A stretch of DNA of 62,860 bases from Allorhizocola rhizosphaerae (GTDB lineage Bacteria > Actinomycetota > Actinomycetes > Mycobacteriales > Micromonosporaceae), in NCBI RefSeq assembly GCF_003426775.1, contig NZ_QJUG01000010.1, positions 1 to 62,860 on the forward strand. The letters are read 5' to 3'. The position numbers and the translations under genes were made by a program. The notes beneath the pieces are model-generated. The model was not told where the DNA came from. It saw nothing but the letters and a program-made list of their open reading frames with translations, and made no database searches. Positions 1 to 62,860 of the stretch are shown piece by piece. How positions within the stretch are numbered: the first letter of the stretch is position 1; every line of letters starts with the position of its first letter.

Positions 1-72
1 GCTGGACACAGGTCGCTTCTTCGATGCCACAACATCCAGTGTGGCTTCACGCAGCGTCGTGGTGGTGGTCAT
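1..72 (-). CDS. Partial CDS, N-terminal 24 residues only
   Basis: Reading leftward from the ATG at 72, an open frame runs off the window edge and encodes a Thr-rich start (MTTTTTLREATLD) followed by a Lys/Arg stretch. A purine-rich stretch (GGGAAAGG) lies a few bases upstream of the ATG and can act as a ribosome binding site. It follows the 234-aa gene on the same strand after about 165 bases, so it may be the third gene of the CHAT operon. Too little is visible to assign a family; being open and well started is the only support. Confidence 0.4.
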   Translation of the reverse strand, partial: MTTTTTLREATLDVVASKKRPVSS

Positions 73-236
73 CACGGCACCTTTCCCGCCGAGTCCTCAC
101 TCAGCGTGTCGGTGCCGGAAACACCGTTCGTTACACAGTCTCGCCGTCGCCGAGGCATACCGACGCGGGATCCTCCGATAGCCCGTGGCCGATGGTTAGC
201 CGGTGACCGATGGTTAGCCGAGGCCTGTGCGTGGCG

Positions 237-941
237 CTAGACCCCCTGGCGCCGCAGGACGATGGTCAGGGCGTCCGGCAACTGCTTGGGCGGAGCGAAG
301 TAGGAGAAGGCGTTCATGTTGAGGCGGCGGTGGCGGATGGTGGCGCCGGCGTCGATTCTCGCCTCGGCCGTGCCGGACGAGGGCATCCGGATGACCGCAC
401 GAAGCCGTTGCACACCATGCGGAGGCCGACCCGGGATCTCCCTGAACTCCCACGCGAACGACGATTGGCCTTCGCCAAGGGCGGTGACCGCAGCCTGGTG
501 TGTGCGCCGTTCGCCCTGTATGGCGAACTCGGGTGTGATGACGCAGGGCACAGTCAGCTTGACCGAGTAGGACAGGGTCCGGATCTCGTCGAGCAGCAGC
601 GGGTCCAGCGAGTGCGCGACGGGCTCGTCATCACCGGTGCCGGTGGAGATGAGGTTGACCCTTAGCCACGCCAGAGCCAGGCTCTCCTGCTCGTCGGAGA
701 TCAGCGTGCACGACAGCCCGAGCAGGTAGTAGTCGCAACGGGATGCCTCCGACGCGATGAAGCCGGACAGTTCGCGGTCGTCGGGGAAGCTGTCGGCCGT
801 GAGGTGGCGGATTTGGGGTTTGCCGATCAGGATGCGGCCGTCGGCCCGTAGCTCGGCCGGCGGCGTGGGTCGGCCGCGTTCGGTGCGCAGGTGCAGCGGG
901 ACCGCGATGGGTGCGCCGTCGGATAGCTCAATCGAGGCCAT
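237..941 (-). CDS. Hypothetical protein co-translated with the CHAT protein
   Basis: A 234-aa soluble protein with no signal peptide or membrane segment and no family that I recognise. It is Leu- and Arg-rich with alternating hydrophobic stretches that look beta-rich (for example around LTVPCVITPEFAI). Its ATG lies inside the end of the upstream CHAT gene (14-base overlap), which implies translational coupling and makes a shared function likely. It could be an adaptor, substrate or effector for the CHAT protease; that is inference from position only. Confidence 0.75.
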   Translation of the reverse strand: MASIELSDGAPIAVPLHLRTERGRPTPPAELRADGRILIGKPQIRHLTADSFPDDRELSGFIASEASRCDYYLLGLSCTLISDEQESLALAWLRVNLISTGTGDDEPVAHSLDPLLLDEIRTLSYSVKLTVPCVITPEFAIQGERRTHQAAVTALGEGQSSFAWEFREIPGRPPHGVQRLRAVIRMPSSGTAEARIDAGATIRHRRLNMNAFSYFAPPKQLPDALTIVLRRQGV

Positions 942-3900
942 TGTCTGGTACTCCTATCAGGATGAACGCGCCCCAGTCGCGGTATTGCGGATACCAGCGC
1001 CGGGTGTCTGTCTGCGCGGCGCGAAACGCCGCCCAGGTGTCGTTTCGGCGGGCGAGGTAATGGTAGAGCGTGGGAAAGAAGTGTGCGGCGACCTCGTCCG
1101 CGACGGGCCACATCGTGGCCACGATGGTCCTGACGCCCGCGAGCAACAATGCGGTGGGGATGCCGATGACGTTGCCGGCGCGGTCGACCCGGCCCAGCGC
1201 GGTCTGGCAGGCGCTGAGTGTGACCAGCTCGACATTGCTGAAGGTCTCGGTGAGCAGCTCGTGCATGAACAGCCGGCCATCGTCGTGATGGGACGGTGCC
1301 AGGTGCAGGGTCTGAAATGCCGGCGCGTCGGGGTTGTGCGTGCCGTGGGCGGCTATGTGGACGTATCGGCTGGTGCGCAACGCCTGCAGCACGGAGCTCT
1401 TGGTGGCTTCGGCGTCGATGAGAGCCGTGGCGCCAAACGCTGCGGCGCATTGCTGTGCTTCGGCGACCGCCTGACCGAGGCCGGGAAGCCATGCGTGCGC
1501 CGGCGCGGTGTAGCTGAGCCCGATGCTCGACATCGCGGTGTGCGGTCGCTGCTCGCCAGGCGCGCGAATGAGAAGGTCCGCGTGGGGCAGATAGGCCATG
1601 TCCCAGTCGTGGAACACCGGCCGGCCGGCGGGACCGATCAGGTGCATCGGGTAGTAGTGGAACGGGCCGTAGGGTACGACCAGCAATCGGTCTTTACCGG
1701 CCTGGCGCAGGGCGTCGAAGGTTGTCACGCCTTCCGAGCCCACCAGCAGTCGCACGATGCCGTCGGCCAGGTTGTCTTCGGCGTCTTCGTTGACGACCGC
1801 GGCACCCGGGTCGGACCGCAGCGCCCGGCGCACGTCGGCGACGGGTATCCCCAATTCCGGCATGGTGTAGCTGAGGTCGCCGACCATGCGGATGTCTCCG
1901 GTGGCGATCGGATGCCACCCATACATCACGGTGATGCCGTCGGCGGTGATGATGAGGTGGGCCAGACCGGGCTTATGTTCACCGGTGAGCATGTGGGTTT
2001 GGATGAGCAGGACCGTGCGCTCGTCCAGGGCACGTTGGTAAAGCTGGAACTTCAGCATCGTGAACGGCAGCGGAAGCCGGTCGGCGAAGGTTTGGGCGAA
2101 CAGCTGCCGGTCGAAGCGCCGCTGCATGTTCAACAGCCGCCCCGTCGCGGAGTCGCCCGGGCGGCGCTGCACCTCGTCCGCCCAGGCCACCGTGATCCAC
2201 TCGGCGGTGTCGTCGTCGGTGACCGTCTCGGCCGGATCTGGCACGTGTGCTTCGGCACGGTGGATGTCGGCGAGCATGTCATGGCCGCTGTGGTCCAGAT
2301 GCGGCAATGCCGGAGGCCCGGCAAGCAGCAGCTCGCCCAGCCGCGCCCCGTTGGCCTGGCCGACGAGCAGATCGAGATCCACCGAGTTGATGCCGGTGGT
2401 GAGCCCGGCGCCTAGGATGCGGGCGTACACGGTTTGGAAAACCCTTTGGTCGACACCGGCCGGAACGAACCTGGCGATGGTCCCCAGGTGGACGAGCACC
2501 ATGGGGACGTCCTCGCTGTCGATGTGCGAGGCGATGGCACTCAGATACCCGACCGTGTCCAATGCCTGCCCGCGCGCGCCGAGGTCCCAGAAGTGTTGTG
2601 CTATCTCGGCGATGATAGGCACCTGTGCGGCGGGGTCGAGCTCGGCGGCCAGTCGCATCCGCAGATGCGTCCGCAGGTACAGCTTCATCGTGGGCAGCTC
2701 GGCCGACAGCGACCCTTCGGCGTCTTCCGCAGCGGAGAGCCGGCCGATCTCCTCCAGCCCGTCGATGGCCAGCCGGCTCAACGAGACATCGGCGTCCGCG
2801 CCGACCACGGCGGCCCATGTGGCGAACGCCAGGAGATGACCGAGCCGAGCCGGGGCCGACCCGACGGTCAGATCGTGGACGAGCTGCCACTGTTGAGCGG
2901 CTGTCTCCGCGGTGACCACGGCATCATCGGGTGGCTGCCAGTCCGGGGCGAGCAGGCGAGAAGCCAAGGCGCACTGGAGTCTGAGCAGCGGCATGACACC
3001 GGCGCGCACGTCCTGCTGGATACGCCGGCGCATGGTCGTGACCAACTGCCACCCGGCTCGCGGATCCGGGTCGAGGAGCGCCTGCGCGGTATAGAACGCC
3101 GTGTACGCCAGCGCGTCCTTGAAATCCTGGTCGAACACCTCCGCCTGCGGCCGCATCAGCTTGTCGGCGATGGCCTGGGCGGCGGTGGCCCGCTCCGCTG
3201 CGGGCAGGCCTCGGATCAATTCCGCTTGGTACAGCAGGTGTTGGTCGCCGACGTGGCTCAGGGCGACCCGGGTGGCATGATGCAGCTCCGATTCCTCGAT
3301 CCGATCGCCCACATCGCGTAGCTGAATGAGGATGAGTGCCAGGCGGCGATGGGCCTGAACCCGCTCCCACCCGGCACACAACGCTGTGGCCTGCCGGGCA
3401 TGGTGGAGGGCGGCACGCAGCGCCTCGGTGGCCGTGCGATAGGGGATGGGCTCGTTGATCGTGGGAGCGGCACCGTCGCCGGTGAGCACCGCCCATTGCT
3501 GAAATCGCCGCAGATCGATCGCCAGTGCGGCACTGCGGCGTAGCCATTGATGATCCCCGGCGAGCATGGCGAATTGGCAGAACATCGATGCCGTCCGCAG
3601 ATGGGCGACGCCGGCCGAGGCGTGGTCGCCGCGGCCGTCGGCGTAGGCGATGGCCCACAGACCGGCCTGATAGCCAAGCTCGAACAGTTCCGGGTCGGGC
3701 ACGTCCGCCTGTTGCAGGCCTTCGAGAAGCGCGACGTGAACGCGCGCCTTGCCGGCGGCGTTGGCCGATTCCAGGCCGAACTCGCGGACGGCGGCATGCA
3801 GAAGCACCCGGCGTATCAACGACTCGTCCGCCCCTATCAGATCGGCATTGTCCAGCTGCGCCAACGCCGCGGACAGGAAGCCCTCGCCGGCCGCGTCATC

Positions 3901-6789
3901 GGGAAGCGGCGGCATCTGCGCCCTGGCCTGCTCGACATCCAGGCCGCCTCGGCGCAGCTGGGCCACCAGCGACTCGTAGGCGCCAAACAATGATGCCTGT
4001 GCCTGGTCCCTGCCGGCCATGGCAGGCGGCGCCAACGTCAACGGCCGTTGCAGCTCGTGGGCCGCTACCTGGTAGGCCCGCAAGGCCTGCAGGTCTGGAT
4101 CGGCCTGGTCACCGTGATCGGCCCATGCGGTGGCGGCGGCGTCCAGCTCAGCCAGATCGTCGGCCGAGCCGCTGATCCGATAACGCATCAGCAGCACCTC
4201 CGCCAGGCGACGCGCGGCCGCGACCGACTCGAGCCCTTGCGCGCTGACGCGCAGCAGCGGCACGGCGTCGTCGAGGTCACCGCGGTGATGGTCGCGGTGA
4301 AAGCGATCGACCAGCGCCAAGGCCAACTGCTCGGCCGCAAGCGGGTGGAGTCCCTCTTCCCGCGCCAGATCGCAGGCGTGCCGCAGGAAGGAGACGGCGG
4401 CGTCGAGCAACGCGGCCGTGTCGGAACGCTTGCGCAGCAACATCCCGAGACGGGTCAACGCCACGGCCTGGGCCTCAGGGAGCTGGCAACCGGTCGCCAC
4501 CTCCGCATACGCCACGATCGCCCGGTGTGCATCGGCGGGCCGGCGGGCGCGGTCGAACCGGTTGGCCAACAGGCTGGCGAGCTGGAAGGGGAAGGTGTAA
4601 GCGGCGTCGAGGTGACGCTCGGGGATGCCGTCGGCGGCCAAGGCAAGCAGCCCAATGGCCTCGTCCGGATCCACCTCGGCGCCTTCGATGCTCAGCGTGG
4701 CCATCGCGGAGCCCACCATGCCGCACAGCGAAAGGTGTTGCGCACTGCTCGACGGCACCTGCCTGAGCCGTTGAGAGCCGAACTCGACCACCTGAGCCAA
4801 TCCTTCTGGCGTGTCGGCGTGGAACCCGACCGTGGTGTGTGCCTCCACGAGTAGCCGCATGCCGGCGTCCCGATCGCTGTCATCGTCGGCGATGTCCACG
4901 CTGTGCTGCACGACGTCGAACGCCTGGGCCGCGAAGGCCAGGTCGTCCGTGGCCAGATAGCGCTGCAACAGCAGCCGTCCCAGCGCGTGCCAGCGCGGCG
5001 GGAGCGGCGAATCCGGTGTGGCGGCCGCGTCGACGGCTTGCCGGGACACGGCGATCGCCTGATCCCACATCGTGACATCGTCACCGAGCATGGCGTAGTC
5101 GGCGATCACACCGGCATACGCCTCCAGGAACACCCCGCGCACCGGCTCCGGCATCCGCTCACCGAGCGCCTGCTCCAGACATCCTCGCGCCCGAGGTAGT
5201 GCCTGACGATCGCCTGACATGTGAAACGTCTGGTCATAGGCGATGCCGCGATATCCGGTGACGATCGCCGCCGCGGAAGCCGGCAACCGGCCGAGATCGA
5301 GCTGCAGGAGGAAATCGGCAAGTCCCGGTTTCAGATGTGCGGTTTCAGGCCGCTGCAGCTCGTAGGCTACCGCCGCGGTCTCCAGTGGCACACCAAACCG
5401 AGTGATGCTGACCGCTTCATCCAGCGCGTGCCGCAGCGCCTCGGGAACGCCGGGCGGCCATTCGGCCGCCAACGGAGCCAGCAACTCGGTCGCGTCAGCC
5501 AGGCTCGCCCGCCCCTGCGGTGACGCCGGCTCACACAGGAATCGGTACCAGTGCAGCCATCCACAAGCGAGCACCTCCGGCGAATACTCGCCTCGCGCCA
5601 ACGCGTCGGACACGGCCTCGCGAATCTGCCGGGCGCGATCGTCGGACAGCCGCAGGTACGCCGGATCGCCGGTGGCCTCGAACGCCGCCACACTCTGCAA
5701 CGGCCACGCGTCATCCTCGCCGACCCCTGCGCGCCAAGGCAACACGATCTCTGGCTCGTCGTGGCGTTGCGGCACATCGGCCAACACGCCCGGGTCCGCG
5801 TCGGCGAACCGACCCGAGATCACAGACCGCAGGATCGTATCGATGGGCCACGTCGAAAGGCCATCGCGGGCACGCTCGTGCCTTACGGACGCGGCTTGCG
5901 CCAATGCCATGTCGGCGGCCGAGTTGTCGTGGGTGACGGCATACCAGGTGCGCAGCGTGTCGGCGTAGTGCAGCCGCCATCCGGCGTAGTCCACATGATC
6001 GTGGGGCACGTTGCGCAACGCCGTGCGGTAGTCCCATACGGCCGACTCCAGCAGCTTCACATCGTCCGTCAGGTGGTAAAGATCTCTGGCGATGTTGGCA
6101 CGGGTCGCCAGCCGGGTCGCCGGGCGATCGTCGGGCTTGTGCAGCCACGGAAACGGCTCGTCACCATCGGCCGGCTTCAGCGCGGCGTCGGCCGCCTCCA
6201 GGGCTCGCCACATCGCGGCCTCGTCGCGGGTGAACAGGGCCTGGTTGTGCAAGGCCGTGGCGAGGTTGAACCGGTAGCGGGACAGGTCCTGGTTTGCCGG
6301 TGTGCTGCAGGCGATCGCCCGTTCCAGCAGGTAAACGGCGGCATCAAGGCGCTCATGCTCCTGACTGACGATCACGTCCTCGATGAGCTCGGCGGCCGTC
6401 CCGTCCCACAGCCCCGGGATCAGGCCGGGCTCCAGCTCGACGTGCCCCATCTGCTCATGTGCTTCGATCGACGACTCACGGATGTCCGGAGGGACCTGGC
6501 GTGGGTCGAACTGAGCCACCACGCCAAACAGTGGCAAGGCCGCGAGAAGGTCGTCGGCCTTGGCGGCCGGGCCGGCACCGTAGCGTTCCCAGTGCAACCA
6601 CCCCAGCGCGACCAGCAGGTCTGCCCGTGCCGCGGCCGCCGTGCCGACTGGTTCCGCGGAGTCGACCAGGCGCACCAGCTTCGCGGCCTCGTCCAGCCAC
6701 CCATCGGTGAGAAGATCCGCCGGTTGCGACCGGACGGTCCGATCGATGCGCCGCCGAAACGATCTCACCTGCTCATCGAGGTTCGCCAT
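928..6789 (-). CDS. TPR-rich protein with C-terminal CHAT (caspase-like) protease domain
   Basis: A cytoplasmic protein of about 1950 residues. Most of it is helical, Ala/Leu-rich, TPR-like repeat (motifs of the LAxxLxxRY type recur). The last ~300 residues form a CHAT domain, the caspase-fold protease found with TPRs. Its His-Cys dyad is visible: His in HIAAHG (about residue 1815) and Cys in LSACQT (about residue 1861), followed by the family-typical PTALLLAGVR and ATMWPVADE. CHAT proteins are known or suspected to act in bacterial stress and conflict pathways by cutting partner proteins; the target here is unknown. The start is uncertain: I chose the ATG at 6789 (MANLDEQV), but an in-frame TTG at 6843 adds 18 residues and neither has a strong ribosome binding site. 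It is the first gene of a leftward operon. Confidence 0.9.
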   Translation of the reverse strand: MANLDEQVRSFRRRIDRTVRSQPADLLTDGWLDEAAKLVRLVDSAEPVGTAAAARADLLVALGWLHWERYGAGPAAKADDLLAALPLFGVVAQFDPRQVPPDIRESSIEAHEQMGHVELEPGLIPGLWDGTAAELIEDVIVSQEHERLDAAVYLLERAIACSTPANQDLSRYRFNLATALHNQALFTRDEAAMWRALEAADAALKPADGDEPFPWLHKPDDRPATRLATRANIARDLYHLTDDVKLLESAVWDYRTALRNVPHDHVDYAGWRLHYADTLRTWYAVTHDNSAADMALAQAASVRHERARDGLSTWPIDTILRSVISGRFADADPGVLADVPQRHDEPEIVLPWRAGVGEDDAWPLQSVAAFEATGDPAYLRLSDDRARQIREAVSDALARGEYSPEVLACGWLHWYRFLCEPASPQGRASLADATELLAPLAAEWPPGVPEALRHALDEAVSITRFGVPLETAAVAYELQRPETAHLKPGLADFLLQLDLGRLPASAAAIVTGYRGIAYDQTFHMSGDRQALPRARGCLEQALGERMPEPVRGVFLEAYAGVIADYAMLGDDVTMWDQAIAVSRQAVDAAATPDSPLPPRWHALGRLLLQRYLATDDLAFAAQAFDVVQHSVDIADDDSDRDAGMRLLVEAHTTVGFHADTPEGLAQVVEFGSQRLRQVPSSSAQHLSLCGMVGSAMATLSIEGAEVDPDEAIGLLALAADGIPERHLDAAYTFPFQLASLLANRFDRARRPADAHRAIVAYAEVATGCQLPEAQAVALTRLGMLLRKRSDTAALLDAAVSFLRHACDLAREEGLHPLAAEQLALALVDRFHRDHHRGDLDDAVPLLRVSAQGLESVAAARRLAEVLLMRYRISGSADDLAELDAAATAWADHGDQADPDLQALRAYQVAAHELQRPLTLAPPAMAGRDQAQASLFGAYESLVAQLRRGGLDVEQARAQMPPLPDDAAGEGFLSAALAQLDNADLIGADESLIRRVLLHAAVREFGLESANAAGKARVHVALLEGLQQADVPDPELFELGYQAGLWAIAYADGRGDHASAGVAHLRTASMFCQFAMLAGDHQWLRRSAALAIDLRRFQQWAVLTGDGAAPTINEPIPYRTATEALRAALHHARQATALCAGWERVQAHRRLALILIQLRDVGDRIEESELHHATRVALSHVGDQHLLYQAELIRGLPAAERATAAQAIADKLMRPQAEVFDQDFKDALAYTAFYTAQALLDPDPRAGWQLVTTMRRRIQQDVRAGVMPLLRLQCALASRLLAPDWQPPDDAVVTAETAAQQWQLVHDLTVGSAPARLGHLLAFATWAAVVGADADVSLSRLAIDGLEEIGRLSAAEDAEGSLSAELPTMKLYLRTHLRMRLAAELDPAAQVPIIAEIAQHFWDLGARGQALDTVGYLSAIASHIDSEDVPMVLVHLGTIARFVPAGVDQRVFQTVYARILGAGLTTGINSVDLDLLVGQANGARLGELLLAGPPALPHLDHSGHDMLADIHRAEAHVPDPAETVTDDDTAEWITVAWADEVQRRPGDSATGRLLNMQRRFDRQLFAQTFADRLPLPFTMLKFQLYQRALDERTVLLIQTHMLTGEHKPGLAHLIITADGITVMYGWHPIATGDIRMVGDLSYTMPELGIPVADVRRALRSDPGAAVVNEDAEDNLADGIVRLLVGSEGVTTFDALRQAGKDRLLVVPYGPFHYYPMHLIGPAGRPVFHDWDMAYLPHADLLIRAPGEQRPHTAMSSIGLSYTAPAHAWLPGLGQAVAEAQQCAAAFGATALIDAEATKSSVLQALRTSRYVHIAAHGTHNPDAPAFQTLHLAPSHHDDGRLFMHELLTETFSNVELVTLSACQTALGRVDRAGNVIGIPTALLLAGVRTIVATMWPVADEVAAHFFPTLYHYLARRNDTWAAFRAAQTDTRRWYPQYRDWGAFILIGVPDNGLD

Positions 6790-7065
6790 GAGTGACCAGT
6801 CCACATTGGAGAATGCACCAGCAGGTGCCACCGCCGAAGTCAATTAGTGCACCGATAATCTATCCCGCCGAAGATCGCGTCAGGGGCGCAGAGGCTTGAA
6901 TCCGACAGCATGCCCGACCGTGTCAGGAGCCGGTCTTCCCGTCTCCTGCGTCGGCGGGCTCGATGTCGCGGATCAGCCGCGCCCGAGCGCGCACCAGGCA
7001 AAGTCGTGCTTGGCTACCGCACCGTCCCTCACCGAATCGCCAACCAACTGCCAGTATCGCGACGA

Positions 7066-7200
7066 AAGCAAGGGAAATCGCCGGCACTCCACCCTTGGCT
7101 ACCTGAGCGCAGCGGCCTCCGAACAACGCACTACCTCAACCACTACGCTGGCCTTGGCCGCATGAAAAACCGGTGTCCACCTCCTGGGGTAAAGCTCAAG
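7066..7200 (+). mobile_element. IS3-family transposase C-terminal remnant and possible right end
   Basis: The frame ending at the TGA near 7165 reads NRRHSTLGYLSAAASEQ, matching the conserved RRHSxLGYLSPxxFE tail of IS3-group transposases. The rest of the transposase is absent. Just after the stop, a GTGTCCACC...GGGGTAA stretch (about 7172-7192) resembles the terminal repeat of actinobacterial IS3 elements. Recognition is from the protein tail; the repeat is a weaker call. The upstream stretch 6790-7065 holds nothing else I can recognise. Confidence 0.6.
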
Positions 7201-7283
7201 CTTTCGATTTGCCACACGCGGTCATGTGCCACGCACTGGAGTCGTCGACCTCGTGCGGCCGGCTGCGACGGGGATGTGGCGCT

Positions 7284-8633
7284 CTAGTTCAGGTCGTTCA
7301 ATTGACTTGCCAGGAGTTCGGCACGGCGGAGCAGATTGGCGAACCTGACGCTATGGGCGAACGGGCGGGTGCGCTCGCGCATGATGGCCAGGGCGCTGCG
7401 AACTCGTCCGGAGTCCATCCCGGGGTATTCGTCGAGGAAGCAATGCCAGGTGGCGACCGCTTTGTCTACCTGGCTGTAGGCCAGTTGGAGTTCGGCCAGC
7501 CTGGCGAGGCAGAGGAGTTTCGAGCGCCGCTCGCTGGGTGGATGCAGGCGAATGGAGCGCTGGAGGGATTCGATCGCTCCCTTTCGATCGCCCAACAGGG
7601 CGAGGACGACGGCCCTGTGATACGCCAATTCGGCCTCGTCATAGCCACCGACCACGACCGCCGTGCCCGGATCGTTGCTCAGGTGCCGTTCGGCCTTCTG
7701 CAGGTGCATGATTGCCTGATCCCTGTGGCGGTTCGCCGCGTGCGTCACGGCCAGTTGCCCTTCGAGGAAGGCGCGCGTCTTCGGGCAGGTGATGGCCGGT
7801 ACCATGACGGCATCCTGCGCTAGCCGCAGTGCCTTTCGATCGTGCCCGAGCAGGCGTGCCTGCGCGCTCATCGCGCGCAGTGTGATCGCATAGGTGGAGA
7901 AATCAGCCGCCAGTATGGCCAGATGCGCCGCGGTGCGGTAGAAGTGCTGCGCCGCACCGTGCAGCTCCTCGTCAAAGCAGGCGAACCCGCAAAGATACGT
8001 CAGCTTGGCGGCGCTGGCGAACAGGTCCGATTTGACCGGCGCGCCCCCGCTGGCGTTCAGCCACGGCGCGATCGTGGTGGCGAGGTAGGCGGACAGGGCG
8101 GGGCGCACCGGTCCGGCGCCGTTGGCGGCATCGGCTCGGGCAAACAGCTGTCCCATGGCATTTGCCGCTTTAACCTGCGAGCGTCCCACCCGCGGCATGC
8201 TGGGCTCGGCGGCCGTGGAGGGTTGCGGCGTGCAGGTCGCGGTCCAGCCGGGCAGTGTCGGTTCCTCCAAGCTGTACACGAGTTTGTCGAGAGCCGATCG
8301 CCGTACCCCGGCCGTGCTTAGCTCCACCAGCTGGCTGATCAACTCTTCCGCCGTCCCGCGAGCAATGTCCGGCGGTGATGAACGGCCGAACCCCGCGGCG
8401 TTCCGCGTGACGCCGCGGTGCAGACGCCGGGTGAAGGCTTCCGCGATCAATTCCGGCACGGGATCACGGGGTTGTACCCCGGAAAGCCATTGCGACACGG
8501 AGACCCGATGGTAGCGAAGTACGATACGGTTCTCAGCGGCGAGACGATTGACCTCTCGTGCCAGTTCAGCGCCACTCCATCGGGCTTCGGCCAGCAGGAG
8601 CCGCAACCTGTTGTTCGGAACGCGGCGGATCAT
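7284..8633 (-). CDS. HTH-TPR transcriptional regulator
   Basis: A 449-aa cytoplasmic protein. Residues ~5-60 form an XRE-like helix-turn-helix (RLRLLLAEARWSGAELAREV ... SVSQWLSG), and the rest is helical TPR-like repeat with several AxxxxxRALRLA-type elements. Actinomycetes carry many such HTH-TPR proteins, some of which (NsdA-like) repress development or antibiotic genes; whether this one does is inference. I chose the ATG at 8633 because AGGAAGAG lies five bases upstream; a longer frame to 8816 adds an unlike, low-complexity N-terminus. It is transcribed away from the lipoprotein gene, with a long gap between. Confidence 0.85.
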   Translation of the reverse strand: MIRRVPNNRLRLLLAEARWSGAELAREVNRLAAENRIVLRYHRVSVSQWLSGVQPRDPVPELIAEAFTRRLHRGVTRNAAGFGRSSPPDIARGTAEELISQLVELSTAGVRRSALDKLVYSLEEPTLPGWTATCTPQPSTAAEPSMPRVGRSQVKAANAMGQLFARADAANGAGPVRPALSAYLATTIAPWLNASGGAPVKSDLFASAAKLTYLCGFACFDEELHGAAQHFYRTAAHLAILAADFSTYAITLRAMSAQARLLGHDRKALRLAQDAVMVPAITCPKTRAFLEGQLAVTHAANRHRDQAIMHLQKAERHLSNDPGTAVVVGGYDEAELAYHRAVVLALLGDRKGAIESLQRSIRLHPPSERRSKLLCLARLAELQLAYSQVDKAVATWHCFLDEYPGMDSGRVRSALAIMRERTRPFAHSVRFANLLRRAELLASQLNDLN

Positions 8634-9779
8634 TACGGCTCTTCCTGTTCTGTTGAGCTGTCCACAATGGTCATTGACGTTTGATGTCCACACGGCATGG
8701 TTTTGTCCGCAGCGACACTCACCGCCTGTGTCAGCCGGGTCAAGGCGCAGGGCGTTGGCTCGGACACAGAGGCCATGGGAACGAACTGATCGTTCGGACC
8801 GGGACCGGCGAGCCACCGCTGTCCGCCAGCCGCATGATTGCGTTATGATTTGCGAATATGTGGTCTGTTGCCAGAGTAACGCCTGCAGAAACCTAGCCGT
8901 TGTGCCAAACCGCGCGAACTTCCCGACTGCTGAGTATCAAGTTGCGCCAAGTCGGCGCGTTCCGTTCCTTCGTCCCGTCATCATGCGCACGGCCGGGGTA
9001 TGGCAAGTGGCGGGATCCACATCGGCCGCTCGCGTCGGGAGGTCGCACATCCGCTTCCCTTGCCCACCAATGCGGCTGTCGGTGAACGGCAGCGTGCGAG
9101 AGTGGATGCCGAGACCGCCTTGCGGCGGTGCGCAAGCATCCGCTAGCAACGTGGCTCATCGGGCGGGTGGGGGCAGCCGGTCCGGATTGGAATGTAAGGA
9201 AGCGACGGTGTTTCTGACGGCAACGGATCCCCAGTATCGCTTCGCGCTCGGCTGCCGCGGCGGTCGCATGTTGTGCTGCCCGCGCCCACCTCAACGGGTG
9301 GGCTCCCTTCGGGATGGTGGCGTTGGTGCGGTCGAGGCACGTAAACGAAGGTCAGGCAGACAGTCGATCCGGCAGCACGTCCCCTCCCGCAGTCCACCGG
9401 CGGGGTTAGATGATCCATACGATGGTTGTGGCTGCGACGTCACCGTAGGCTGCTCGGCCGGGCGAACCATTCGGCGGCGTCACAATCCGCGGTACGGCGT
9501 TGCCTCCACCACAGTCACAACAAAACCCGGCAAAAGACATGTTTGCACACCGTCTCCTGGGGCGCACTGTCAGCGCACGTCAGGACTTCCCCAGAGGCGG
9601 ATGCAGGGTCCCCGACGGCGGACCGTTTGGCTCCCCAGAGGCGGACACCTCATCACTCTCTGTGGCTAACACCAGAGGCACCACGACCTTTCTGCCGCGC
9701 CGCCTCCGACCGCTGTGCGGATTACTCAGGGATGTTTGAGTATCAACGCGGATGAACTGTCTGGTGACCCCTTCCTACT
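8634..9779. other. Long intergenic stretch without a supported gene
   Basis: About 1.1 kb between the divergent regulator and lipoprotein genes. Open frames exist on both strands, but they are Arg/Pro/Ser-rich, lack ribosome binding sites and show no domain. A 13-base direct repeat (CCCCAGAGGCGGA) occurs near 9590 and 9630. The promoters of both flanking genes should lie here, but I see no clear operator. It may be decayed coding sequence. Confidence 0.5.
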
Positions 9780-10577
9780 GTGGTGCCTATGCGCGACTCC
9801 CTTATGGATCGTTGGTGGCCGCTCGCACTGTCAGGGGCTCTGATTGCTGCAGGCTGCGCATATTCCACAACCCCAGACCGTCCGGCGCCCACTCGGCAGG
9901 AGGTTGCCGACCTGGCGAACAGCGCTGAGGCCGCGGCTGCGCGTGGTAGCGCTGCTCTTTATGCCGACGAGAAGATCACCAAGATCGCTGCAACGGTGCC
10001 GGGTCTCAAACCTGTGGCGGCTGGGCTTGCGGACTGGTGCGTGGTAGGCGGGCATGGTGAGCGGGGTCAGCCGGATGTATACCGGCTAGGTTGTGACCGG
10101 AGTGTCACCGCCGCATTTAGCACCAACGGAGACTTGCTCACACTCCTTGGGCAGATCGACGCGGCCGCCAAGAATGCAGGCGGTGCACCGGATCGTCCAC
10201 TGGAAAACGTCCAGCATTACTACCGCAATCACGGCAAGACGCCGGAAGGATTGCTGCTGCCATGCCCGTCCCCCGGCTACAGCCTGGATCGGCCTTTGGG
10301 CACCAATCAAGGCCGAGAGGATCTGTGGTACCGCGGTCAGCTGTGGGACTTGTCCATACTCTGGGTCGACAACCAAGCCGAGGTTCCGTCCCACTGCCGA
10401 TCGCTCCACAGTTCACCGGCGCCTGAGCTGTCTGCGGCATTCGGTGGCAGCGGCAATTCGCCGTATTGGCTTGCCCGCAGGCAGATCGACACTGATGCGC
10501 TGCTCTCAGGGCTAGACGACCGCTTCCTCATCCAGTTCGGGGTCAGTGGGTCCTACCACACGGCTCCATGGACCTAG
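9780..10577 (+). CDS. Putative secreted lipoprotein
   Basis: A 265-aa protein starting with Arg/Trp residues, a hydrophobic core and the lipobox-like end SGALIAAGC, so the Cys is probably lipidated and the protein anchored outside the membrane. The mature part has paired Cys residues (for example VGGHG...RLGCDR, LPCPS) suggesting disulfides, but no recognisable domain. The start is uncertain among GTG 9780, ATG 9789 and ATG 9804; the last still leaves a full signal peptide. It stands alone between two leftward genes. Confidence 0.75.
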   Translation: MVPMRDSLMDRWWPLALSGALIAAGCAYSTTPDRPAPTRQEVADLANSAEAAAARGSAALYADEKITKIAATVPGLKPVAAGLADWCVVGGHGERGQPDVYRLGCDRSVTAAFSTNGDLLTLLGQIDAAAKNAGGAPDRPLENVQHYYRNHGKTPEGLLLPCPSPGYSLDRPLGTNQGREDLWYRGQLWDLSILWVDNQAEVPSHCRSLHSSPAPELSAAFGGSGNSPYWLARRQIDTDALLSGLDDRFLIQFGVSGSYHTAPWT

Positions 10578-10802
10578 CGCCGATAGCGACTGCCTCGTGC
10601 CAGCAACTTTGGCCAGCGGTTGGGAGATACGGCGATCACCTTCCGTAGCCATCGTCATAGTGTCCGCCGGCGGGGAAGTCATCGTGTCCACCAACAGCGC
10701 ACCGGCCGGCGGGACGTGCCTTCCTGTAGGCCTGTGGCGAGCCCTGTTGACTGGCCGTTGTCGCGCCGAACCGATGGCGATCGGATCGTTGGTTGCCCGC
10801 CT

Positions 10803-12194
10803 TCACTTGCGGGGGGCCGCCTTGACCGTCGTCACTCGGCTGGCGTCGGCTGACTGACGCTGGTGCTCAGAGGAGCCGCTAGGGGTTGCTGCCAGTATCT
10901 GCTGCATGCCTTCCTGGCAGTATCGACCCAGCAGCTCGGGGTCGTCGACCTGTGCCGGATCGATATTCATCATGACATAGCAGGTCCCGCCATACGAAAC
11001 GGTCGTTGCCGTCATGACGTTGCCGTTGGTGGGCGCGATTCCGTACGCGCGCACGGCGGGTACTCCGGCGATGTCAGCCGGGCGGTTCGGGCCAGGGATG
11101 TAGGTCAGCACGAAGTCGTGCGACGCACAGAAATCGCGGAAGCCGCGGTCCAGTACTGAGCTTGGCACTAGCGCGCCACAGCGTGACAGAAACCGCATCC
11201 AATCGAATGCATCGCGACGGTATACCGTTCTGACCGCGGACCGTATCGCCTTTATCCGCTCGAGGGGATCGCTGACGATGCCCGGGAGCCTGAAGCGCAC
11301 CAAGAACCAGTGGTTGCCGGACGGTGCCGGGTCGTCGGCCTGACTTTCAGGTGGACGACCGAAGGGGCAGAGCACGCGCATGGTTGGACGATGGGTTCCG
11401 TGGGCGACGTTGTAACGGTGGAAGCCTTCTGCGATGGCAGCCATCAGTCCATCCTGAACCGTGCCGCCGACGCTCCCTGCAGCAGCTTTGAGCTTCTCCA
11501 GCGGAACCTGCATGGTCACGTAGTGGCGCTTGATGCCGTCGGAGGTCCCCTTCGGCAGTTTGGGGCGGTCGGCGGCATCCTGAGCAAACTGTGTGACGAA
11601 GGAGAGCACCGCCCGCGCGCGCCGTGCCGCACTGGCGGCATCCCACTGCCGGCGTTTGCGCCCATCATGCTGTTTCATGGGCCCGCCGCCGCCGGCGTGA
11701 GGGTGCACGGTGGTCATCTCGCGCGCCAGCAGCCGCCGTAGCCGCAGGCCGTCGGCGATGCTGTGCGAAACCTTCAGGAGGTAAGCTGACCGGCCGTTCT
11801 CCAGACCCTCGATAACATACGCCTCCCAAGGAGGGCGGTGGTCGACCAGAGGTGTTTGCCCTATCTTTTCGACCGTGTCGAGTAGTTCCCGCTCGGTGCC
11901 GGGCCCAGGCAGGGCGATGTGACGAAGGTGCTGGCTCGGATCGAAGAGCGGGTCCTCTCGCCAGTACGGCGCAAGGAATGCGGGACGGCGGTGAGTCACT
12001 CGCGACTTCAGACGTGGCAAGAGCTCCGCTGCCTCCGCGTGCCACGCGATCAGCCGCTCCCAGTCGACCTTGCCGTCAAGTATGACGACCAGCGTTATCC
12101 ACGGGTAGACCGACGTCACCGTCTCTAGGCGCCAGAAAATGCGGTCCTGTGCACTCAGGAGATCCCGCCGTCGCTGCCTTTCCTTCGTCGTCAT
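10803..12194 (-). CDS. WS/DGAT-type O-acyltransferase
   Basis: A 463-aa protein of the wax ester synthase/diacylglycerol acyltransferase family, which joins acyl-CoA to a long-chain alcohol or diacylglycerol to make storage lipid. The active-site HHxxxDG appears as SHSIADG: the catalytic His (residue 144), Asp148 and Gly149 are kept, but the first His is Ser. Downstream, GTVQDGLMAAIA and the C-terminal block around FVLTYIPGPNRP also fit the family. The ATG at 12194 has AGGGGA at good spacing; an upstream extension has no such site. It is divergent from the isoprenoid locus, so it could acylate a terpenoid alcohol rather than diacylglycerol; that is inference from position. Confidence 0.85.
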   Translation of the reverse strand: MTTKERQRRRDLLSAQDRIFWRLETVTSVYPWITLVVILDGKVDWERLIAWHAEAAELLPRLKSRVTHRRPAFLAPYWREDPLFDPSQHLRHIALPGPGTERELLDTVEKIGQTPLVDHRPPWEAYVIEGLENGRSAYLLKVSHSIADGLRLRRLLAREMTTVHPHAGGGGPMKQHDGRKRRQWDAASAARRARAVLSFVTQFAQDAADRPKLPKGTSDGIKRHYVTMQVPLEKLKAAAGSVGGTVQDGLMAAIAEGFHRYNVAHGTHRPTMRVLCPFGRPPESQADDPAPSGNHWFLVRFRLPGIVSDPLERIKAIRSAVRTVYRRDAFDWMRFLSRCGALVPSSVLDRGFRDFCASHDFVLTYIPGPNRPADIAGVPAVRAYGIAPTNGNVMTATTVSYGGTCYVMMNIDPAQVDDPELLGRYCQEGMQQILAATPSGSSEHQRQSADASRVTTVKAAPRK

Positions 12195-12780
12195 TTCGTT
12201 TCCCCTGACTATAGTGAGCCCTTCTCGAAGCCTCAGCTGCAGGCCGATCGCCTCGGCGACCGGGCGCGATCCGGCGTTCCGGAAGGCCGGGCGCGATCGT
12301 GCCCCTGCGGGATCGGATCCGTGCCCTTCGGCATCGACATGTGAGCATGTGGCTCCTATGCACTCAGAGTGCCGCCTGGCGTTCGTTCCTCCCAGCAAAA
12401 GCGCCCGCAAGGGCGATAAACAGTGGCCGGCTGTTAATCGGTGACTCGGCCCGCCATAACGTGATCGCCAATGCGCGCCGTTCTCGTTCTCCGGCGGATC
12501 GCCACCCGATGCGGGCGCCTGCTTGGTTGAGAAGTTGGCTTCGCAGCAAGGATTAACCGATGCAGCACGTTTAACACATCGAGCCGATGGTGTCCTTGGT
12601 TCGTATCGTGATTGTCGGATCTAATCGATTCAGCGATCGGCACGGAGACCGGATCAGTGCGCTGTCGGCCGGTCGGCACTTGATCCTCGCCGGCAGTGGA
12701 CGACGCAGTGCTCGTTGGACGGCAGCAGGACGATGCCGCAAACCGGTGGCTTGTTCACCGCCGAATCTGTCAATGGGACC
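12195..12780. other. Divergent intergenic region before the isoprenoid locus
   Basis: About 590 bases separate the leftward acyltransferase from the first rightward ORF. No convincing gene lies here; the small frames on both strands lack ribosome binding sites and domains. Promoters for the acyltransferase and for the dxs transcript are expected here, but no obvious operator palindrome was found. Confidence 0.45.
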
Positions 12781-12942
12781 ATGAATATGACCACAAGTGC
12801 GGTACTGGAACGTATTGGATCATGGGCGCCAGACCATCGAGTCGCCAATGTGGACCTTGCGGAGAGCTTGAACGTCACCCCGATTGGATCGTCGATCGCA
12901 CCGGAACTTCATCCAGGGCAGGTTGGGCAAATTTCGTTCTAG
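12781..12942 (+). CDS. Possible 53-aa leader ORF upstream of dxs
   Basis: ATG at 12781 opens a 53-codon frame beginning MNMTTSAVLERIGSW and ending HPGQVGQISF, 19 bases before dxs. A weak GGGA precedes the ATG. The composition is balanced, not the Arg/Pro-rich pattern of shadow frames, and the stop falls just before the dxs ribosome binding site. It could be a translated leader, a small partner peptide or chance. I recognise no family. Confidence 0.35.
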   Translation: MNMTTSAVLERIGSWAPDHRVANVDLAESLNVTPIGSSIAPELHPGQVGQISF

Positions 12943-12961
12943 TAGAGGAGGCGGGACGCCG

Positions 12962-14737
12962 ATGATCGACACGCTGAATGTACTGTCCGCGCTCGACGGG
13001 CCTGCCGAGTTGCGAGAGCTGTCCCATGACGCGCTGCAGGAGCTGGCCGCGGACATCCGCGCTGAGTTGGTGGAGCAGGTGACCCGCACCGGCGGGCATC
13101 TGGGCCCCAACCTGGGCACGGTGGAGTTGTGTATCGCGCTGCACCGCGTGTTCGACTCACCTGACGAGCCCATCATATTCGACACCGGCCATCAGGCATA
13201 TCCCCACAAGATGCTTACCGGCCGGGCGGGCGAATTCAGGCGGCTGCGCCAGGCCGGAGGACTGTCGGGCTATCCCAGCCGGGCCGAGTCGATCCACGAC
13301 GTCGTGGAGAACTCGCACGCCTCCACCGCGCTGGCCTACGCCGACGGCATCGCCCGAGCCCGCAGTCTGCGTGGCGATCTACGGCCAGTCGTGGCCGTGA
13401 TCGGCGACGGCGCTATGACCGGCGGCCTGGCCTGGGAAGGATTGAACAACATCTCCGACCGAGTACCCCGCCGCCTCGTCGTGGTGCTCAATGACAACGG
13501 CCGCTCCTACGCGCCGACCATCGGCGGTTTCGCCGCCCACCTGGGCGATTTGGCCGGGCGACGGCGCCGGCTCGACGCCTTCGCCCGCGCCGACGGCAAT
13601 ATCTTCACCAGTCTCGGCCTGGGCTACATCGGACCCGTTGACGGTCACGACGTGGGCGCCGTCGAGTCTGCGCTGCGCCGCGCGCGGGCTTGCGCCATAC
13701 CGACGGTCGTGCACTGCCTCACCGTCAAAGGCAAGGGTTACCACCCGGCTGAACGGGACACCGCTGACTGCATGCACGGTGTCAGCTCACAGGGGGCGCC
13801 CAGCGCTCCTGCCGCTACAAGTTGGACAGATGTGTTCTCCTCCGCCCTAGTGGGCCTCGGCGCAACGAATCAGCAGCTGGTCTGCCTGACCGCCGCGATG
13901 CTGCGTCCGGTAGGACTGGCCGCTTTCGCCGACCGGTTCCCCGACCGCGTCGTGGACGTCGGTATGGCCGAACAACACGCCGCCGCCTGCGCTGCTGGAT
14001 TCGCCTACGCTGGGATGCACCCGGTCGTCGCGATCTACTCTACGTTTCTCAACCGCGCGTTTGACCAGGTGCTCATGGACGTCGCTCTGCATCAGGCGCC
14101 GGTCACCTTCGTGCTCGACCGGGCCGGTATCACCGGCGACGACGGCCCGAGCCACCACGGCATGTGGGATCTAGCCCTGTTTGCCAAGGTGCCTGGCCTG
14201 CGCATCGCCGCCCCCCGCGATGCGCGACGCCTACGTGAGCAGCTCGCCGAGGCGATCACGTTCAACGGGCCGACCCTCATCCGTTTCCCCAAGGGCACCA
14301 TCCCAGACGAGTTGCCTAACCTACGGTACCTGCCCGGAGTCTCCATCCTCCATGGAGACGTCACCGGTGATGTGTTGATCGTGGCGGTTGGTGGGATGGC
14401 CGCGGCCTGCGTGGAGGCTCAACGACACCTGGACAGGCTGCAAGTTACGGTAGTCGATCCGGAATGGGTCGTGCCCGTCGCGCCAGCGCTGCTATCTTTG
14501 GCCAGAAAGCATCGAGCCGTGGTGGTGGTTGAGGACGGTATTCGTGACGGCGGCGTCGGCGACGCGATCACGCGAACCATGCACGACAACGGCCTTCATA
14601 TGCCGATGCGCACCTTGGGCTTGCCAAGGCGGTTCATCAGCCATGGCTCCCGATCTGACCTTCTGGCCGAATACGGTCTGACCGCGGCCGGAATCGCGGA
14701 GTCTGTCATGGACCTGTGTCACCGGAGCCTGAAATGA
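12962..14737 (+). CDS. dxs: 1-deoxy-D-xylulose-5-phosphate synthase
   Basis: A 591-aa thiamine diphosphate enzyme that condenses pyruvate and glyceraldehyde 3-phosphate to DXP, the entry step of the MEP isoprenoid pathway. Visible family marks are [11 protein letters not shown] near residue 75, the ThDP-binding GDGAMTGG followed by GLNNI, and in the second half [17 protein letters not shown] with the catalytic Glu. It is slightly shorter than the usual ~630 residues. The ATG at 12962 follows a strong AGAGGAGG; a 26-residue in-frame extension is less likely. The stop overlaps the ispG start (ATGA), so the two are translationally coupled. Its place with ispG and a prenyltransferase marks it as a dedicated precursor-supply copy. 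Confidence 0.95.
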
Positions 14738-15897
14738 CGATCGTCCAATTGGGACCGCCCACCGTCCCGCCACCCGCTTTGTCGAAACGCCGTCACAGCC
14801 GTCAAATCCAGGTGGGCCGGATACCGGTTGGCGGCGGGGCACCCATCTCCCTGCAGTCAATGACGACCACCTTGACCGCCGATGTGAATTCAACACTGCA
14901 GCAGATCGCCGAGCTAGCCACCTCAGGCTGCCAGATCGTGCGCGTCGCCGTGCCGTCGCAGGACGACGTGTCGGCACTGCACGCGATCGCGCGCAAGTCG
15001 CCGATCCCGGTAATCGCCGACATCCATTTCCAGCCCAAGTACGTCTTCGCCGCAATCGACGCAGGCTGTGCCGCGGTCCGGGTGAATCCGGGCAACATCA
15101 AGCGATTCGACGACAAGATTAAGGAGATCGCTCAGGCGGCGACTGCGGCGAAAGTCCCGATCCGCATCGGTGTCAACGCGGGCTCGCTGGACAGGCGGAT
15201 TCTCGACAAGTACGGCAAGCCCTCGGCGGAGGCTCTCGTCGAGTCGGCGTTGTGGGAATGCTCACTTTTCGAGGAGCACGGTTTCCGCGACATCAAAATC
15301 TCGGTCAAGCATCACGACCCCGTGGTCATGATTCGGGCGTACCGTCTGCTGGCGCAACAGTGCGACTACCCGCTCCACCTCGGGGTGACGGAGGCGGGCC
15401 CCGCCTTCCAAGGCACGATCAAGTCCGCCGTCGCGTTTGGGGCGTTACTGGCCGAGGGGATCGGCGACACGATCCGCGTCTCCCTATCTGCGCCACCGGT
15501 CGAGGAAGTCAAGGTCGGAAACGCCATCCTCGAGTCGTTGGGGCTCAAGGAACGTAGCCTGGAAATCGTGTCCTGCCCCTCCTGCGGCCGGGCACAGGTG
15601 GATGTCTACGCCCTGACCGAGCAGGTTACCGCTGCGCTTGAAGGATTCCCCGTGCCGCTGCGCGTAGCGGTCATGGGCTGTGTGGTGAATGGGCCAGGGG
15701 AGGCACGCGAGGCCGACCTCGGTGTCGCGTCCGGCAATGGCAAAGGGCAAATCTTCGTCAAAGGTCGCGTGATCAAGACAGTACCCGAATCACAGATCGT
15801 CGAAACCCTCGTCGAAGAAGCCTCGAAGATCGCCGAAGCAGCGGGTGTCAACATCGGCGATGACACACCACACATCCCTGAGAGCATGGCGGCATAG
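14734..15897 (+). CDS. ispG: 4-hydroxy-3-methylbut-2-enyl diphosphate synthase
   Basis: A 387-aa [4Fe-4S] enzyme (GcpE) converting ME-cPP to HMBPP, the penultimate MEP step. The N-terminal TIM barrel shows [19 protein letters not shown] and VRVNPGNIK; the C-terminal cluster domain has SCPSCGR (Cys281, Cys284) and GCVVNGPGE (Cys316, Glu323), the expected cluster ligands. The ATG at 14734 overlaps the dxs stop, so an upstream in-frame start is unlikely. It is the intact copy; a decayed second copy lies two genes downstream. Confidence 0.95.
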
Positions 15898-16019
15898 GGA
15901 TTAGGTCCTCGCCTCATGGATGCCGGGAAAGCGTTCGTGGCCCGCGGAGCCGGCCGAATCGCATGTGGCGATGTGTCGCGGCATGCAGTATCTCCGCGGG
16001 AAGGAGGAGGACACAGGTC

Positions 16020-16124
16020 ATGTTCGCACCCGCGCGAGCAGGCTTGTCGCGTTGGGATGGTGACGACTCCGTGAGGTCGTGTATGCCGAGTTTCGCAGAG
16101 TCGGTGCAGGTAACGAACCAGTAG
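16020..16124 (+). CDS. Possible 34-aa ORF before the prenyltransferase
   Basis: The gap between ispG and the prenyltransferase (15898-16235) contains one short frame of 34 codons (MFAPARAGLSRW ... ESVQVTNQ) with an excellent ribosome binding site, AAGGAGGAGG, nine bases before the ATG. Strong translation signals with no other gene to serve argue that something is translated here. No family is recognised, and it could be a leader peptide. The rest of the gap shows nothing. Confidence 0.35.
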   Translation: MFAPARAGLSRWDGDDSVRSCMPSFAESVQVTNQ

Positions 16125-16235
16125 AAAAGTCGGGTATTGGCCATGGAGGGTGTGTTCCGTCGTGTGGAAAGACGCCTTGTCCAGGCGCACGAGGGATGCG
16201 ATTCTCCTTGCACTGCCGGCGATGCGGAGGTTGTC

Positions 16236-17309
16236 GTGGACGGAATTGCGTTGCGAGAGGGCATCGGGCTGTCAGTGCCGGAACAGGTCGATCTTGTCCT
16301 CGCCGAGTTTTTGGCCGCGAAGACTGCTGACGGCGATCTGGCTGAGCTCGACGTGATGCTCGCATTGGTCAAAGAATTCGTTTTGGGCGCTGGAAAGCGG
16401 TTGCGGCCACGGTTGTGCTATTGGGGCTGGCGGGGCGCAGGGGGCGCCGATTGCCGGGAAATTGTCGCCGTCGCCGCGGCCCTGGAGCTTTTTCATGCCT
16501 TCGCCCTGATCCAGGACGATGTCATGGACTGCAGCGACTCCCGCCGGGGCAGGCCGACACTGCACCGGCGGTTCGAGCGGCTGCATACCGATCGGGGATG
16601 GCGTGGCTCCAGCGTCAGATTCGGTATGTCCACCGCAGTTCTCGCCGGAGACCTGTGCACGATGTGGGCCGACGAACAGCTGCATGGATCGGGGTTCGAC
16701 GCGGAAACCCTCTCTGCCGGACTGCCGATCTATCACCTGATGCGCGACGAGGTGATTGCCGGACAATACCTGGATCTCCTCGAACAGTCGCGAGGACCCC
16801 TATCGGTCTCAGCGGCTCTGAACGTCATCAGGTACAAGACGGCAAGGTACACCGTGCAGGGCCCGTTGCAGCTCGGTGGAGCTCTGGCCGGAGCCGGGCC
16901 GCAGCTGCTGGAGGCATATTCCGCGTTTGCCCTGCCGTTGGGTGAGGCGTTTCAGCTGCAGGACGATCTCCTGGGGGTCTTCGGCGATCCGGCCGTCATC
17001 GGAAAGTCCACTGTGGACGACCTACGAGAGGGCAAGTCGACCGTATTGGCTGCGCACACGCTGGCCCGGTCCAGCGCACCGCAGCGGAGGCGGTTTCTGG
17101 CTCTTTTCGGCCGGTCCGGACTGGATGCTGACGGCGTCACCGAGCTGCGCCAGATGATGGAGCACTCCGGCGCCCGTCGGGTCGTCGAGCAGATGATCGC
17201 TGCGCGGACAGCCCGGGCGCTGAAGGTCCTGGAGTCGATGCCGATCTGTCCGGAGGCTTCAGCAGCGCTCCGCGAGCTCGCGATCGACCTGACCGCAAGA
17301 GCGCGGTGA
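16236..17309 (+). CDS. Polyprenyl diphosphate synthase, probably GGPP synthase
   Basis: A 357-aa trans-prenyltransferase that condenses IPP with allylic diphosphates. The first Asp-rich motif is DDVMD (residues 94-98) and the second is DDLLGVFGD (from 243); GKRLRPRL and the KTARYT Lys region are also present. Phe at the fifth position before the first motif (FALIQDD) fits enzymes that stop at C20, so geranylgeranyl diphosphate is the likely product; that is inference. I chose the GTG at 16236, five bases after GGAGG. Alternatives are ATG 16143 and TTG 16137, which would add an unlike N-terminus. It is the third enzyme of the isoprenoid locus. Confidence 0.88.
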   Translation: MDGIALREGIGLSVPEQVDLVLAEFLAAKTADGDLAELDVMLALVKEFVLGAGKRLRPRLCYWGWRGAGGADCREIVAVAAALELFHAFALIQDDVMDCSDSRRGRPTLHRRFERLHTDRGWRGSSVRFGMSTAVLAGDLCTMWADEQLHGSGFDAETLSAGLPIYHLMRDEVIAGQYLDLLEQSRGPLSVSAALNVIRYKTARYTVQGPLQLGGALAGAGPQLLEAYSAFALPLGEAFQLQDDLLGVFGDPAVIGKSTVDDLREGKSTVLAAHTLARSSAPQRRRFLALFGRSGLDADGVTELRQMMEHSGARRVVEQMIAARTARALKVLESMPICPEASAALRELAIDLTARAR

Positions 17310-17417
17310 GGGGAAGGGTCCTGCCGGTGATCGAGAGGCCCGTTCCACGGCATCCGCACACCTATTGGCCGCAGATGCGAAACAACACGATGGGCTCGGC
17401 TTGTGCAACCGCACATC

Positions 17418-17787
17418 ATGACTCAGGCGTTAGCCGAGCGATATGCCTCCGTGATCCCCGACATCCACTTTCTGTCCCCGCTATGTGTTTGCCGCCATCG
17501 ACGCCGGGTGAGCGGCCGTCCGCGTCAACCCGGGCAACATTGCAGCCTTGTCGAAGGTTCCTCACCCTCTGCCCGTCGCCGTCGCGGGATGCGTCGTCAA
17601 CGGACCTGGCGAAGGCCAGACCTTTGTTAAAGGCAAGACTGTCGCCGCTGTGCCCGAATTCCGCATCGTCGAGACGCTCAGAGAGGAGGCATTGAAGATC
17701 ACCGGGAAACCCGGTTTGCCCCCCCGAGCCGGACAACCCAAAGCATCAACTCCCTCAGACGCAAGAACACAAGAGGCTATGCCATGA
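17418..17787 (+). pseudogene. Decayed second ispG copy
   Basis: Between the prenyltransferase and the 550-aa gene, stretches match IspG. The frame near 17450 reads VIPDIHF, then in another frame YVFAAIDAG, a TGA and [10 protein letters not shown]. After a jump that would remove ~190 residues, [25 protein letters not shown] and [14 protein letters not shown] follow in one frame to 17787. A frameshift, a stop and two deletions leave no functional enzyme. The remnant differs from the intact neighbour at many positions, so it is a diverged paralogue, not a fresh duplication. The C-terminal 79-codon frame stays open. Confidence 0.85.
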
Positions 17788-18001
17788 CCAGCGGGTCATC
17801 GAGATTCCAGATATCGATCCCGTATCCAGCGTCGCATCGACGATTTCCGGGCGGCCGAACAACCTGGCCAACGTGCTCGACACCTCTCGCCGTCATCGGT
17901 GCGGCATGCGCCGCCACAAGCGCATGTGGTCGACACTACTGTGCCTGGATGATCTGCGCGGACTTGTGGCAGCACCAGAACTCCCGCGGAAAGGCAAGGA
18001 C

Positions 18002-19654
18002 ATGAATGACACCGTTTCCACATTCGCTGAACTGATCCGGACGAACGTTCGTCCTTGCAGCCGAAGGTACCTGGAACGTGAAAAGGCCGGTAACGCTCGC
18101 CTGACCGCTGCGAGCGACGGGACCGGTTCACCGCTTCGGGAGTCGATTTTCTTCAGAGGCGTCCTGAACTATCCCGCCAGAGCGCTCATGCCTCCGGACG
18201 AGCAAGGGCAGGCCCGCCTGCATGATCTGGACAGGCACCTGGCCTCGATCCAGCGCGTCTTCCCGAACACGTCCACCGACGCGCTGATGTGCAGACTCGC
18301 ATGCGAGTTGCTGGAATCAGCCTGGCGCGAGCGAGCCGAGGCCGGGCGTGCAGGGATGGAAGCGCCCGCTGGCTGTGCATGCCGTCTTTGCACGCATCTG
18401 CCAACTCCACGCCAGCGCCGTCTCGAAGATTACGACTGGCGGAAGAGCAGTGGTGCACCGCTCACGGTCAAGACATGGCCTTACAGGCAGGAACTCGACA
18501 GCGTCCTGTGCGGCGGATGGGTATGGACCAGGAAGATGAACGATTCCGACCAAGATATCGGCCTCCGATACCGGTACGAGGACGACATTCTCGTCTTCCA
18601 GGAGTACAAGCGCGTTGCGAAGTCCATCGATATCGAAAGTCTCCACCAAAAGGTCGGAGAAGAGTCGACACGCCAGGCTTCTTCGAACGGCTCTCGTGCA
18701 CTGGTGAGCGGACTCTTCTCCACATTCAAGCGCAGCGTGGATGAATACTGGCTCGCTCATCACGCCTCCGGTTTCGTCACGCTCCCGCAGGCCAATCCAT
18801 TCGACAAGCAGACTTATGCGCTATTACAGATCCTCGACTGCCTGTTCTGGCACGTGCCGCCTGATGACGAGCTGTGGCAGGAGGCAAATCTCGCCTCGCT
18901 GATCCTGTGCCGTGTGCTGGACGACATGACCGACACCCGAGCGGACGCCGTCACGGGCGAGATCAGCAACTTCTGGCTCAGCTCCATGTCCACGCACGAC
19001 AAGGCCATGTACGCCGCGTGCGCCATCGCACTCGTCAAATATGGGTGTATGCCCGAAGCGCATAGTGTCCTGTGGAACACCTGGCTGATGGATACCACCA
19101 TCGTCTGGATGGCTCTCACCGGCCGCCACGCACTGTGGTTCGACGGCATTATCGACGAGCTGCGTCCGGTTCGTGACTGCCCGCTCTGCGGTATCGAGCC
19201 GAATAGCGGTGCCGGGCTCCTCTCCGGCGGCGTCACCCTGAAATTCGGGCCTCAGATCCGTGCGAACAGTCTGTGCCGGCAGGCCCGCCGGCTCTCGGAG
19301 CAGTGCCGCGCGCACGCACCCGACGTCTGGCCTCTCTTCGAGCGGGAGCTTGCGGCATTCGAGGCGATTCATGGCGAATGGCATGGTGACCACGAGACGA
19401 CCTGGGAGATTCTCAGCCGCACCTACGTAGCAGGAGTCGAAGCGTGCCTGGCCGGAGGCAAAGGCGCGCCCGAGGTCCAAAACGATGCCGGTGCCGTGGG
19501 AACGGAACTCTTCCACGCACTGAACGCCCCTCCGACCTGGAAGGAGGACACGGCCCTCCTTGCCTACATGTTCGGCTGCGCACACCCCCATTTCCTCTGG
19601 AACTGCGTGGGCTACAGCGGCGGCGCAGTCGCCGGCGACGCACTCGACGGCTGA
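18002..19654 (+). CDS. Unrecognised 550-aa protein with DDxxD-like motif; candidate terpene cyclase
   Basis: A soluble, helix-rich protein of 550 residues that I cannot place in a known family. Residues 307-311 read DDMTD in the context LCRVLDDMTDTRAD, resembling the DDxxD diphosphate-Mg motif of class I terpene synthases. The N-terminus (residues 2-10) reads NDTVSTFAE, which fits NDxxSxxxE but lies on the wrong side of DDMTD. Cys clusters CACRLC (125-130) and CPLC (393-396) could bind a metal. At 550 residues it is longer than usual class I bacterial enzymes (~330). Its place after dxs, ispG and a GGPP-synthase-type gene makes terpene formation the best guess. The ATG at 18002 has a GGAAAGG site; 17873 is a less likely start. 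Leu275 is a rare TTA codon (18824). Confidence 0.75.
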   Translation: MNDTVSTFAELIRTNVRPCSRRYLEREKAGNARLTAASDGTGSPLRESIFFRGVLNYPARALMPPDEQGQARLHDLDRHLASIQRVFPNTSTDALMCRLACELLESAWRERAEAGRAGMEAPAGCACRLCTHLPTPRQRRLEDYDWRKSSGAPLTVKTWPYRQELDSVLCGGWVWTRKMNDSDQDIGLRYRYEDDILVFQEYKRVAKSIDIESLHQKVGEESTRQASSNGSRALVSGLFSTFKRSVDEYWLAHHASGFVTLPQANPFDKQTYALLQILDCLFWHVPPDDELWQEANLASLILCRVLDDMTDTRADAVTGEISNFWLSSMSTHDKAMYAACAIALVKYGCMPEAHSVLWNTWLMDTTIVWMALTGRHALWFDGIIDELRPVRDCPLCGIEPNSGAGLLSGGVTLKFGPQIRANSLCRQARRLSEQCRAHAPDVWPLFERELAAFEAIHGEWHGDHETTWEILSRTYVAGVEACLAGGKGAPEVQNDAGAVGTELFHALNAPPTWKEDTALLAYMFGCAHPHFLWNCVGYSGGAVAGDALDG

Positions 19655-19827
19655 CGGCAGCAGGAGCGGAGTCATGACGCGCAGACACAGCCGAGCAGAA
19701 TCCTCGGACCACATTGTCATAGGCGCCGAGTCCGTGCCAGACAGACGATCGCTGCGAGCGCCGCGGTCGTTGGCGCGACGTCGGCCGCCACTTGCAAACC
19801 AGCTGGGCGGGAGAGAGGAGATGATCG

Positions 19828-20754
19828 GTGACGCCGGGCCCGGTCATTTGGTTGTCTGCATATGGATTTCAGTTGGCGTTCCCTTGGCTGGTGCGCCTGT
19901 TTCTCTCGTCGCCTGCGATGGAGTTTGCCACCAGGCCGATTGCCGAGCCGGAGACCATTCTGGTGCCTACACGGCATGGTCCGATCAAATCGTTGATTCT
20001 CCGGCCGCCGCCTGACCTCGTGACCGAGTGGTCGCGCCAGGGCCGATTGCCACCGGTACACGTGCAAATCGCCGGCGGCGCGTTCATCGGGCGGTATCCC
20101 GAGCTCGAAGCCAATGTGGGCCGCTATCTGGCCTCGGAAGTCGGCTGCTGCGTGGTCCTGCCCGGTTATCGCACAGCGCCGCAAGCGTCCTTTCCCGTGG
20201 CGGAGCAGCAGATACACGACGTGGTTCAGTGGTTGCACGGTAACGGCGCCTTATGTGGATGGGACGGCGATCACTTGTCGGTTGGCGGAGGGAGCGCGGG
20301 TGGTAAGTTGGCGCTTAATGCGGTGCAGCAAGCAATAGACGCGGCCGCATTCGTTCCTCTGGCTCTCACTGTTGAATACGCCTTGTGCGATGTGGCGTTG
20401 ACCGACGAGTTCTGGTGCAGCCTAAAGCGCAGTTCCTACATCAGACCGTGGATGCTGCGGTTGATGCGGAGCGCATATTTCACCGACCGGATGCGGTTGG
20501 TCGAACCGCTGGCTTCGCCCGCGCGGTACGACCGGCTTACCGAGTTTCCACCGACACTGATCACCACGGGTGGACTGGACATCCTGCACACGGAGATGGA
20601 CCGTCTGGCCGCACGTCTCGCGGCAGAAGGAGTGACCGTCACACACCACCGGTTTGAGTCGGCGGACCATGGTTACACCCATATGCGACCGATCGAGACA
20701 GCGGCTCAGGCCATTTTCATGATTGGCCAGCATTTGAGGAGATGGGTGGTCTAG
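19828..20754 (+). CDS. Alpha/beta hydrolase, HSL type
   Basis: A 308-aa hydrolase of the hormone-sensitive-lipase type, usually esterases acting on small lipids or steroid-like esters. The triad is visible: Ser156 in GGGSAGG, Asp251 in GGLDILH and His281 in SADHGYTH. The oxyanion HGGG of the family is altered to IAGGAF (residues 81-86), so the leading His is missing. A hydrophobic N-terminal stretch (residues 5-28) may touch the membrane. The GTG at 19828 follows GAGAGGAG. A rare TTA codon encodes Leu142. In this locus it may cleave an ester or diphosphate-derived intermediate; the substrate is unknown. Confidence 0.85.
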   Translation: MTPGPVIWLSAYGFQLAFPWLVRLFLSSPAMEFATRPIAEPETILVPTRHGPIKSLILRPPPDLVTEWSRQGRLPPVHVQIAGGAFIGRYPELEANVGRYLASEVGCCVVLPGYRTAPQASFPVAEQQIHDVVQWLHGNGALCGWDGDHLSVGGGSAGGKLALNAVQQAIDAAAFVPLALTVEYALCDVALTDEFWCSLKRSSYIRPWMLRLMRSAYFTDRMRLVEPLASPARYDRLTEFPPTLITTGGLDILHTEMDRLAARLAAEGVTVTHHRFESADHGYTHMRPIETAAQAIFMIGQHLRRWVV

Positions 20755-20990
20755 GGCGGTCCGCCCCTCCACACAATCGGTCTTCGTCGGTGGAGTGGAC
20801 ACAGGTGGAAAATTTAACATCCAAGCCCATTGCGGTACTTGCTCGGGCGGGCCATCGGATGGTCGCCTTGAGGGGGCACGGTCGATTGACGGGCCGGTGC
20901 CGGTGGCGCGCAGCCAAAGTATGTCTCAGGCGGCAGATCCGTATGAGACACGATGCGGCACACGCTACGGGTTCAGCGAACGGAAATGAC

Positions 20991-21113
20991 ATGGATGGCG
21001 TGAACCACCCCGGCTCTGACGCTCCTGCGTCGGAAGTGACCGAGGCCATTATTCGGTTACCCGTACGGCCCAAGGTGTTCCACACGACCGCATCCGAAGG
21101 AGCGCAGACATGA
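20991..21113 (+). CDS. Possible 40-aa ORF coupled to the UbiB-like gene
   Basis: A 40-codon frame (MDGVNHPGSDAPASEV ... TTASEGAQT) ends exactly over the start of the UbiB-like gene in an ATGA overlap, the arrangement used for translational coupling. The ribosome binding site is weak. It has no recognised domain. The ATGA overlap is the main support; the preceding 20755-20990 holds nothing recognisable. Confidence 0.4.
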   Translation: MDGVNHPGSDAPASEVTEAIIRLPVRPKVFHTTASEGAQT

Positions 21114-22624
21114 CGCGCGGTCGCTTGATCACGGTGACGAGGGTGTTCACCTCCCTACTCGCCGATGAGGCCGGCCACACCGCATCGGCTCTTGGCGGCC
21201 GGGCCGCAGGAGCCGGCGCGGCGGCTCGACGGGCCGAGGCAGCGCGCATGGCCCTGGAACGGCTCGGCCCCTTCTGGGTCAAGGTCGGGCAAATTATGTC
21301 CACACGATCCGACTTCGTGCCATTGCACATGAGAAAGGAGTTCGAAAAGCTTCACGACGAGGTCGGTGTGGCGCCTTTCTCGATATTCGAACCACAATTG
21401 GAGGCAGAGCTGGGTCAGGGCTGGCGCCGGATGTTTCGTGAGGTGCACACCGCCGAACCCCTGGGATCGGCGTCGCTGGCACAGGTCTACCGAGTCGTCC
21501 TTGCCAATGGGCAACACGGCGTGCTGAAGCTCCAACGGCCCGATATCCGGGAGATGGTGCTCGCGGACATGCGCTTGTTTCGCCGCGGAGCACGAGTGGT
21601 GCGCAGATGTGCCCCCCGGTTCAACGCCGTCATCGATATCGAGGCCATGCTGAATGTGGTGTTCGAGGCGATGGAGGCGGAGCTGGACTTCACCGTGGAA
21701 GCCGCCAACATGGAGCAGGGCCGACGGCTTGCGGAGCGGTTCGAATCGATCAGCGTGCCACAGGTCTACCTCGCCACGCCGAAGGTACTGGTGCAAAGCC
21801 AGGCGCCGGGGTGTTCCATTCGAGATGTCGGCAAGGGCGGCCTCCCGGACGATCAGCGGTTGGCGATCGGCCGGGATCTGCTCCGATTCATGTACCACGG
21901 GTACTACCTCGAGCGCATGTTCCACGCGGATCCTCATCCGGGCAACATCTTCGTGCAGAAAGGCGAGCAAGCCACGCTCATCGACTGGGGTCTGGTTGGC
22001 AGGGTGGACCGGCCCACCAGCCGCGACGCCCTCCGCATCCTGATGCATGTCGCGGGCAACGACGGCAGCGGAGCGGCACGTGCCTGGCTGGAGCTGGGAC
22101 GAGCCACACCATGGGCCGACATCGCCGGATTCTGCGGCGACATAGCCGCCCTGGTACCCAAGCTGACCGACGCGTCGCTTGATCAACTAAACTTCGGTGT
22201 CACCCTCACCTCGGTGATGAAATGCTCCGCCCGCCGGGGTATCAAGACGAGTCCCATGATCTCCTTACTGGCAAGGTCCTTTTCCACCCTGGAAGGGTCG
22301 ATTCGCTGCATCGCCCCCGAACTGACCGTGACGGAGGTGCTCCGCGAGGACATCTGTGACATCATGTGCCATCTCGTCGGCGAAACGATTTCGCATACCA
22401 AGGCCGCCTCAGACGTTCTCGAGGCGATCGCCATAGCGCACAGCGCACCCGAGCAACTGCGCAGCATCGTGCGCGATGTCGCCAATCGCGACCTGTCGAT
22501 CCAGATAAGCCGAGCCCCGCCCAGCGTTCCAGGGGCGATGGCGCCCGTGCTTCCCTTGGCGGCAGGGTTGGGACTCGTCGCGCTGATCCTGCATCACCGA
22601 CGCAAGATGCAAGGTAACAGATGA
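21110..22624 (+). CDS. ABC1/UbiB-family atypical kinase
   Basis: A 504-aa member of the ABC1/UbiB/AarF family. Known members bind ATP and help move or use hydrophobic isoprenoid quinone precursors at membranes. Seen here: the KxGQ motif (KVGQ, residues 58-61), the Ala-rich loop variant GSASLAQVY (119-127), Lys140, the catalytic HADPHPGN (272-279) and DWG in place of DFG (Asp292). The C-terminus ends with a hydrophobic helix (PLAAGLGLVALIL) and basic residues, a likely membrane anchor. Leu386 is a TTA codon. In a locus that makes a long isoprenoid, a role in extracting or presenting a lipophilic substrate is attractive inference. Confidence 0.9.
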   Translation: MTRGRLITVTRVFTSLLADEAGHTASALGGRAAGAGAAARRAEAARMALERLGPFWVKVGQIMSTRSDFVPLHMRKEFEKLHDEVGVAPFSIFEPQLEAELGQGWRRMFREVHTAEPLGSASLAQVYRVVLANGQHGVLKLQRPDIREMVLADMRLFRRGARVVRRCAPRFNAVIDIEAMLNVVFEAMEAELDFTVEAANMEQGRRLAERFESISVPQVYLATPKVLVQSQAPGCSIRDVGKGGLPDDQRLAIGRDLLRFMYHGYYLERMFHADPHPGNIFVQKGEQATLIDWGLVGRVDRPTSRDALRILMHVAGNDGSGAARAWLELGRATPWADIAGFCGDIAALVPKLTDASLDQLNFGVTLTSVMKCSARRGIKTSPMISLLARSFSTLEGSIRCIAPELTVTEVLREDICDIMCHLVGETISHTKAASDVLEAIAIAHSAPEQLRSIVRDVANRDLSIQISRAPPSVPGAMAPVLPLAAGLGLVALILHHRRKMQGNR

Positions 22625-22769
22625 ACGGCTCGGCGACTTAACACCGTAGCCACCTTAACAACTGCAATGACTCAAGCCATTGGGTTATGGGCCGATATCG
22701 GGTGTGAGTCGACGCAGTGACACTGCACCGAACAGTGCGCAAACACAAAGACGCAGGAGGATGATTTTC

Positions 22770-23150
22770 ATGTCTCGCCGCAGTGGCATCAGCAGTTACC
22801 TGGGCGACGTCGCCGACGATACGAAGGAGTTCGTGGACAGTCTCCTGGACCGGGTATCCGACCTTGACCGCGAGCTGCGGCAAGCTGCGCGGCGTGCGCT
22901 CGACAACCAGAAGGACCGCGATAAGCGGGTTGCCGACATGAGAGACGAGGTGCGGCGGCTGTCCCGTCAGCTCCAGGAGCTCGATGATTCGGGCCCTGAC
23001 GAGGGTACGGGTGGCGGTTCAGAATCCCACAGCGGCATATCCGAGCAGATCGACGCGCTGAGATCGGAGATGAGGACGCTGTCGAAGGCGCTGGAGGATT
23101 TCGCCGCGCGCGGGCCAGGCTCGGCGACTTCCGGCAAGACATCGACCTAA
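22770..23150 (+). CDS. Coiled-coil phasin-like protein
   Basis: A 126-aa hydrophilic protein. Residues ~5-70 form a long amphipathic helix or coiled coil (DDTKEFVDSLLDRVSDLDRE ... RDEVRRLSRQLQEL), then a Gly/Asp linker and a second short helix. No enzyme motif is present. The ATG at 22770 follows AGGAGG at nine bases. The shape recalls phasins, the small helical proteins that coat storage-granule surfaces. The next gene looks like the DNA-binding part of a granule regulator, which supports this. The assignment is by shape and neighbourhood, not sequence identity. Confidence 0.7.
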   Translation: MSRRSGISSYLGDVADDTKEFVDSLLDRVSDLDRELRQAARRALDNQKDRDKRVADMRDEVRRLSRQLQELDDSGPDEGTGGGSESHSGISEQIDALRSEMRTLSKALEDFAARGPGSATSGKTST

Positions 23151-23163
23151 GGGAGCCAAGCCC

Positions 23164-23541
23164 ATGCGTCGCGACGGCACGCATCCTGCACGGCCGGCCG
23201 GTGGGCGTCGCCTCTTTCGCGAGGAGCCCGACGGGAACCTGTACGACCTCGACAAACGTTGCCTTGTCAGTCCCACGGAACTCGGTGATGCGCTGGCGGC
23301 CGGCGCCACGTTCAGGGCCTACCGGCACGACACGGGTGCGGACTGCACCTATGAGATTCTGTTGAAGCTCTTGGCGTTGCATCCGCTGACGGCGATTGGA
23401 GCCGGCTCACGTGAGCTGATTACCACGGACGCAGCGGTCGAGGCGTCGGTGCAGCGGGCAGTTCTCGGACGGCCTATGCGTTCGGGACGCACGCGGTTCC
23501 CGGCCGATCGGAGCGACGCTGATGGTGGTTGGGCGTATTGA
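23164..23541 (+). CDS. PhaR-N-like protein (polyhydroxyalkanoate regulator DNA-binding domain)
   Basis: A 125-aa protein whose residues ~14-70 resemble the N-terminal domain of PHA-accumulation regulators: RRLFREEPDGNLYDLDKR, then LVSPTELGDALAAG and YEILLKLLA, matching the family pattern of an NRRLYD-like start and an ILLQII-like end. In known PhaR proteins this domain binds DNA and the granule. The C-terminal half is unlike PhaR. It starts 13 bases after the phasin-like gene and ends the locus. The motif fit is moderate; a search against PF07879 would decide. Confidence 0.6.
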   Translation: MRRDGTHPARPAGGRRLFREEPDGNLYDLDKRCLVSPTELGDALAAGATFRAYRHDTGADCTYEILLKLLALHPLTAIGAGSRELITTDAAVEASVQRAVLGRPMRSGRTRFPADRSDADGGWAY

Positions 23542-23730
23542 CCACGGGCGTGGCGAGGGAACCACAGCGATGGCGGCTTAGCCATGCACACACCGCACCC
23601 CTCGAGCAATCACCTGCAAGGCGGTTCCGCATGAACGCTTCCATGCATTCCGACCTGATCGGCGGGGCCACTCGAGGACTATGGTGACCAACCGAGAAGG
23701 CCTGCGTAGCCAGGGGCGTCTGACACCGGC

Positions 23731-24009
23731 CTACTCAGATGGATGTGCTTCGGGAGTACTGCACCAGCCCGCCGGCGGACTGCCGGGGCCATGCGGGTCA
23801 TTCCACGGCTGGTCGGCCATCAGTTCGGCCGCTGCCGCTCCCAATGCCGCGAAGCTCACGCCCGGGTGCCTGCTGCGGACGGCGCCGGGCCGGCGGCGCA
23901 GCGCTTCTGGCAGACGGCCGTTGCCGTGGTCGGCCTCGCTGAGGTCAGGATCGTAGGCCGGGTGCTCCTCGCGCGGCGCGTCTAGCGCGGTCCGCGTCGG
24001 CGTGGGCAC
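23731..24009 (-). pseudogene. Aminoglycoside N(3)-acetyltransferase fragment
   Basis: A 92-codon leftward frame holds the central part of an AAC(3)-type protein: YDPDLSEADHGNGRLPEALR, then RPGAVRSRHPGVSFAALG and QPWNDPHGPGSP. In AAC(3) enzymes these segments follow one another, but the N-terminal CoA-binding part and the C-terminal third are missing, so it is a remnant. The rest of 23542-23730 shows nothing. Confidence 0.7.
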
Positions 24010-24011
24010 GG

Positions 24012-24464
24012 CTATGCCGCAAGCCGTTCCGGGCGCGAGCCCTCTGTCGCGGCCAGCCGCCCGTCGATCGCGAGCGAGCCGGAACCGGCCCAGAGCAGAT
24101 AGAGGTTCAACATCAGCAGCACCGGAGCCACACCGAGATGGAACGGGCCGCCGACGGTCAGGCCGGCCGTCAGGATCGCACCGGCCATCACGATGGTCAA
24201 ACCCAGTGCGGCCAGGCGGGCGCCGAGGCCGAGCATCAGCATCAGCCCGGCGCAGAACTCCAGCAGGCCCACCAGATAGACGATCACGGGCGAGTCGGGG
24301 AACCCGAATTTGACGAACTCGGTCACCTCGAACTCAGTGATCACGAACTTCACCGCCCCGAAGAAGGCGAACGCCAGACCGACGAAAATCCGGATCACGG
24401 CGGTCACGGCCGCCGCGCGACCGTCAACCCGACTGCCAACAAACCACTTCAAACGATTGCTCAC
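24012..24464 (-). CDS. DoxX-family membrane protein
   Basis: A 150-aa integral membrane protein with four predicted helices (AVIRIFVGLAFAFFGAVKF; VYLVGLLEFCAGLMLML; LGLTIVMAGAILTAG; VLLMLNLYLLWAG). The Phe/Gly-rich first helix with FxxxGxxKF and the LLEFxxGxxLxxG second helix are characteristic of DoxX. The family is linked to redox or thiol stress in a few cases; the role here is unknown. The GTG start at 24464 has only a weak ribosome binding site. It lies among gene remnants and shows no operon partner. Confidence 0.85.
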   Translation of the reverse strand: MSNRLKWFVGSRVDGRAAAVTAVIRIFVGLAFAFFGAVKFVITEFEVTEFVKFGFPDSPVIVYLVGLLEFCAGLMLMLGLGARLAALGLTIVMAGAILTAGLTVGGPFHLGVAPVLLMLNLYLLWAGSGSLAIDGRLAATEGSRPERLAA

Positions 24465-24503
24465 TCTATTTCAGAGCCGGCACGGCCGTCAGCGTTACAG
24501 ATC

Positions 24504-24780
24504 CTACGGCGGACTTTGGCGTTGGCGAGGATCTGCCGGCTCGGCAGTGCCGTGCTCGCCGCAGCTGTCAGGCCCGAAGCGGCCAGGTGGGGCGTCGACG
24601 ATGTGCAGGCCGACGGCGTAGCCGTCCATGTCCGGCACGCCACGCGGAGGCTGGCCGAACTTGGCCGCGGCCGTGTCACCGAGCACATAGGAGGGTGTGT
24701 GCCGCATGCCCGCCAGGTCGATGTCGCGCGTGATGATGTCGTAGGCGCGGTCGAACGCCTCGCCGAGCCCGGCAGAGCTT
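24504..24780 (-). pseudogene. DUF2268 zinc-protease-like C-terminal fragment
   Basis: A leftward frame reads LGEAFDRAYDIITRD, MRHTPSYVLGDTAAAKFG and DMDGYAVGLHIVDA, matching the C-terminal end of DUF2268 predicted Zn-dependent proteases (YxxGD...GYAxGxxxV). The N-terminal HExxH part is absent and no start fits, so it is a remnant. The adjoining 24781-24981 has no recognisable content. Confidence 0.65.
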
Positions 24781-24981
24781 TTACATTCCCCACGATGCAG
24801 TAAACGCTTGCATCTGTCGCCAGGGCCTGAGAGGGGCGATGCGCAGCTGGCAATTTGCCGTGTCTGTCCTGGGCAGCCGGTGCGGTCGCGGCACCTGGGC
24901 GGCCCGTTCGTCCGGGAGCTGGTGGTGATCTGAGCGCCACCGCCAACTCCCGGAACCTGCCGTCAAAGGCCTTGCGGAGGG

Positions 24982-26415
24982 TTATTCGCCAGACGGTACG
25001 GGGAGGGCGACACCGGTCCGCACCGGTACACCGAGGTTCGGTGTGCCGTCGGCGTTCCAGTTGACCTTTTGTGCTCGCGTGGTGCGCGTCGTGCCGCAGC
25101 CCTGCGTCGCCGAGCTGTTGGCGTGGTACGCGATCCAGGTCTCGGTGCCGTCGGGTGAGGTGAAGAACGAGTGGTGGCCGGGGCCGTAGACCCCGTTCGC
25201 GTCGTTGCGCTGGAAGATCGGGTTGGGGAACTTCGTCCAGGACGAGGCGGCCAGTGGGTCGCCGCCGCGGTACTCCAGCATGCCGATCTTGTAGTTCGGT
25301 CCGCCGCAGTAGCTGGCCGAGTAGGTCAGGAACGTGCGGCCGTTGTGCTGCAACAGGAACGACCCTTCGTTGACGGCGCCCTCCTGCCGTTCCCAGGCCA
25401 GCGTCGGGGCCGAGATCCGGGTTCCGAATGCTGCGGCTGTCCACGGGTTGGTCATCGGTGCGATGAACAGTGACTGCAACCTGTCCGTGCCGAACGCCGA
25501 GAACGTCATGTACAGGGTGTTGTTCAGCCGGATCGGGGCGGCGTCGATGGCCCAGCCGTTGTTGGGCATCAGGTTGAGGATCCCGCGGATGGTGTACGGG
25601 CCGAGCGGGTCGGATCCTGCGCTTTCGGCGACATGCGTACGCCGGGGCAGACTGCCTTGTTCGACGGAGTAGTACAGGTACCACCGGTTGTTGATGAGTT
25701 CCAGGTGCGGGGCCCACATCGTGTTCCCGCCGGTGCGCACGACTATCTGCTCCGCTGCGGTACGCAGCCCGGCGATGGTGGGTGAGCGGCGCATCACCAC
25801 ATTGGAGGTCCAGGTCGTGGCGACGTAGTAGTAGAACCCGTTGTGGAACACCAACGTCGGGTCGGCGCTGTTCGGGGTACCCACCACCGGGTTGGTGAAC
25901 GTCGCGCCGCCGGCACCGACCTCGAGATGGTCCACATTGGGCAGACCGCTGGACGTGGTCGCCGCCAACCGGATCGTGTTGCTCCCCGCATTCGCGTTCA
26001 CGGTCAGGGTTTTGGTGACCCACGTGCTCCACGCACCGGTGCCCTCGAACGACGGCGTCTGCACCGTGGTCCCGTTGACCACCAGGCTCGCCGGACGGGC
26101 GGTGGTGGTGCCGTTGGCAAACCGGATCCCGAGCGTGACACTGCCGGCCGCGGCAACGTTCACCGTGAACTGCGCGGCGGCCCCAGTCGCGTTGTTCGTG
26201 TTACAAAACCCGCTTCCGGAGTACCCGGACCAATCCGAGTCGATCGTCCCCTCACAGGTGGCCGGGGAGGTCTCCGCCTCATACCGCGTCGTCGCGGCCG
26301 ACGCCTCCGGCAAACCGACCGTCGCCCCGGCGGCGACCAGGCCAGCGGTAACGCCCACAACAAATCCGGCACGCCAGCGAGACCGGCGCGCAGGCCGTTC
26401 AGTTGTCACATTCAT
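24982..26415 (-). CDS. Secreted GH43-type glycosidase with N-terminal CBM35
   Basis: A 477-aa secreted protein: a twin-Arg-containing signal peptide ending near ASA-ATTRYEAE, a CBM35-like module (residues ~42-165, YEAET start, SGSGFCN), and a five-blade beta-propeller glycosidase. Family marks are SADPTLVFHNGFYYYVAT, IDAAPIRLN and NEGSFLLQHNG, which would supply the acidic residues. GH43 enzymes act mainly on arabinan, xylan or galactan side chains. The ATG at 26415 follows GAGGAG. It lies downstream of, and on the same strand as, the GH53 galactanase, so a joint role on arabinogalactan of plant pectin is likely. The substrate is inferred. Confidence 0.88.
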   Translation of the reverse strand: MNVTTERPARRSRWRAGFVVGVTAGLVAAGATVGLPEASAATTRYEAETSPATCEGTIDSDWSGYSGSGFCNTNNATGAAAQFTVNVAAAGSVTLGIRFANGTTTARPASLVVNGTTVQTPSFEGTGAWSTWVTKTLTVNANAGSNTIRLAATTSSGLPNVDHLEVGAGGATFTNPVVGTPNSADPTLVFHNGFYYYVATTWTSNVVMRRSPTIAGLRTAAEQIVVRTGGNTMWAPHLELINNRWYLYYSVEQGSLPRRTHVAESAGSDPLGPYTIRGILNLMPNNGWAIDAAPIRLNNTLYMTFSAFGTDRLQSLFIAPMTNPWTAAAFGTRISAPTLAWERQEGAVNEGSFLLQHNGRTFLTYSASYCGGPNYKIGMLEYRGGDPLAASSWTKFPNPIFQRNDANGVYGPGHHSFFTSPDGTETWIAYHANSSATQGCGTTRTTRAQKVNWNADGTPNLGVPVRTGVALPVPSGE

Positions 26416-26690
26416 ACACTTCTCCTCGATCTCAAGCGATCGGTGTTCCGATGTCGAGCGCGCCGACGGGGCCAAACACGCAACGCATGCGCCATCGGCT
26501 CGCTGCTCGGTTGCACACCGTTGAAACGTTCTGCCTGTTGGGCTCCTGGTTGACGTCGTCGTCGGTCCAAAGGGGAGTGGCGGCAGGACCCGCCAAAAGA
26601 GGCTGTTGTCTGATCTAACAATGAGCTGTGTTAACAGCCGGCCGAGCGCTACCCGCTGGTGCCGACTGTTCAGCCCCGATGAACATGGGG

Positions 26691-28706
26691 CTATGTGACC
26701 TCGACTGTTGCTTTCACGGCCGTCATCGCCTTGCCTTTACCGCTGCCGAGGTTGGTGATGGTTGCGGTGCCGCTCACGGTGAAGGTGCCTGGCGTGGCGT
26801 AGCTGGCCGGGTTGATGGCACTCCAGGTGACCCTGACAGTCGAGCGGACACCCGTGCGCAGGTCGAGGCTTGTCACGGTGGTGGGGAGCGTGGGAGCCAC
26901 CCGCGCCCGCGTCGCGGCAAAGACGTGGCTCTCAACGACGTTCTTGGCGAATGCGTCGTTCCAGACCTTGAAGGAGGCGCGCAGCGTGCCGTTTGCACCG
27001 GACCCCGTTGCGAAGACGTTGGTGCCGGCCCACGGCCACACACCGGTGCCCGCGTTGTTGGGTATGTCGTTGATCGTCTTCATGGCGGCCATCGTGTCGT
27101 CCCCCTGCGACTGCACCGTATAGGTGAAGCCAACCGGATGGTTCGGATCGGATAGGGGATCGGTGACCCTGCCACTCGACGGCGGAGACATCTCGGCGAT
27201 ATTGAGCTTCACGCCTGGCAGAACCTTGGAGATCTCAACGAGATTGCGCTGCAAGACCGCGTAGCTCCCGTGCCAGTCCGGGTAGTAGGACAGGCCGATC
27301 CGCTCGACCATACCGCTCATATTGTTGAGCTCACCGGAAAGCGCATTGATCAGCGTCATCACCCTGGCAAAAACCTGGTTGGGGTCAAGGACCACCTTGC
27401 CGGTCGGCGTCTGCTCGATGACGTTGAACGCGAAATGCAGCATGCTCTGGATGTGCGTGCCTCTGGTCGCGTTGACTTGTTTGATCGCGCGGTTCCCGGC
27501 ATCGACCAGCCGGGCGAGATTGTTGATCGAGCGCAGGAATTCCTGGTATGCCGCCGAGTTGGTATCGCCTCTGGCTTCTTCGTACTTCATCCACTTCACG
27601 CCGCCACCCGGCGCGAGCCGGTAACGACCCGACGTGTAGTAGTGGTGGTGATGGACGTACGGCGTGATTGCATCGTATTCCCGGCCCCACATCATGCCGT
27701 TCGTGACCTCGTTGCCCAACTGGACGATGTCAGGGGTCGTCCCCTGGGCGACCAGGCTGCTGACGAAATCGTAGGTCCACTGGTAGGTGGTCTGCACGAG
27801 AGCGTCGAACGAGCGATCCGCCCAGGCATAAGGCTTCGGCTGGTTCTGCGGATCGGCCCAGCTGTCGGCGTAATGGAGATCGATCGCAAGCTTCTGCCCG
27901 GCCCCGATGACCGCTTTCGCAACCCGACGGGTGTTCGCCGGCGAGCTGTTGCCCGCACCCGTGCTCGCGCCGCCGGTGCTCTCGTTCTTCGGCTCGTTCC
28001 AGACGCGCAGGCGGATCGTATCCCAGCCGAGATCCTTCGTCAGGCCGAAGAAGTTGTTACCGTTCTCTATGGATCCGGGGTCGGTGAACTTGCCGCCGCG
28101 GACGCCGGGGACCCGTGGGTTGTTGCCGGCGTTGTAGTAGTAGGCCGTGGTGTTGCCGCCCTGCTCGGACGTGTCGGAGCCGTTGTCCATGTCGGGGCGC
28201 AGATAATTGAAGATGTTGAACTCGCGCACACCAACGGGCGAGCCCTCGTTGATCACGAGTCGGAGGTAGCGCAGGCCTTCGAAGTCGAAGACATCGGTGA
28301 AGACGCCACCCGGCCGGGCGTTGTTCCCCCGGTCAGCCAACACCGTCCAGTCGTTCCCGCTCCTCGAGCCCTGCAGTTGATACTTGTACACCGTCCGGTT
28401 GCTCGCGAAGACCGTCTCCACCTTGTGGATCGCGTCGTAGGCGCCGCCCAGATCGACGGTGAGTGTGGCGGGCTGCGAGGTCGCCACCCAGGCTGTCGCC
28501 GCCGAGCCGTCCAGCGCGAGACTCGCGTCACCGCTGGATGCCGTCGCCGACACCCAGTACTTGCCCGAGATGTTGCTTTCAGCCGGCGTGTAGTTGGCCG
28601 TGCCACTCAGTGCGACCGCCGGGCGGGGGGCGCTGACAAGGAGTGCGGCCAAGGTAATCGAGGCGGCCAGCAGGGCCGCACCTGGTCGCTTCAAAGACTT
28701 CCGCAT
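26691..28706 (-). CDS. Secreted GH53 endo-beta-1,4-galactanase with discoidin-like domain
   Basis: A 671-aa secreted enzyme that cuts beta-1,4-galactan of pectin. After a signal peptide (MRKSLKRPG ... AVALS) comes an F5/8-type C (CBM32-like) domain at residues ~35-170, then a GH53 barrel at ~185-560 with RLRVWNEP, the acid/base Glu in QLGNEVTNG and the nucleophile Glu in LNIAEMS, and a C-terminal Ig-like domain ending TVEVT. A string of four His (YVHHHHYY) sits in the barrel. Upstream at 28965 lies a LacI-type operator. Gene order GH53 then GH43 on one strand suggests a galactan/arabinogalactan set; the gap of 275 bases allows a separate promoter for GH43. Confidence 0.93.
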   Translation of the reverse strand: MRKSLKRPGAALLAASITLAALLVSAPRPAVALSGTANYTPAESNISGKYWVSATASSGDASLALDGSAATAWVATSQPATLTVDLGGAYDAIHKVETVFASNRTVYKYQLQGSRSGNDWTVLADRGNNARPGGVFTDVFDFEGLRYLRLVINEGSPVGVREFNIFNYLRPDMDNGSDTSEQGGNTTAYYYNAGNNPRVPGVRGGKFTDPGSIENGNNFFGLTKDLGWDTIRLRVWNEPKNESTGGASTGAGNSSPANTRRVAKAVIGAGQKLAIDLHYADSWADPQNQPKPYAWADRSFDALVQTTYQWTYDFVSSLVAQGTTPDIVQLGNEVTNGMMWGREYDAITPYVHHHHYYTSGRYRLAPGGGVKWMKYEEARGDTNSAAYQEFLRSINNLARLVDAGNRAIKQVNATRGTHIQSMLHFAFNVIEQTPTGKVVLDPNQVFARVMTLINALSGELNNMSGMVERIGLSYYPDWHGSYAVLQRNLVEISKVLPGVKLNIAEMSPPSSGRVTDPLSDPNHPVGFTYTVQSQGDDTMAAMKTINDIPNNAGTGVWPWAGTNVFATGSGANGTLRASFKVWNDAFAKNVVESHVFAATRARVAPTLPTTVTSLDLRTGVRSTVRVTWSAINPASYATPGTFTVSGTATITNLGSGKGKAMTAVKATVEVT

Positions 28707-28964
28707 ACGAAGCTCCTATCTCCTAACGGTCTCAGCGGCGGTCAGCTCACCGATGGGGTCTTTGCGCTACGCGCAGCGGCTATGCGTGCGTGCAGAACAC
28801 GCGGATCGCGGATGGCGGGACGTGGTCGTCATCCGTTCGCGGTCTGGCGTAACGGGGTGGCCGCGACGCGCACGCGGTTCTCCGCGCCTGTCGGCGCGGC
28901 GTGATCACATGCCTCCTCGATCGTCGGGCCGCCCGGGTCGCGGTCGGCCCCGCCGCCCCAACAC

Positions 28965-28978
28965 TGTTAGCGCTCACA
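28965..28978. promoter_or_regulatory. LacI-family-type operator upstream of the galactanase
   Basis: TGTTAGCGCTCACA is a 14-base near-palindrome centred on GC (6 of 7 arm bases pair), matching the NNTGNNAGCGCTNNCA form of LacI-family operators that control sugar-hydrolase genes in actinomycetes. It lies 259 bases before the GH53 start. No LacI gene is in the window, so the regulator would act from elsewhere. Confidence 0.55.
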
Positions 28979-29025
28979 TTGAGATGTATCAGCAATCGTT
29001 ATCGCCGGACATCTAAATGTCAACA

Positions 29026-29058
29026 GAAACCGGTCCGAGCGTCGGCCGGACCGGTTTC
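29026..29058. terminator. Strong hairpin, possible terminator
   Basis: A perfect 12-base stem (GAAACCGGTCCG at 29026 with its complement at 29047-29058) and a nine-base loop. It lacks a long T tract on either side. Stems like this often end transcripts in high-GC bacteria; here it would insulate the galactanase promoter from the remnant on the right. Confidence 0.45.
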
Positions 29059-29144
29059 AGGCAGCCGGAGAGCGTTACCCCGGGCACTGGCGGCAGCGAC
29101 CTCCGTTCCTCCGGTCACGCGACGCCGGCCAAGGGCGGGACCGC

Positions 29145-29226
29145 GTGATCAGGGTGGTCCTCGCTGACGATCAGACCCTGGTCCCGGCAGGTTTCCGCTC
29201 GATCCTGCAGGGTGAGGCCGACGTGG
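29145..29226 (+). pseudogene. Response-regulator N-terminal remnant
   Basis: GTG at 29145 opens MIRVVLADDQTLVPAGFRSIL, the first helix and strand of a NarL-type receiver domain with its acidic pair (DD). Homology stops after about 27 codons, near the end of the BTAD regulator on the opposite strand. The phosphoacceptor Asp and the LuxR-type HTH are absent. Confidence 0.6.
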
Positions 29227-29257
29227 CGAAGCGAGGCGCGGTCCGGAGGATCGGTGA

Positions 29258-32227
29258 TCAACGCGATAGCGCGGAAACGGGCGGCAGTTCGCCCATCGCC
29301 TGTCGATACCGGGCCTGCGCACGTCGTGCCTCGCCGTGCCATCCGTACCGCGTCAGCAGGTCGATCAGGGCCAGGTGGGCGTTCTCGTCGTATGCGTCAA
29401 GTTGCAGGATCTGGTGCAGGTGGGTTACCGCGTCAGCGGTGTCCCCGCACTCCTGAGCGAGGTCGACAAGTGTTCGCAATACGCGAAGGTACGTTGCGCG
29501 TGCCTCCTCACGCGCCGGGATGGCCCAGTCGTCATACGGTTCGTCGCCGAGGAAGTCGCCGGTGTAGAGCCTTTGCGCGTCGCGAAGCACCAGCCGCGCC
29601 TGCTCCGTTTCGCCCTCCCGGACCAGCCGCAGCCCGTGCTCGACCGCCAGCAAGAAGTCCTCCAGGTCGATGTCGATGCGTACGGTGTCGAGCGCGACGC
29701 TGCCCTGCCCCGACTGCAGGAAGTGGTCGGCGGGCATGCGCCGACCCGCGTCGAGCGCGCCGCGCACCGTTGACAGCGCCACGGAAAGGCGGTGCGCGAC
29801 CTTCGCCGGATTCTCGTCTGGCCACAGCATTTCGCCCAGCTCTTCCCTTGGTACCGGTCTGCCTCGCCGGGCCACGAGAATGCGCAGAAGGTCACGGGCC
29901 TTGCGCGACTGCCACACGACGATGTCACCCGAGCCGGTGCTGACCTCGAACCGGCCGAAGGTGCGCACCAACACCCGATAGGGCGGTGCGCCGGCGGGCG
30001 TCCAGTCCACACCGCGGGCGGCCAGCCGTGACTCGGCGAGTTTGGCGGCGATCCGGTCGTCGGCGGAGGCACCCGGCAGCACACCGAGCGTGGCGGCGAC
30101 CCGGTCGGCGTCGAGTTGCGCGTCGGCCGCCTGCCATAGGGCCAGCGCCTCCCGCCATGCCTTGCGTGCCAGGGCCGGGCTCTGTGCCGCGCTTCCCATC
30201 AGCTCCAGCGCCTCCGGCAGCAGGGCACGCTCGCGCAGCTGGCGTGCCCTGCGCGCGGCTTGGGCGGCGAGTTCGGCAGCGCGATCCACCTCGGCCGTGG
30301 CGAGTTTGGCCCAGCCGAGTGCCAGCGTGGCCACGGTCGAGTCGGGCTCGACGGCGAGCGCTCGTTCGGCGTGGCGGAGTGCGGCTTGGGTGTCGTGCGC
30401 CGCAACGACTTTGGTCAGCCCGGCCAGCGCGGGCACGAGCGCCTGCCGATCGTCGGCGGCCTCGGCGATCCGGATGACCTCCTCATACGCGGTTTCCGCC
30501 TCGACTCTGCGGCCGCGGCGGCGCTGAATGCCGGCAACCCCCAGCAAGGGATAGGCCACCATCTGCGAACCCGTGCGCCGGTATAGCCACACCGACCGCT
30601 CGAACGCGGCCAGCGCCTCATCCAGCCGCCCGAGCCCGGCCAGCGCCTCGCCCTCGTTGACCAGGGCGAGGGCCTGCATCGGCAGGTGACCGATGGCCTC
30701 GGCCAGGCGGGCACCCGGCTGCACCTCGGACAGGGCCTCGGCGAACCGGGCGTCGTCGATCAGGCGCGATGCCCGGTTGGATCTGATCCGCGTGACTTGA
30801 ACGACGTCGCGCGCTCGTTCGGCGTGGGTGAGCGCGCGGTCGTAGTGCTCGCCATTGCCCTCCGGATCGCCCGCGAGCTTGGCGTGCAACGCTTTGGCGA
30901 CATAGGCGGCTGCCATGGCATCCGGTGCTCCGGCGCTCAGGGCGTGCGACATCGCCTGCTCGGCGGCGTGAGCGCAAGCCGGCATGTTGCCCAACAGCCA
31001 ATGGACGGTCGCGGCCCATGAGTGCAGGCGCGCCAGGTCGGCCGGATCGCCGTCGAGGTGCGCACGGTCCAGGATGGACAGTGCGGTCCGGGGGTCGCCG
31101 CTGAGATAGTGCAGGCTTGCGGCCCGCCAGGCGAGCGCCGGGTCCACACCGTGGCCATCGTCACCGGCGAACTCGGCCACCATGCGCAGCGCTGCGGCAC
31201 TCTCGCCGGTGGTGTAAAGCGCTTGCGCGTGCACCACTTTAAGCACCGGCGGGCGATGCCGTGCGGGCACACGCTCGGCGACTTTGATTACAGCGGTGGC
31301 ACCGCCGGCCGCCAGGATGCTGTCGCCGCGGGCGCACACGAGATCCATGGCCTCGCCCGTCAGACCCGCCGCGCAGTACGCCTCCACTGCTGCGAGCGGC
31401 AGGTCGTGGTCGGCGTACCAGGAGGCGGCTCGGGCGAGAAGGTCCTGGCCCGTGCCGCCCGACCGCGTTCGCAGGTATTTGGCGAGCAGCGGCGGCATGC
31501 GGTAGGACCCTGGCTCGGCGGCGGCCCGCAGGAGCCCGATCCGGTACAGCATATCCACTTCGGACGGTTGATGGCCGAGCCATGCGGCAAGGTCGGCGGT
31601 GACCGGGTCGAGGTACGCCGCGTCGGCCAGCAACCCGAGTACCTCAGGCGCCAGGCCCTCCAGCACCTCGGATTCGAAGAAGTCGGCGATCGGGGTGTCG
31701 CTCGCGGTCATCCAGCCGAGCAGCGCCTGTGGCGACGCCGGCCGGTCGGGGCGAGCCAGTGCCTGCCCGGCCAGGTGCACCAGCGCCGGCCATCCCGCCG
31801 TCCAGGCCCACACCAGGTCGGCCTCGCCCACGCGGTACTCGTGCCGCAACAGCGCCTCGACCTGCGATCGCGTCAGCGCGAGGTCGCCGGGGCCCAGCTC
31901 GGCAAGCAGGCCGCGGGCCCGCCACCGGGCGAGCCGTCCTTGCACCGGCACCCGTCCGATGACGACCAGCCGGCACTCGGCCGGGAGCCCATCGGCGAAC
32001 TCCACCACCCGGTCAATGTCCAACCTGGACACCTCATCGGTCACGAGCCACAGCGGCTCACCCGCCGGGACGAGCACCGGGCCGGCCTGACGCAAAAGCG
32101 ACTCATCGTGCCAGCGGACGGCGGCGCCGCGCAGCCGATCCCTGACCGCCGTGGTCTTGCCGTAGCCCGCGGCGGCCGTGACCAGCGTGCACCGCCGGGA
32201 GAGTCTGCGGTCCGATCCCGGCTCCAT
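29258..32227 (-). CDS. STAND/BTAD transcriptional regulator
   Basis: A 989-aa cytoplasmic regulator. Residues ~12-280 form a STAND-type NTPase with Walker A AAGYGKTT (about 19-26) and a hydrophobic Walker B region (LWLVTDE). Residues ~290-720 are TPR-like repeats. The C-terminal part has a winged-helix DNA-binding domain (VRTFGRFEVSTG ... WQSRKARDLLRILV), then a BTAD domain typical of SARP-like activators. A stop just before the ATG at 32227 fixes the start; AGAGG precedes it. It is divergent from the secreted hydrolase, with inverted repeats between them, so it may control that gene. Such proteins usually switch on a target set in response to a ligand; the ligand is unknown. Confidence 0.9.
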   Translation of the reverse strand: MEPGSDRRLSRRCTLVTAAAGYGKTTAVRDRLRGAAVRWHDESLLRQAGPVLVPAGEPLWLVTDEVSRLDIDRVVEFADGLPAECRLVVIGRVPVQGRLARWRARGLLAELGPGDLALTRSQVEALLRHEYRVGEADLVWAWTAGWPALVHLAGQALARPDRPASPQALLGWMTASDTPIADFFESEVLEGLAPEVLGLLADAAYLDPVTADLAAWLGHQPSEVDMLYRIGLLRAAAEPGSYRMPPLLAKYLRTRSGGTGQDLLARAASWYADHDLPLAAVEAYCAAGLTGEAMDLVCARGDSILAAGGATAVIKVAERVPARHRPPVLKVVHAQALYTTGESAAALRMVAEFAGDDGHGVDPALAWRAASLHYLSGDPRTALSILDRAHLDGDPADLARLHSWAATVHWLLGNMPACAHAAEQAMSHALSAGAPDAMAAAYVAKALHAKLAGDPEGNGEHYDRALTHAERARDVVQVTRIRSNRASRLIDDARFAEALSEVQPGARLAEAIGHLPMQALALVNEGEALAGLGRLDEALAAFERSVWLYRRTGSQMVAYPLLGVAGIQRRRGRRVEAETAYEEVIRIAEAADDRQALVPALAGLTKVVAAHDTQAALRHAERALAVEPDSTVATLALGWAKLATAEVDRAAELAAQAARRARQLRERALLPEALELMGSAAQSPALARKAWREALALWQAADAQLDADRVAATLGVLPGASADDRIAAKLAESRLAARGVDWTPAGAPPYRVLVRTFGRFEVSTGSGDIVVWQSRKARDLLRILVARRGRPVPREELGEMLWPDENPAKVAHRLSVALSTVRGALDAGRRMPADHFLQSGQGSVALDTVRIDIDLEDFLLAVEHGLRLVREGETEQARLVLRDAQRLYTGDFLGDEPYDDWAIPAREEARATYLRVLRTLVDLAQECGDTADAVTHLHQILQLDAYDENAHLALIDLLTRYGWHGEARRAQARYRQAMGELPPVSALSR

Positions 32228-32256
32228 CTACTACCTCTTCTGCTGTGTCAGGTCCT

Positions 32257-32276
32257 GAACAACGTTCTTTGAGAAC
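32257..32276. promoter_or_regulatory. Inverted repeats in the divergent promoter
   Basis: Three GAAC/GTTC units alternate: GAAC-aac-GTTC, then GTTCT-ttg-AGAAC as a perfect 13-base dyad (32264-32276). They sit between the BTAD regulator and the secreted hydrolase, 30 bases from one start and 41 from the other, so binding would affect both genes. A SARP-type protein more often binds direct repeats, so another dimeric regulator is also possible. Confidence 0.55.
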
Positions 32277-32316
32277 AGTTTGAGGCACCTTGAGGGTCCG
32301 CCGCGAAGCTGATGCC

Positions 32317-34167
32317 ATGCGAATGAGAACACTGATCAACGCGGGGCTCACCGCCGCCCTCGCCGCCGGAATGGTGCTCGGTGCGACCACACCGGCCTCC
32401 GCCGCCACCGTCATCGACCCTGAGCGGTACTCCGCCACCCCGACCGGGTTCGGCTGGTACCTGTCGACGAACAAGGCCACGATCGACAGCTGGTCCAACC
32501 AGTACAACATGCGCGTCATCGGTATCGAGGTGATCGGGCCGGACAACTTCGCCGCGACCATGGTGCACAACTCGGGCGTCTACCAGCGGGGTGTGTCGGG
32601 CAGCGCATCCTGGACGACCGACGAGACCGTGGACACGCTGCTGGACAAGCTCAACGGCAAGCGGCTGCTCGACCTCGAGCGGTATGTCGTCAATGGACAG
32701 ACTCGCTTCGCGGCCGCGTGGGTGGACAACCCGGCGAGCAACTGGCACAACTACAAGTGGTACATCAACAGCACCGAGAGCCATATCAACACCAAGCTCG
32801 CCGAGCTCGGCGGGCGAATCATAGATATCGATCATGTGTCGGGCGATCGGTACGACGTCGTGATGATCCCCAACACCGGCGTCGATTACAAGCAGTCGTG
32901 GACGGTGTTCGGCAAGACCCTTGCCGAGGTCGGTGACCTGATTGGCCAGCACAGCGCCCGCCTGGTCGACGTGGAGCGGCACGCGGACGGCAAGTGGTCG
33001 GCCGTGCTGGTCAAGAACGATCACGCGTACTGGTCGTGGCACCCGAACCTGACAGCGCAAGCGGTGGTGGACATGCAGGCGCAGAAGGGCCTGCGGCCGA
33101 TCCACGTCAAGCCGTTCCCGTTCAACGGCGAGACCCGGTATTCGGTGATCTTCGTGGACAACCTCGACGCGACGTCGCTCAAGGCGCGCGACGCCATCGA
33201 GCAGGGTGCCGGTTACGCCAAGCGCGGGTTCTACCTCAAGGCGGTCGACGGGCCGGTGCACAACTGGCTGCGCGGCGACACCAAGTTCGAGCCGGCGAGC
33301 ATGCTCAAGGCGCTGCACCACGTCCATGCCATGCGCCGGGTCTACCTCGGTTCCGAGCAGCTGACCAACCCGGTGACGTGGTACAAGAACCCCAACGGTC
33401 CGGACAACGCCGGCTGGTGCGCGTACAAGGACGACGGCACGCCGATCACCACGATGCCGGTCAACGACAACCTGGAGAACACGCTCAAGGGCATGATGGA
33501 ACAGTCGGACAACCGCAAGACCGACGCCATCTACAACCGGTACGGCGCGCTCGCGCTCAACAACACGGCCGACGCGCTGGGCATGACCGACACTCAGCTC
33601 AACCACCGCATCGGCTGTACCTGGGAGGCTGGGGGCCAAGTCAAGGCGAGCAACGAGCTCACGCTGGTCGACGCCGGCAAGCTCTACGAGGCGGTCTACC
33701 GAAGCAGCTCCCCTTATCTGGGTACCGGCTCCGCCCGCGACAAGTTCACCGAGCTCACCGGCGACGGCACGTTCATCTTCTCCGCGGTGATGAAGGACGA
33801 GGCAGCCGCGCTCGGCCTGACCTTGGCGCAGCGCAACGCGTTCGCCGCCGAGCTGTGGGGCGCGTACAAGCCCGGTGGCTACGCGAACGCGGCTGAGGGC
33901 GCGACCTGCGACAACACCGGCTGCACCGCACTGCTGATGCGCAGCACGGCCGGTGGCATGATCTCAGTGCCGTTCAAGCAGGCCAACGGGACGATCGTGG
34001 AGAAGAAGTTCGTCTACGGCGCCTTCATCGACGGCGTGTTCGACTGCGGCGTCGGCGACGACAAGAACTGTGACGCCGAGTCCGCCGCCATGTGGCCCGC
34101 CGTGCAGGCAAGCATCGCCGAGACGCTTCGCCCGCACCTGAAGGCGGCGCTCGCGACCTGGAAGTAA
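32317..34167 (+). CDS. Secreted polyglycine-hydrolase-like serine hydrolase (beta-lactamase fold)
   Basis: A 616-aa secreted protein with a signal peptide ending ASAATV. Residues ~30-300 are repeats of about 55 residues with a conserved YSVxxxxN/W pattern, similar to the N-terminal region of polyglycine hydrolases. The C-terminal ~300 residues have a beta-lactamase/transpeptidase fold: Ser328 and Lys331 in PASMLK, then a SDN motif (QSDNRKTD, near 396). Fungal relatives cut polyglycine linkers of plant chitinases; the target of this one is unknown. Start: ATG 32317, with 32323 also possible; neither has a strong ribosome binding site. The STAND/BTAD regulator is divergent from it. Confidence 0.85.
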   Translation: MRMRTLINAGLTAALAAGMVLGATTPASAATVIDPERYSATPTGFGWYLSTNKATIDSWSNQYNMRVIGIEVIGPDNFAATMVHNSGVYQRGVSGSASWTTDETVDTLLDKLNGKRLLDLERYVVNGQTRFAAAWVDNPASNWHNYKWYINSTESHINTKLAELGGRIIDIDHVSGDRYDVVMIPNTGVDYKQSWTVFGKTLAEVGDLIGQHSARLVDVERHADGKWSAVLVKNDHAYWSWHPNLTAQAVVDMQAQKGLRPIHVKPFPFNGETRYSVIFVDNLDATSLKARDAIEQGAGYAKRGFYLKAVDGPVHNWLRGDTKFEPASMLKALHHVHAMRRVYLGSEQLTNPVTWYKNPNGPDNAGWCAYKDDGTPITTMPVNDNLENTLKGMMEQSDNRKTDAIYNRYGALALNNTADALGMTDTQLNHRIGCTWEAGGQVKASNELTLVDAGKLYEAVYRSSSPYLGTGSARDKFTELTGDGTFIFSAVMKDEAAALGLTLAQRNAFAAELWGAYKPGGYANAAEGATCDNTGCTALLMRSTAGGMISVPFKQANGTIVEKKFVYGAFIDGVFDCGVGDDKNCDAESAAMWPAVQASIAETLRPHLKAALATWK

Positions 34168-34180
34168 ACCGCCGCAACGC

Positions 34181-34214
34181 CGGCCCGCACCGGGTATCAC
34201 CCCGGTGCGGGCCG
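34181..34214 (+). terminator. Terminator after the secreted hydrolase
   Basis: A perfect 14-base GC-rich stem (CGGCCCGCACCGGG and its complement) with a six-base loop begins 14 bases after the stop codon. The strength and placement support intrinsic termination, although only a short T-rich tail follows. Confidence 0.7.
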
Positions 34215-34221
34215 TCATACT

Positions 34222-34358
34222 CATGTCTTCGCCGACATCGATGGGCGGCTGCGCTTCTTCGATTTCGGGGACGCTAGCACCGCGCATCCCTTTGGTTCCA
34301 TACACGGCCAATTCAGCTACGGCTGCCTCGAGGAACTGCTTGGCCCCGACGTGATCTA
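34222..34358 (+). pseudogene. Phosphotransferase fragment
   Basis: The frame HVFADIDGRLRFFDFGDAS, then HPFGSIHGQ, runs to a TAG at 34356. It matches the DxDG...FFDFGDA segment of APH-type kinase-fold phosphotransferases (metal-binding DFG-like site). The catalytic HxDxxxxN loop and the rest are missing. It follows directly after a terminator. Confidence 0.6.
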
Positions 34359-34463
34359 GTGCCGTGTCACGTCGCCTCGGTCGTGTAACCGTGTTCCCGC
34401 CCAGCCGGTTGCCGCCGCACGTAGCTGTAGCCGCCGCAAAGGCGAGTTGCGACGCAGGACGGT

Positions 34464-35282
34464 TCACACCCTGCGGTACCGCGCCTGGACGAAGCAGAAC
34501 ACGCCGAACGCACCGAGACCGGCGGCGACCGTGGTGAGTACGAGGCCGCCGTGCGGTTGCCCGGCCAGCGTGCGCAGGGCCGCATCCAGACCACGCGCCT
34601 TTGCGGGATCGTAGGTGCTGCCCGCGATCGCGAGCAGGACGCCCGCCACGCCGTAGGCCACGCCCTTGGCGATGTAGCCGACGATGCCGAGCCACCTGCT
34701 CGCGTCGCGCATCCGCGCGCCCATCTGGGCGGTGCGCATATGGTCGACGAAGTGCCCGAGCCAGCCGTAGATGATCAGGCCCGCGCCGAACAGGGCAAGC
34801 GCGACGCCCGCGAGCGTCACGAGGGTCGTGCCGTTGGGCTGCGACATCAGATCGGACGCGTTCTGCTGTTGCGCGTCACCACCCGCGCCGGCTCCCTTGA
34901 ACACCTTCCATGCGGTCCAGCCCAGGTATCCATAAAGGACAGTGCGCGCGGCGGAGGCGAGCCTTTCGAACCGGCGCCGATTGCCGCGGAATTCGCGGTG
35001 CCCCACGACCACCAGCAGCGCCTGCCACAGCGCCATGGCGGCGAAGCCCAACGTGACGAGCAACACAAGGATGCTGCCCAGGGTGTCGTCGGCGAGCAGG
35101 CGCAGCGCACCGGACTGGTCAGCGTCGGCGGCCGGGCGCTGCGCCGCGATCTGCAGCGCGACCCAGGCCAGTAACAGGTGTGTGAGGCCGTATCCCAGGA
35201 AACCGGCGCGGGTCAACCGTTCCAGCCAGCCGCTGCGCGCGACGGCCTGCACTCCAGTGGTGGCGGACATGCCTGTAGGCAT
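34464..35282 (-). CDS. DUF1206 membrane protein
   Basis: A ~272-aa membrane protein with six hydrophobic helices in three repeated pairs, each containing the DUF1206 signature of an Ala/Arg-rich segment and G-Y-G: ARSGWLERLTRAGFLGYGLTH, ERLASAARTVLYGYLGWTAW and SRWLGIVGYIAKGVAYGVAG. Function is unknown for the family. The start is ambiguous: ATG 35282 and ATG 35270 are both possible, and a TTG at 35288 is less likely. It has no operon partner. Confidence 0.9.
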   Translation of the reverse strand: MPTGMSATTGVQAVARSGWLERLTRAGFLGYGLTHLLLAWVALQIAAQRPAADADQSGALRLLADDTLGSILVLLVTLGFAAMALWQALLVVVGHREFRGNRRRFERLASAARTVLYGYLGWTAWKVFKGAGAGGDAQQQNASDLMSQPNGTTLVTLAGVALALFGAGLIIYGWLGHFVDHMRTAQMGARMRDASRWLGIVGYIAKGVAYGVAGVLLAIAGSTYDPAKARGLDAALRTLAGQPHGGLVLTTVAAGLGAFGVFCFVQARYRRV

Positions 35283-35360
35283 ACCCAAAAAGTGCGGACT
35301 TCATCACCGGCCGCTGTCCACCTTGGAATCGTTGCGGCGGGGCCGGCGCAGGGCTGCGGG

Positions 35361-37076
35361 TCATCTGAACCGGGCGGGCCCGCCGACCACCGGCAAATGA
35401 AGCACACCGGGCCGGTCGGGTCCGAGGCGGACGGTGACCGGCAGGACGGTGGCATTGCCGGCGTATGCGGCGTCGGACGCGGCCAGAACCAACCGGATGC
35501 GGTGCCCGGCCGGCCATCGCTGGGCGATCCCGGGCAGCTCGATGCGCAACGGCTCGGTAACGTCGGCGACGCGCACGGGCGAGATCAGCCTGTGCCGCAG
35601 AGATATCGTGCCGTCCGGCGCCACATCGTACAGCTTGGCGAACAGCACGAGCTGCCCCGCCGGGCCGAGCCGCTGCGTGAGCGCCGCCGCTGGGCTTTCC
35701 AACCGAATGTCCAATGTGGGCACGCCGACGGTCACGAGCTCTGATGCGAGCGGGCGGCTGGTCCACGCCGCGAACGTGCCCGGCGCATCGAACGGGACGG
35801 CGAGCGGATCAGGTACCCGATTGCCTTGCAGTGCCGAGGTTTCCGAATAACTGGTGGGCACCCCGCCGGCCGCGTTCGCATACGCCTGACTCCCGGCCCG
35901 CACGGCGTGCGCCGACTCCACCAGGCTCGCATCGCCCGACAGATGCAGCGACTGCGGGCGCCCCACCGGGTAGGACTCCGAGCCGGCATAGGAATTGGAC
36001 CAGTCGCGGTGATAGGCGAACCGCGGGCCGGTGTCGGTGGGCAGACCCTTGAGGTAGTGGTCGAACCAGGCCAGGAAGCGCCGGCCGAGATAGCTGGTGT
36101 GCAGGCCCTCGGGCGACAGGTCGAGCTCTCCCGGCGCGGGCGTGCCCTGGCTGTGCCCCCACGACTGCCAGATCATCTTCACCGGCACACTCCGCTCGGC
36201 CAGCGCCGCATAGGTTCGCGCCGCCTCGTTCAGGTTGAACAGCGTGTCGGCCTGCCCCTGCACGAGCAGGGTGGGCGCGGAGATGCGCTCGATGTAGGAG
36301 GCGACCGACACCCGTCGCGTCAGAGCGGTCGTCCCGGGCGTGGGATAGCCGAGCACCTCCAGCTGGGCCTTGCCCACGCACACCTCGTCGGTGAAGTTGG
36401 GACAGCCCACGAGCCGGGCCGGGTCGTATTGCGCGCCGGTCACGCCGTCGTTGATGCCCTCGGCGAAGAACAGCGACGTCCACACTTTCTTGTGCACGCC
36501 GGGCGCGTCACCGGAGTTGTTGGGGGCCAAGGAATATGCAAGATCGTGCCACGTGATGAGCGGTATCAGCGCGTCGATGCGCGGGTCGATGCCCGCCGCG
36601 GCGAACTGTGCCTGGCCGCCGTAGGAGCCGCCGATCATCCCGACCCTGGGGTCGCCCGGACCATCGAGGCGCACTTTCCCGGTACCCGCTAGATAATCCA
36701 CCAGTTGGCGGGCGGCCTTGCCGTCCCAAGCGGGGTCGTCGAGGGTGATTTTGCAGCCGCTGCCGCCGAAACCGAGACCGGAGTAGGACAGCACGACATA
36801 GCCCTGCGCCGCGAACGCGCGGCCGGTGGCCCGCTGGCTTGCGTCATCCTTGGCGCCGCCGAATCCGTGAGTGGTCAGGATGGCAGGCGCGGGATTGTCG
36901 GGTGTCGCGGTGTGCGGGAGGTAAAGATCGGCGACGACGTCGCAGACCGCCGAGTCGTGCGGCCCGACAACGGTTTTCACGTGAACCGTCGTGACCGTGT
37001 GATCTGGGGCGGTGTCGGCCGCCGGAAGCAGGGCGGCAACCATCAGGATGGTCACGAGTGCGGGAGCGAGGGCCAC
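35361..37076 (-). CDS. CocE/NonD-type hydrolase (X-Pro dipeptidyl-peptidase S15 family)
   Basis: A 571-aa secreted or membrane-anchored alpha/beta hydrolase: a hydrophobic N-terminus (ALVTILMVAALLPAADTA) without a classic lipobox, then a catalytic domain with THGFGG, the nucleophile Ser151 in GGSYGG, Asp in VQGQADTLF and His in SWGHSQG, and a C-terminal jelly-roll (PepX_C-like) domain. Known relatives hydrolyse acyl esters or X-Pro peptides; this substrate is unknown. The GTG start at 37076 has AGGCAG upstream. It is separate from the upstream membrane protein gene by 350 bases. Confidence 0.88.
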   Translation of the reverse strand: MALAPALVTILMVAALLPAADTAPDHTVTTVHVKTVVGPHDSAVCDVVADLYLPHTATPDNPAPAILTTHGFGGAKDDASQRATGRAFAAQGYVVLSYSGLGFGGSGCKITLDDPAWDGKAARQLVDYLAGTGKVRLDGPGDPRVGMIGGSYGGQAQFAAAGIDPRIDALIPLITWHDLAYSLAPNNSGDAPGVHKKVWTSLFFAEGINDGVTGAQYDPARLVGCPNFTDEVCVGKAQLEVLGYPTPGTTALTRRVSVASYIERISAPTLLVQGQADTLFNLNEAARTYAALAERSVPVKMIWQSWGHSQGTPAPGELDLSPEGLHTSYLGRRFLAWFDHYLKGLPTDTGPRFAYHRDWSNSYAGSESYPVGRPQSLHLSGDASLVESAHAVRAGSQAYANAAGGVPTSYSETSALQGNRVPDPLAVPFDAPGTFAAWTSRPLASELVTVGVPTLDIRLESPAAALTQRLGPAGQLVLFAKLYDVAPDGTISLRHRLISPVRVADVTEPLRIELPGIAQRWPAGHRIRLVLAASDAAYAGNATVLPVTVRLGPDRPGVLHLPVVGGPARFR

Positions 37077-37426
37077 GTCTGCCTATCGCTTTCCCGCCAC
37101 CAGACGCAACACGGCGGGCCGGCCCCACCTGAGGGGAGACAAGCGTGGGGCCAGAGCTCCCGGCAGCCGGGTGAGCCAGCCGTCCGCGCCCCGTCCGGCC
37201 GTGGCAGCGAGCAGGGCGCCTTGAACACCGTGGCCGTCACACCAGTCGTGTCGTCCGCCTGACCGTGGACGGGTTGGGCGCGGCGATCATGCCGGAGTCG
37301 TGCACCGGCGGGTCCGGCAGCAGCGGCGGCAGCGACTCGACGCCCTGCACGCTGGTCGAGAACACCTGCTGGAGGGCCTTCCACCACGGCCCACCTGTTT
37401 GGTTGCCGTCAGCGGTTTTGTCGCTG
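37077..37426. other. Intergenic stretch with a possible small ORF
   Basis: About 350 bases between two leftward genes. A 71-codon leftward frame from GTG 37452 to 37237 (middle part GPWWKALQQVFSTS) has a normal amino-acid mix but overlaps the neighbouring gene in another frame and lacks a ribosome binding site, so I do not call it. Nothing else is visible. Confidence 0.35.
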
Positions 37427-38104
37427 TCAGTGGCCGAGGAGATCGGCCACACGTAGGAGCGGCGTCACGAGCATCGGGATCTGGTCCGGATCCTCGATCG
37501 CGCCGCGCTGCCAGGTCAGCAAGTCATGGCCGGCCAAGCTCCACACGGGTATCCGGCCGGCGAGGTGTTCGGCGATCAACGTGGGGCCGAACAGGGTCCG
37601 GGCCCACTGCGGGTCCTTGGTCTGTATCCGGAACGCCCGGTCGAACGGGTCGTGGCCCGTTGCGGCTGCGTTGTCACCGAACACCTGCCGACCGAACCGG
37701 GACACCGCACCTCGCACCTCGACGGCTACCGGGGGATATGCCGCATCGAACCGTACCGCGGCAACGATGAGGCGGTGTGTCGTGGTGCTCCGCGACCCTT
37801 TGGAATCCGCCATCGACTCTGTGACATACGAGTACTCGGCCACGCTAACGTGCCGGCCGTACATCGTTGTCGACAACAGCAGGGAAACCGAGCTCCGCTC
37901 GCCGCGGGGCAGTTGTGCCCAGTCGATGCCCGGCTCCGCGGTGACGGTCCAGCCGTGACGGGCGGCCCACTCGTGGACGCGCTGCAGGCGCTCCCGCTCG
38001 CGCCGAGAGCTTTTCCTGCCCAGCACGATCAGCAACAGGATCATCACGGTGGCAAACAGCATGCAACCGCCGCCAATGATCAGGAACGGATAGGATTCGC
38101 CCAT
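37427..38104 (-). CDS. Single-pass membrane protein of unknown function
   Basis: A 225-aa protein: a hydrophobic segment at residues 6-30 (FLIIGGGCMLFATVMILLLIVLG) followed by a basic RKSSRRERER stretch, so the bulk is cytoplasmic. The soluble part has a beta-rich core with conserved-looking HGWTVTAEPG and VAEYSYVTES. No family is recognised. The ATG at 38104 follows AAGGGGGATGCGAGG, a good site. Confidence 0.8.
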   Translation of the reverse strand: MGESYPFLIIGGGCMLFATVMILLLIVLGRKSSRRERERLQRVHEWAARHGWTVTAEPGIDWAQLPRGERSSVSLLLSTTMYGRHVSVAEYSYVTESMADSKGSRSTTTHRLIVAAVRFDAAYPPVAVEVRGAVSRFGRQVFGDNAAATGHDPFDRAFRIQTKDPQWARTLFGPTLIAEHLAGRIPVWSLAGHDLLTWQRGAIEDPDQIPMLVTPLLRVADLLGH

Positions 38105-38973
38105 CCTCGCATCCCCCTTCGATATCGATCACGGTCGAGGGGTCCCCGACAGGATCATCGGAAAGTGTGGAGGAGTGCGCAGCTACCGCTGTAACCGTTA
38201 CAGTACCGCAAATCCAACCGTACCTTGCGTAGCCGATTCACTCACTTCCTTTGCCAACCACTTGGGAGAAGCTCCCTCAGCGTGGGTGAGGCGGTGGAGT
38301 CGAATTCTCAACTGCGAATGAACGATCCTGGACAGTCTGTCGTGAACGGACCAATGGATCACGTCCTGTAATGGTATGGGAGCGCGACGAGCCGGAGTCG
38401 GGGTGGCATGAGCCTGTTCTTAACCGCCTGTGGTCAGTGACGGTCGGATTTCGTTGTGGCGTGCGGCGTGCAGTCCGGCGGGCCGGTGTCCTGCCAACGC
38501 GTCCCATTGTCGATGGTGGACGGCCCGGACTCGTTGACCGTACTCAGCTGATGACTTGCCCACGCGTGGCAACCCCAGGTTGGGGGAGCAACCACTGCGA
38601 GCGGCGTAGTCAACGCGCTCCTCGTGCCCCTCGATCGGTTTGGAACGCGTCGGCGACACAGGCGCAGCATCCGAACCGGTACGACATGTGCATCGACCTT
38701 GGCGATCAGCGGACGGTGGGCGTCGCTGGTGATCACCGGCGGCCGACGTGCACGTTCCTCCGTGGGTGGCAGCGACCGCTCCCACACTCCCGACGCCTTC
38801 GGCGGATCCACGCCGGTTGGTGCTGATCAGTCGGGGGTGAGGTCCACTGTGGAGGCGGGGCGCGGTCGCAAATGGTGTGGTCCGTGCCAGCCGTATCCGC
38901 GACGACATCAGTAGCATGGATGCATGTCGATTTATGTACGAGGTGGGAGATGAGGGCACTAGGGGCGAAAACG
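38105..38973. other. Intergenic region, possible transposase debris
   Basis: About 870 bases with no supported gene. One leftward frame (38434-38811) contains SDAHRPLIAKVDAH preceded by VWERSLPPTEERARRPPVI, faintly like the catalytic block of IS256 transposases (SDAHxGL). It is too degraded to call. The lectin promoter should lie near its right end. Confidence 0.35.
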
Positions 38974-39651
38974 ATGATGAGGCGTTCTCCGCTCCGATCG
39001 ATCCAGGCGGCCGCAGTTGCCGCGGCTTTGGCCGTCAGCACATTGACGGGCAGTGCGGCTTTCGGCATGGGCGCCGCCGCGTTGGCACGGCCGGCCGGTG
39101 TGCTGATGGCAACCGATGCCGATGGGCGCGCCGTGCAGATCGGTAAGGCTGTGACCTCCGACGGCAGACCGCGGCTTGGCGTGCAAGTGACGAGCAACCT
39201 CGTGGCCGCGCACAGCGGCAGGTGCCTAGACGTGACCGGCGGCACAGATGCCACCGGCAACGGTGTGCCGGTACAGCAGTACGACTGCCTGGGCAGCGCC
39301 CAGACGAACCAGGTCTGGAGTTTTGAGAACGAGACCGTCGTCGGCGGCGACTACTACTACAACATCGTCGCGGCGCACAGCGGTAAATGTCTCGACGTGA
39401 CCGGTGGCAACGGCGCGACCGGTAACGGCGTGCCGGTACAGCAGTACGACTGCCTCGGTCCCGCCGCGGCCAATCAGCAGTGGCGGATGGTCGTCTTCAA
39501 GGTCAAGCTGCAGCTCGTCGCCCGGCACAGCGGTAAGTGTCTCGACGTGACCGGTGGCGACGGCGCGACCGGTAACGGCGTGTCGGTACAGCAGTACGAC
39601 TGCCTCGGCCTCAGTCAGTCCAACCAAATGTGGTACCGGTTCAGGCCGTGA
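38974..39651 (+). CDS. Secreted ricin-B-type (CBM13) lectin
   Basis: A 225-aa secreted protein. A signal peptide (MMRRSPLRSIQ ... ALAVSTLTGSAAFG) precedes a beta-trefoil built of three ~45-residue repeats, each with HSGKCLDVTGG, GNGVPVQQYDCLG and a QxW-like end (NQVW, NQQW, NQMW). Each repeat can bind a sugar; the shared D, Q and W residues are kept in all three. It has no catalytic domain, so it is a stand-alone lectin or lost its partner. Start: ATG 38974 follows AGGGGC; ATG 38950 is an alternative with GAGGTGGG. A terminator follows at 39661. Confidence 0.9.
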   Translation: MMRRSPLRSIQAAAVAAALAVSTLTGSAAFGMGAAALARPAGVLMATDADGRAVQIGKAVTSDGRPRLGVQVTSNLVAAHSGRCLDVTGGTDATGNGVPVQQYDCLGSAQTNQVWSFENETVVGGDYYYNIVAAHSGKCLDVTGGNGATGNGVPVQQYDCLGPAAANQQWRMVVFKVKLQLVARHSGKCLDVTGGDGATGNGVSVQQYDCLGLSQSNQMWYRFRP

Positions 39652-39660
39652 GCCATGCCG

Positions 39661-39690
39661 AGGTCTTTCCGGCCCGTGCCGGGAAGACCT
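39661..39690 (+). terminator. Terminator after the lectin gene
   Basis: Stem AGGTCTTTCCGGC pairs with GCCGGGAAGACCT around a CCGT loop with one G-T pair. It starts ten bases after the lectin stop and points to intrinsic termination. Confidence 0.65.
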
Positions 39691-39774
39691 TGACGTGCCT
39701 ATGTTTGTCTATAGATACCTGGCGGCGATTATGCGGTTGCGCCGGCCCAGGCTCTGCCATCGGGCTTGCGGCCG

Positions 39775-40398
39775 CTAGCTTCGGAGAATAGTGGTCAGTC
39801 CGTTGAGAACGATCGCCAGGCCCTGCCGGAACTCGTCGGCGGGCAATACGTCCTGCGCCGCCCTTGCGGTGCTGGCAAGATGCGGGAAGGTATCGGCGGG
39901 CAAGGCTGCCATGGCTTCCGTGCCTGCTGCAGCCAGGGACGCAAGATACTCCGCTTGAACCGCGCCGATGAGATAATTGACGAGGGTGCGCTGGGCAACC
40001 ACCCGCTCGCGGCCGGTGAACCCGGCGTCGGTGAGTGCGACGAGCATGGACTCCATCCACCGTAGGGACTTCGTCGCGGTGTGCCTGTGTGCCAGCAGCA
40101 GCGGTATCGCGTGCGGGTGAGCGCTGGCCGCGTCTCGCAGGCGCATCACCAGAAGCGTGACCCGGTCGGCCCAACAGGCAGCGAGGGGTACGTCGGCTTC
40201 CACCGGGTCGAGCACCAGCGCCACGACCAGCCGCTCCAGCTGTTCCCGCCCGGTCACGTACTTGTAGAGCGCCATCGTGCTCATGTCTAGCTGGGCAGCG
40301 ACCGTGCGCATGGAGAGCCCGGCCGTGCCCTCCCGGTCGAGGACTGTCAGCGCGGCGTGGGCGATCGCGGCGGGGGTGAGTGAGCGCGGTCGAGGCAC
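39775..40398 (-). CDS. TetR-family transcriptional repressor
   Basis: A 207-aa protein. The N-terminal HTH is clear: LTPAAIAHAALTVLDREG, LSMRTVAAQLDMSTMALYKYV (residues ~8-55). The C-terminal ligand-binding part is all-helical and of the TetR_C type. The GTG start at 40398 sits five bases from a strong palindromic operator, so it probably represses itself and the divergent esterase gene. The ligand may be the drug that the esterase acts on; this is inference. A longer frame to 40449 would read through the operator. Confidence 0.9.
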   Translation of the reverse strand: MPRPRSLTPAAIAHAALTVLDREGTAGLSMRTVAAQLDMSTMALYKYVTGREQLERLVVALVLDPVEADVPLAACWADRVTLLVMRLRDAASAHPHAIPLLLAHRHTATKSLRWMESMLVALTDAGFTGRERVVAQRTLVNYLIGAVQAEYLASLAAAGTEAMAALPADTFPHLASTARAAQDVLPADEFRQGLAIVLNGLTTILRS

Positions 40399-40402
40399 GC
40401 CC

Positions 40403-40425
40403 GTAAGCGTACCGTGTACTCTTAC
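40403..40425. promoter_or_regulatory. TetR-type operator between regulator and esterase
   Basis: A perfect 9+9 dyad with small interruptions: GTAAG-n-GTAC, a three-base centre, then GTAC-n-CTTAC. It lies between the divergent TetR and esterase genes, ending about 48 bases before the esterase start, as expected for a repressor site. Confidence 0.75.
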
Positions 40426-40473
40426 CAGCCGTAGGCGTACACCGCACACTTTCGCGACAGAGATGGGTGAGTC

Positions 40474-41745
40474 ATGACTCGGTCCGTGAACCTGACCGGT
40501 TGGATTCGTGAGAACGGACTGGCGCTGTCCTCACTGGACTTGGACGCTCCGTTGGAGGAGCTGGAGCCGGTGCGGCGGATGATTGGGGATGCCCGGGTGG
40601 TGGCGATCGGTGAGAGCTCCCACCATGTGCGTGAGTTCTTCCAGGTACGTCACCGACTGTTGCGGTTTCTCGTTGAGCGGTGCGGGTTCACGGTGTATGC
40701 GCTGGAGGCGCCGTTCAGCGAGGGGCGGGTTCTCGCCGACTGGCTGGAGGCAGGCCCCGGCGCGGTGGAGCGGGTGGCGGCTGAAGGCATCGCCATGTCG
40801 CTGGGCGACGCACCGGAGGTATACGAAGCCCTGACCTGGCTCCGTGCCCACAACCAGCGCCGGCCCGAGTCATCGGTGCGGTATGCCGGCGCCGACGTTC
40901 CCGGCTCATTGGGGTCGCCCTTGCCGGCCCTGGAGGAAGTATCGACCTATCTGCGCGATATCGACGGCGACGCGCTCGTGCCGCTGGGCCGCGCGCGGGC
41001 GGTGGTGGAGAAGTTCCACCAGGACCTGCCGTTCGCCACCATGATGGCGTACTCGGCGGTGAGTGAACCTGACCGGGAGACGCTGACCGCCGCCCTCAGT
41101 GAGCTGCTGGCGCGGATGGAGCGCCTGGCCAGCCGCCAACGCAACTTGGGTCGCGCTGCCGAACATGCGCTCGCCACCCACCACCTGCGGGGGGCGTGGT
41201 ACATCGACCAGTTGCACCGGTCGCAACTCACGGAGGGGATCGAGGTGGCATCCACCTTCCGCGACCTCTACATGGCCGAGACGGTACTGCGTCTGCTGGC
41301 CGAAACGCCCGGAAACCGGATCGTCTTCGCGGCGCACAACTGGCACATCCAGCGGGCACCGGCGCCACACGACAATGGCGCCGACCTGTTCCCAGCCGGA
41401 TATCACCTCGCCGCAGCCCTCGGCGACGACTATCGCGCCATCGGGGTGACCGCCGGACAAGGACAGACCGCTGTGTCCGATGTAGAGGCGCTGGTGCAGG
41501 GCGCCTTTCCGTTCCGGGAGGCACCGCTGCCGCCGCCCGAGGACGACTCGCTGGAATCGGCGTTTCCGCTGGACCGGATGTGCACGATCGCGGACCTCCG
41601 CGCCGCGTCCGCGACCGTGGCGGATGCGGCGACCTACCGACGGATGAGGATGGCAGACTACTTCCTCGACCAGTCCGCGTTCCACGCCTACGACGCCGTG
41701 GCGTTGGTCAGCGAAACCCATGGGAGTGACCGGACCCGCCAATGA
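40474..41745 (+). CDS. Erythromycin-esterase-family enzyme
   Basis: A 423-aa cytoplasmic enzyme of the Ere family, which opens the macrolactone ring of 14-membered macrolides. The family residues are in place: GESSHH with His50, Glu78 in ALEAPF, and His288/His291 in AAHNWH. EreC has catalytic His50 and Glu78 at the same positions, from what I recall of the literature. Members that act on macrolides are a minority, so actual resistance is not shown. GGGTGA precedes the ATG. A TetR regulator is divergent and an operator lies between, so expression is probably inducible. Nothing else related is in the window. Confidence 0.9.
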   Translation: MTRSVNLTGWIRENGLALSSLDLDAPLEELEPVRRMIGDARVVAIGESSHHVREFFQVRHRLLRFLVERCGFTVYALEAPFSEGRVLADWLEAGPGAVERVAAEGIAMSLGDAPEVYEALTWLRAHNQRRPESSVRYAGADVPGSLGSPLPALEEVSTYLRDIDGDALVPLGRARAVVEKFHQDLPFATMMAYSAVSEPDRETLTAALSELLARMERLASRQRNLGRAAEHALATHHLRGAWYIDQLHRSQLTEGIEVASTFRDLYMAETVLRLLAETPGNRIVFAAHNWHIQRAPAPHDNGADLFPAGYHLAAALGDDYRAIGVTAGQGQTAVSDVEALVQGAFPFREAPLPPPEDDSLESAFPLDRMCTIADLRAASATVADAATYRRMRMADYFLDQSAFHAYDAVALVSETHGSDRTRQ

Positions 41746-42241
41746 CACCGCCCACCGGGGACCCACAGGCAGCAACGCCGTGATCGCCACGTCCTTGCGA
41801 GCCGGCGTGCAGGGACTGCAGCTGGCGAAGTCGTCTGATGTCCGCCTGCGGCACGCGGACGCAAAGCCCCTTGACCTGCGCGCGGCCACGACACCCCACC
41901 ACCCGAGATAGCGGTACGCGGTCCACGAAGCTGGCAGTCGGGGCGGCTGGCCCGCCGCGCATCGCATGATCGGTCCGTACGCTGGCCGTCACAGGGACCA
42001 TGACATCGGTTCTTGGTTCGTCGGGCATCCCTCCGACGAGTACCGGACCCTGGTCACCGTACAAACTGGCGCCACAATGGAGCGAAATCAGGCTCGCCGG
42101 CCGTCGGGGCAAGCGCAACCGACCGCCTTGATTGGACCGCTCGAGAGGGGAATGCTCCGGGCGGGCGTGAGCTTGGCAACGTTGGTTCGGGCGACCGCCA
42201 TGTTCCGGGAACCCGGAAGCGATGCAGGTGCCCCGCTGTCG
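41746..42241. other. Intergenic region without a supported gene
   Basis: About 500 bases between the convergent esterase and SLATT genes. Short frames are present on both strands without ribosome binding sites or domain similarity, and I see no terminator of note. Confidence 0.4.
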
Positions 42242-42847
42242 TTATGACGGCCGTTGGGGCCACGACGCGTTGAGCTCAAACCCGCGCGGGCCGGCCAACT
42301 GGGCGCGCCTCACCTTGCGATGAACCTGCCACCGGGCTATCGACAGGTGCGGTTCGGCGGTTTGGTTCACCGCATGGTATCGCGCGGTCAGCTCTGAGAG
42401 CGCTTTCCGAGCTGCTGCCCGATCCAAATGTTCGAGATCGACTTGAAGTAGCTGACGTGCAACGTCACGTAACTCGATGTAGGCATTGGCGCTACCTGCC
42501 GCAGCCACCGCCCGTTCCTTGGCAGCCGCCACCGATGCTGCAGCTGCAAGTACGCCAGCCAACAGAGAGCCAACCCCAATCCATACCTTGCCAACCAAAT
42601 CGGCCAGCGCCGAAGCCCCAGTGGCCGCAGCCAACACGCTCGCCGCACCACTGGTCGCCCAGTTCACAACACGCCAGAGATGGTTCGAGGTGAACTGAAT
42701 CCGTCCCGACATTTGAGCCCACCACCAGATGCGATGGACCTCCTCCGCTATCGGCCGTAATTCATCAGAGAACCCGCCCAGAACGGCGTCAACGCCACCG
42801 GATCCGGGCTTGTCCCTGTCTACCGTCGATACAGCATTAGGCCCCAC
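42242..42847 (-). CDS. SLATT-domain two-helix membrane protein
   Basis: A 201-aa protein with two transmembrane helices (AASVLAAATGASALADLV and VWIGVGSLLAGVLAAAASVAAA) flanked by amphipathic helices, with an Arg-rich C-terminus. Helix order, the NHLWRVVN lead-in and the ELRDVARQLL tail fit SLATT proteins, predicted membrane effectors often encoded with nucleotide-signalling or TIR-type immunity genes. The GTG at 42847 is the only plausible start, with a weak ribosome binding site. A broken TIR gene lies divergently about 250 bases away. The gap 42848-43102 includes a perfect GCGTCGC-ttt-GCGACGC hairpin at 42945-42961. Confidence 0.75.
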   Translation of the reverse strand: MGPNAVSTVDRDKPGSGGVDAVLGGFSDELRPIAEEVHRIWWWAQMSGRIQFTSNHLWRVVNWATSGAASVLAAATGASALADLVGKVWIGVGSLLAGVLAAAASVAAAKERAVAAAGSANAYIELRDVARQLLQVDLEHLDRAAARKALSELTARYHAVNQTAEPHLSIARWQVHRKVRRAQLAGPRGFELNASWPQRPS

Positions 42848-43102
42848 GGCCGGATTTTAGGCCAACTCAGATCTGTCCGTCGACGTCCCAGTCGCAACTG
42901 GCGGACCATCCGATTAGGAACTCTGAGCGGGCACTCGATCGCGGGCGTCGCTTTGCGACGCGATCTTTATACGATGCTGTTCTGTTGGGGACCTCATACG
43001 AGACGCCATGTCGCCGGACCGATTAAATCTTCCAGTGATCATCTGTAACGTCCCCCTCCAAGAGGCCAGAAACTGGCCACTTGATGCCTGCCTCCTCGCC
43101 GA

Positions 43103-43445
43103 TCGATACAGCCCGGCGAGAACTATGCGGAGCAGATAGGGGTGGCGCTTAAGAGCTGCCATACGGTCCTGGTGCTCATCAGTCCCGAATGGGTAAAACG
43201 GCTCAAGCTGGCTGGCACCGATGAACCCGACTGGGTCCACACCGAGATCGCTCTTGCACTTGCCGTGCCGGCCCGAGTCATCCCGATCTTGCTGAGCCAC
43301 GCACCGGCTGCGTCCCGACTACCTGCCCAGCGACATCGCGCAGTTGGCCTACAAGCAGTATCTACGATTCGAGCATCGCAACGTCGACCGGGACATGGTT
43401 CAGATCGCTGAAACTGTGGCGCGCAGCGCAGCCCAAATCGATTAT
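43103..43445 (+). pseudogene. TIR-domain gene, truncated and frameshifted
   Basis: The frame reads SIQPGENYAEQIGVALKSC, VLVLISPEW, WVHTEIALALA and VIPILLSHAP, the middle and second half of a TIR domain. Near 43305 the frame shifts to PDYLPSDIAQLAYKQYLRFEH and DRDMVQIAETVARSA, the end of the domain. The N-terminal strand and the FISYxxxD motif are missing. Both losses indicate a dead gene. Bacterial TIR domains commonly consume NAD+ or signal in defence. Confidence 0.75.
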
Positions 43446-43549
43446 CCCGTCGGCTCATACCGGCGCCCCCGCCGTTCGGGTACAGGTACGGGATTTTCGC
43501 GGGCTGGCTACGGATGTGCCCACCGGCGGGCCGCGCCGACGATCGAGGC

Positions 43550-43960
43550 ATGAAAGAACCTGTGGTCGCCGTGCGTGCGGTCGCCGTCAGCAAACGGTAT
43601 GCGAAGGTGACGGCCCTCGACGACGTGTCGGTGGCGATCGGCGCCGGCCGATTCACCGCCGTGCTGGGCCCTTCGGGTTCTGGCAAGTCGACGCTTCTGC
43701 ATTGCCTTGCCTGACTCGACACCGTCGATAGCGGCACCTTGTACATCGAAGATGTCAACCTCTGCTCGCTCGACGATCGGCAGCTGACCCGGCTGCGGCG
43801 TGACCGGGTGGGTTTCGTGTTCCAGTCGTTCAACTTGGTGCCTACGCTGACCGCGGCCGAGAATGTGGTGCTGCCGTTGCGCCTGGCCGGGCGTGCACCC
43901 GACAGATCGTGGATGGAGCGCGTCATCGACGCGGTTCGCCTCGCAGATTCGACAAGGCGA
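43550..43960 (+). pseudogene. MacB/LolD-type ABC ATPase, broken
   Basis: Begins MKEPVVAVRAVAVSKRYAK with Walker A GPSGSGKST, then an in-frame TGA (43712) where GGA (Gly) is expected (HCLA-stop-LDTVDSG). It continues in the same frame through TLYIEDVNLCSL, VGFVFQSFNLVPTLTAAENV and LPLRLAGR before ending at about 43960. Signature LSGGQ and Walker B are missing. The stop and truncation make it non-functional. The 43961-44185 stretch has a short frame (AFLPAVAPGKLTDMSRK) without assignable similarity. Confidence 0.8.
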
Positions 43961-44185
43961 AAAGGCAGGCCTTCACGGCCTTTCTGCCAGCAGTGGCACC
44001 GGGGAAGCTGACCGATATGAGCCGCAAAGCAGCAGCCTGGCGCGCACGGATCAGCGGACCGATGTCTGGCGTTTCCGCAGCTCCGGATGCTTTCAAGGCA
44101 CTACGCTGAAGACAGGTCCGTCGTTGCCCTCCGTCCGCACGACCGGGTCTCGCGTCAAGAGTCGCAAGAGGGGGAGCGGCGGGTA

Positions 44186-47100
44186 ATGGAGTTCGATCCG
44201 ACGGGGTTAAGGCACTCGCTCGCTGTCGAAGTCTTCGACAGCGGCCGGGTCGGCGTCTTCGTTCGCACCGACAGCGGCCAGATCGAGCATTATTGGTCTT
44301 TTGAGGAGACCATGTTCGGCCCTGAGCGCCTCGGCGGCAGCTTCGACACCGACCCGAAGGTGGCCTTCTCGAACGTGGGTGGCGCCACGCGGCTGCATTT
44401 GATCGGGCTGTCCAAAGGCGAAATCGTCGACTGGAGCTGGACCGGGTCCAGTGCGATCGGATGGCTCGGCCCGCCCACCGTCGAGAGGCTACCCGGCCTG
44501 AGCCTCAACGAACCGCAACCCGTGCACACCGACAAGCTTGAGATCTTCGCTACCGGGGTCGAGGGGTACCTGCGTCATTGGACTCTGGAGGCGGACGGCT
44601 GGTCCGGCCCCCGGACGGTGGGCAAATCCCAGATCTCCTCCTCTCCCGCCGCGATCCAGCGTGCGCCCGGCATCCTGGACGTCTTCGCCGTCGACAACAG
44701 CGGCAAGCTGCTGCACTGGTCACGGGTCAACGGCACGTGGAAGCGAGAAGACCGCGGAGGCCAAAACCTCGTCGGAACACCGACGGTGGTTTCCAGCGGG
44801 CCCAAACGACTCGACGTCTTCGTGGTGCGCTCCGACGGCGTGCCGCTGCACTGGGGCTGGAACGGTATTCGCTGGTTCGATGCGGAGCAACGTCTGGGCA
44901 TGACGGCCGTCAAGCCTGACCTGCATCTGATCAGTTATGGCCCCGAACGGCTGACGTTGTTCGCCAGGACGGGCAACGGCGAAATCGTGGACTGGACCTT
45001 CCAGGCGCCCGACCGCTGGGCTGGACCCAATCGCTCCGGCGCCACCGGGCGCTTTGCTGCCTGGGGCCTCTCGGACGAGAAATACGAGGTCCTCACCCGC
45101 AGCCTCGACGGCAGCTTCAGTCTCGACCTGACCGTGAACGTTCCAGAGCACAGCATGGGCGAACCGTTCCACGGAGAAACGGAGTCCACATTTCTGTCGC
45201 TGGCCCCGCCCGAGCCGCCGCCGGCCACCATCACACCATTGCCTGCCGATCCCGATCTGCTGCTGGTCCGCCCGCGTGACCTGGTGCTGCTGGGGTTGCG
45301 CTTCACCGGCCTGGACGTGCGTCCGCCCCAGCCGGGGATGCCTGGCGAGCTTGCGGCCGGCGCCGAGGCGAGCCTGTCGGTCATGTTCCCGCCCCAGCAC
45401 GTCGCCGAGGAGACCAGCCGCGACACCGACATTCGTCCGCCCGGGGAGGATGGATTCAAGGTGTGGAGCGCCGCGCTGTCCGGGGCCAGCCGCGTCGTGG
45501 TGCGGGTGCCCTCCGGCGACCTGGTGACGTTGACCGTCAACGGCGTCCTCGAGGCGTTGCGCCGAGGGCGCGTTCGCCCCGGCGCCGGCATGCTGGAAGG
45601 CGCCACCGCGATCGAGATCCCGTACGGTTTGGTGCTCAGCCCGCACGGCGCGGACGGCTCCGAGGTCCGCTGCGTGCACCCGGCCGACGAGGCGGTCTCT
45701 CCGACCAAGACGGTGGGGCTGTGGCAGACGCGTATCGCGACTGAGGCGTCCACCGCGGGCTCACCGGCCGGCCTCGTCCTGCACGCCTTGGCGGCCGACT
45801 CCAATGACCCGTTCTTCACCCCGCCCCTGCGGGGAGGCGCTCGCGCCCGCATCCTGCTCGAGGAGCCCACCGCGCGGATCGACCGCCTCGCGCTGAGCGC
45901 CCTGGGCGGCACGCTGACCGCCTACGGCTCTTGGCCGGGGTTCACCTGGGAGCACGTCGCCGCGCTCGGCCGGGACCGGCGGGTCCGCGTGACGACAGAG
46001 GGCGTGCTCTATCCGTTCGGTCATCGAGCCGAGTTGGTCGAGATCACTGAGCGGATCTTCGAGTCGACTAGCGAGGGCGCTATCGCCCGACTGCGGACGA
46101 CCAGGACGCTGCGGATCACCCAGCGCGTCCGCCAGGAGCCTGACGACGACGCCGCGCTGCGGGCCGCCTTCCCGTTCGCCGAGGCCGAGATCGAGCGCAC
46201 GATGGTGGAAGGGCTCGACAATCCCGACTTCGGCAATGGCAAGAAGGAGATGCCGACGCCGGAGGCCACCGAGCTGCGAGCCAGGCAGGACGAGCTGCGT
46301 CAACGAGCCAAGGGCTTCTACGCGAGGCTCTACGGCGAGATGGGCCCGGCCGTAGGTGCACCGCCCACCGAGGACGTTGCCGCCGGGTTCACCGACGACG
46401 CGGACGAAATGCTCAACCTCGTCGAGACCCGCCGTGATGTCGCTCTGACCTACGTGAACCTGCTTGAGTCGATCCGCCGCCTGGACGACGCCCTGGATGC
46501 CCTGGCCTTTGGCGGTATCGTCGCGCTGGACGTCTTTTTCGTGCCCCATAAGGACAACAAGCCGGTCATGTTCCCGGTGCGCCTGGCGGGCCGCCTCGGC
46601 GATGTACACATCGAACTGCCGCTCGTGTTTGTCGCGGACATTGACTGGGCGGGCGGGCTGATTACCACGCCATTCCGGTCGCTGCACGACAGCGACATCG
46701 CCGAGCGGGTGGCCAAGGCGCATCAGGACGTCGGCGGTGACGTCGTGGATGTCGGCGGTGTTCAGATCGACCTCGTGCGCGCCGCTGAGCCACACCCGGC
46801 CGATGTGTGCGCGGTGCGCCGGCTGCACTTGGTCGGCGTCGGACGCGACGGGCTTTTCTGGCCTCGGCTGGGCGCGGTGCCCCAACCCGGTGAGGGTGAC
46901 GTCCCCGCCAAACAGCGCTGGGGCTTCGAAGCCGACCTGCCTGCCGTGCGAACGCTGCTCGGCGCGGACCGGCCACCGTTGACCCTCGCGTTGACCAAGG
47001 GCCTGCTGCAGTCGCTGCCCGATTTGGAGGTACCGTTCCAGGTCCCCGACACCTTTCCGAAGCTGGCCACCGAGTTCGCCAAGAATACGGCCCGCAGCGG

Positions 47101-48316
47101 CGGAATCGCGGCGCCGGACATCGTCGCCGATGGCATCTCCCGCAAGCACGGTCCGGTCAGCGTCGCAGGGCTGCTGCCCGACGCCGCCGGTGGGCTGGAT
47201 CCGAGGAAGATCCTCAGCGACGGCGCGACCCTGCTGGGCTTCTCGCTGGCCGATCTGATCAAAGCCGCCGATTTGAAGACACCGCCGCAGATTCTCACCG
47301 TCGCCCAGCCGGGATTGCCGCCTAAGGTCACCATGACGTGGTCCAAGGTCAAGCTGTTCACCGACAGCGGCCCATTCATGACGACCGATCAGTCCACTAT
47401 GGACATCGTGGTGGAGCTGGGCGCCGCTCAGCAGCAGGTCACCTGCACCGTGTTGGACGTCGCACTTGCCCTGCCCGACCGCAACAGCAAGCTGCTCCAG
47501 GTCTCCTTCGGAAAGATCGTCTTCAGCCAGACCGGCAGCACGTCGCCCACCCTCGACGTCGACCTGCGCGGCATCGAGCTCTCCGGCGTGCTTGAACTGT
47601 TGAAGGACCTTCAGAAGGCCGTCGACCTCGGTGACGCCGGGCCGCACATCGACGCCTCGACCACCGGCGTGTCCGCCTCCTACACACTGCCGGTCCCGGA
47701 TGTCACCGCAGGCGCCTTCCGGCTGACCAATCTGGTCTTCCACGCCGGTGTCGACGTGCCGTTCGACGGGCGCCCGGTGAGCATCTCGCTCGCCTTCGCC
47801 AGCCGGGAGCGACCGTTCAACGTCAGCGTCCTGGTTTTCGGTGGCGGCGGATACGTCGACCTACTCATCGACCGCACCGGCCTGCGCCGCATCGAGGCCG
47901 CCCTGGAATTCGGCGCGTCGCTGGCGATGAACTTCGTGGTCGCCAGGGGTGAGGTCCATGGCATGGGCGGCATCATGCTGGTCAAAGAGGGCGACAACTT
48001 CGCCTGGAGTGCCTACCTGCGCTTCGGTGGCAGCGTCAGCGTCCTGGGGCTGGTGACTGTCTCGATCGAAGTGAAGGTCGCGCTCACCTACTCGACCGAG
48101 ACCAGGAAACTGACCGGCCGGGCCACCCTGGTTCTGGAGATCGACCTCACCCTGTTCAGCGACTCCGTCGAGCTGGACACCGGCGAATGGGAGCTGGTCG
48201 GCGGGGGTGGCGCCCGCCCCGCGCCGCCCAGCCCGGTGATGTTCGACGCACGCGACCTACCCGTGCTGGACCAGTGGCGGCGTTACCGGGCCGCCTTCGC
48301 GAAGGGATCTGTGTAG
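44186..48316 (+). CDS. Giant 1376-aa protein with N-terminal PLL-like beta-propeller
   Basis: No signal peptide. Residues ~1-330 carry tandem blades of about 50 residues with recurring xHWxxxxxxW and VDWxW elements (IEHYWSF, LRHWTLE, LLHWSR, PLHWGW, IVDWTF), as in PLL/DUF346-type fucose-binding propellers. The rest (about 370-1376) is beta-rich with several hydrophobic repeats and ends with a long stretch of amphipathic strands (LTYSTETRKLTGRATLVLEIDL). I recognise no family for it. GAGGGGGAG precedes the ATG at 44186. The stop overlaps the next gene by one base. Lectin-like sugar binding is inference. The protein looks like a large binding or structural component of the cassette. Confidence 0.85.
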   Translation: MEFDPTGLRHSLAVEVFDSGRVGVFVRTDSGQIEHYWSFEETMFGPERLGGSFDTDPKVAFSNVGGATRLHLIGLSKGEIVDWSWTGSSAIGWLGPPTVERLPGLSLNEPQPVHTDKLEIFATGVEGYLRHWTLEADGWSGPRTVGKSQISSSPAAIQRAPGILDVFAVDNSGKLLHWSRVNGTWKREDRGGQNLVGTPTVVSSGPKRLDVFVVRSDGVPLHWGWNGIRWFDAEQRLGMTAVKPDLHLISYGPERLTLFARTGNGEIVDWTFQAPDRWAGPNRSGATGRFAAWGLSDEKYEVLTRSLDGSFSLDLTVNVPEHSMGEPFHGETESTFLSLAPPEPPPATITPLPADPDLLLVRPRDLVLLGLRFTGLDVRPPQPGMPGELAAGAEASLSVMFPPQHVAEETSRDTDIRPPGEDGFKVWSAALSGASRVVVRVPSGDLVTLTVNGVLEALRRGRVRPGAGMLEGATAIEIPYGLVLSPHGADGSEVRCVHPADEAVSPTKTVGLWQTRIATEASTAGSPAGLVLHALAADSNDPFFTPPLRGGARARILLEEPTARIDRLALSALGGTLTAYGSWPGFTWEHVAALGRDRRVRVTTEGVLYPFGHRAELVEITERIFESTSEGAIARLRTTRTLRITQRVRQEPDDDAALRAAFPFAEAEIERTMVEGLDNPDFGNGKKEMPTPEATELRARQDELRQRAKGFYARLYGEMGPAVGAPPTEDVAAGFTDDADEMLNLVETRRDVALTYVNLLESIRRLDDALDALAFGGIVALDVFFVPHKDNKPVMFPVRLAGRLGDVHIELPLVFVADIDWAGGLITTPFRSLHDSDIAERVAKAHQDVGGDVVDVGGVQIDLVRAAEPHPADVCAVRRLHLVGVGRDGLFWPRLGAVPQPGEGDVPAKQRWGFEADLPAVRTLLGADRPPLTLALTKGLLQSLPDLEVPFQVPDTFPKLATEFAKNTARSGGIAAPDIVADGISRKHGPVSVAGLLPDAAGGLDPRKILSDGATLLGFSLADLIKAADLKTPPQILTVAQPGLPPKVTMTWSKVKLFTDSGPFMTTDQSTMDIVVELGAAQQQVTCTVLDVALALPDRNSKLLQVSFGKIVFSQTGSTSPTLDVDLRGIELSGVLELLKDLQKAVDLGDAGPHIDASTTGVSASYTLPVPDVTAGAFRLTNLVFHAGVDVPFDGRPVSISLAFASRERPFNVSVLVFGGGGYVDLLIDRTGLRRIEAALEFGASLAMNFVVARGEVHGMGGIMLVKEGDNFAWSAYLRFGGSVSVLGLVTVSIEVKVALTYSTETRKLTGRATLVLEIDLTLFSDSVELDTGEWELVGGGGARPAPPSPVMFDARDLPVLDQWRRYRAAFAKGSV

Positions 48317-51300
48317 TGGGCACGAGTCTGCTCGGCTGGATCGCTGTGCCCGGTGGACGCGTCGGGACGGGCGCCGGCGCTATCGACGTCGCCGTCGTGC
48401 GGGTGCTGACCGTCCCCCGGCTGCAGGATCAGCTTCCCGCCAGCGCGCTGGAGGACTGGCCAGCAGCCGTCAACCAGGCCGCAGTCGTGGTGGAGGTCGA
48501 GCCCTCCGGCGGCGCCATCCGCGAAATACCGTCCACCGTGCGCCGCAAGGCCGACTCGGAGATTTGGCGCGGGTTCTTCGGAAACGGCATCGGGGTCAAT
48601 CCCTGGCAGCCGCCCGCCGCACCGCCGACACCGCAGGTCAGTCCCACCCTTCAGGATGCGGCCGGCATCAAAGCCATGTACACCACGGTGGTGGACGGCG
48701 CTGCCGATTCGGCCACCGTCCGCGACCAACTCGCCGCCTTCCGCGGCGTCGCTGATCGACCGCAGGCCGCGGCGGCAGCGCCGACCTTCGCGAAGGTCGA
48801 CTTCCATCGCGCTGTCTCGCTGCTGCGCGAGCATCCGCATGTACTCACGATGCTGGGCCTCATCCTTGAACTGGAGCTGAACCCGGCCGACCTGCCGCGC
48901 AGCGACGGCGACCCGGCCGCCCGTATCCGTGTTGGCTGGCCCACCGCACCTTTGCCGATCGAGTCGCCTTGGACCGAGTACGAGTTCGATGGTCTGCACT
49001 TCCTACCCGCCTCCAGCGGCGACATCCGCTCTGGCCAGCTCGATCTAGCCGACGACGACAAGTGGCAGGTTGTCACGGTCGACGTCGACGGCGCGATCGC
49101 CAAGCTGCGCGACGCCGCGAACGCCGACCTGTCCGAGCCTCAGGACGACCAGACGAATCAGGCTCAAGTGCTGCCCACTCTCAGGTCGGCTGGACTGCAA
49201 CTGGCCCGCAAGAATCGGGCGCAGGTGCTGGCCGACCGCAGTACCCGCGGCCGGAACAACCTTGCCACCGGATCACTGGCCGACCGGGTTTTCAGCGCCG
49301 AGGACCTGGTGCTCGGCTACCGCGTCGATGTGCGGCCACAAGCGAGCAACAAATGGTTCTCGCTGCACTCGCGGCTGGCCCGCTACACGATTGACGGACG
49401 ACCGGTCGGCGCCGAGGTCGTCACCGAGGAAGGCCACATCAAGCCCCATGCGGTGGTCAAGGACGGCGCCGGTACGCGTACTGACGAAATCGTGGCGCGG
49501 TGGAGCGGCTGGAGCCTTTCCGTGCGCCGGCCCGCCTTCGACGGGCAGCCGGGCACGGGCACGGCCACCGAAGCAGCCGGGGACCTCATCCCGTACACAT
49601 TCCGGATGGACTTTGACGTCGTCCCCGAAAGCTTGCCCGAGTTGCGTTTCGGCAGTACATACCAGTTGCGTGCACGGGTGGTTGATGCGGCCGGCGGCGG
49701 GCTGCTCGTCGACGATCCGGACGCGGCGATCTCGCCCACCGACGAGGTGCAATACACCCGCTATGAGCCGGTGCCGCCACCGGACCTGGTGACACCGGAA
49801 GGGCTGCTCGTGCCCGATCCGGCCCGCCCCGGGCAGATGCTTGTGGACAACAAGCTTCTCGGCCCAGGAGGCGCGCTGGAGCGGCTGGTCGTCCGCACTT
49901 CGCCCACCCCCGCCGGGTTCAGCTCCGCTGAGTTCGCGTCTGATCCGGCGTATCCGCCCAACGACCGGCGCTCGTTTGTCGCTCCGTTGACCACCTTCCA
50001 GCTCGCCGAGCAGCACGGAGTCTTCACCGTCCATGACGGACTGCACCCGGATTCCGTCCTGCCCGATCCGATGGCGCTGGGCATGGCTGCCGCCCTGATC
50101 GCCGAGCCGGGCGGGCTTACCGAGACGGCCACCGACGCCCGCCCCTGGGCGGGGGAGTGGCCCACGCGCGAACCCAAGAACATCGAGCTGGTACCCGGAG
50201 ACCTCGGAGACCAACTCGCGTTGCGTTGGCTGGCCTCGGGCGACGATGTCACCCCCACCGAGGATGCGCAGTCGACCACTGTGCGGGTCATGGTCCCGCC
50301 TGGACAGCACGTCGTGGTCGAGCTGTCCTCCACGATCCTGCAGGACCGCCTGGACTGGTTCGCGTTCAAGCAGCTGATCTCCACCCCCGACGCCGACCGG
50401 GCGGCGATCACCGGCCGGCACCCCATGCTGACCCCACCGCGGCGGATGGAATTGGTCCATGCCGTGCGCAAACCGCTGCTGAAGCCCCAGGGATCGTGGA
50501 CCAGCGAACGCCCCGAAGGCTCGACCTACGCCGTCCTGCAACCGCACGACAAGCTCCTCGGGCTGCATACGCCCAGCACAGCGCAGCTGACCGTGCACGC
50601 GCAGTGGGACGAGTGGGCCGACGAGCCTGAGCCCACCGCCGCTTCAGCGCCCCTGCCACCCGTGGCGATCACCTATGGCGCTGCAGAATTGCCGGAGATC
50701 CGGCAGGAGTTCGGCGACACGAAGCATCGGATGATCCGCTACACCGCGACAGCGATCAGCCGCTACCGGGCGATGTTCGCCGAGTCGGATCCGCAGGACG
50801 CGTTCACGGTGTCCACCGCGTTCGAGGCGGTCTCGGTGAAAAGCACCGTACGCCCGGCACCGCCGAAGATCGTCGCGACCGTCCCGGCGTTCGCCTGGTC
50901 AGACGCCCCTCGCTCCGGTGGCGGCGTGACCCGTACGCGATCGTCCGCGCGGTTGCGTGTGGAGCTGGCCCGGCCCTGGTTCACCACAGGGGAGGGTGAA
51001 TGCCTCGCCGTGCTCGTCTGGCCGGGCACCGAGGAGGACATACCTGCGGCGGTCAAGCCGCTGGTGTCATGGATCAACCGAGACCCGATCCATCCGACGC
51101 CGTCACCTAAGGCCCTGGCCGAGGAGTCGATGTTCCGCGAGGCGATCGACCCGCTCGATGTGGTTCTTGTTGAGACCGGCCACCGGGTTCGGGCGTTGCC
51201 CTATCCGGTGTTCTTCCACGACGGCCGCTGGTACGCCGATATCGCCATCCCCGGTGCGGCGCAATCCTCGTACGCCCCATTCGCCCACTTGGCGCTTGCC

Positions 51301-51759
51301 CGGTTCCAGCGCCAGAGCCTGGACGGCCGGGATCTGTCCACGGTCGTGCACACCGACATGGTGCCGCTGCTTCCCGACCGTACCCTCGACGTCCATCAGG
51401 AAGGCGACGGGCTGCACATCGTCTTGTCCGGGCTCGACCGCTCGGCCAGTCACCCCAACCGCGTCACCGCCACCCTCGAACGTTGTGACGCCCCAGATGA
51501 TGTTCCCGTCGACATCGTCTCGCTGACCGGCGCGTTGGCCGGCGTGGCGGCGTGGACTCGTGTCCCAGGGGGGAGCGTGGCCGGCAGGATCGGCCAGCCA
51601 TTGCCGGTCCTGCCCGTGCCGGGCGGTGCGGGTCGGTTGCGGGTGGTGGTGCGCGAGGCGGAGGACCTTTCCGCGACCGGGGCCGGGCTAGTAAACGCCG
51701 CCAAGGAACTCACCGAGCGGACCGTGTACATCGACGCGGTCGCGCTACCCGTCGGGTAG
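48316..51759 (+). CDS. Giant 1147-aa protein of unknown function
   Basis: A beta-rich soluble protein without signal peptide or membrane helix. The N-terminal ~300 residues show mixed helix and strand, then regular strand-rich segments (for example WFSLHSRLARYTIDG, ELRFGSTYQLRARVVDA). A recurring Pro-rich, acidic context and a middle region with VMVPPGQHVVVELSS suggest several beta-sandwich domains. I see no catalytic motif. The GTG at 48316 overlaps the stop of the upstream giant gene (TAGTG) with a GAAGGGATC site, so the two are translationally coupled and likely function together. Role unknown. Confidence 0.85.
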   Translation: MGTSLLGWIAVPGGRVGTGAGAIDVAVVRVLTVPRLQDQLPASALEDWPAAVNQAAVVVEVEPSGGAIREIPSTVRRKADSEIWRGFFGNGIGVNPWQPPAAPPTPQVSPTLQDAAGIKAMYTTVVDGAADSATVRDQLAAFRGVADRPQAAAAAPTFAKVDFHRAVSLLREHPHVLTMLGLILELELNPADLPRSDGDPAARIRVGWPTAPLPIESPWTEYEFDGLHFLPASSGDIRSGQLDLADDDKWQVVTVDVDGAIAKLRDAANADLSEPQDDQTNQAQVLPTLRSAGLQLARKNRAQVLADRSTRGRNNLATGSLADRVFSAEDLVLGYRVDVRPQASNKWFSLHSRLARYTIDGRPVGAEVVTEEGHIKPHAVVKDGAGTRTDEIVARWSGWSLSVRRPAFDGQPGTGTATEAAGDLIPYTFRMDFDVVPESLPELRFGSTYQLRARVVDAAGGGLLVDDPDAAISPTDEVQYTRYEPVPPPDLVTPEGLLVPDPARPGQMLVDNKLLGPGGALERLVVRTSPTPAGFSSAEFASDPAYPPNDRRSFVAPLTTFQLAEQHGVFTVHDGLHPDSVLPDPMALGMAAALIAEPGGLTETATDARPWAGEWPTREPKNIELVPGDLGDQLALRWLASGDDVTPTEDAQSTTVRVMVPPGQHVVVELSSTILQDRLDWFAFKQLISTPDADRAAITGRHPMLTPPRRMELVHAVRKPLLKPQGSWTSERPEGSTYAVLQPHDKLLGLHTPSTAQLTVHAQWDEWADEPEPTAASAPLPPVAITYGAAELPEIRQEFGDTKHRMIRYTATAISRYRAMFAESDPQDAFTVSTAFEAVSVKSTVRPAPPKIVATVPAFAWSDAPRSGGGVTRTRSSARLRVELARPWFTTGEGECLAVLVWPGTEEDIPAAVKPLVSWINRDPIHPTPSPKALAEESMFREAIDPLDVVLVETGHRVRALPYPVFFHDGRWYADIAIPGAAQSSYAPFAHLALARFQRQSLDGRDLSTVVHTDMVPLLPDRTLDVHQEGDGLHIVLSGLDRSASHPNRVTATLERCDAPDDVPVDIVSLTGALAGVAAWTRVPGGSVAGRIGQPLPVLPVPGGAGRLRVVVREAEDLSATGAGLVNAAKELTERTVYIDAVALPVG

Positions 51760-51770
51760 GGAGGTCGATC

Positions 51771-52772
51771 GTGGAGATCCCGGAGGAACTGCTGGCCGCG
51801 TTGGAAGGCCCAGCTTTCGAGCTGACCAATCTGCCGGGAGTCAACGGTGTAGGGCTGGGCATGAGGGAAGAGGAGGATGAGACGTTTCTCGATGAGCTGA
51901 CCGTGCGGGTGTACGTCGACGACGCTACCGACGTGCCCGAGCTGCCAGCGCAGCTCGCCGATCTGCCGGTGCAGGTCATCGAGTTCCCGGTCGTTCCGCT
52001 GTTCACCCCGGACACCATCCGCCACGACGAGCTCTTGGGTGGCATACAGGTCGAGCAGGCCCCACTCAACGCCGGCACGCTAGGCGCGATCGTGCTGCGC
52101 AACGAGGACAACACGCTGGCCGGTCTGACTTGCCATCACGTTTGTGGGAACCGAGGCTCGCGGGTCTTCCAGCCGACCGCGCCGCCAATGCCGATCGGCG
52201 TGGCTCCGGACCTGTCCGACAGCCTGGGTGCGGTGATCGACTTCGACTCGCCGGTGGCGCAGACGATTCCGGTACCGACCGGTCTTGGACCGTTCGGAGG
52301 GGCATTGTGGCTCGGCCGGGCGGTTGACGCGGGCATCTTCGCCCTCGACGAGGCCATCCAGCACAACCGGACGGTCTCCAATGGGATCGCCGATGGCTTC
52401 GGGCCGGTCGACAGCACCGCGATGCCGGCGGTGAAGATGTTCGTGCGCAAGCGTGGCGCGCAGACCGGACCCACCGGCGGCTTGATCGTCGGCATCGTCC
52501 TTGTCGCGGAGTGGGACGGCGCCAGCCCGCCGCCGGGCCACCGGTACGCCATGTCGCGGCAGTTCGAGATCTTCTTCAACCCGGCGGATTGTCCGGACGG
52601 CATCCTTGCCCGAGGCGGCGACTCGGGCTCAGTCGTCTTCCAATCCGGTACGCGCAACGCCGTCGGCCTCCTGTGGGGCGGCATCAAGGAAGGCGGCCGG
52701 CGGGCGGTCATGAGTGACATCACCGTGGTGGAGCGAACGCTGAATGTGAATCTGGTGTGGGCGTTCGAATGA
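51771..52772 (+). CDS. Trypsin-fold serine protease-like protein
   Basis: A 333-aa soluble protein with no signal peptide. The trypsin-fold marks are visible: His in LTCHHVC (residue 122 or 123), Asp in DAGIFALD (187 or 193) and Ser285 in RGGDSGSVV (GDSG 283-286). The first ~95 residues have an acidic strand-rich lead (LTVRVYVDDATDVPEL), likely a propeptide or binding domain. A Cys pair flanks the His. GGGAGG precedes the GTG at 51771, 11 bases after the giant gene ends. Being encoded with two huge partners and lacking a signal peptide, it may act inside the cell on its partners; that is inference. Confidence 0.85.
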   Translation: MEIPEELLAALEGPAFELTNLPGVNGVGLGMREEEDETFLDELTVRVYVDDATDVPELPAQLADLPVQVIEFPVVPLFTPDTIRHDELLGGIQVEQAPLNAGTLGAIVLRNEDNTLAGLTCHHVCGNRGSRVFQPTAPPMPIGVAPDLSDSLGAVIDFDSPVAQTIPVPTGLGPFGGALWLGRAVDAGIFALDEAIQHNRTVSNGIADGFGPVDSTAMPAVKMFVRKRGAQTGPTGGLIVGIVLVAEWDGASPPPGHRYAMSRQFEIFFNPADCPDGILARGGDSGSVVFQSGTRNAVGLLWGGIKEGGRRAVMSDITVVERTLNVNLVWAFE

Positions 52773-52796
52773 TCATACAGTCTCAGGAGGTGGATC

Positions 52797-53642
52797 ATGT
52801 TGCTCTACAACAGTGAGTCGCGTACAGGCGATACCGCCCGAGTCGAAGACGACGGATCGGTCACTACACTGGTCAGTCCGCTGCCCGAATCAGTCGGGCG
52901 GTGGACGCACATCGGCTCGGACGGACGGCACCTTGTCTTCTACGACCAATTCTCCGGGCGTGGTGCTGCGGTGGTGATGGATGAGCAAGGCGCTGTGAAT
53001 CCGTTGCCTATCCTGCCGGTCGCCGTTCTGGGTGACTGGACGAACGTTGCGGCCAACAATGGCTGGTTCATGCTGTACAACGCTCGCACCGGAGCCGCCG
53101 CGACGGGCTTCGTCAATCCGGAGGCGATTGGACAGTTCGAGTTCCGCCGACGTTTTCTGTTGCCGCCCGACACACGCTTTACCGACGTGCTGGCCGCGGG
53201 CTGGTCACGAGAGGGCGGTGGTATCGGCAATCGCCGTTTTCTGTTCTTCGATCGGCTCAGCGGTTCGGGTGTCACGTACCGACTCGATGACGGCGGGCAA
53301 GTGACAATTTTGACCAGGACGCAAGGGCTGCCAGCTCCCAGCAGCGAGGGCTGGTCGCACGCCGCGGCGCAAAACAATGAGGGCAGCGGCCGTCTATACT
53401 TCTTCCACAACAACACGAGAAGGGGCACCACCGCTCAAGTTGAGCCGGACGGGGCCTTGCGGCGTCTGAAAGACAACGTCGACAGCTTCCAGCACTGCAC
53501 CGTCATCGCAGACGGGCGACGGCTGCTGTGCTACAACCGTGTCGGCGGGTTAGCAACGACGGTCGACATCGGAGAAGACGGTAGCCTGCGCAGGCTACGC
53601 GAACTTGGCCCCATTGGCGACTTCACCCACATCGCCACATAG
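52797..53642 (+). CDS. Six-repeat propeller-like protein
   Basis: A 281-aa protein built of repeats of ~45 residues, each with LLxYNxxxGxxxxxxV, then a DG turn and GxWTHI-type end (LLYNSESRTGDTA, LVFYDQFSGRGAA, FMLYNARTGAAA, FLFFDRLSGSGV, LYFFHNNTRRGT, LLCYNRVGGLAT). About six repeats fit a beta-propeller, like the lectin-like blades of the first gene. There is no signal peptide. AGGAGG precedes the ATG at 52797. It probably binds a ligand or partner for the upstream genes; which one is not visible. Confidence 0.85.
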   Translation: MLLYNSESRTGDTARVEDDGSVTTLVSPLPESVGRWTHIGSDGRHLVFYDQFSGRGAAVVMDEQGAVNPLPILPVAVLGDWTNVAANNGWFMLYNARTGAAATGFVNPEAIGQFEFRRRFLLPPDTRFTDVLAAGWSREGGGIGNRRFLFFDRLSGSGVTYRLDDGGQVTILTRTQGLPAPSSEGWSHAAAQNNEGSGRLYFFHNNTRRGTTAQVEPDGALRRLKDNVDSFQHCTVIADGRRLLCYNRVGGLATTVDIGEDGSLRRLRELGPIGDFTHIAT

Positions 53643-53795
53643 CTAATTCTGTCTGGGGTGAACCAAATCTACCGACGCCGGAATCCGGGCCTCGCCGTGA
53701 CTTTCCGGCTCTCCACTTGCCATGGCCAACATGTCGACTTGGTACACTAATTACCTCACTGTGGGTTGATGAGATGCCTGGTCCAGGAGGGTAAT

Positions 53796-54674
53796 GTGGC
53801 TGCACCCGTACACATTGGCTTAGTCGGAGACGGTGCGCAAATAGCAGCCGACTTCTATCGATTCAGTCGGCGAGAGACTGTCGGGCCTGGCCAGATCGAG
53901 ACCGGAGCCGTCGGTACATTCAGCACACTCGGAGAGCTGGCCGATGGCATACTAGCGTCCACCGAACCGCAACACGTCGTTGTGAACCACGGCTCACCAA
54001 CTCAAGGGCTCCTTATCCGCTTCGCCACAGGCTCACCCCATAACGCCACGGGGTTGATGGTGCACGCGCTGGCAGATCTGGTCAAGGCGCTGGCGCAGGG
54101 TACATTGCCTGCTTTCGACCCCCGAGTCGCCGATGCGGCCTCCAAGATGGGGGTTGACCCGCTGGCGGCAATTGCACTGGTCGGCAAATTCCTTCAGCTG
54201 AGGCAGCAGAGTCGCGTTGTGCATTTCCGTGGCTGCAACCTCGGTCGTGACGCAACCATGCTGAACGGGTACAAGCTTCTCTTCAACGCCAGTCTCATCA
54301 CGGCACCAACCTGTAGAATGTTCTACATTCGAGCGCGTCCCCGCCGAACCCCTGCAGGCACCTCGATTGCCCAACTCGGCGGCCGGGCACCCACGACAGC
54401 GAATACACGGCGTCGGGTGTTCCAAGCATCCGACGGCTCGGCCGGGCCGTTGCTCGTCGACGTCCGCGATATCGACGGGCACACGAGGGTGGAATCGCCT
54501 CTGTCGCAGCTCGACACTCCGCAGCAAGCCCCGAGGTGGGGAGAGTTGCTGACGGGTCGCTGGACCAATACCGCGGAGGCAAGCTTCGTGCTGCCAGTCC
54601 TATGGGACAACGCAGAAAGCAGTTACCACTGCCCGCTTGAGGACGGTTACCGGCAAAGGCTATCTTTCACCTAA
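53796..54674 (+). CDS. Possible caspase-like protein, last gene of the cassette
   Basis: A 292-aa protein. Its first half has alternating strands and helices, with two strand-end motifs that fit a caspase-fold dyad: VVVNHGSP (His65-Gly66) and VVHFRGCNLGRD (Cys147). The His-Cys distance is longer than in caspases but has a helical insert between. I can name no family. The GTG at 53796 follows AGGAGGG; TTG 53766 is an unlikely alternative. It is 153 bases after the propeller-like gene, so it may have its own promoter. The assignment is fold-level inference. Confidence 0.7.
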   Translation: MAAPVHIGLVGDGAQIAADFYRFSRRETVGPGQIETGAVGTFSTLGELADGILASTEPQHVVVNHGSPTQGLLIRFATGSPHNATGLMVHALADLVKALAQGTLPAFDPRVADAASKMGVDPLAAIALVGKFLQLRQQSRVVHFRGCNLGRDATMLNGYKLLFNASLITAPTCRMFYIRARPRRTPAGTSIAQLGGRAPTTANTRRRVFQASDGSAGPLLVDVRDIDGHTRVESPLSQLDTPQQAPRWGELLTGRWTNTAEASFVLPVLWDNAESSYHCPLEDGYRQRLSFT

Positions 54675-54685
54675 TGACCTGAGCA

Positions 54686-54800
54686 TTAGATAGTTGACCA
54701 ATTCTTATGAGGGTAGTGGGCGAGGTTGGCCACGATCTCATCGGCGGTTTTGGTCCACACCAACGGCTTTGGATCGGCGGGCAGGCGGAGGCTCCTGAGC
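54686..54800 (-). mobile_element. IS630-type transposase C-terminal remnant
   Basis: Leftward frame ...LPADPKPLVWTKTADEIV, then a short tail to the TAA at 54686, matches the conserved DPKPFxWTKTADEI end of IS630-family transposases. The rest is missing. It borders the right side of the cassette. Confidence 0.7.
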
Positions 54801-54846
54801 CCCGTGAGCCCATGACGGCGGCGGTCAAGGCCGGTCTCGCGGTGTT

Positions 54847-55110
54847 GTGGCGGCAGCGATCCTGCATGCCCTGGTCAGTCAGGTAGCAATCTGGAACGCG
54901 GTCAAAGGCACCACCAACCCGCTGTTCGTGTTGTACGCGGTGCAGGTGCTGGGGCTGGGCTCCGGCGTTATCGGTGTGCTGTTCATGATCCGTGGAGCTG
55001 GGGCAGTGCTCGGCGCGGCGGCCGTCCCCATGCTCTTGGGCCGCCGCCTGGCTTCATTAGCTCGGCCGCACCTTGGTGACGTATCGGCTGATCTCGTTCG
55101 CCGCGATCCC
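54847..55110 (+). pseudogene. MFS transporter fragment
   Basis: The frame from 54847 holds about two membrane helices of a major facilitator (NPLFVLYAVQVLGLGSG and IGVLFMIRGAGAVLGA), then shifts to Arg-rich out-of-frame sequence. No start or C-terminal half remains. In the 540-base stretch 54675-55218 only this and the IS630 remnant are recognised. Confidence 0.6.
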
Positions 55111-55218
55111 GCTCGGCAGTGTCGTAGCTCTGCTTTCGCGCTGGCTCCGGCGAAGATCCGTGGCGGATACGCCGCCGAAGCCAGCTTGGGATGGGATGAG
55201 TAGCGAATTTGGTGGATG

Positions 55219-57513
55219 TCAGGCTGGGCCGCCGTAGATGATCCCGCGGCCGTTGGTGCCTATGTAGACCCGTCCGTAGACGCGCGGGTCACCGGTGATC
55301 GTCTTGCCGGTCCAGGCCCACTGGTTCTGGTCGTCGTTGACGCGCACCCACGTGGCGCCTTGGTTGTCGGAGCGATAGATGCCCCGCACCCCGCCGATCT
55401 TGGCGCTGGTGTAGAGGGCCATGTAGCTCTGGCCGGGTGCCGCCTTGCCAAACCCGATGGTGTCGGCTTCCTCGACGTTGGCCAGCTTGGTGAAGCTCGC
55501 GCCGGAATCGGTCGAGCGCCACATGCCTTTCACGCCGTCGGTAGTGCCGCCGGCAAGCCAGATATGCCCTTCCACTCCCGGGACCACTTTGAACTGGCCC
55601 GAAGCCGGCAGCCCGGTGGCCGCCGTGGCGGTGAAGCTCTGCCCGCCGTTGGTGCTCACATAGAACGTGCCGTTGGCGAACCCGTAGAACTTGTTGGGGT
55701 TCACCCTGTCGGAGCGCACCTGCGCGCCGGTGGGAATACCGGACGATGCGGTCCATGCCTTGCCGCTGTTGCTGGTGTAGTGCACGCCGGCGCCGTCGGG
55801 TGACCAGACGACCCGGCTTGCGTTGGCGCCGACGGCGATGGTGCCGCCGTTGGTGGTGCCGGTTGGCTGGGCGCCAACCGATGTCCAGCTTGATCCGCTG
55901 TTGGTCGAGTACGTCGCCGCCCTGACACCTTCGGGCGGGGAGCCGGCCCGCCATACGATAGCCGGGTTCAGCTCGGCGTAGTCGATGGTGGTGGTGGCGA
56001 TGCGGTCTCGGTAGAAGGCGCTAGGCACCGCGTCGAGGTTGGTGTGAGTGAATCCGTAAACGTCGTACATTCCGCTGAAAAGTGGCGGCCCGGAAGGTGG
56101 GCTGACCAGCTCCTGGATCGCGGTCTCCTCGATTCCCTGCGCCTTGACCTTGATGGTGATCTGCTGCCCGGCATCCCAGCTGGTGAGGTCATCGCTGCCG
56201 TAGACGGTGGCACCGGTGACGTACATCATCTGGTTGGAATTAAACGGGTCGATCTCCAGGTCGCCGACCATCCAGCCGAGTTTGGGATAGACCTCTGCGC
56301 CCGGACGGCCTCCCGATGGCGCGCCGCCCCAGTCCAGCCACGGCGCGGCGGAGATGTCGTGCTTGTATCGGAAGCTGCGGTTGGGATAGCGCGTCCAGTC
56401 CCAGATCCGGGTCCAGGTGGTGCCGCGGTCGGTGCTGCGCCAGATCATCTCGTCGGGCCACCACGATGTGAAGCTGGTGATCATCACAACGTTCGGGTTC
56501 TGCCGGTCTACCGTGAGCCCGCCGTAGCCGAAGTAGTTGTCACCGTTGGAGTCATCCGAGGGCATCGGGCTGATCCGGGTCCAGGCTCCGCTGGCCGTGT
56601 CCAGCCGCCAGACGTCGCCCTCGCTGCCGTCATACGGGCCTGGCGTGTTGCTGTACGTGACATACAACTGGCCGTTGACGTGGTCCAGGACGGCGTGCTG
56701 GGGGCAGCAGTGCTTTGTCGGCTGGCCGGGCACCAGTTCCCACGTGGAGCCGCCATTGATGGTGCGGTAGATGGTGGTGCCGTCCTTGTCGGCCACGCCC
56801 ACGTAGATGGTCTGGGTGGCGTTGCCGGCGCTGCCGGTGCGCTTGTCGAAGGTCACCGACACCACGCCGATGGGCTGGTTGAGATAGTTGTTCGGCTCGG
56901 CCGGATCCTGGATGTAGTCGCCGGGGTTGGGGAAGCTGGTCAGCTTCGACCAGGTCACGCCGGAGTCGGTGGACCGCCACAACCCATCTTTCGGAGTGCC
57001 GAAATAGAGGATGTCGTTCCGGTTCGGATCGATGGCCAGCCGCTCACCCATAGACCTGCCGGGCATATTGCCACCCAGCTTGAACGGCAGCGGGCTGACC
57101 GCCCACGTCGCCCCGCGGTTGGCCGAGCGCAGGATAGCCCCGTTGTTCGGGTCCCAATCGTTGGTATAGGTTCCCGCCGCCGCGTACACCCGGTTGGGGT
57201 CAACGGGATCGGTGGCCAGCGAGACAACCCCGGTCCAGCCCCACTGCTCCCACCCGACCCAGTCCAGCAGCGGGACCCAGCGGCCCGTGGTGTTGTCCAT
57301 GCGATACGCGCCGCCGATATCGGCACGGGCATACACCAGCCCTGGCTCCGTCTCGTTGTAGATGATTCCCGGCATGAACCCGCCGCCGACGATCTGCACA
57401 TTGCGCCACTGGTAGGTCTGGGTGCTGATCGCCTGGACGGCCGGTGAGGGTGCTACCAGGAATACGGCGCCAAGCAGCACCGCTGACAGCAGGCGCGCGA
57501 CAATCCGTCTCAC
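55219..57513 (-). CDS. Secreted GH74 xyloglucanase
   Basis: A 764-aa secreted enzyme: signal peptide (MRRIVARLLSAV ... SPAVQAIS), then a pair of seven-bladed propellers typical of GH74. The two catalytic Asp sites fit: ARADIGGAYRMD in the first propeller and WMVGDLEIDPF in the second. Sortilin-like blades recur as WRSTDSGVTWSK and IYRSDNQGATW. GH74 enzymes cut xyloglucan of plant cell walls. No CBM follows. The GTG at 57513 follows GAGGAGGAG. An inverted repeat lies just upstream (57547-57571). Confidence 0.93.
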   Translation of the reverse strand: MRRIVARLLSAVLLGAVFLVAPSPAVQAISTQTYQWRNVQIVGGGFMPGIIYNETEPGLVYARADIGGAYRMDNTTGRWVPLLDWVGWEQWGWTGVVSLATDPVDPNRVYAAAGTYTNDWDPNNGAILRSANRGATWAVSPLPFKLGGNMPGRSMGERLAIDPNRNDILYFGTPKDGLWRSTDSGVTWSKLTSFPNPGDYIQDPAEPNNYLNQPIGVVSVTFDKRTGSAGNATQTIYVGVADKDGTTIYRTINGGSTWELVPGQPTKHCCPQHAVLDHVNGQLYVTYSNTPGPYDGSEGDVWRLDTASGAWTRISPMPSDDSNGDNYFGYGGLTVDRQNPNVVMITSFTSWWPDEMIWRSTDRGTTWTRIWDWTRYPNRSFRYKHDISAAPWLDWGGAPSGGRPGAEVYPKLGWMVGDLEIDPFNSNQMMYVTGATVYGSDDLTSWDAGQQITIKVKAQGIEETAIQELVSPPSGPPLFSGMYDVYGFTHTNLDAVPSAFYRDRIATTTIDYAELNPAIVWRAGSPPEGVRAATYSTNSGSSWTSVGAQPTGTTNGGTIAVGANASRVVWSPDGAGVHYTSNSGKAWTASSGIPTGAQVRSDRVNPNKFYGFANGTFYVSTNGGQSFTATAATGLPASGQFKVVPGVEGHIWLAGGTTDGVKGMWRSTDSGASFTKLANVEEADTIGFGKAAPGQSYMALYTSAKIGGVRGIYRSDNQGATWVRVNDDQNQWAWTGKTITGDPRVYGRVYIGTNGRGIIYGGPA

Positions 57514-57546
57514 GATTACTCCTCCTCAGGATGGCGGGGAGAGCTT

Positions 57547-57571
57547 TTAGTTTCATGTATAAACAAACTAA
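57547..57571. promoter_or_regulatory. Inverted repeat upstream of the xyloglucanase
   Basis: TTAGTTT and AAACTAA, seven-base perfect arms with 11 bases between, lie 34 bases before the start of the xyloglucanase gene. The AT-rich dyad contrasts with its surroundings and could be an operator or part of a promoter. Confidence 0.4.
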
Positions 57572-57756
57572 TTCGAGGTCATACGATGGCTGAATCAGCC
57601 GAACGGCCCGACCCGTGTCACGCCAGTAACCACGGTTTTCCCACCAAACGGCTCAAAAGATCAGCAAGCTGGGCCGCAGGAAACCATCCATCAATAACGG
57701 CCGGACTCTGACGGGTCTAAAGCTGGGCACACCCACCTCCAGCGGTCCGGCCCACC

Positions 57757-58024
57757 CGGCTGATTTGACCGACTGCGAGTCGGCGATCGCCGCGGTCGGC
57801 TGCGTGTGGCGTCCAGCGTGCCGGCGTAGCCGCTCACGCAGCCGGTGCGAGAGCCGCTGCGGCAACTCCCGCTGGCTCCAGCGATCGTAAAAGGCATACA
57901 CCGCCGCCCACGGCGGGAAGTCCACTCGCACCGCCCGCCACTCGATCCCGTTGCGCACCACGTAACGCACCGCGTCCGTCATCGAGCGCAGCGGATGATC
58001 TGCCGGGGCGGGATTCCTTGCTAC
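57757..58024 (-). mobile_element. IS5-type transposase remnant
   Basis: Leftward frame PLRSMTDAVRYVVRNGIEWR, then PWAAVYAFYDRWSQREL and TAAIADSQSVKSA match the N-terminal block and first catalytic strand of IS5-family transposases. After SVKSA homology stops, so the DDE core is lost. It flanks the right side of the xyloglucanase. The remaining gaps 57572-57756 and 58025-58474 show nothing recognised. Confidence 0.7.
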
Positions 58025-58474
58025 AGAGCAGAGACCTAGACAATCTCTTCTATGGCGGGAGTCCCGTCTCTTGTCCAATCCGGACGATCCACGCATCGCC
58101 ACGCAGTCACCCACATTGACAGAACACTAGATCAATAATCTCGGGCACCGTTTGCCATCAGGCTCTCAGGAAGGCATCGCTCGGCGCACCGTCGCCGGTG
58201 GTCCTCGCTGAGGATTATGTTGGCCAGGACGTCGACGGACTCCTCCCGTTGTCTTGGCCATTTCATGGTCTTTGACTCGGTCAGCATCGGCCGGTGCGAG
58301 CTCGATCACGCCGTCCGGCTCGGGCGAGCGGGAAGACCGACAGGCACCGGCCGAAGATGCTGGATGGCATTACGGTCCGAAGCGCTGCGGACCGCTTGCC
58401 CCGGGCGGAACAGTTCGGCGGTCGGCTGTCGTGATTTAAGTGTGACGGACACGCTGCCTCTTGAGGACCTGCCT

Positions 58475-59506
58475 ATGAGCCACGTTGCCGATGACGGCGA
58501 GTACACCCCCGCTGAGATCGAGGCGTGGGAACGCGGCCAGGCATTCGCGCGGGACGGCATGGCGACGCCGGACGAATTCCCTCGGCTGTTCAACATGTCC
58601 GCCGGGTTCATGAAACGGGCTGTGATCCGCCCGGTGGCCCCAGAACAGCCGGAGTACCTCACGATCAGGCTGCCGTGGCCGCAGCTCAGAGACCGTGAAC
58701 AGCTCAGGGACGAAGGCGGCGAGTCGCTAAAGCGCGCCCTGGCAGTCCACCAGTGGAACCAGCTCTGGGAGGCCGCCCAGTTCCGGCGCCGGTTCTTCGA
58801 CGAGGAGGGCCTCCCACCTGACCTGGCCAAGATAGCCGACAGAGGCGACCAGAACATCATCTTCGTGCCGCGGACCCGGGCCCGCTACTACGAGTACGCG
58901 CCCCTGTATCACCTACTGGATCGCGACACCTGCGAACGGTTCGGCCTGCCTTTGGTTCGCAGCGGCCAGTGGCCCTTCGGCATGGAAGTCGCAGACGTCG
59001 GCAAATACCTGCCCGATGATTTCGGGCGGCGGCTGTCCAAGGCGTGGGCGGCAACAGTCTGGCCACACCTCATCTCCGGCTCCGGTCTGTCCGCGTTCAG
59101 CCCTGACGATCCGATCCGGCTGCTCGCGCATAACCTCGACTACTGGCTTCCACCGGTCACCGAGGTCGTACAGGACACGCTGCGCGGCAAGGTTTATCGC
59201 AAGCGGAACAAGATTGCAGTCAAGTTCGTCGAACTCCCGGATACCATCCCGGTCCAGGGCCCGGAAACCGAGGTGCAGGGTAACATGGTGTTCGCGGATT
59301 TCATGGCGCTGCTCGATGAGAAGGAACGGCAGATCGTCATCTTGCTTTCCGGCGGCTATACCAAGCTGACCGACATCGCCGCCGAGATGGGATATGCCAA
59401 TCACAGCCCCATCTCCAAGAAGCTCACAAGAATCCGCCGGCAGACGCAACTCTACTTCGACGGAGGCGACGCGGACCCACGCCGGGACTGGACGTCTAGG
59501 CCGTGA
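58475..59506 (+). CDS. Putative DNA-binding protein with C-terminal HTH (sigma-70 region 4-like)
   Basis: A 343-aa soluble protein. The N-terminal ~270 residues are charged and of unknown fold (WPQLRDREQLRDEGG, RARYYEYAPLYHLL). The C-terminal part has a helix-turn-helix pattern similar to sigma-70 region 4: LLDEKERQIVILLSGGYTKL, IAAEMGYANHSPISKKLTRI. Start: ATG 58475 with GAGGA eight bases before; GTG 58442 also fits. It stands alone among remnants of IS5 and IS66. Regulation of the nearby island is possible but not shown. Confidence 0.7.
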   Translation: MSHVADDGEYTPAEIEAWERGQAFARDGMATPDEFPRLFNMSAGFMKRAVIRPVAPEQPEYLTIRLPWPQLRDREQLRDEGGESLKRALAVHQWNQLWEAAQFRRRFFDEEGLPPDLAKIADRGDQNIIFVPRTRARYYEYAPLYHLLDRDTCERFGLPLVRSGQWPFGMEVADVGKYLPDDFGRRLSKAWAATVWPHLISGSGLSAFSPDDPIRLLAHNLDYWLPPVTEVVQDTLRGKVYRKRNKIAVKFVELPDTIPVQGPETEVQGNMVFADFMALLDEKERQIVILLSGGYTKLTDIAAEMGYANHSPISKKLTRIRRQTQLYFDGGDADPRRDWTSRP

Positions 59507-59559
59507 CGATCGGCGTGATCGCCGGGTGCGTCGCGCTGCCGGGCGGTCGCGCCCTTGCC

Positions 59560-59995
59560 CCCGGACGACCCGTCGTCCAACCGCGACCCGGACACAACCG
59601 CCGCCGCCTCGCCTTGAGCTGGCACCTGTCAACCGCGCTGGTGGATCCGTGAAGTGATCCGGCCCCGGTAGGCCCGAAAGCGTTGCGCCGCAACCGGCAC
59701 AGCCGTGCGGCGCCAGCACCTCGATGTGATCCGGGTTGGCCACCCGCTCCAACGCGTGGCCCTCGTGGCCGGTCTGCCCACCCCGCCGACGCGGCGAGGG
59801 CCTTCTTACGCTTGGCCCGCTTGGCTCGCGCCCCTGGCCCGTCCGAGCCCGGCGGCATCGAAGAGTTCGACGAGTCCATCCCCACTCGCCGCTTGAGCCG
59901 CTCAATCTCGCCTGGCAGCCCAGCGATCACCGCATCCCGCTGCTCCAACGCAGCCAGCAGCTCCTCGCGGGACGGCTCGTCGGTATCGGACGCCG
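59560..59995 (-). mobile_element. IS66-type transposase N-terminal remnant
   Basis: Leftward frames read SREELLAALEQRDAVI, RLKRRVGMDSSNSSMPPGSD, then in other frames GQTGHEGHALERVANPD and CAGCGATLSG, matching the N-terminal coiled coil and zinc-binding region of IS66 TnpC. Frameshifts split it and the DDE core is absent. The region continues without recognised content to about 60090. Confidence 0.75.
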
Positions 59996-60099
59996 ACCAA
60001 CAATATCGATCAACACGATCGCAACAGCCGATCCGGAACCGGGCGAGCCTACCCCGAACCAGACACCAACATCAGGCACAGGCGTGAATGGATACATCC

Positions 60100-60290
60100 G
60101 GAGGGGTCGGCGACACCATCACGATGCTCAATGCTGTGATCATCGGAATGGTCTGCTTGTTCGCCGCCATCATGGTGGTCAATGCCGCCGTGGCCGTGGG
60201 GCCGAGCAGGTGCTCTGCCTCGGAGTTGCCAGCGGCATTGGCCGCCCCCTCATCCAGCAGGTGTTGATGCTGGATGAGGTGACAGCTTGC
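60100..60290 (+). pseudogene. FtsX/MacB permease C-terminal remnant
   Basis: The frame reads ITMLNAVIIGMVCLFAAIMVVNAAVA, a transmembrane helix of FtsX-type permeases, then in a shifted frame AEQVLCLGVASGIGRPLIQQ, then VLMLDEVTA, resembling the REFxLLRLxGAxxRQVLRMxxxEA segment that follows. A frameshift separates the two. Same strand as the broken ABC ATPase at 43550, which would be its natural partner. Confidence 0.55.
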
Positions 60291-60372
60291 TGCAGGGCTG
60301 GGAAGAAAGTTCGCCTGCTCGGCATGCGCGGGGGCGTCCGCGATTCCGTCGTGCCCGAGTTGGACATCGCCC

Positions 60373-62084
60373 CTATTCAGGCGCTGCCGGCGCCATGGAG
60401 ATGTCCCAGAAGGCCGCATAGCGGCCGCCGAGGCGGAGCAGTTCGTCGTGGGTGCCGGTTTCCATGATTTGGCCGACGTCGAGGAAGACGATGCGGTCGG
60501 CGTTCCGGACATTACGCAGGCGGTGGGCCACCATCACGACCGTGCGGCCCGCCATCAGCTGCTCGATGCCCGCGTGGACCGCGGCCTCGTTCACGGGGTC
60601 CAGGGCGGAGGTCACCTCGTCCAGCAGGACGATGGGGGCGTTCTTCAGCAGGGCGCGGGCGATGGACACCCGTTGGCGTTCGCCGCCCGATAGCAGGGCG
60701 CCGCCCTCCCCGACGTCGGTGGCCCAGCCGTCCGGCAGGCGGTCGATCACCTCGTCCAGGCGGGCGGCGGTCGCGGCCGCGCGGACCTCGGCCTCCGTAG
60801 CGTCGGGGCGGCCGAGGCGGATGTTGTCCTCGATCGTGCCATCGAAGAGGTAGACGTCCTGGAAGACGATGGCGATACGCGCCATCAGCGCCTGCGTGTC
60901 GATGGCGCGTACGTCCGCGCCGCCGATGCGGATCGCGCCGGCGTCCACGTCGTGGAAGCGGGCCAGGAGTTGCAGCAGCGTGCTCTTGCCCGCGCCCGAC
61001 GGGCCCACGACGGCGAGCAGCCGGCCTTCTGGGAGCGTCATCGACAGGTTGTCGATCACCGTGCGGTCGCCATAGCGGAAGGTGATCGAGTCGAACTCCA
61101 GGTCGTCGCCGTCCGGGTGCACCGGTTCCGCGGGCTCGGGCAGCGGCGGGGTGCGCAGGAGCGTGTCGAGCTTGGCCAGTTCGGCGCGGGCGCCGCGGAG
61201 CTGGCCCCCGATGTCGGCCAGCGAGAGCAGGGGATCGGCGCAGCGGGCGGCCAGCACCAGGATCGCCAGCACCTCGGCCGCGCCGATGCCGCCGCCGAGC
61301 GCCAGGTACGTGCCCAGGACCAGCAGCGCGGTCAGGATCGCCTGCACCGTGAGGGACAGGCCGAGGACGCCGGGCAGCGCCGACAGTGCGGAGCGGCGGG
61401 AGGCCCGCTGGAGTTCGCGCAGCGAGTCGTCGAGCAGGCCGAAGCGTTCGACGGTACGGCCGCCGGCCCGCAGCACCGGCTGAGCCTGGAGGTATTCGAT
61501 GACCCGGCGGCCTGCTGGTCGCGGTGGTGGCGTTCGGCGTCGGCCGCCGCCGTCGCATGTCCCGTCCAGAGCTGGATCGCCGCCACGACGGGCGCGGCGA
61601 GCAGCGCGGCCAGGCCCAGCCGCCAGTCGAAGGCGAGCATCACCGCGACGATGGTCAGCGGGGTCACGGCGGCGGAGATGTACGGCGTCAGCAGGTGCGC
61701 GATCACGCTCATCGCCTGCAACACGCCCCGGCTGGCCAGGAGCGACACCTCTCCGACACGGCCCGGACCGTACCAGCCGATGGGCAGCCGGGCCAGGTGG
61801 TCGCCGAGGCGGCGATACGTGCCGCGCAGCAGCGTGGTCCCGACGCGGAAACCGGACAGGTCGCTGACGTAGCGGAGCGCGGCGTAGATCGCGACCGCCA
61901 CGCCGAACGCGATCAGCCAGGGCCGGGCGGCCGCGGTGTCCTGCTCGAACAGGGCTCCAAGTACGGGGACAAGCAGGGCGTACGAAAGGCCTTCGAGGAT
62001 CGCGGTGGTCGTCATCAGGGCGACGGTGCGGCGTACCGGGCGGGCGTACTGGTGTCCCAGCACGCGCAGCAGCATGCGGATCAT
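60373..62084 (-). pseudogene. Second half of an ABC exporter pair, frameshifted
   Basis: A full-length ABC exporter (membrane domain plus ATPase, about 570 aa) with a frameshift near 61503. The N-terminal part (61332-62084) has five to six membrane helices (for example SYALLVPVLGALF). After AAG the reading frame changes; the downstream part resumes with VIEYLQAQPVLRAGG and continues through Walker A GPSGAGKST, signature LSGGERQR and IVLLDEVTSALD. All motifs are intact apart from the shift, which may be real decay or a sequence error. Start ATG 62084 overlaps the upstream gene stop (ATGA). Paired exporters of this type (IrtAB-like) move siderophores or peptides. Confidence 0.75.
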
Positions 62085-62860
62085 CGGGGCTCGTCTCCTT
62101 GGTGGGACCGCCAGAAGGCGGCGAATCTGCCGTTCCGGTTCAGCAGTTCGGCGGGCGTGCCGCGCTCGACAATCGAGCCGTTGTCCAGCATCACGACGGT
62201 GTCGGCGTCGGCGATCGTTTCCCATCGGTGCGCGATGACCACGATCGTCCGGTCGCCCTGCAAGGTGGTCAGCGCGTGCCGTACCGCCTGTTCCGTCTGC
62301 GGGTCGGCGAACGCGGTCGCCTCGTCGAGCACCAGCACGGGGGTGTCGGCGAGCAGCGCGCGGGCGATGGTGATCCGCTGCGCCTCACCGCGCGACAGCC
62401 CGGCCTCCTCGTCGAGCACCGTGTCGTAGCCGCGCGGCAGGTCCATGATCCGGCCGTGGACGTTGGCCAGCCGGGCGGCGCGGACCACCTGGTCGCGGTC
62501 GGCGTGCGGGACCGCCAGCGCGATGTTGTCGGCGACCGAGGCGCGCAGCAGGCGGATGTCCTGGAAGACGAACGAGACCGTCCGGTAGAGCCAGCGGCTG
62601 CCCAGCTCCCGCAGGTCGACGCCGCCAAGGGTGATCGAGCCGCCGGTGGGGTCAAAGAACCGGGGCAACAACTGGATCAGCGTGGACTTGCCGCTGCCTG
62701 AGGGGCCGATTATCGCGGTGACCGTGCCCGGCTCGAGCACCAGGTCGATCCCGCGCAGCACCTCGCGCTCCGCGTCGTACCCGAACCGCACGTCCCGCAG
62801 CTCCACCCGGTGCCCGCGCGGTGCGGGCGGGTGGGCGGGCTCGGGCAGCGGCTCAACCGT
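62081..62860 (-). CDS. ABC exporter, ATPase half (partial, runs off the window)
   Basis: The C-terminal ~259 residues of an ABC exporter reach the window end in frame, so the membrane domain lies outside. The ATPase is complete: Walker A GPSGSGKST, signature LSRGEAQR (the second Gly of the usual LSGGEAQR is Arg), Walker B LVLDEATAF, switch His in VIAHRW. Typical of IrtA/YbtP-like siderophore transporters, which form a heterodimer with the neighbouring gene. The stop overlaps the next gene start by four bases (ATGA), so both are translationally coupled. Substrate unknown. Confidence 0.9.
   Translation of the reverse strand, partial: TVEPLPEPAHPPAPRGHRVELRDVRFGYDAEREVLRGIDLVLEPGTVTAIIGPSGSGKSTLIQLLPRFFDPTGGSITLGGVDLRELGSRWLYRTVSFVFQDIRLLRASVADNIALAVPHADRDQVVRAARLANVHGRIMDLPRGYDTVLDEEAGLSRGEAQRITIARALLADTPVLVLDEATAFADPQTEQAVRHALTTLQGDRTIVVIAHRWETIADADTVVMLDNGSIVERGTPAELLNRNGRFAAFWRSHQGDEPR

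What the first reader, a model, noticed from the sequence alone, without database searches (positions are those of the whole stretch)
12781..23541. Isoprenoid locus ending in a non-canonical terpene-like enzyme and lipid-handling genes
dxs, ispG and a GGPP-synthase-type prenyltransferase lead to a 550-aa protein outside the terpene-synthase families that I know, then an HSL hydrolase, a UbiB-like kinase, a phasin-like coiled coil and a PhaR-N-like protein. A divergent WS/DGAT acyltransferase lies left. Supply, cyclisation, esterification or cleavage and granule storage could be one pathway to an unknown lipophilic terpenoid. The gene order and motifs are seen; the pathway is inference.
Basis: partly seen in the sequence, partly recalled or inferred. 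Interest (0 to 1): 0.82.

Follow-up and report, generated by a model that had tools for sequence, protein, structure and literature searches.

The report
Probable hidden terpene synthase family
A bacterium related to the antibiotic-producing actinomycetes carries a protein that the sequence databases searched do not recognise, and in relatives the same protein sits where ordinary terpene-making enzymes can sit, so it is probably an unrecognised kind of terpene-making enzyme that can be tested directly.

Summary
The 550-aa protein (18002-19654, here TERP) has no Pfam, NCBIfam or PDB-sequence match, singly or as a 27-member family. Its upstream neighbours are dxs, an extra ispG and an E-prenyl diphosphate synthase. 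In Actinomadura rudentiformis (75% identity) TERP lies beside mevalonate-pathway genes, a P450, a class I terpene synthase and a GMC oxidoreductase. In Streptomyces (30 of 392 genomes) it adjoins a conservon plus P450 in 24 of 25 loci examined; 9 of 40 canonical terpene-synthase loci have such a unit, 0 of 40 random regions. At one orthologous site most lineages hold TERP, two genomes hold a canonical class I synthase; a second conservon lineage shows a similar exchange. An NSE-like motif, [ND]DMxDxRxDxxTGExxN, fits 27 of 27 members. Best reading: a non-canonical terpene synthase. Fold and chemistry are unproven: both AlphaFold runs failed and profile comparison found nothing. HSL, UbiB, coiled-coil, 'PhaR' and WS/DGAT have no counterpart in 26 relatives' loci, so the storage pathway is unsupported. 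Three non-canonical classes (ID-IF) were published in 2024; identity with IE or IF is not excluded.

The parts
18002..19654 (+). TERP: 550-aa orphan protein, proposed non-canonical terpene synthase
   Evidence: No Pfam/NCBIfam/PDB-sequence match singly or as family; 75% identical homologue in A. rudentiformis, 54-60% in Streptomyces
18920..18970 (+). Codons for residues 307-323, NSE/DTE-like motif DDMTDTRADAVTGEISN
   Evidence: D308, D311, R313, D315, G319, E320, N323 invariant in 27 of 27; residue 307 is D in 19, N in 8
16137..17309 (+). E-prenyl diphosphate synthase (FPP or GGPP type, chain length not assigned)
   Evidence: PF00348 4.7e-48; all listed NCBIfam chain-length models below cut-off
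14716..15897 (+). ispG, second full copy in this genome
   Evidence: PF04551 5.7e-142; other full copy on contig C323
12884..14737 (+). dxs (whether the genome has another copy was not searched)
   Evidence: TIGR00204 above cut-off
17451..17718 (+). decayed ispG remnant between prenyl synthase and TERP
   Evidence: blastn to the window's ispG: 77% over 90 columns with one gap and 73% over 55 bp; tblastn pieces 3.7e-7 and 2.3e-12
19828..20754 (+). HSL-type alpha/beta hydrolase; neighbour, not conserved with TERP
   Evidence: PF07859 8.3e-39; no match in the relatives' loci
21110..22624 (+). ABC1/UbiB-type kinase; neighbour, not conserved with TERP
   Evidence: PF03109 3.3e-50; no match in the relatives' loci; 51% relative in Streptomyces G303 without TERP
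22680..23150 (+). coiled-coil protein; phasin label not supported
   Evidence: TIGR01837 17.9 bits against cut-off 94.7
23164..23541 (+). small protein; PhaR label not supported
   Evidence: PF07879 E 0.031, under cut-off; no relative in 199 other genomes of the family
10803..12410 (-). divergent WS/DGAT acyltransferase, opposite strand; no evidence that it belongs
   Evidence: PF03007 2.3e-40; no match in the relatives' loci

Best explanation
TERP is a non-canonical terpene synthase (working like class I): it binds a prenyl diphosphate made by the adjacent E-prenyl diphosphate synthase through Mg2+ held by the [ND]DMxDxRxDxxTGExxN motif, expels diphosphate and cyclises or rearranges the cation; a P450 or other oxidase then decorates the product in species that have one. 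In the window, dxs and an extra ispG raise precursor supply; in Actinomadura a mevalonate gene set does so. Shown: gene context, absence of recognisable homology, family-wide conservation of the motif, exchange with canonical terpene synthases at an orthologous locus. Inferred: enzymatic activity, class I mechanism, metal binding, the substrate (FPP or GGPP, undecided) and the product.
For: (1) In the window: dxs, extra ispG and prenyl synthase upstream on the same strand. (2) In A. rudentiformis L002: HMG-CoA synthase, HMG-CoA reductase, an FMN_dh-family protein (IDI2-like by my reading), diphosphomevalonate decarboxylase, P450, class I terpene synthase, TERP, GMC oxidoreductase. The two supply routes are not homologous, so their presence beside TERP is not simple co-inheritance (inference). 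(3) Conservon plus P450 after cvnD: 24 of 25 Streptomyces TERP loci, 9 of 40 single-domain terpene-synthase loci, 0 of 40 random 14-kb regions; Fisher one-sided p 0.0012 for 9/40 against 0/40. (4) P450 tree of 33 rows: canonical-TS loci L153 and L159 group with 16 clade-2 TERP loci (97/92); TERP locus L006 groups with canonical-TS loci L161 and L163 (100/99). CvnA of L153 is 81% identical to that of TERP locus L041, which is 79% identical to that of TERP locus L035. (5) Same chromosomal site: 6 of 16 flank ORF families of the TERP loci occur beside the canonical TS in L159 (G468) and L216 (G473) at 72-88% identity, and in 0 of 40 random regions. Neither genome has a TERP match. (6) That canonical TS is the sister, in this sample of 39, of the TS lying next to TERP in Actinomadura (100/100). 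(7) Extended NSE-like motif: 27 of 27 TERP, 24 of 39 canonical single-domain TS, 1 of 459 neighbour genes (itself a TS), 0 of 449 genes of random regions.
Against: No DDxxD about 141 residues upstream (E164 and D166 are invariant there); the only DDxxD is the motif itself, in 19 of 27. Position 5 of the NSE triad is D, not S/T/G, and my motif pattern was widened to D after seeing TERP; the register is found in 0 of 73 geosmin-type domains. hhalign gives 0.1-0.2% against terpene-synthase and phytoene-synthase profiles, no better than 12 decoys (0.1-0.4%); but terpene synthase against phytoene synthase, which share a fold (recalled), gives only 3.2%. AlphaFold: mean pLDDT 43 and 38. Invariant cysteines (125, 127, 130, 393, 396) are, as far as I recall, unusual for a terpene synthase. 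In the 25 Streptomyces loci no match to the window's prenyl synthase, dxs or ispG or to the Actinomadura mevalonate genes lies within the fetched stretch. The shared flank at the exchange site is on the TERP side only: in G473 the flank families found beyond the conservon in TERP loci (c5, c8, c11) were not found, and in G468 the contig ends. In 7 of 24 TERP loci the gene is on the cvnA side, not in the slot.
Confidence: 0.68

Rival explanations
1. TERP is a tailoring or accessory enzyme of terpenoid pathways (for example a metal-dependent oxygenase or isomerase, or a protein that handles a terpene), acting on a terpene made by a canonical synthase encoded nearby or elsewhere.
For: In Actinomadura TERP lies right next to a canonical terpene synthase, P450 and GMC oxidoreductase; invariant His and Cys residues could bind a metal. 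The window's genome has canonical synthases on other contigs, so a substrate could come in trans.
Against: No match to a canonical synthase in the 25 Streptomyces loci (tblastn with one query, which found 38 of the 40 known synthase loci) or in the window, and at an orthologous site TERP and the synthase replace each other instead of standing together.
Confidence: 0.17
2. TERP is an accessory of the conservon signalling system (a sensor or modulator like CvnE or CvnF), not a biosynthetic enzyme.
For: 24 of 25 Streptomyces TERP genes adjoin a conservon; accessory CvnE P450s and CvnF GAF proteins are known, and CvnF8 stimulates its kinase (PMC13343842, abstract and passages).
Against: The window and its closest relative L002 have no match to CvnA-D (tblastn E 1e-4) and are isoprenoid loci; canonical terpene synthases take the same slot.
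Confidence: 0.07
3. TERP is a member of a non-canonical class already published (class IE or IF, or types 2-4 of the same study).
For: That study mined hypothetical proteins of Streptomyces, Mycobacterium and Nocardia for class I-like folds and found class IE with 823 homologues (PMC11234867, whole main text).
Against: It required a prenyl synthase within 10 genes; no match to the window's one is in the fetched stretch (about 8-10 kb a side) of the 25 Streptomyces TERP loci. Class ID's RxxKD is absent from 26 of 27. TERP is narrow: 2 of 396 genomes of the phylum sample, one of them the window's own.
Confidence: 0.08

Closest known systems
Canonical bacterial class I terpene synthases (PF19086; nearest context: relatives of PDB 6q4s, listed as pentalenene synthase)
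   Same: Genomic slot beside P450 and conservon, NSE-like motif with the G-[DE]-x-x-N tail, isoprenoid context
   Different: No detectable sequence or profile similarity, 550 aa, no DDxxD upstream, D at the S/T position
Non-canonical terpene synthases, classes IB, IC, ID, IE, IF (PMC11234867, whole main text)
   Same: Unrecognisable by sequence; Asp/Asn motifs; several homologues near P450s, as that paper states
   Different: Class IB motifs absent, class ID RxxKD in 1 of 27; IC, IE and IF sequences were not compared
Conservon (cvnA-D) with cvnE P450 (PMC8510531, PMC13343842; passages)
   Same: The Streptomyces TERP loci contain this unit
   Different: TERP is not among the Cvn components named in the passages that I saw; searches for conservon with terpene words gave 0 papers and 3 listings off the subject by title and abstract start

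Membership tests
Canonical class I terpene synthase | Match to PF19086/PF03936 or NCBIfam terpene synthase models | tested here: not met
   0 of 27 members match any terpene model at E up to 10 (HMMER's filters drop most weak hits)
Canonical class I terpene synthase | DDxxD (or DDxxxD/E) about 140 residues before the NSE motif | tested here: not met
   Only DDxxD is at column 307, in 19 of 27; DDxxxD/E in 0 of 27
Canonical class I terpene synthase | NSE/DTE motif (N,D)Dxx(S,T,G)xxxE | tested here: inconclusive
   [ND]DxxDxxxD with GExxN tail in 27 of 27; D in place of S/T and of E
Canonical class I terpene synthase | All-alpha class I terpene synthase fold | tested here: inconclusive
   Models mostly helical but pLDDT 43 and 38; Foldseek on the first found nothing at E below 3.6
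Canonical class I terpene synthase | Converts a prenyl diphosphate to a terpene | not testable with these tools
   Needs an enzyme assay
Class ID non-canonical terpene synthase | D(N/D), ND and RxxKD motifs | tested here: not met
   RxxKD in 1 of 27, not in the window protein (motifs)
Class IB terpene synthase | DYLDNLxD and DY(F,L,W)IDxxED | tested here: not met
   0 of 27 for both (the first searched as DYLDN; motifs)
Class IE/IF or types 2-4 of PMC11234867 | Sequence similarity to the published members | not testable with these tools
Class II terpene cyclase | DxDD motif | tested here: not met
   0 of 27
PHA granule proteins (phasin, PhaR) | Score above the curated cut-off | tested here: not met
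   TIGR01837 17.9 against 94.7; PF07879 14.8 against 25

The most novel reading that the evidence does not exclude
TERP founds a separate class of terpene synthase, with no recognisable similarity to any described one, which has repeatedly exchanged places with canonical class I synthases beside a conservon/P450 unit, so that a G-protein-like signalling operon is wired to terpenoid production by either of two unrelated enzymes.
Probability: 0.5. Interest if true: 0.8.

Novelty: new variant of a known kind. Interest (0 to 1): 0.62.

Why it matters
Terpene synthases are normally found by sequence models; a family that evades the models searched here, in about 8% of sampled Streptomyces genomes (30 of 392), would be a source of unseen terpenoids, and the exchange with canonical enzymes at one locus gives an unusually direct prediction of its function. 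The same comparison shows that conservons, whose signalling is described as poorly understood (PMC13343842, abstract), are often near terpene synthases (9 of 40 against 0 of 40), a link that I did not find described.

Tried and rejected
The second model was not searched. Profile-profile comparison with terpene synthases, phytoene synthases and 12 decoys: no signal, and the control shows that the method is weak at this depth. Viral contigs and plasmids: no relative. A first version of the motif test used 73 geosmin-type domains and found the register in 0; the later set of 39 single-domain enzymes gave 24; both are reported. Pathway to storage granules: rejected for lack of conservation and sub-threshold labels. 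Class II cyclase: rejected, no DxDD. For the conservon test I chose by hand 40 of the listed PF19086 matches with open frames that looked single-domain; six of these regions are shorter than 13.2 kb at contig ends or by request; the 40 random regions come from 10 Streptomyces genomes only. After the filing check I ran to test statements that had rested on less; it bore them out.
Full report
What is there. On the plus strand the window has dxs (12884-14737), ispG (14716-15897), an E-prenyl diphosphate synthase (16137-17309), a 550-aa protein, called TERP here (18002-19654), an HSL-type hydrolase, an ABC1/UbiB-type kinase, a coiled-coil protein and a small protein ending at 23541; a divergent WS/DGAT lies at 10803-12410 on the other strand. 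The labels phasin and PhaR-N fall below their curated cut-offs, and the prenyl synthase matches no listed chain-length model above its cut-off, so 'GGPP' is not established. The genome has a second full ispG on another contig, so the window's copy is an extra one; dxs copies were not searched.

TERP is an orphan by sequence. Its 27-member family matches nothing in Pfam or NCBIfam at E up to 10 except weak hits, each in 1 of 27 members (best E 0.13). Against solved structures the single protein gives E 0.77 at best, the 9-row profile 0.25, the 27-row profile nothing. Relatives: 8 loci in a close-relative scan of 84,980 species' genomes (one Actinomadura rudentiformis at 75%, seven Streptomyces at 58-60%), 30 of 392 Streptomyces genomes (one of them only a 164-residue piece), 2 of 396 genomes of the phylum sample, one of them the window's own, and 1 of 350 of its own family, which is itself. 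The narrow, scattered distribution suggests horizontal transfer (inference).

Context 1, isoprenoid supply. In A. rudentiformis (L002) the homologue stands in the order P450, class I terpene synthase (PF19086 2.8e-45; nearest solved chain 6q4s, listed as pentalenene synthase, 9e-85), TERP, GMC oxidoreductase, with HMG-CoA synthase, HMG-CoA reductase, an FMN_dh-family protein (IDI2-like by my reading) and diphosphomevalonate decarboxylase within 10 kb. The window offers MEP-pathway genes in the corresponding role. Two unrelated precursor routes beside the same orphan gene are better explained by a need for isoprenoid precursors than by inherited linkage (inference). The 25 Streptomyces loci have neither in the fetched stretch.

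Context 2, conservon and P450. In Streptomyces the gene adjoins a conservon (cvnA sensor kinase, cvnB roadblock, cvnC, cvnD GTPase) with a P450 following cvnD, in 24 of 25 loci; L040 is the exception. TERP is always on the opposite strand to the conservon: in 17 of 24 it converges on the P450, in 7 it diverges from cvnA. Conservons with cvnE-type P450s are known (PMC13343842 and PMC8510531, passages). I fetched 40 canonical single-domain terpene-synthase loci from Streptomyces and relatives and 40 random 14-kb regions from 10 Streptomyces genomes: 9 of 40 and 0 of 40 have a full conservon, each of the 9 with the P450 (Fisher one-sided p 0.0012). In 7 of the 9 the synthase converges on the P450, as in the 17 TERP loci; L160 and L162 have it on the same strand, further off (coordinates). 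The window and L002 have no match to CvnA-D.

Exchange at one locus. In a tree of the 33 cvnD-adjacent P450s the canonical-synthase loci L153 and L159 fall with the 16 clade-2 TERP loci (97/92), and the TERP locus L006 falls with the canonical-synthase loci L161 and L163 (100/99). CvnA of L153 is 81% identical to that of TERP locus L041, as close as two TERP loci are to each other (79%). Of 16 ORF families found in the flanks of at least five TERP loci, six are also beside the canonical synthase in G468 (L159) and G473 (L216) at 72-88% identity, and none in the 40 random regions; one of the six (c19) overlaps another (c18) on the opposite strand, so they may be five genes. Of the other synthase loci searched the same way, only L167 had one hit (c15, 54%). 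The shared flank is the TERP side only: families beyond the conservon (c5, c8, c11) were not found in G473, and the G468 contig ends at the conservon. In G473 the synthase fills the slot between the nearest flank gene (c7, glyoxalase-like by my reading) and the P450, with gaps of about 330 and 250 bp. Neither genome has a TERP match. For L006 only the conservon and P450 are shared with L161 and L163, not the further flanks. The canonical synthase of L153 and L159 is, in a tree of 39 enzymes, the sister of the one beside TERP in Actinomadura (100/100). Either an ancestral cluster held both and each lineage kept one, or one replaced the other; in both cases the two seem able to fill the same role (inference). 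A TERP that only modified a synthase's product should not be kept where the synthase is missing, unless the substrate comes from elsewhere in the genome.

Active-site clue. Residues 307-323 read [ND]DMxDxRxDxxTGExxN; D308, D311, R313, D315, G319, E320 and N323 are invariant in 27 of 27, and 307 is D (19) or N (8). The spacing i, i+4, i+8 and the N/D alternation are those of the NSE/DTE metal motif (recalled), and 24 of 39 single-domain synthases show the same tail, against 1 of 459 neighbour genes (the L002 synthase) and 0 of 449 genes of random regions; with G required in the tail it is 9 of 39. Against it: I allowed D at position 5 because TERP has it; the core motif without the tail arises in 9% of shuffles and in 16 of 459 neighbour genes; and the register is absent from 73 geosmin-type domains. 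No DDxxD lies upstream. Five invariant cysteines (125, 127, 130, 393, 396) are unexplained.

Fold. hhalign found no relation to terpene or phytoene synthases (0.1-0.2%; 12 decoys 0.1-0.4%), but two families that share that fold (recalled) score only 3.2% against each other here, so this negative is weak.

HSL, UbiB, coiled coil, 'PhaR' and WS/DGAT, and also dxs, ispG and the prenyl synthase, have no tblastn match in the 28 fetched stretches (26 distinct loci) around TERP relatives. At E 1e-60 the UbiB protein has a relative in 2 of 296 genomes of the phylum sample, its own and one Streptomyces (49-51%), in a stretch without TERP; in its own family 198 of 200 genomes have some more distant relative. 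A storage pathway is therefore not supported.

What is known. Non-canonical class I-type terpene synthases are an established idea: classes IB and IC, and ID, IE and IF, proposed in 2024 after structural mining (PMC11234867, whole main text). TERP lacks the IB motifs and, but for one chance case in 27, the ID motif RxxKD. IC, IE, IF and the types 2-4 without detected activity could not be compared. A search with the class and enzyme names found only that paper; a search for conservon plus terpene gave three listings, none on this subject by title and abstract start.

Verdict. A probable non-canonical terpene synthase family (0.68), new at least to the family libraries examined. The context evidence is strong; chemistry and fold are untested.

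Noticed in passing
window 17451-17718: Decayed ispG remnant (77% and 73% identical stretches) between the prenyl synthase and TERP: an older cluster copy or a rearrangement.
   Followed up: partly
L153, L159-L163, L167, L169, L174: Canonical class I terpene synthases have a conservon with P450 near them in 9 of 40 loci against 0 of 40 random regions: a possible general link of conservons to terpenoids.
   Followed up: partly
L223/L224 (unnamed Streptomyces G303): Upstream of a 49-51% relative of the window's UbiB lies a gene whose start resembles the window's coiled-coil protein by eye, though tblastn at 1e-3 gave no match; UbiB plus a small coiled coil may be a unit of its own.
   Followed up: partly
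G678 C1 887947-888138: A second, broken TERP fragment (model positions 489-552, one TAG) about 3 kb from a full copy: perhaps tandem duplication and decay.
   Followed up: no
window 18002-19654, residues 125-130 and 393-396: CxCxxC and CxxC cysteines invariant in 27 of 27: possible structural metal site.
   Followed up: no
window 39195-39609: Direct DNA repeats of 77-81% identity (264 and 96 bp), unrelated to the finding.
   Followed up: no
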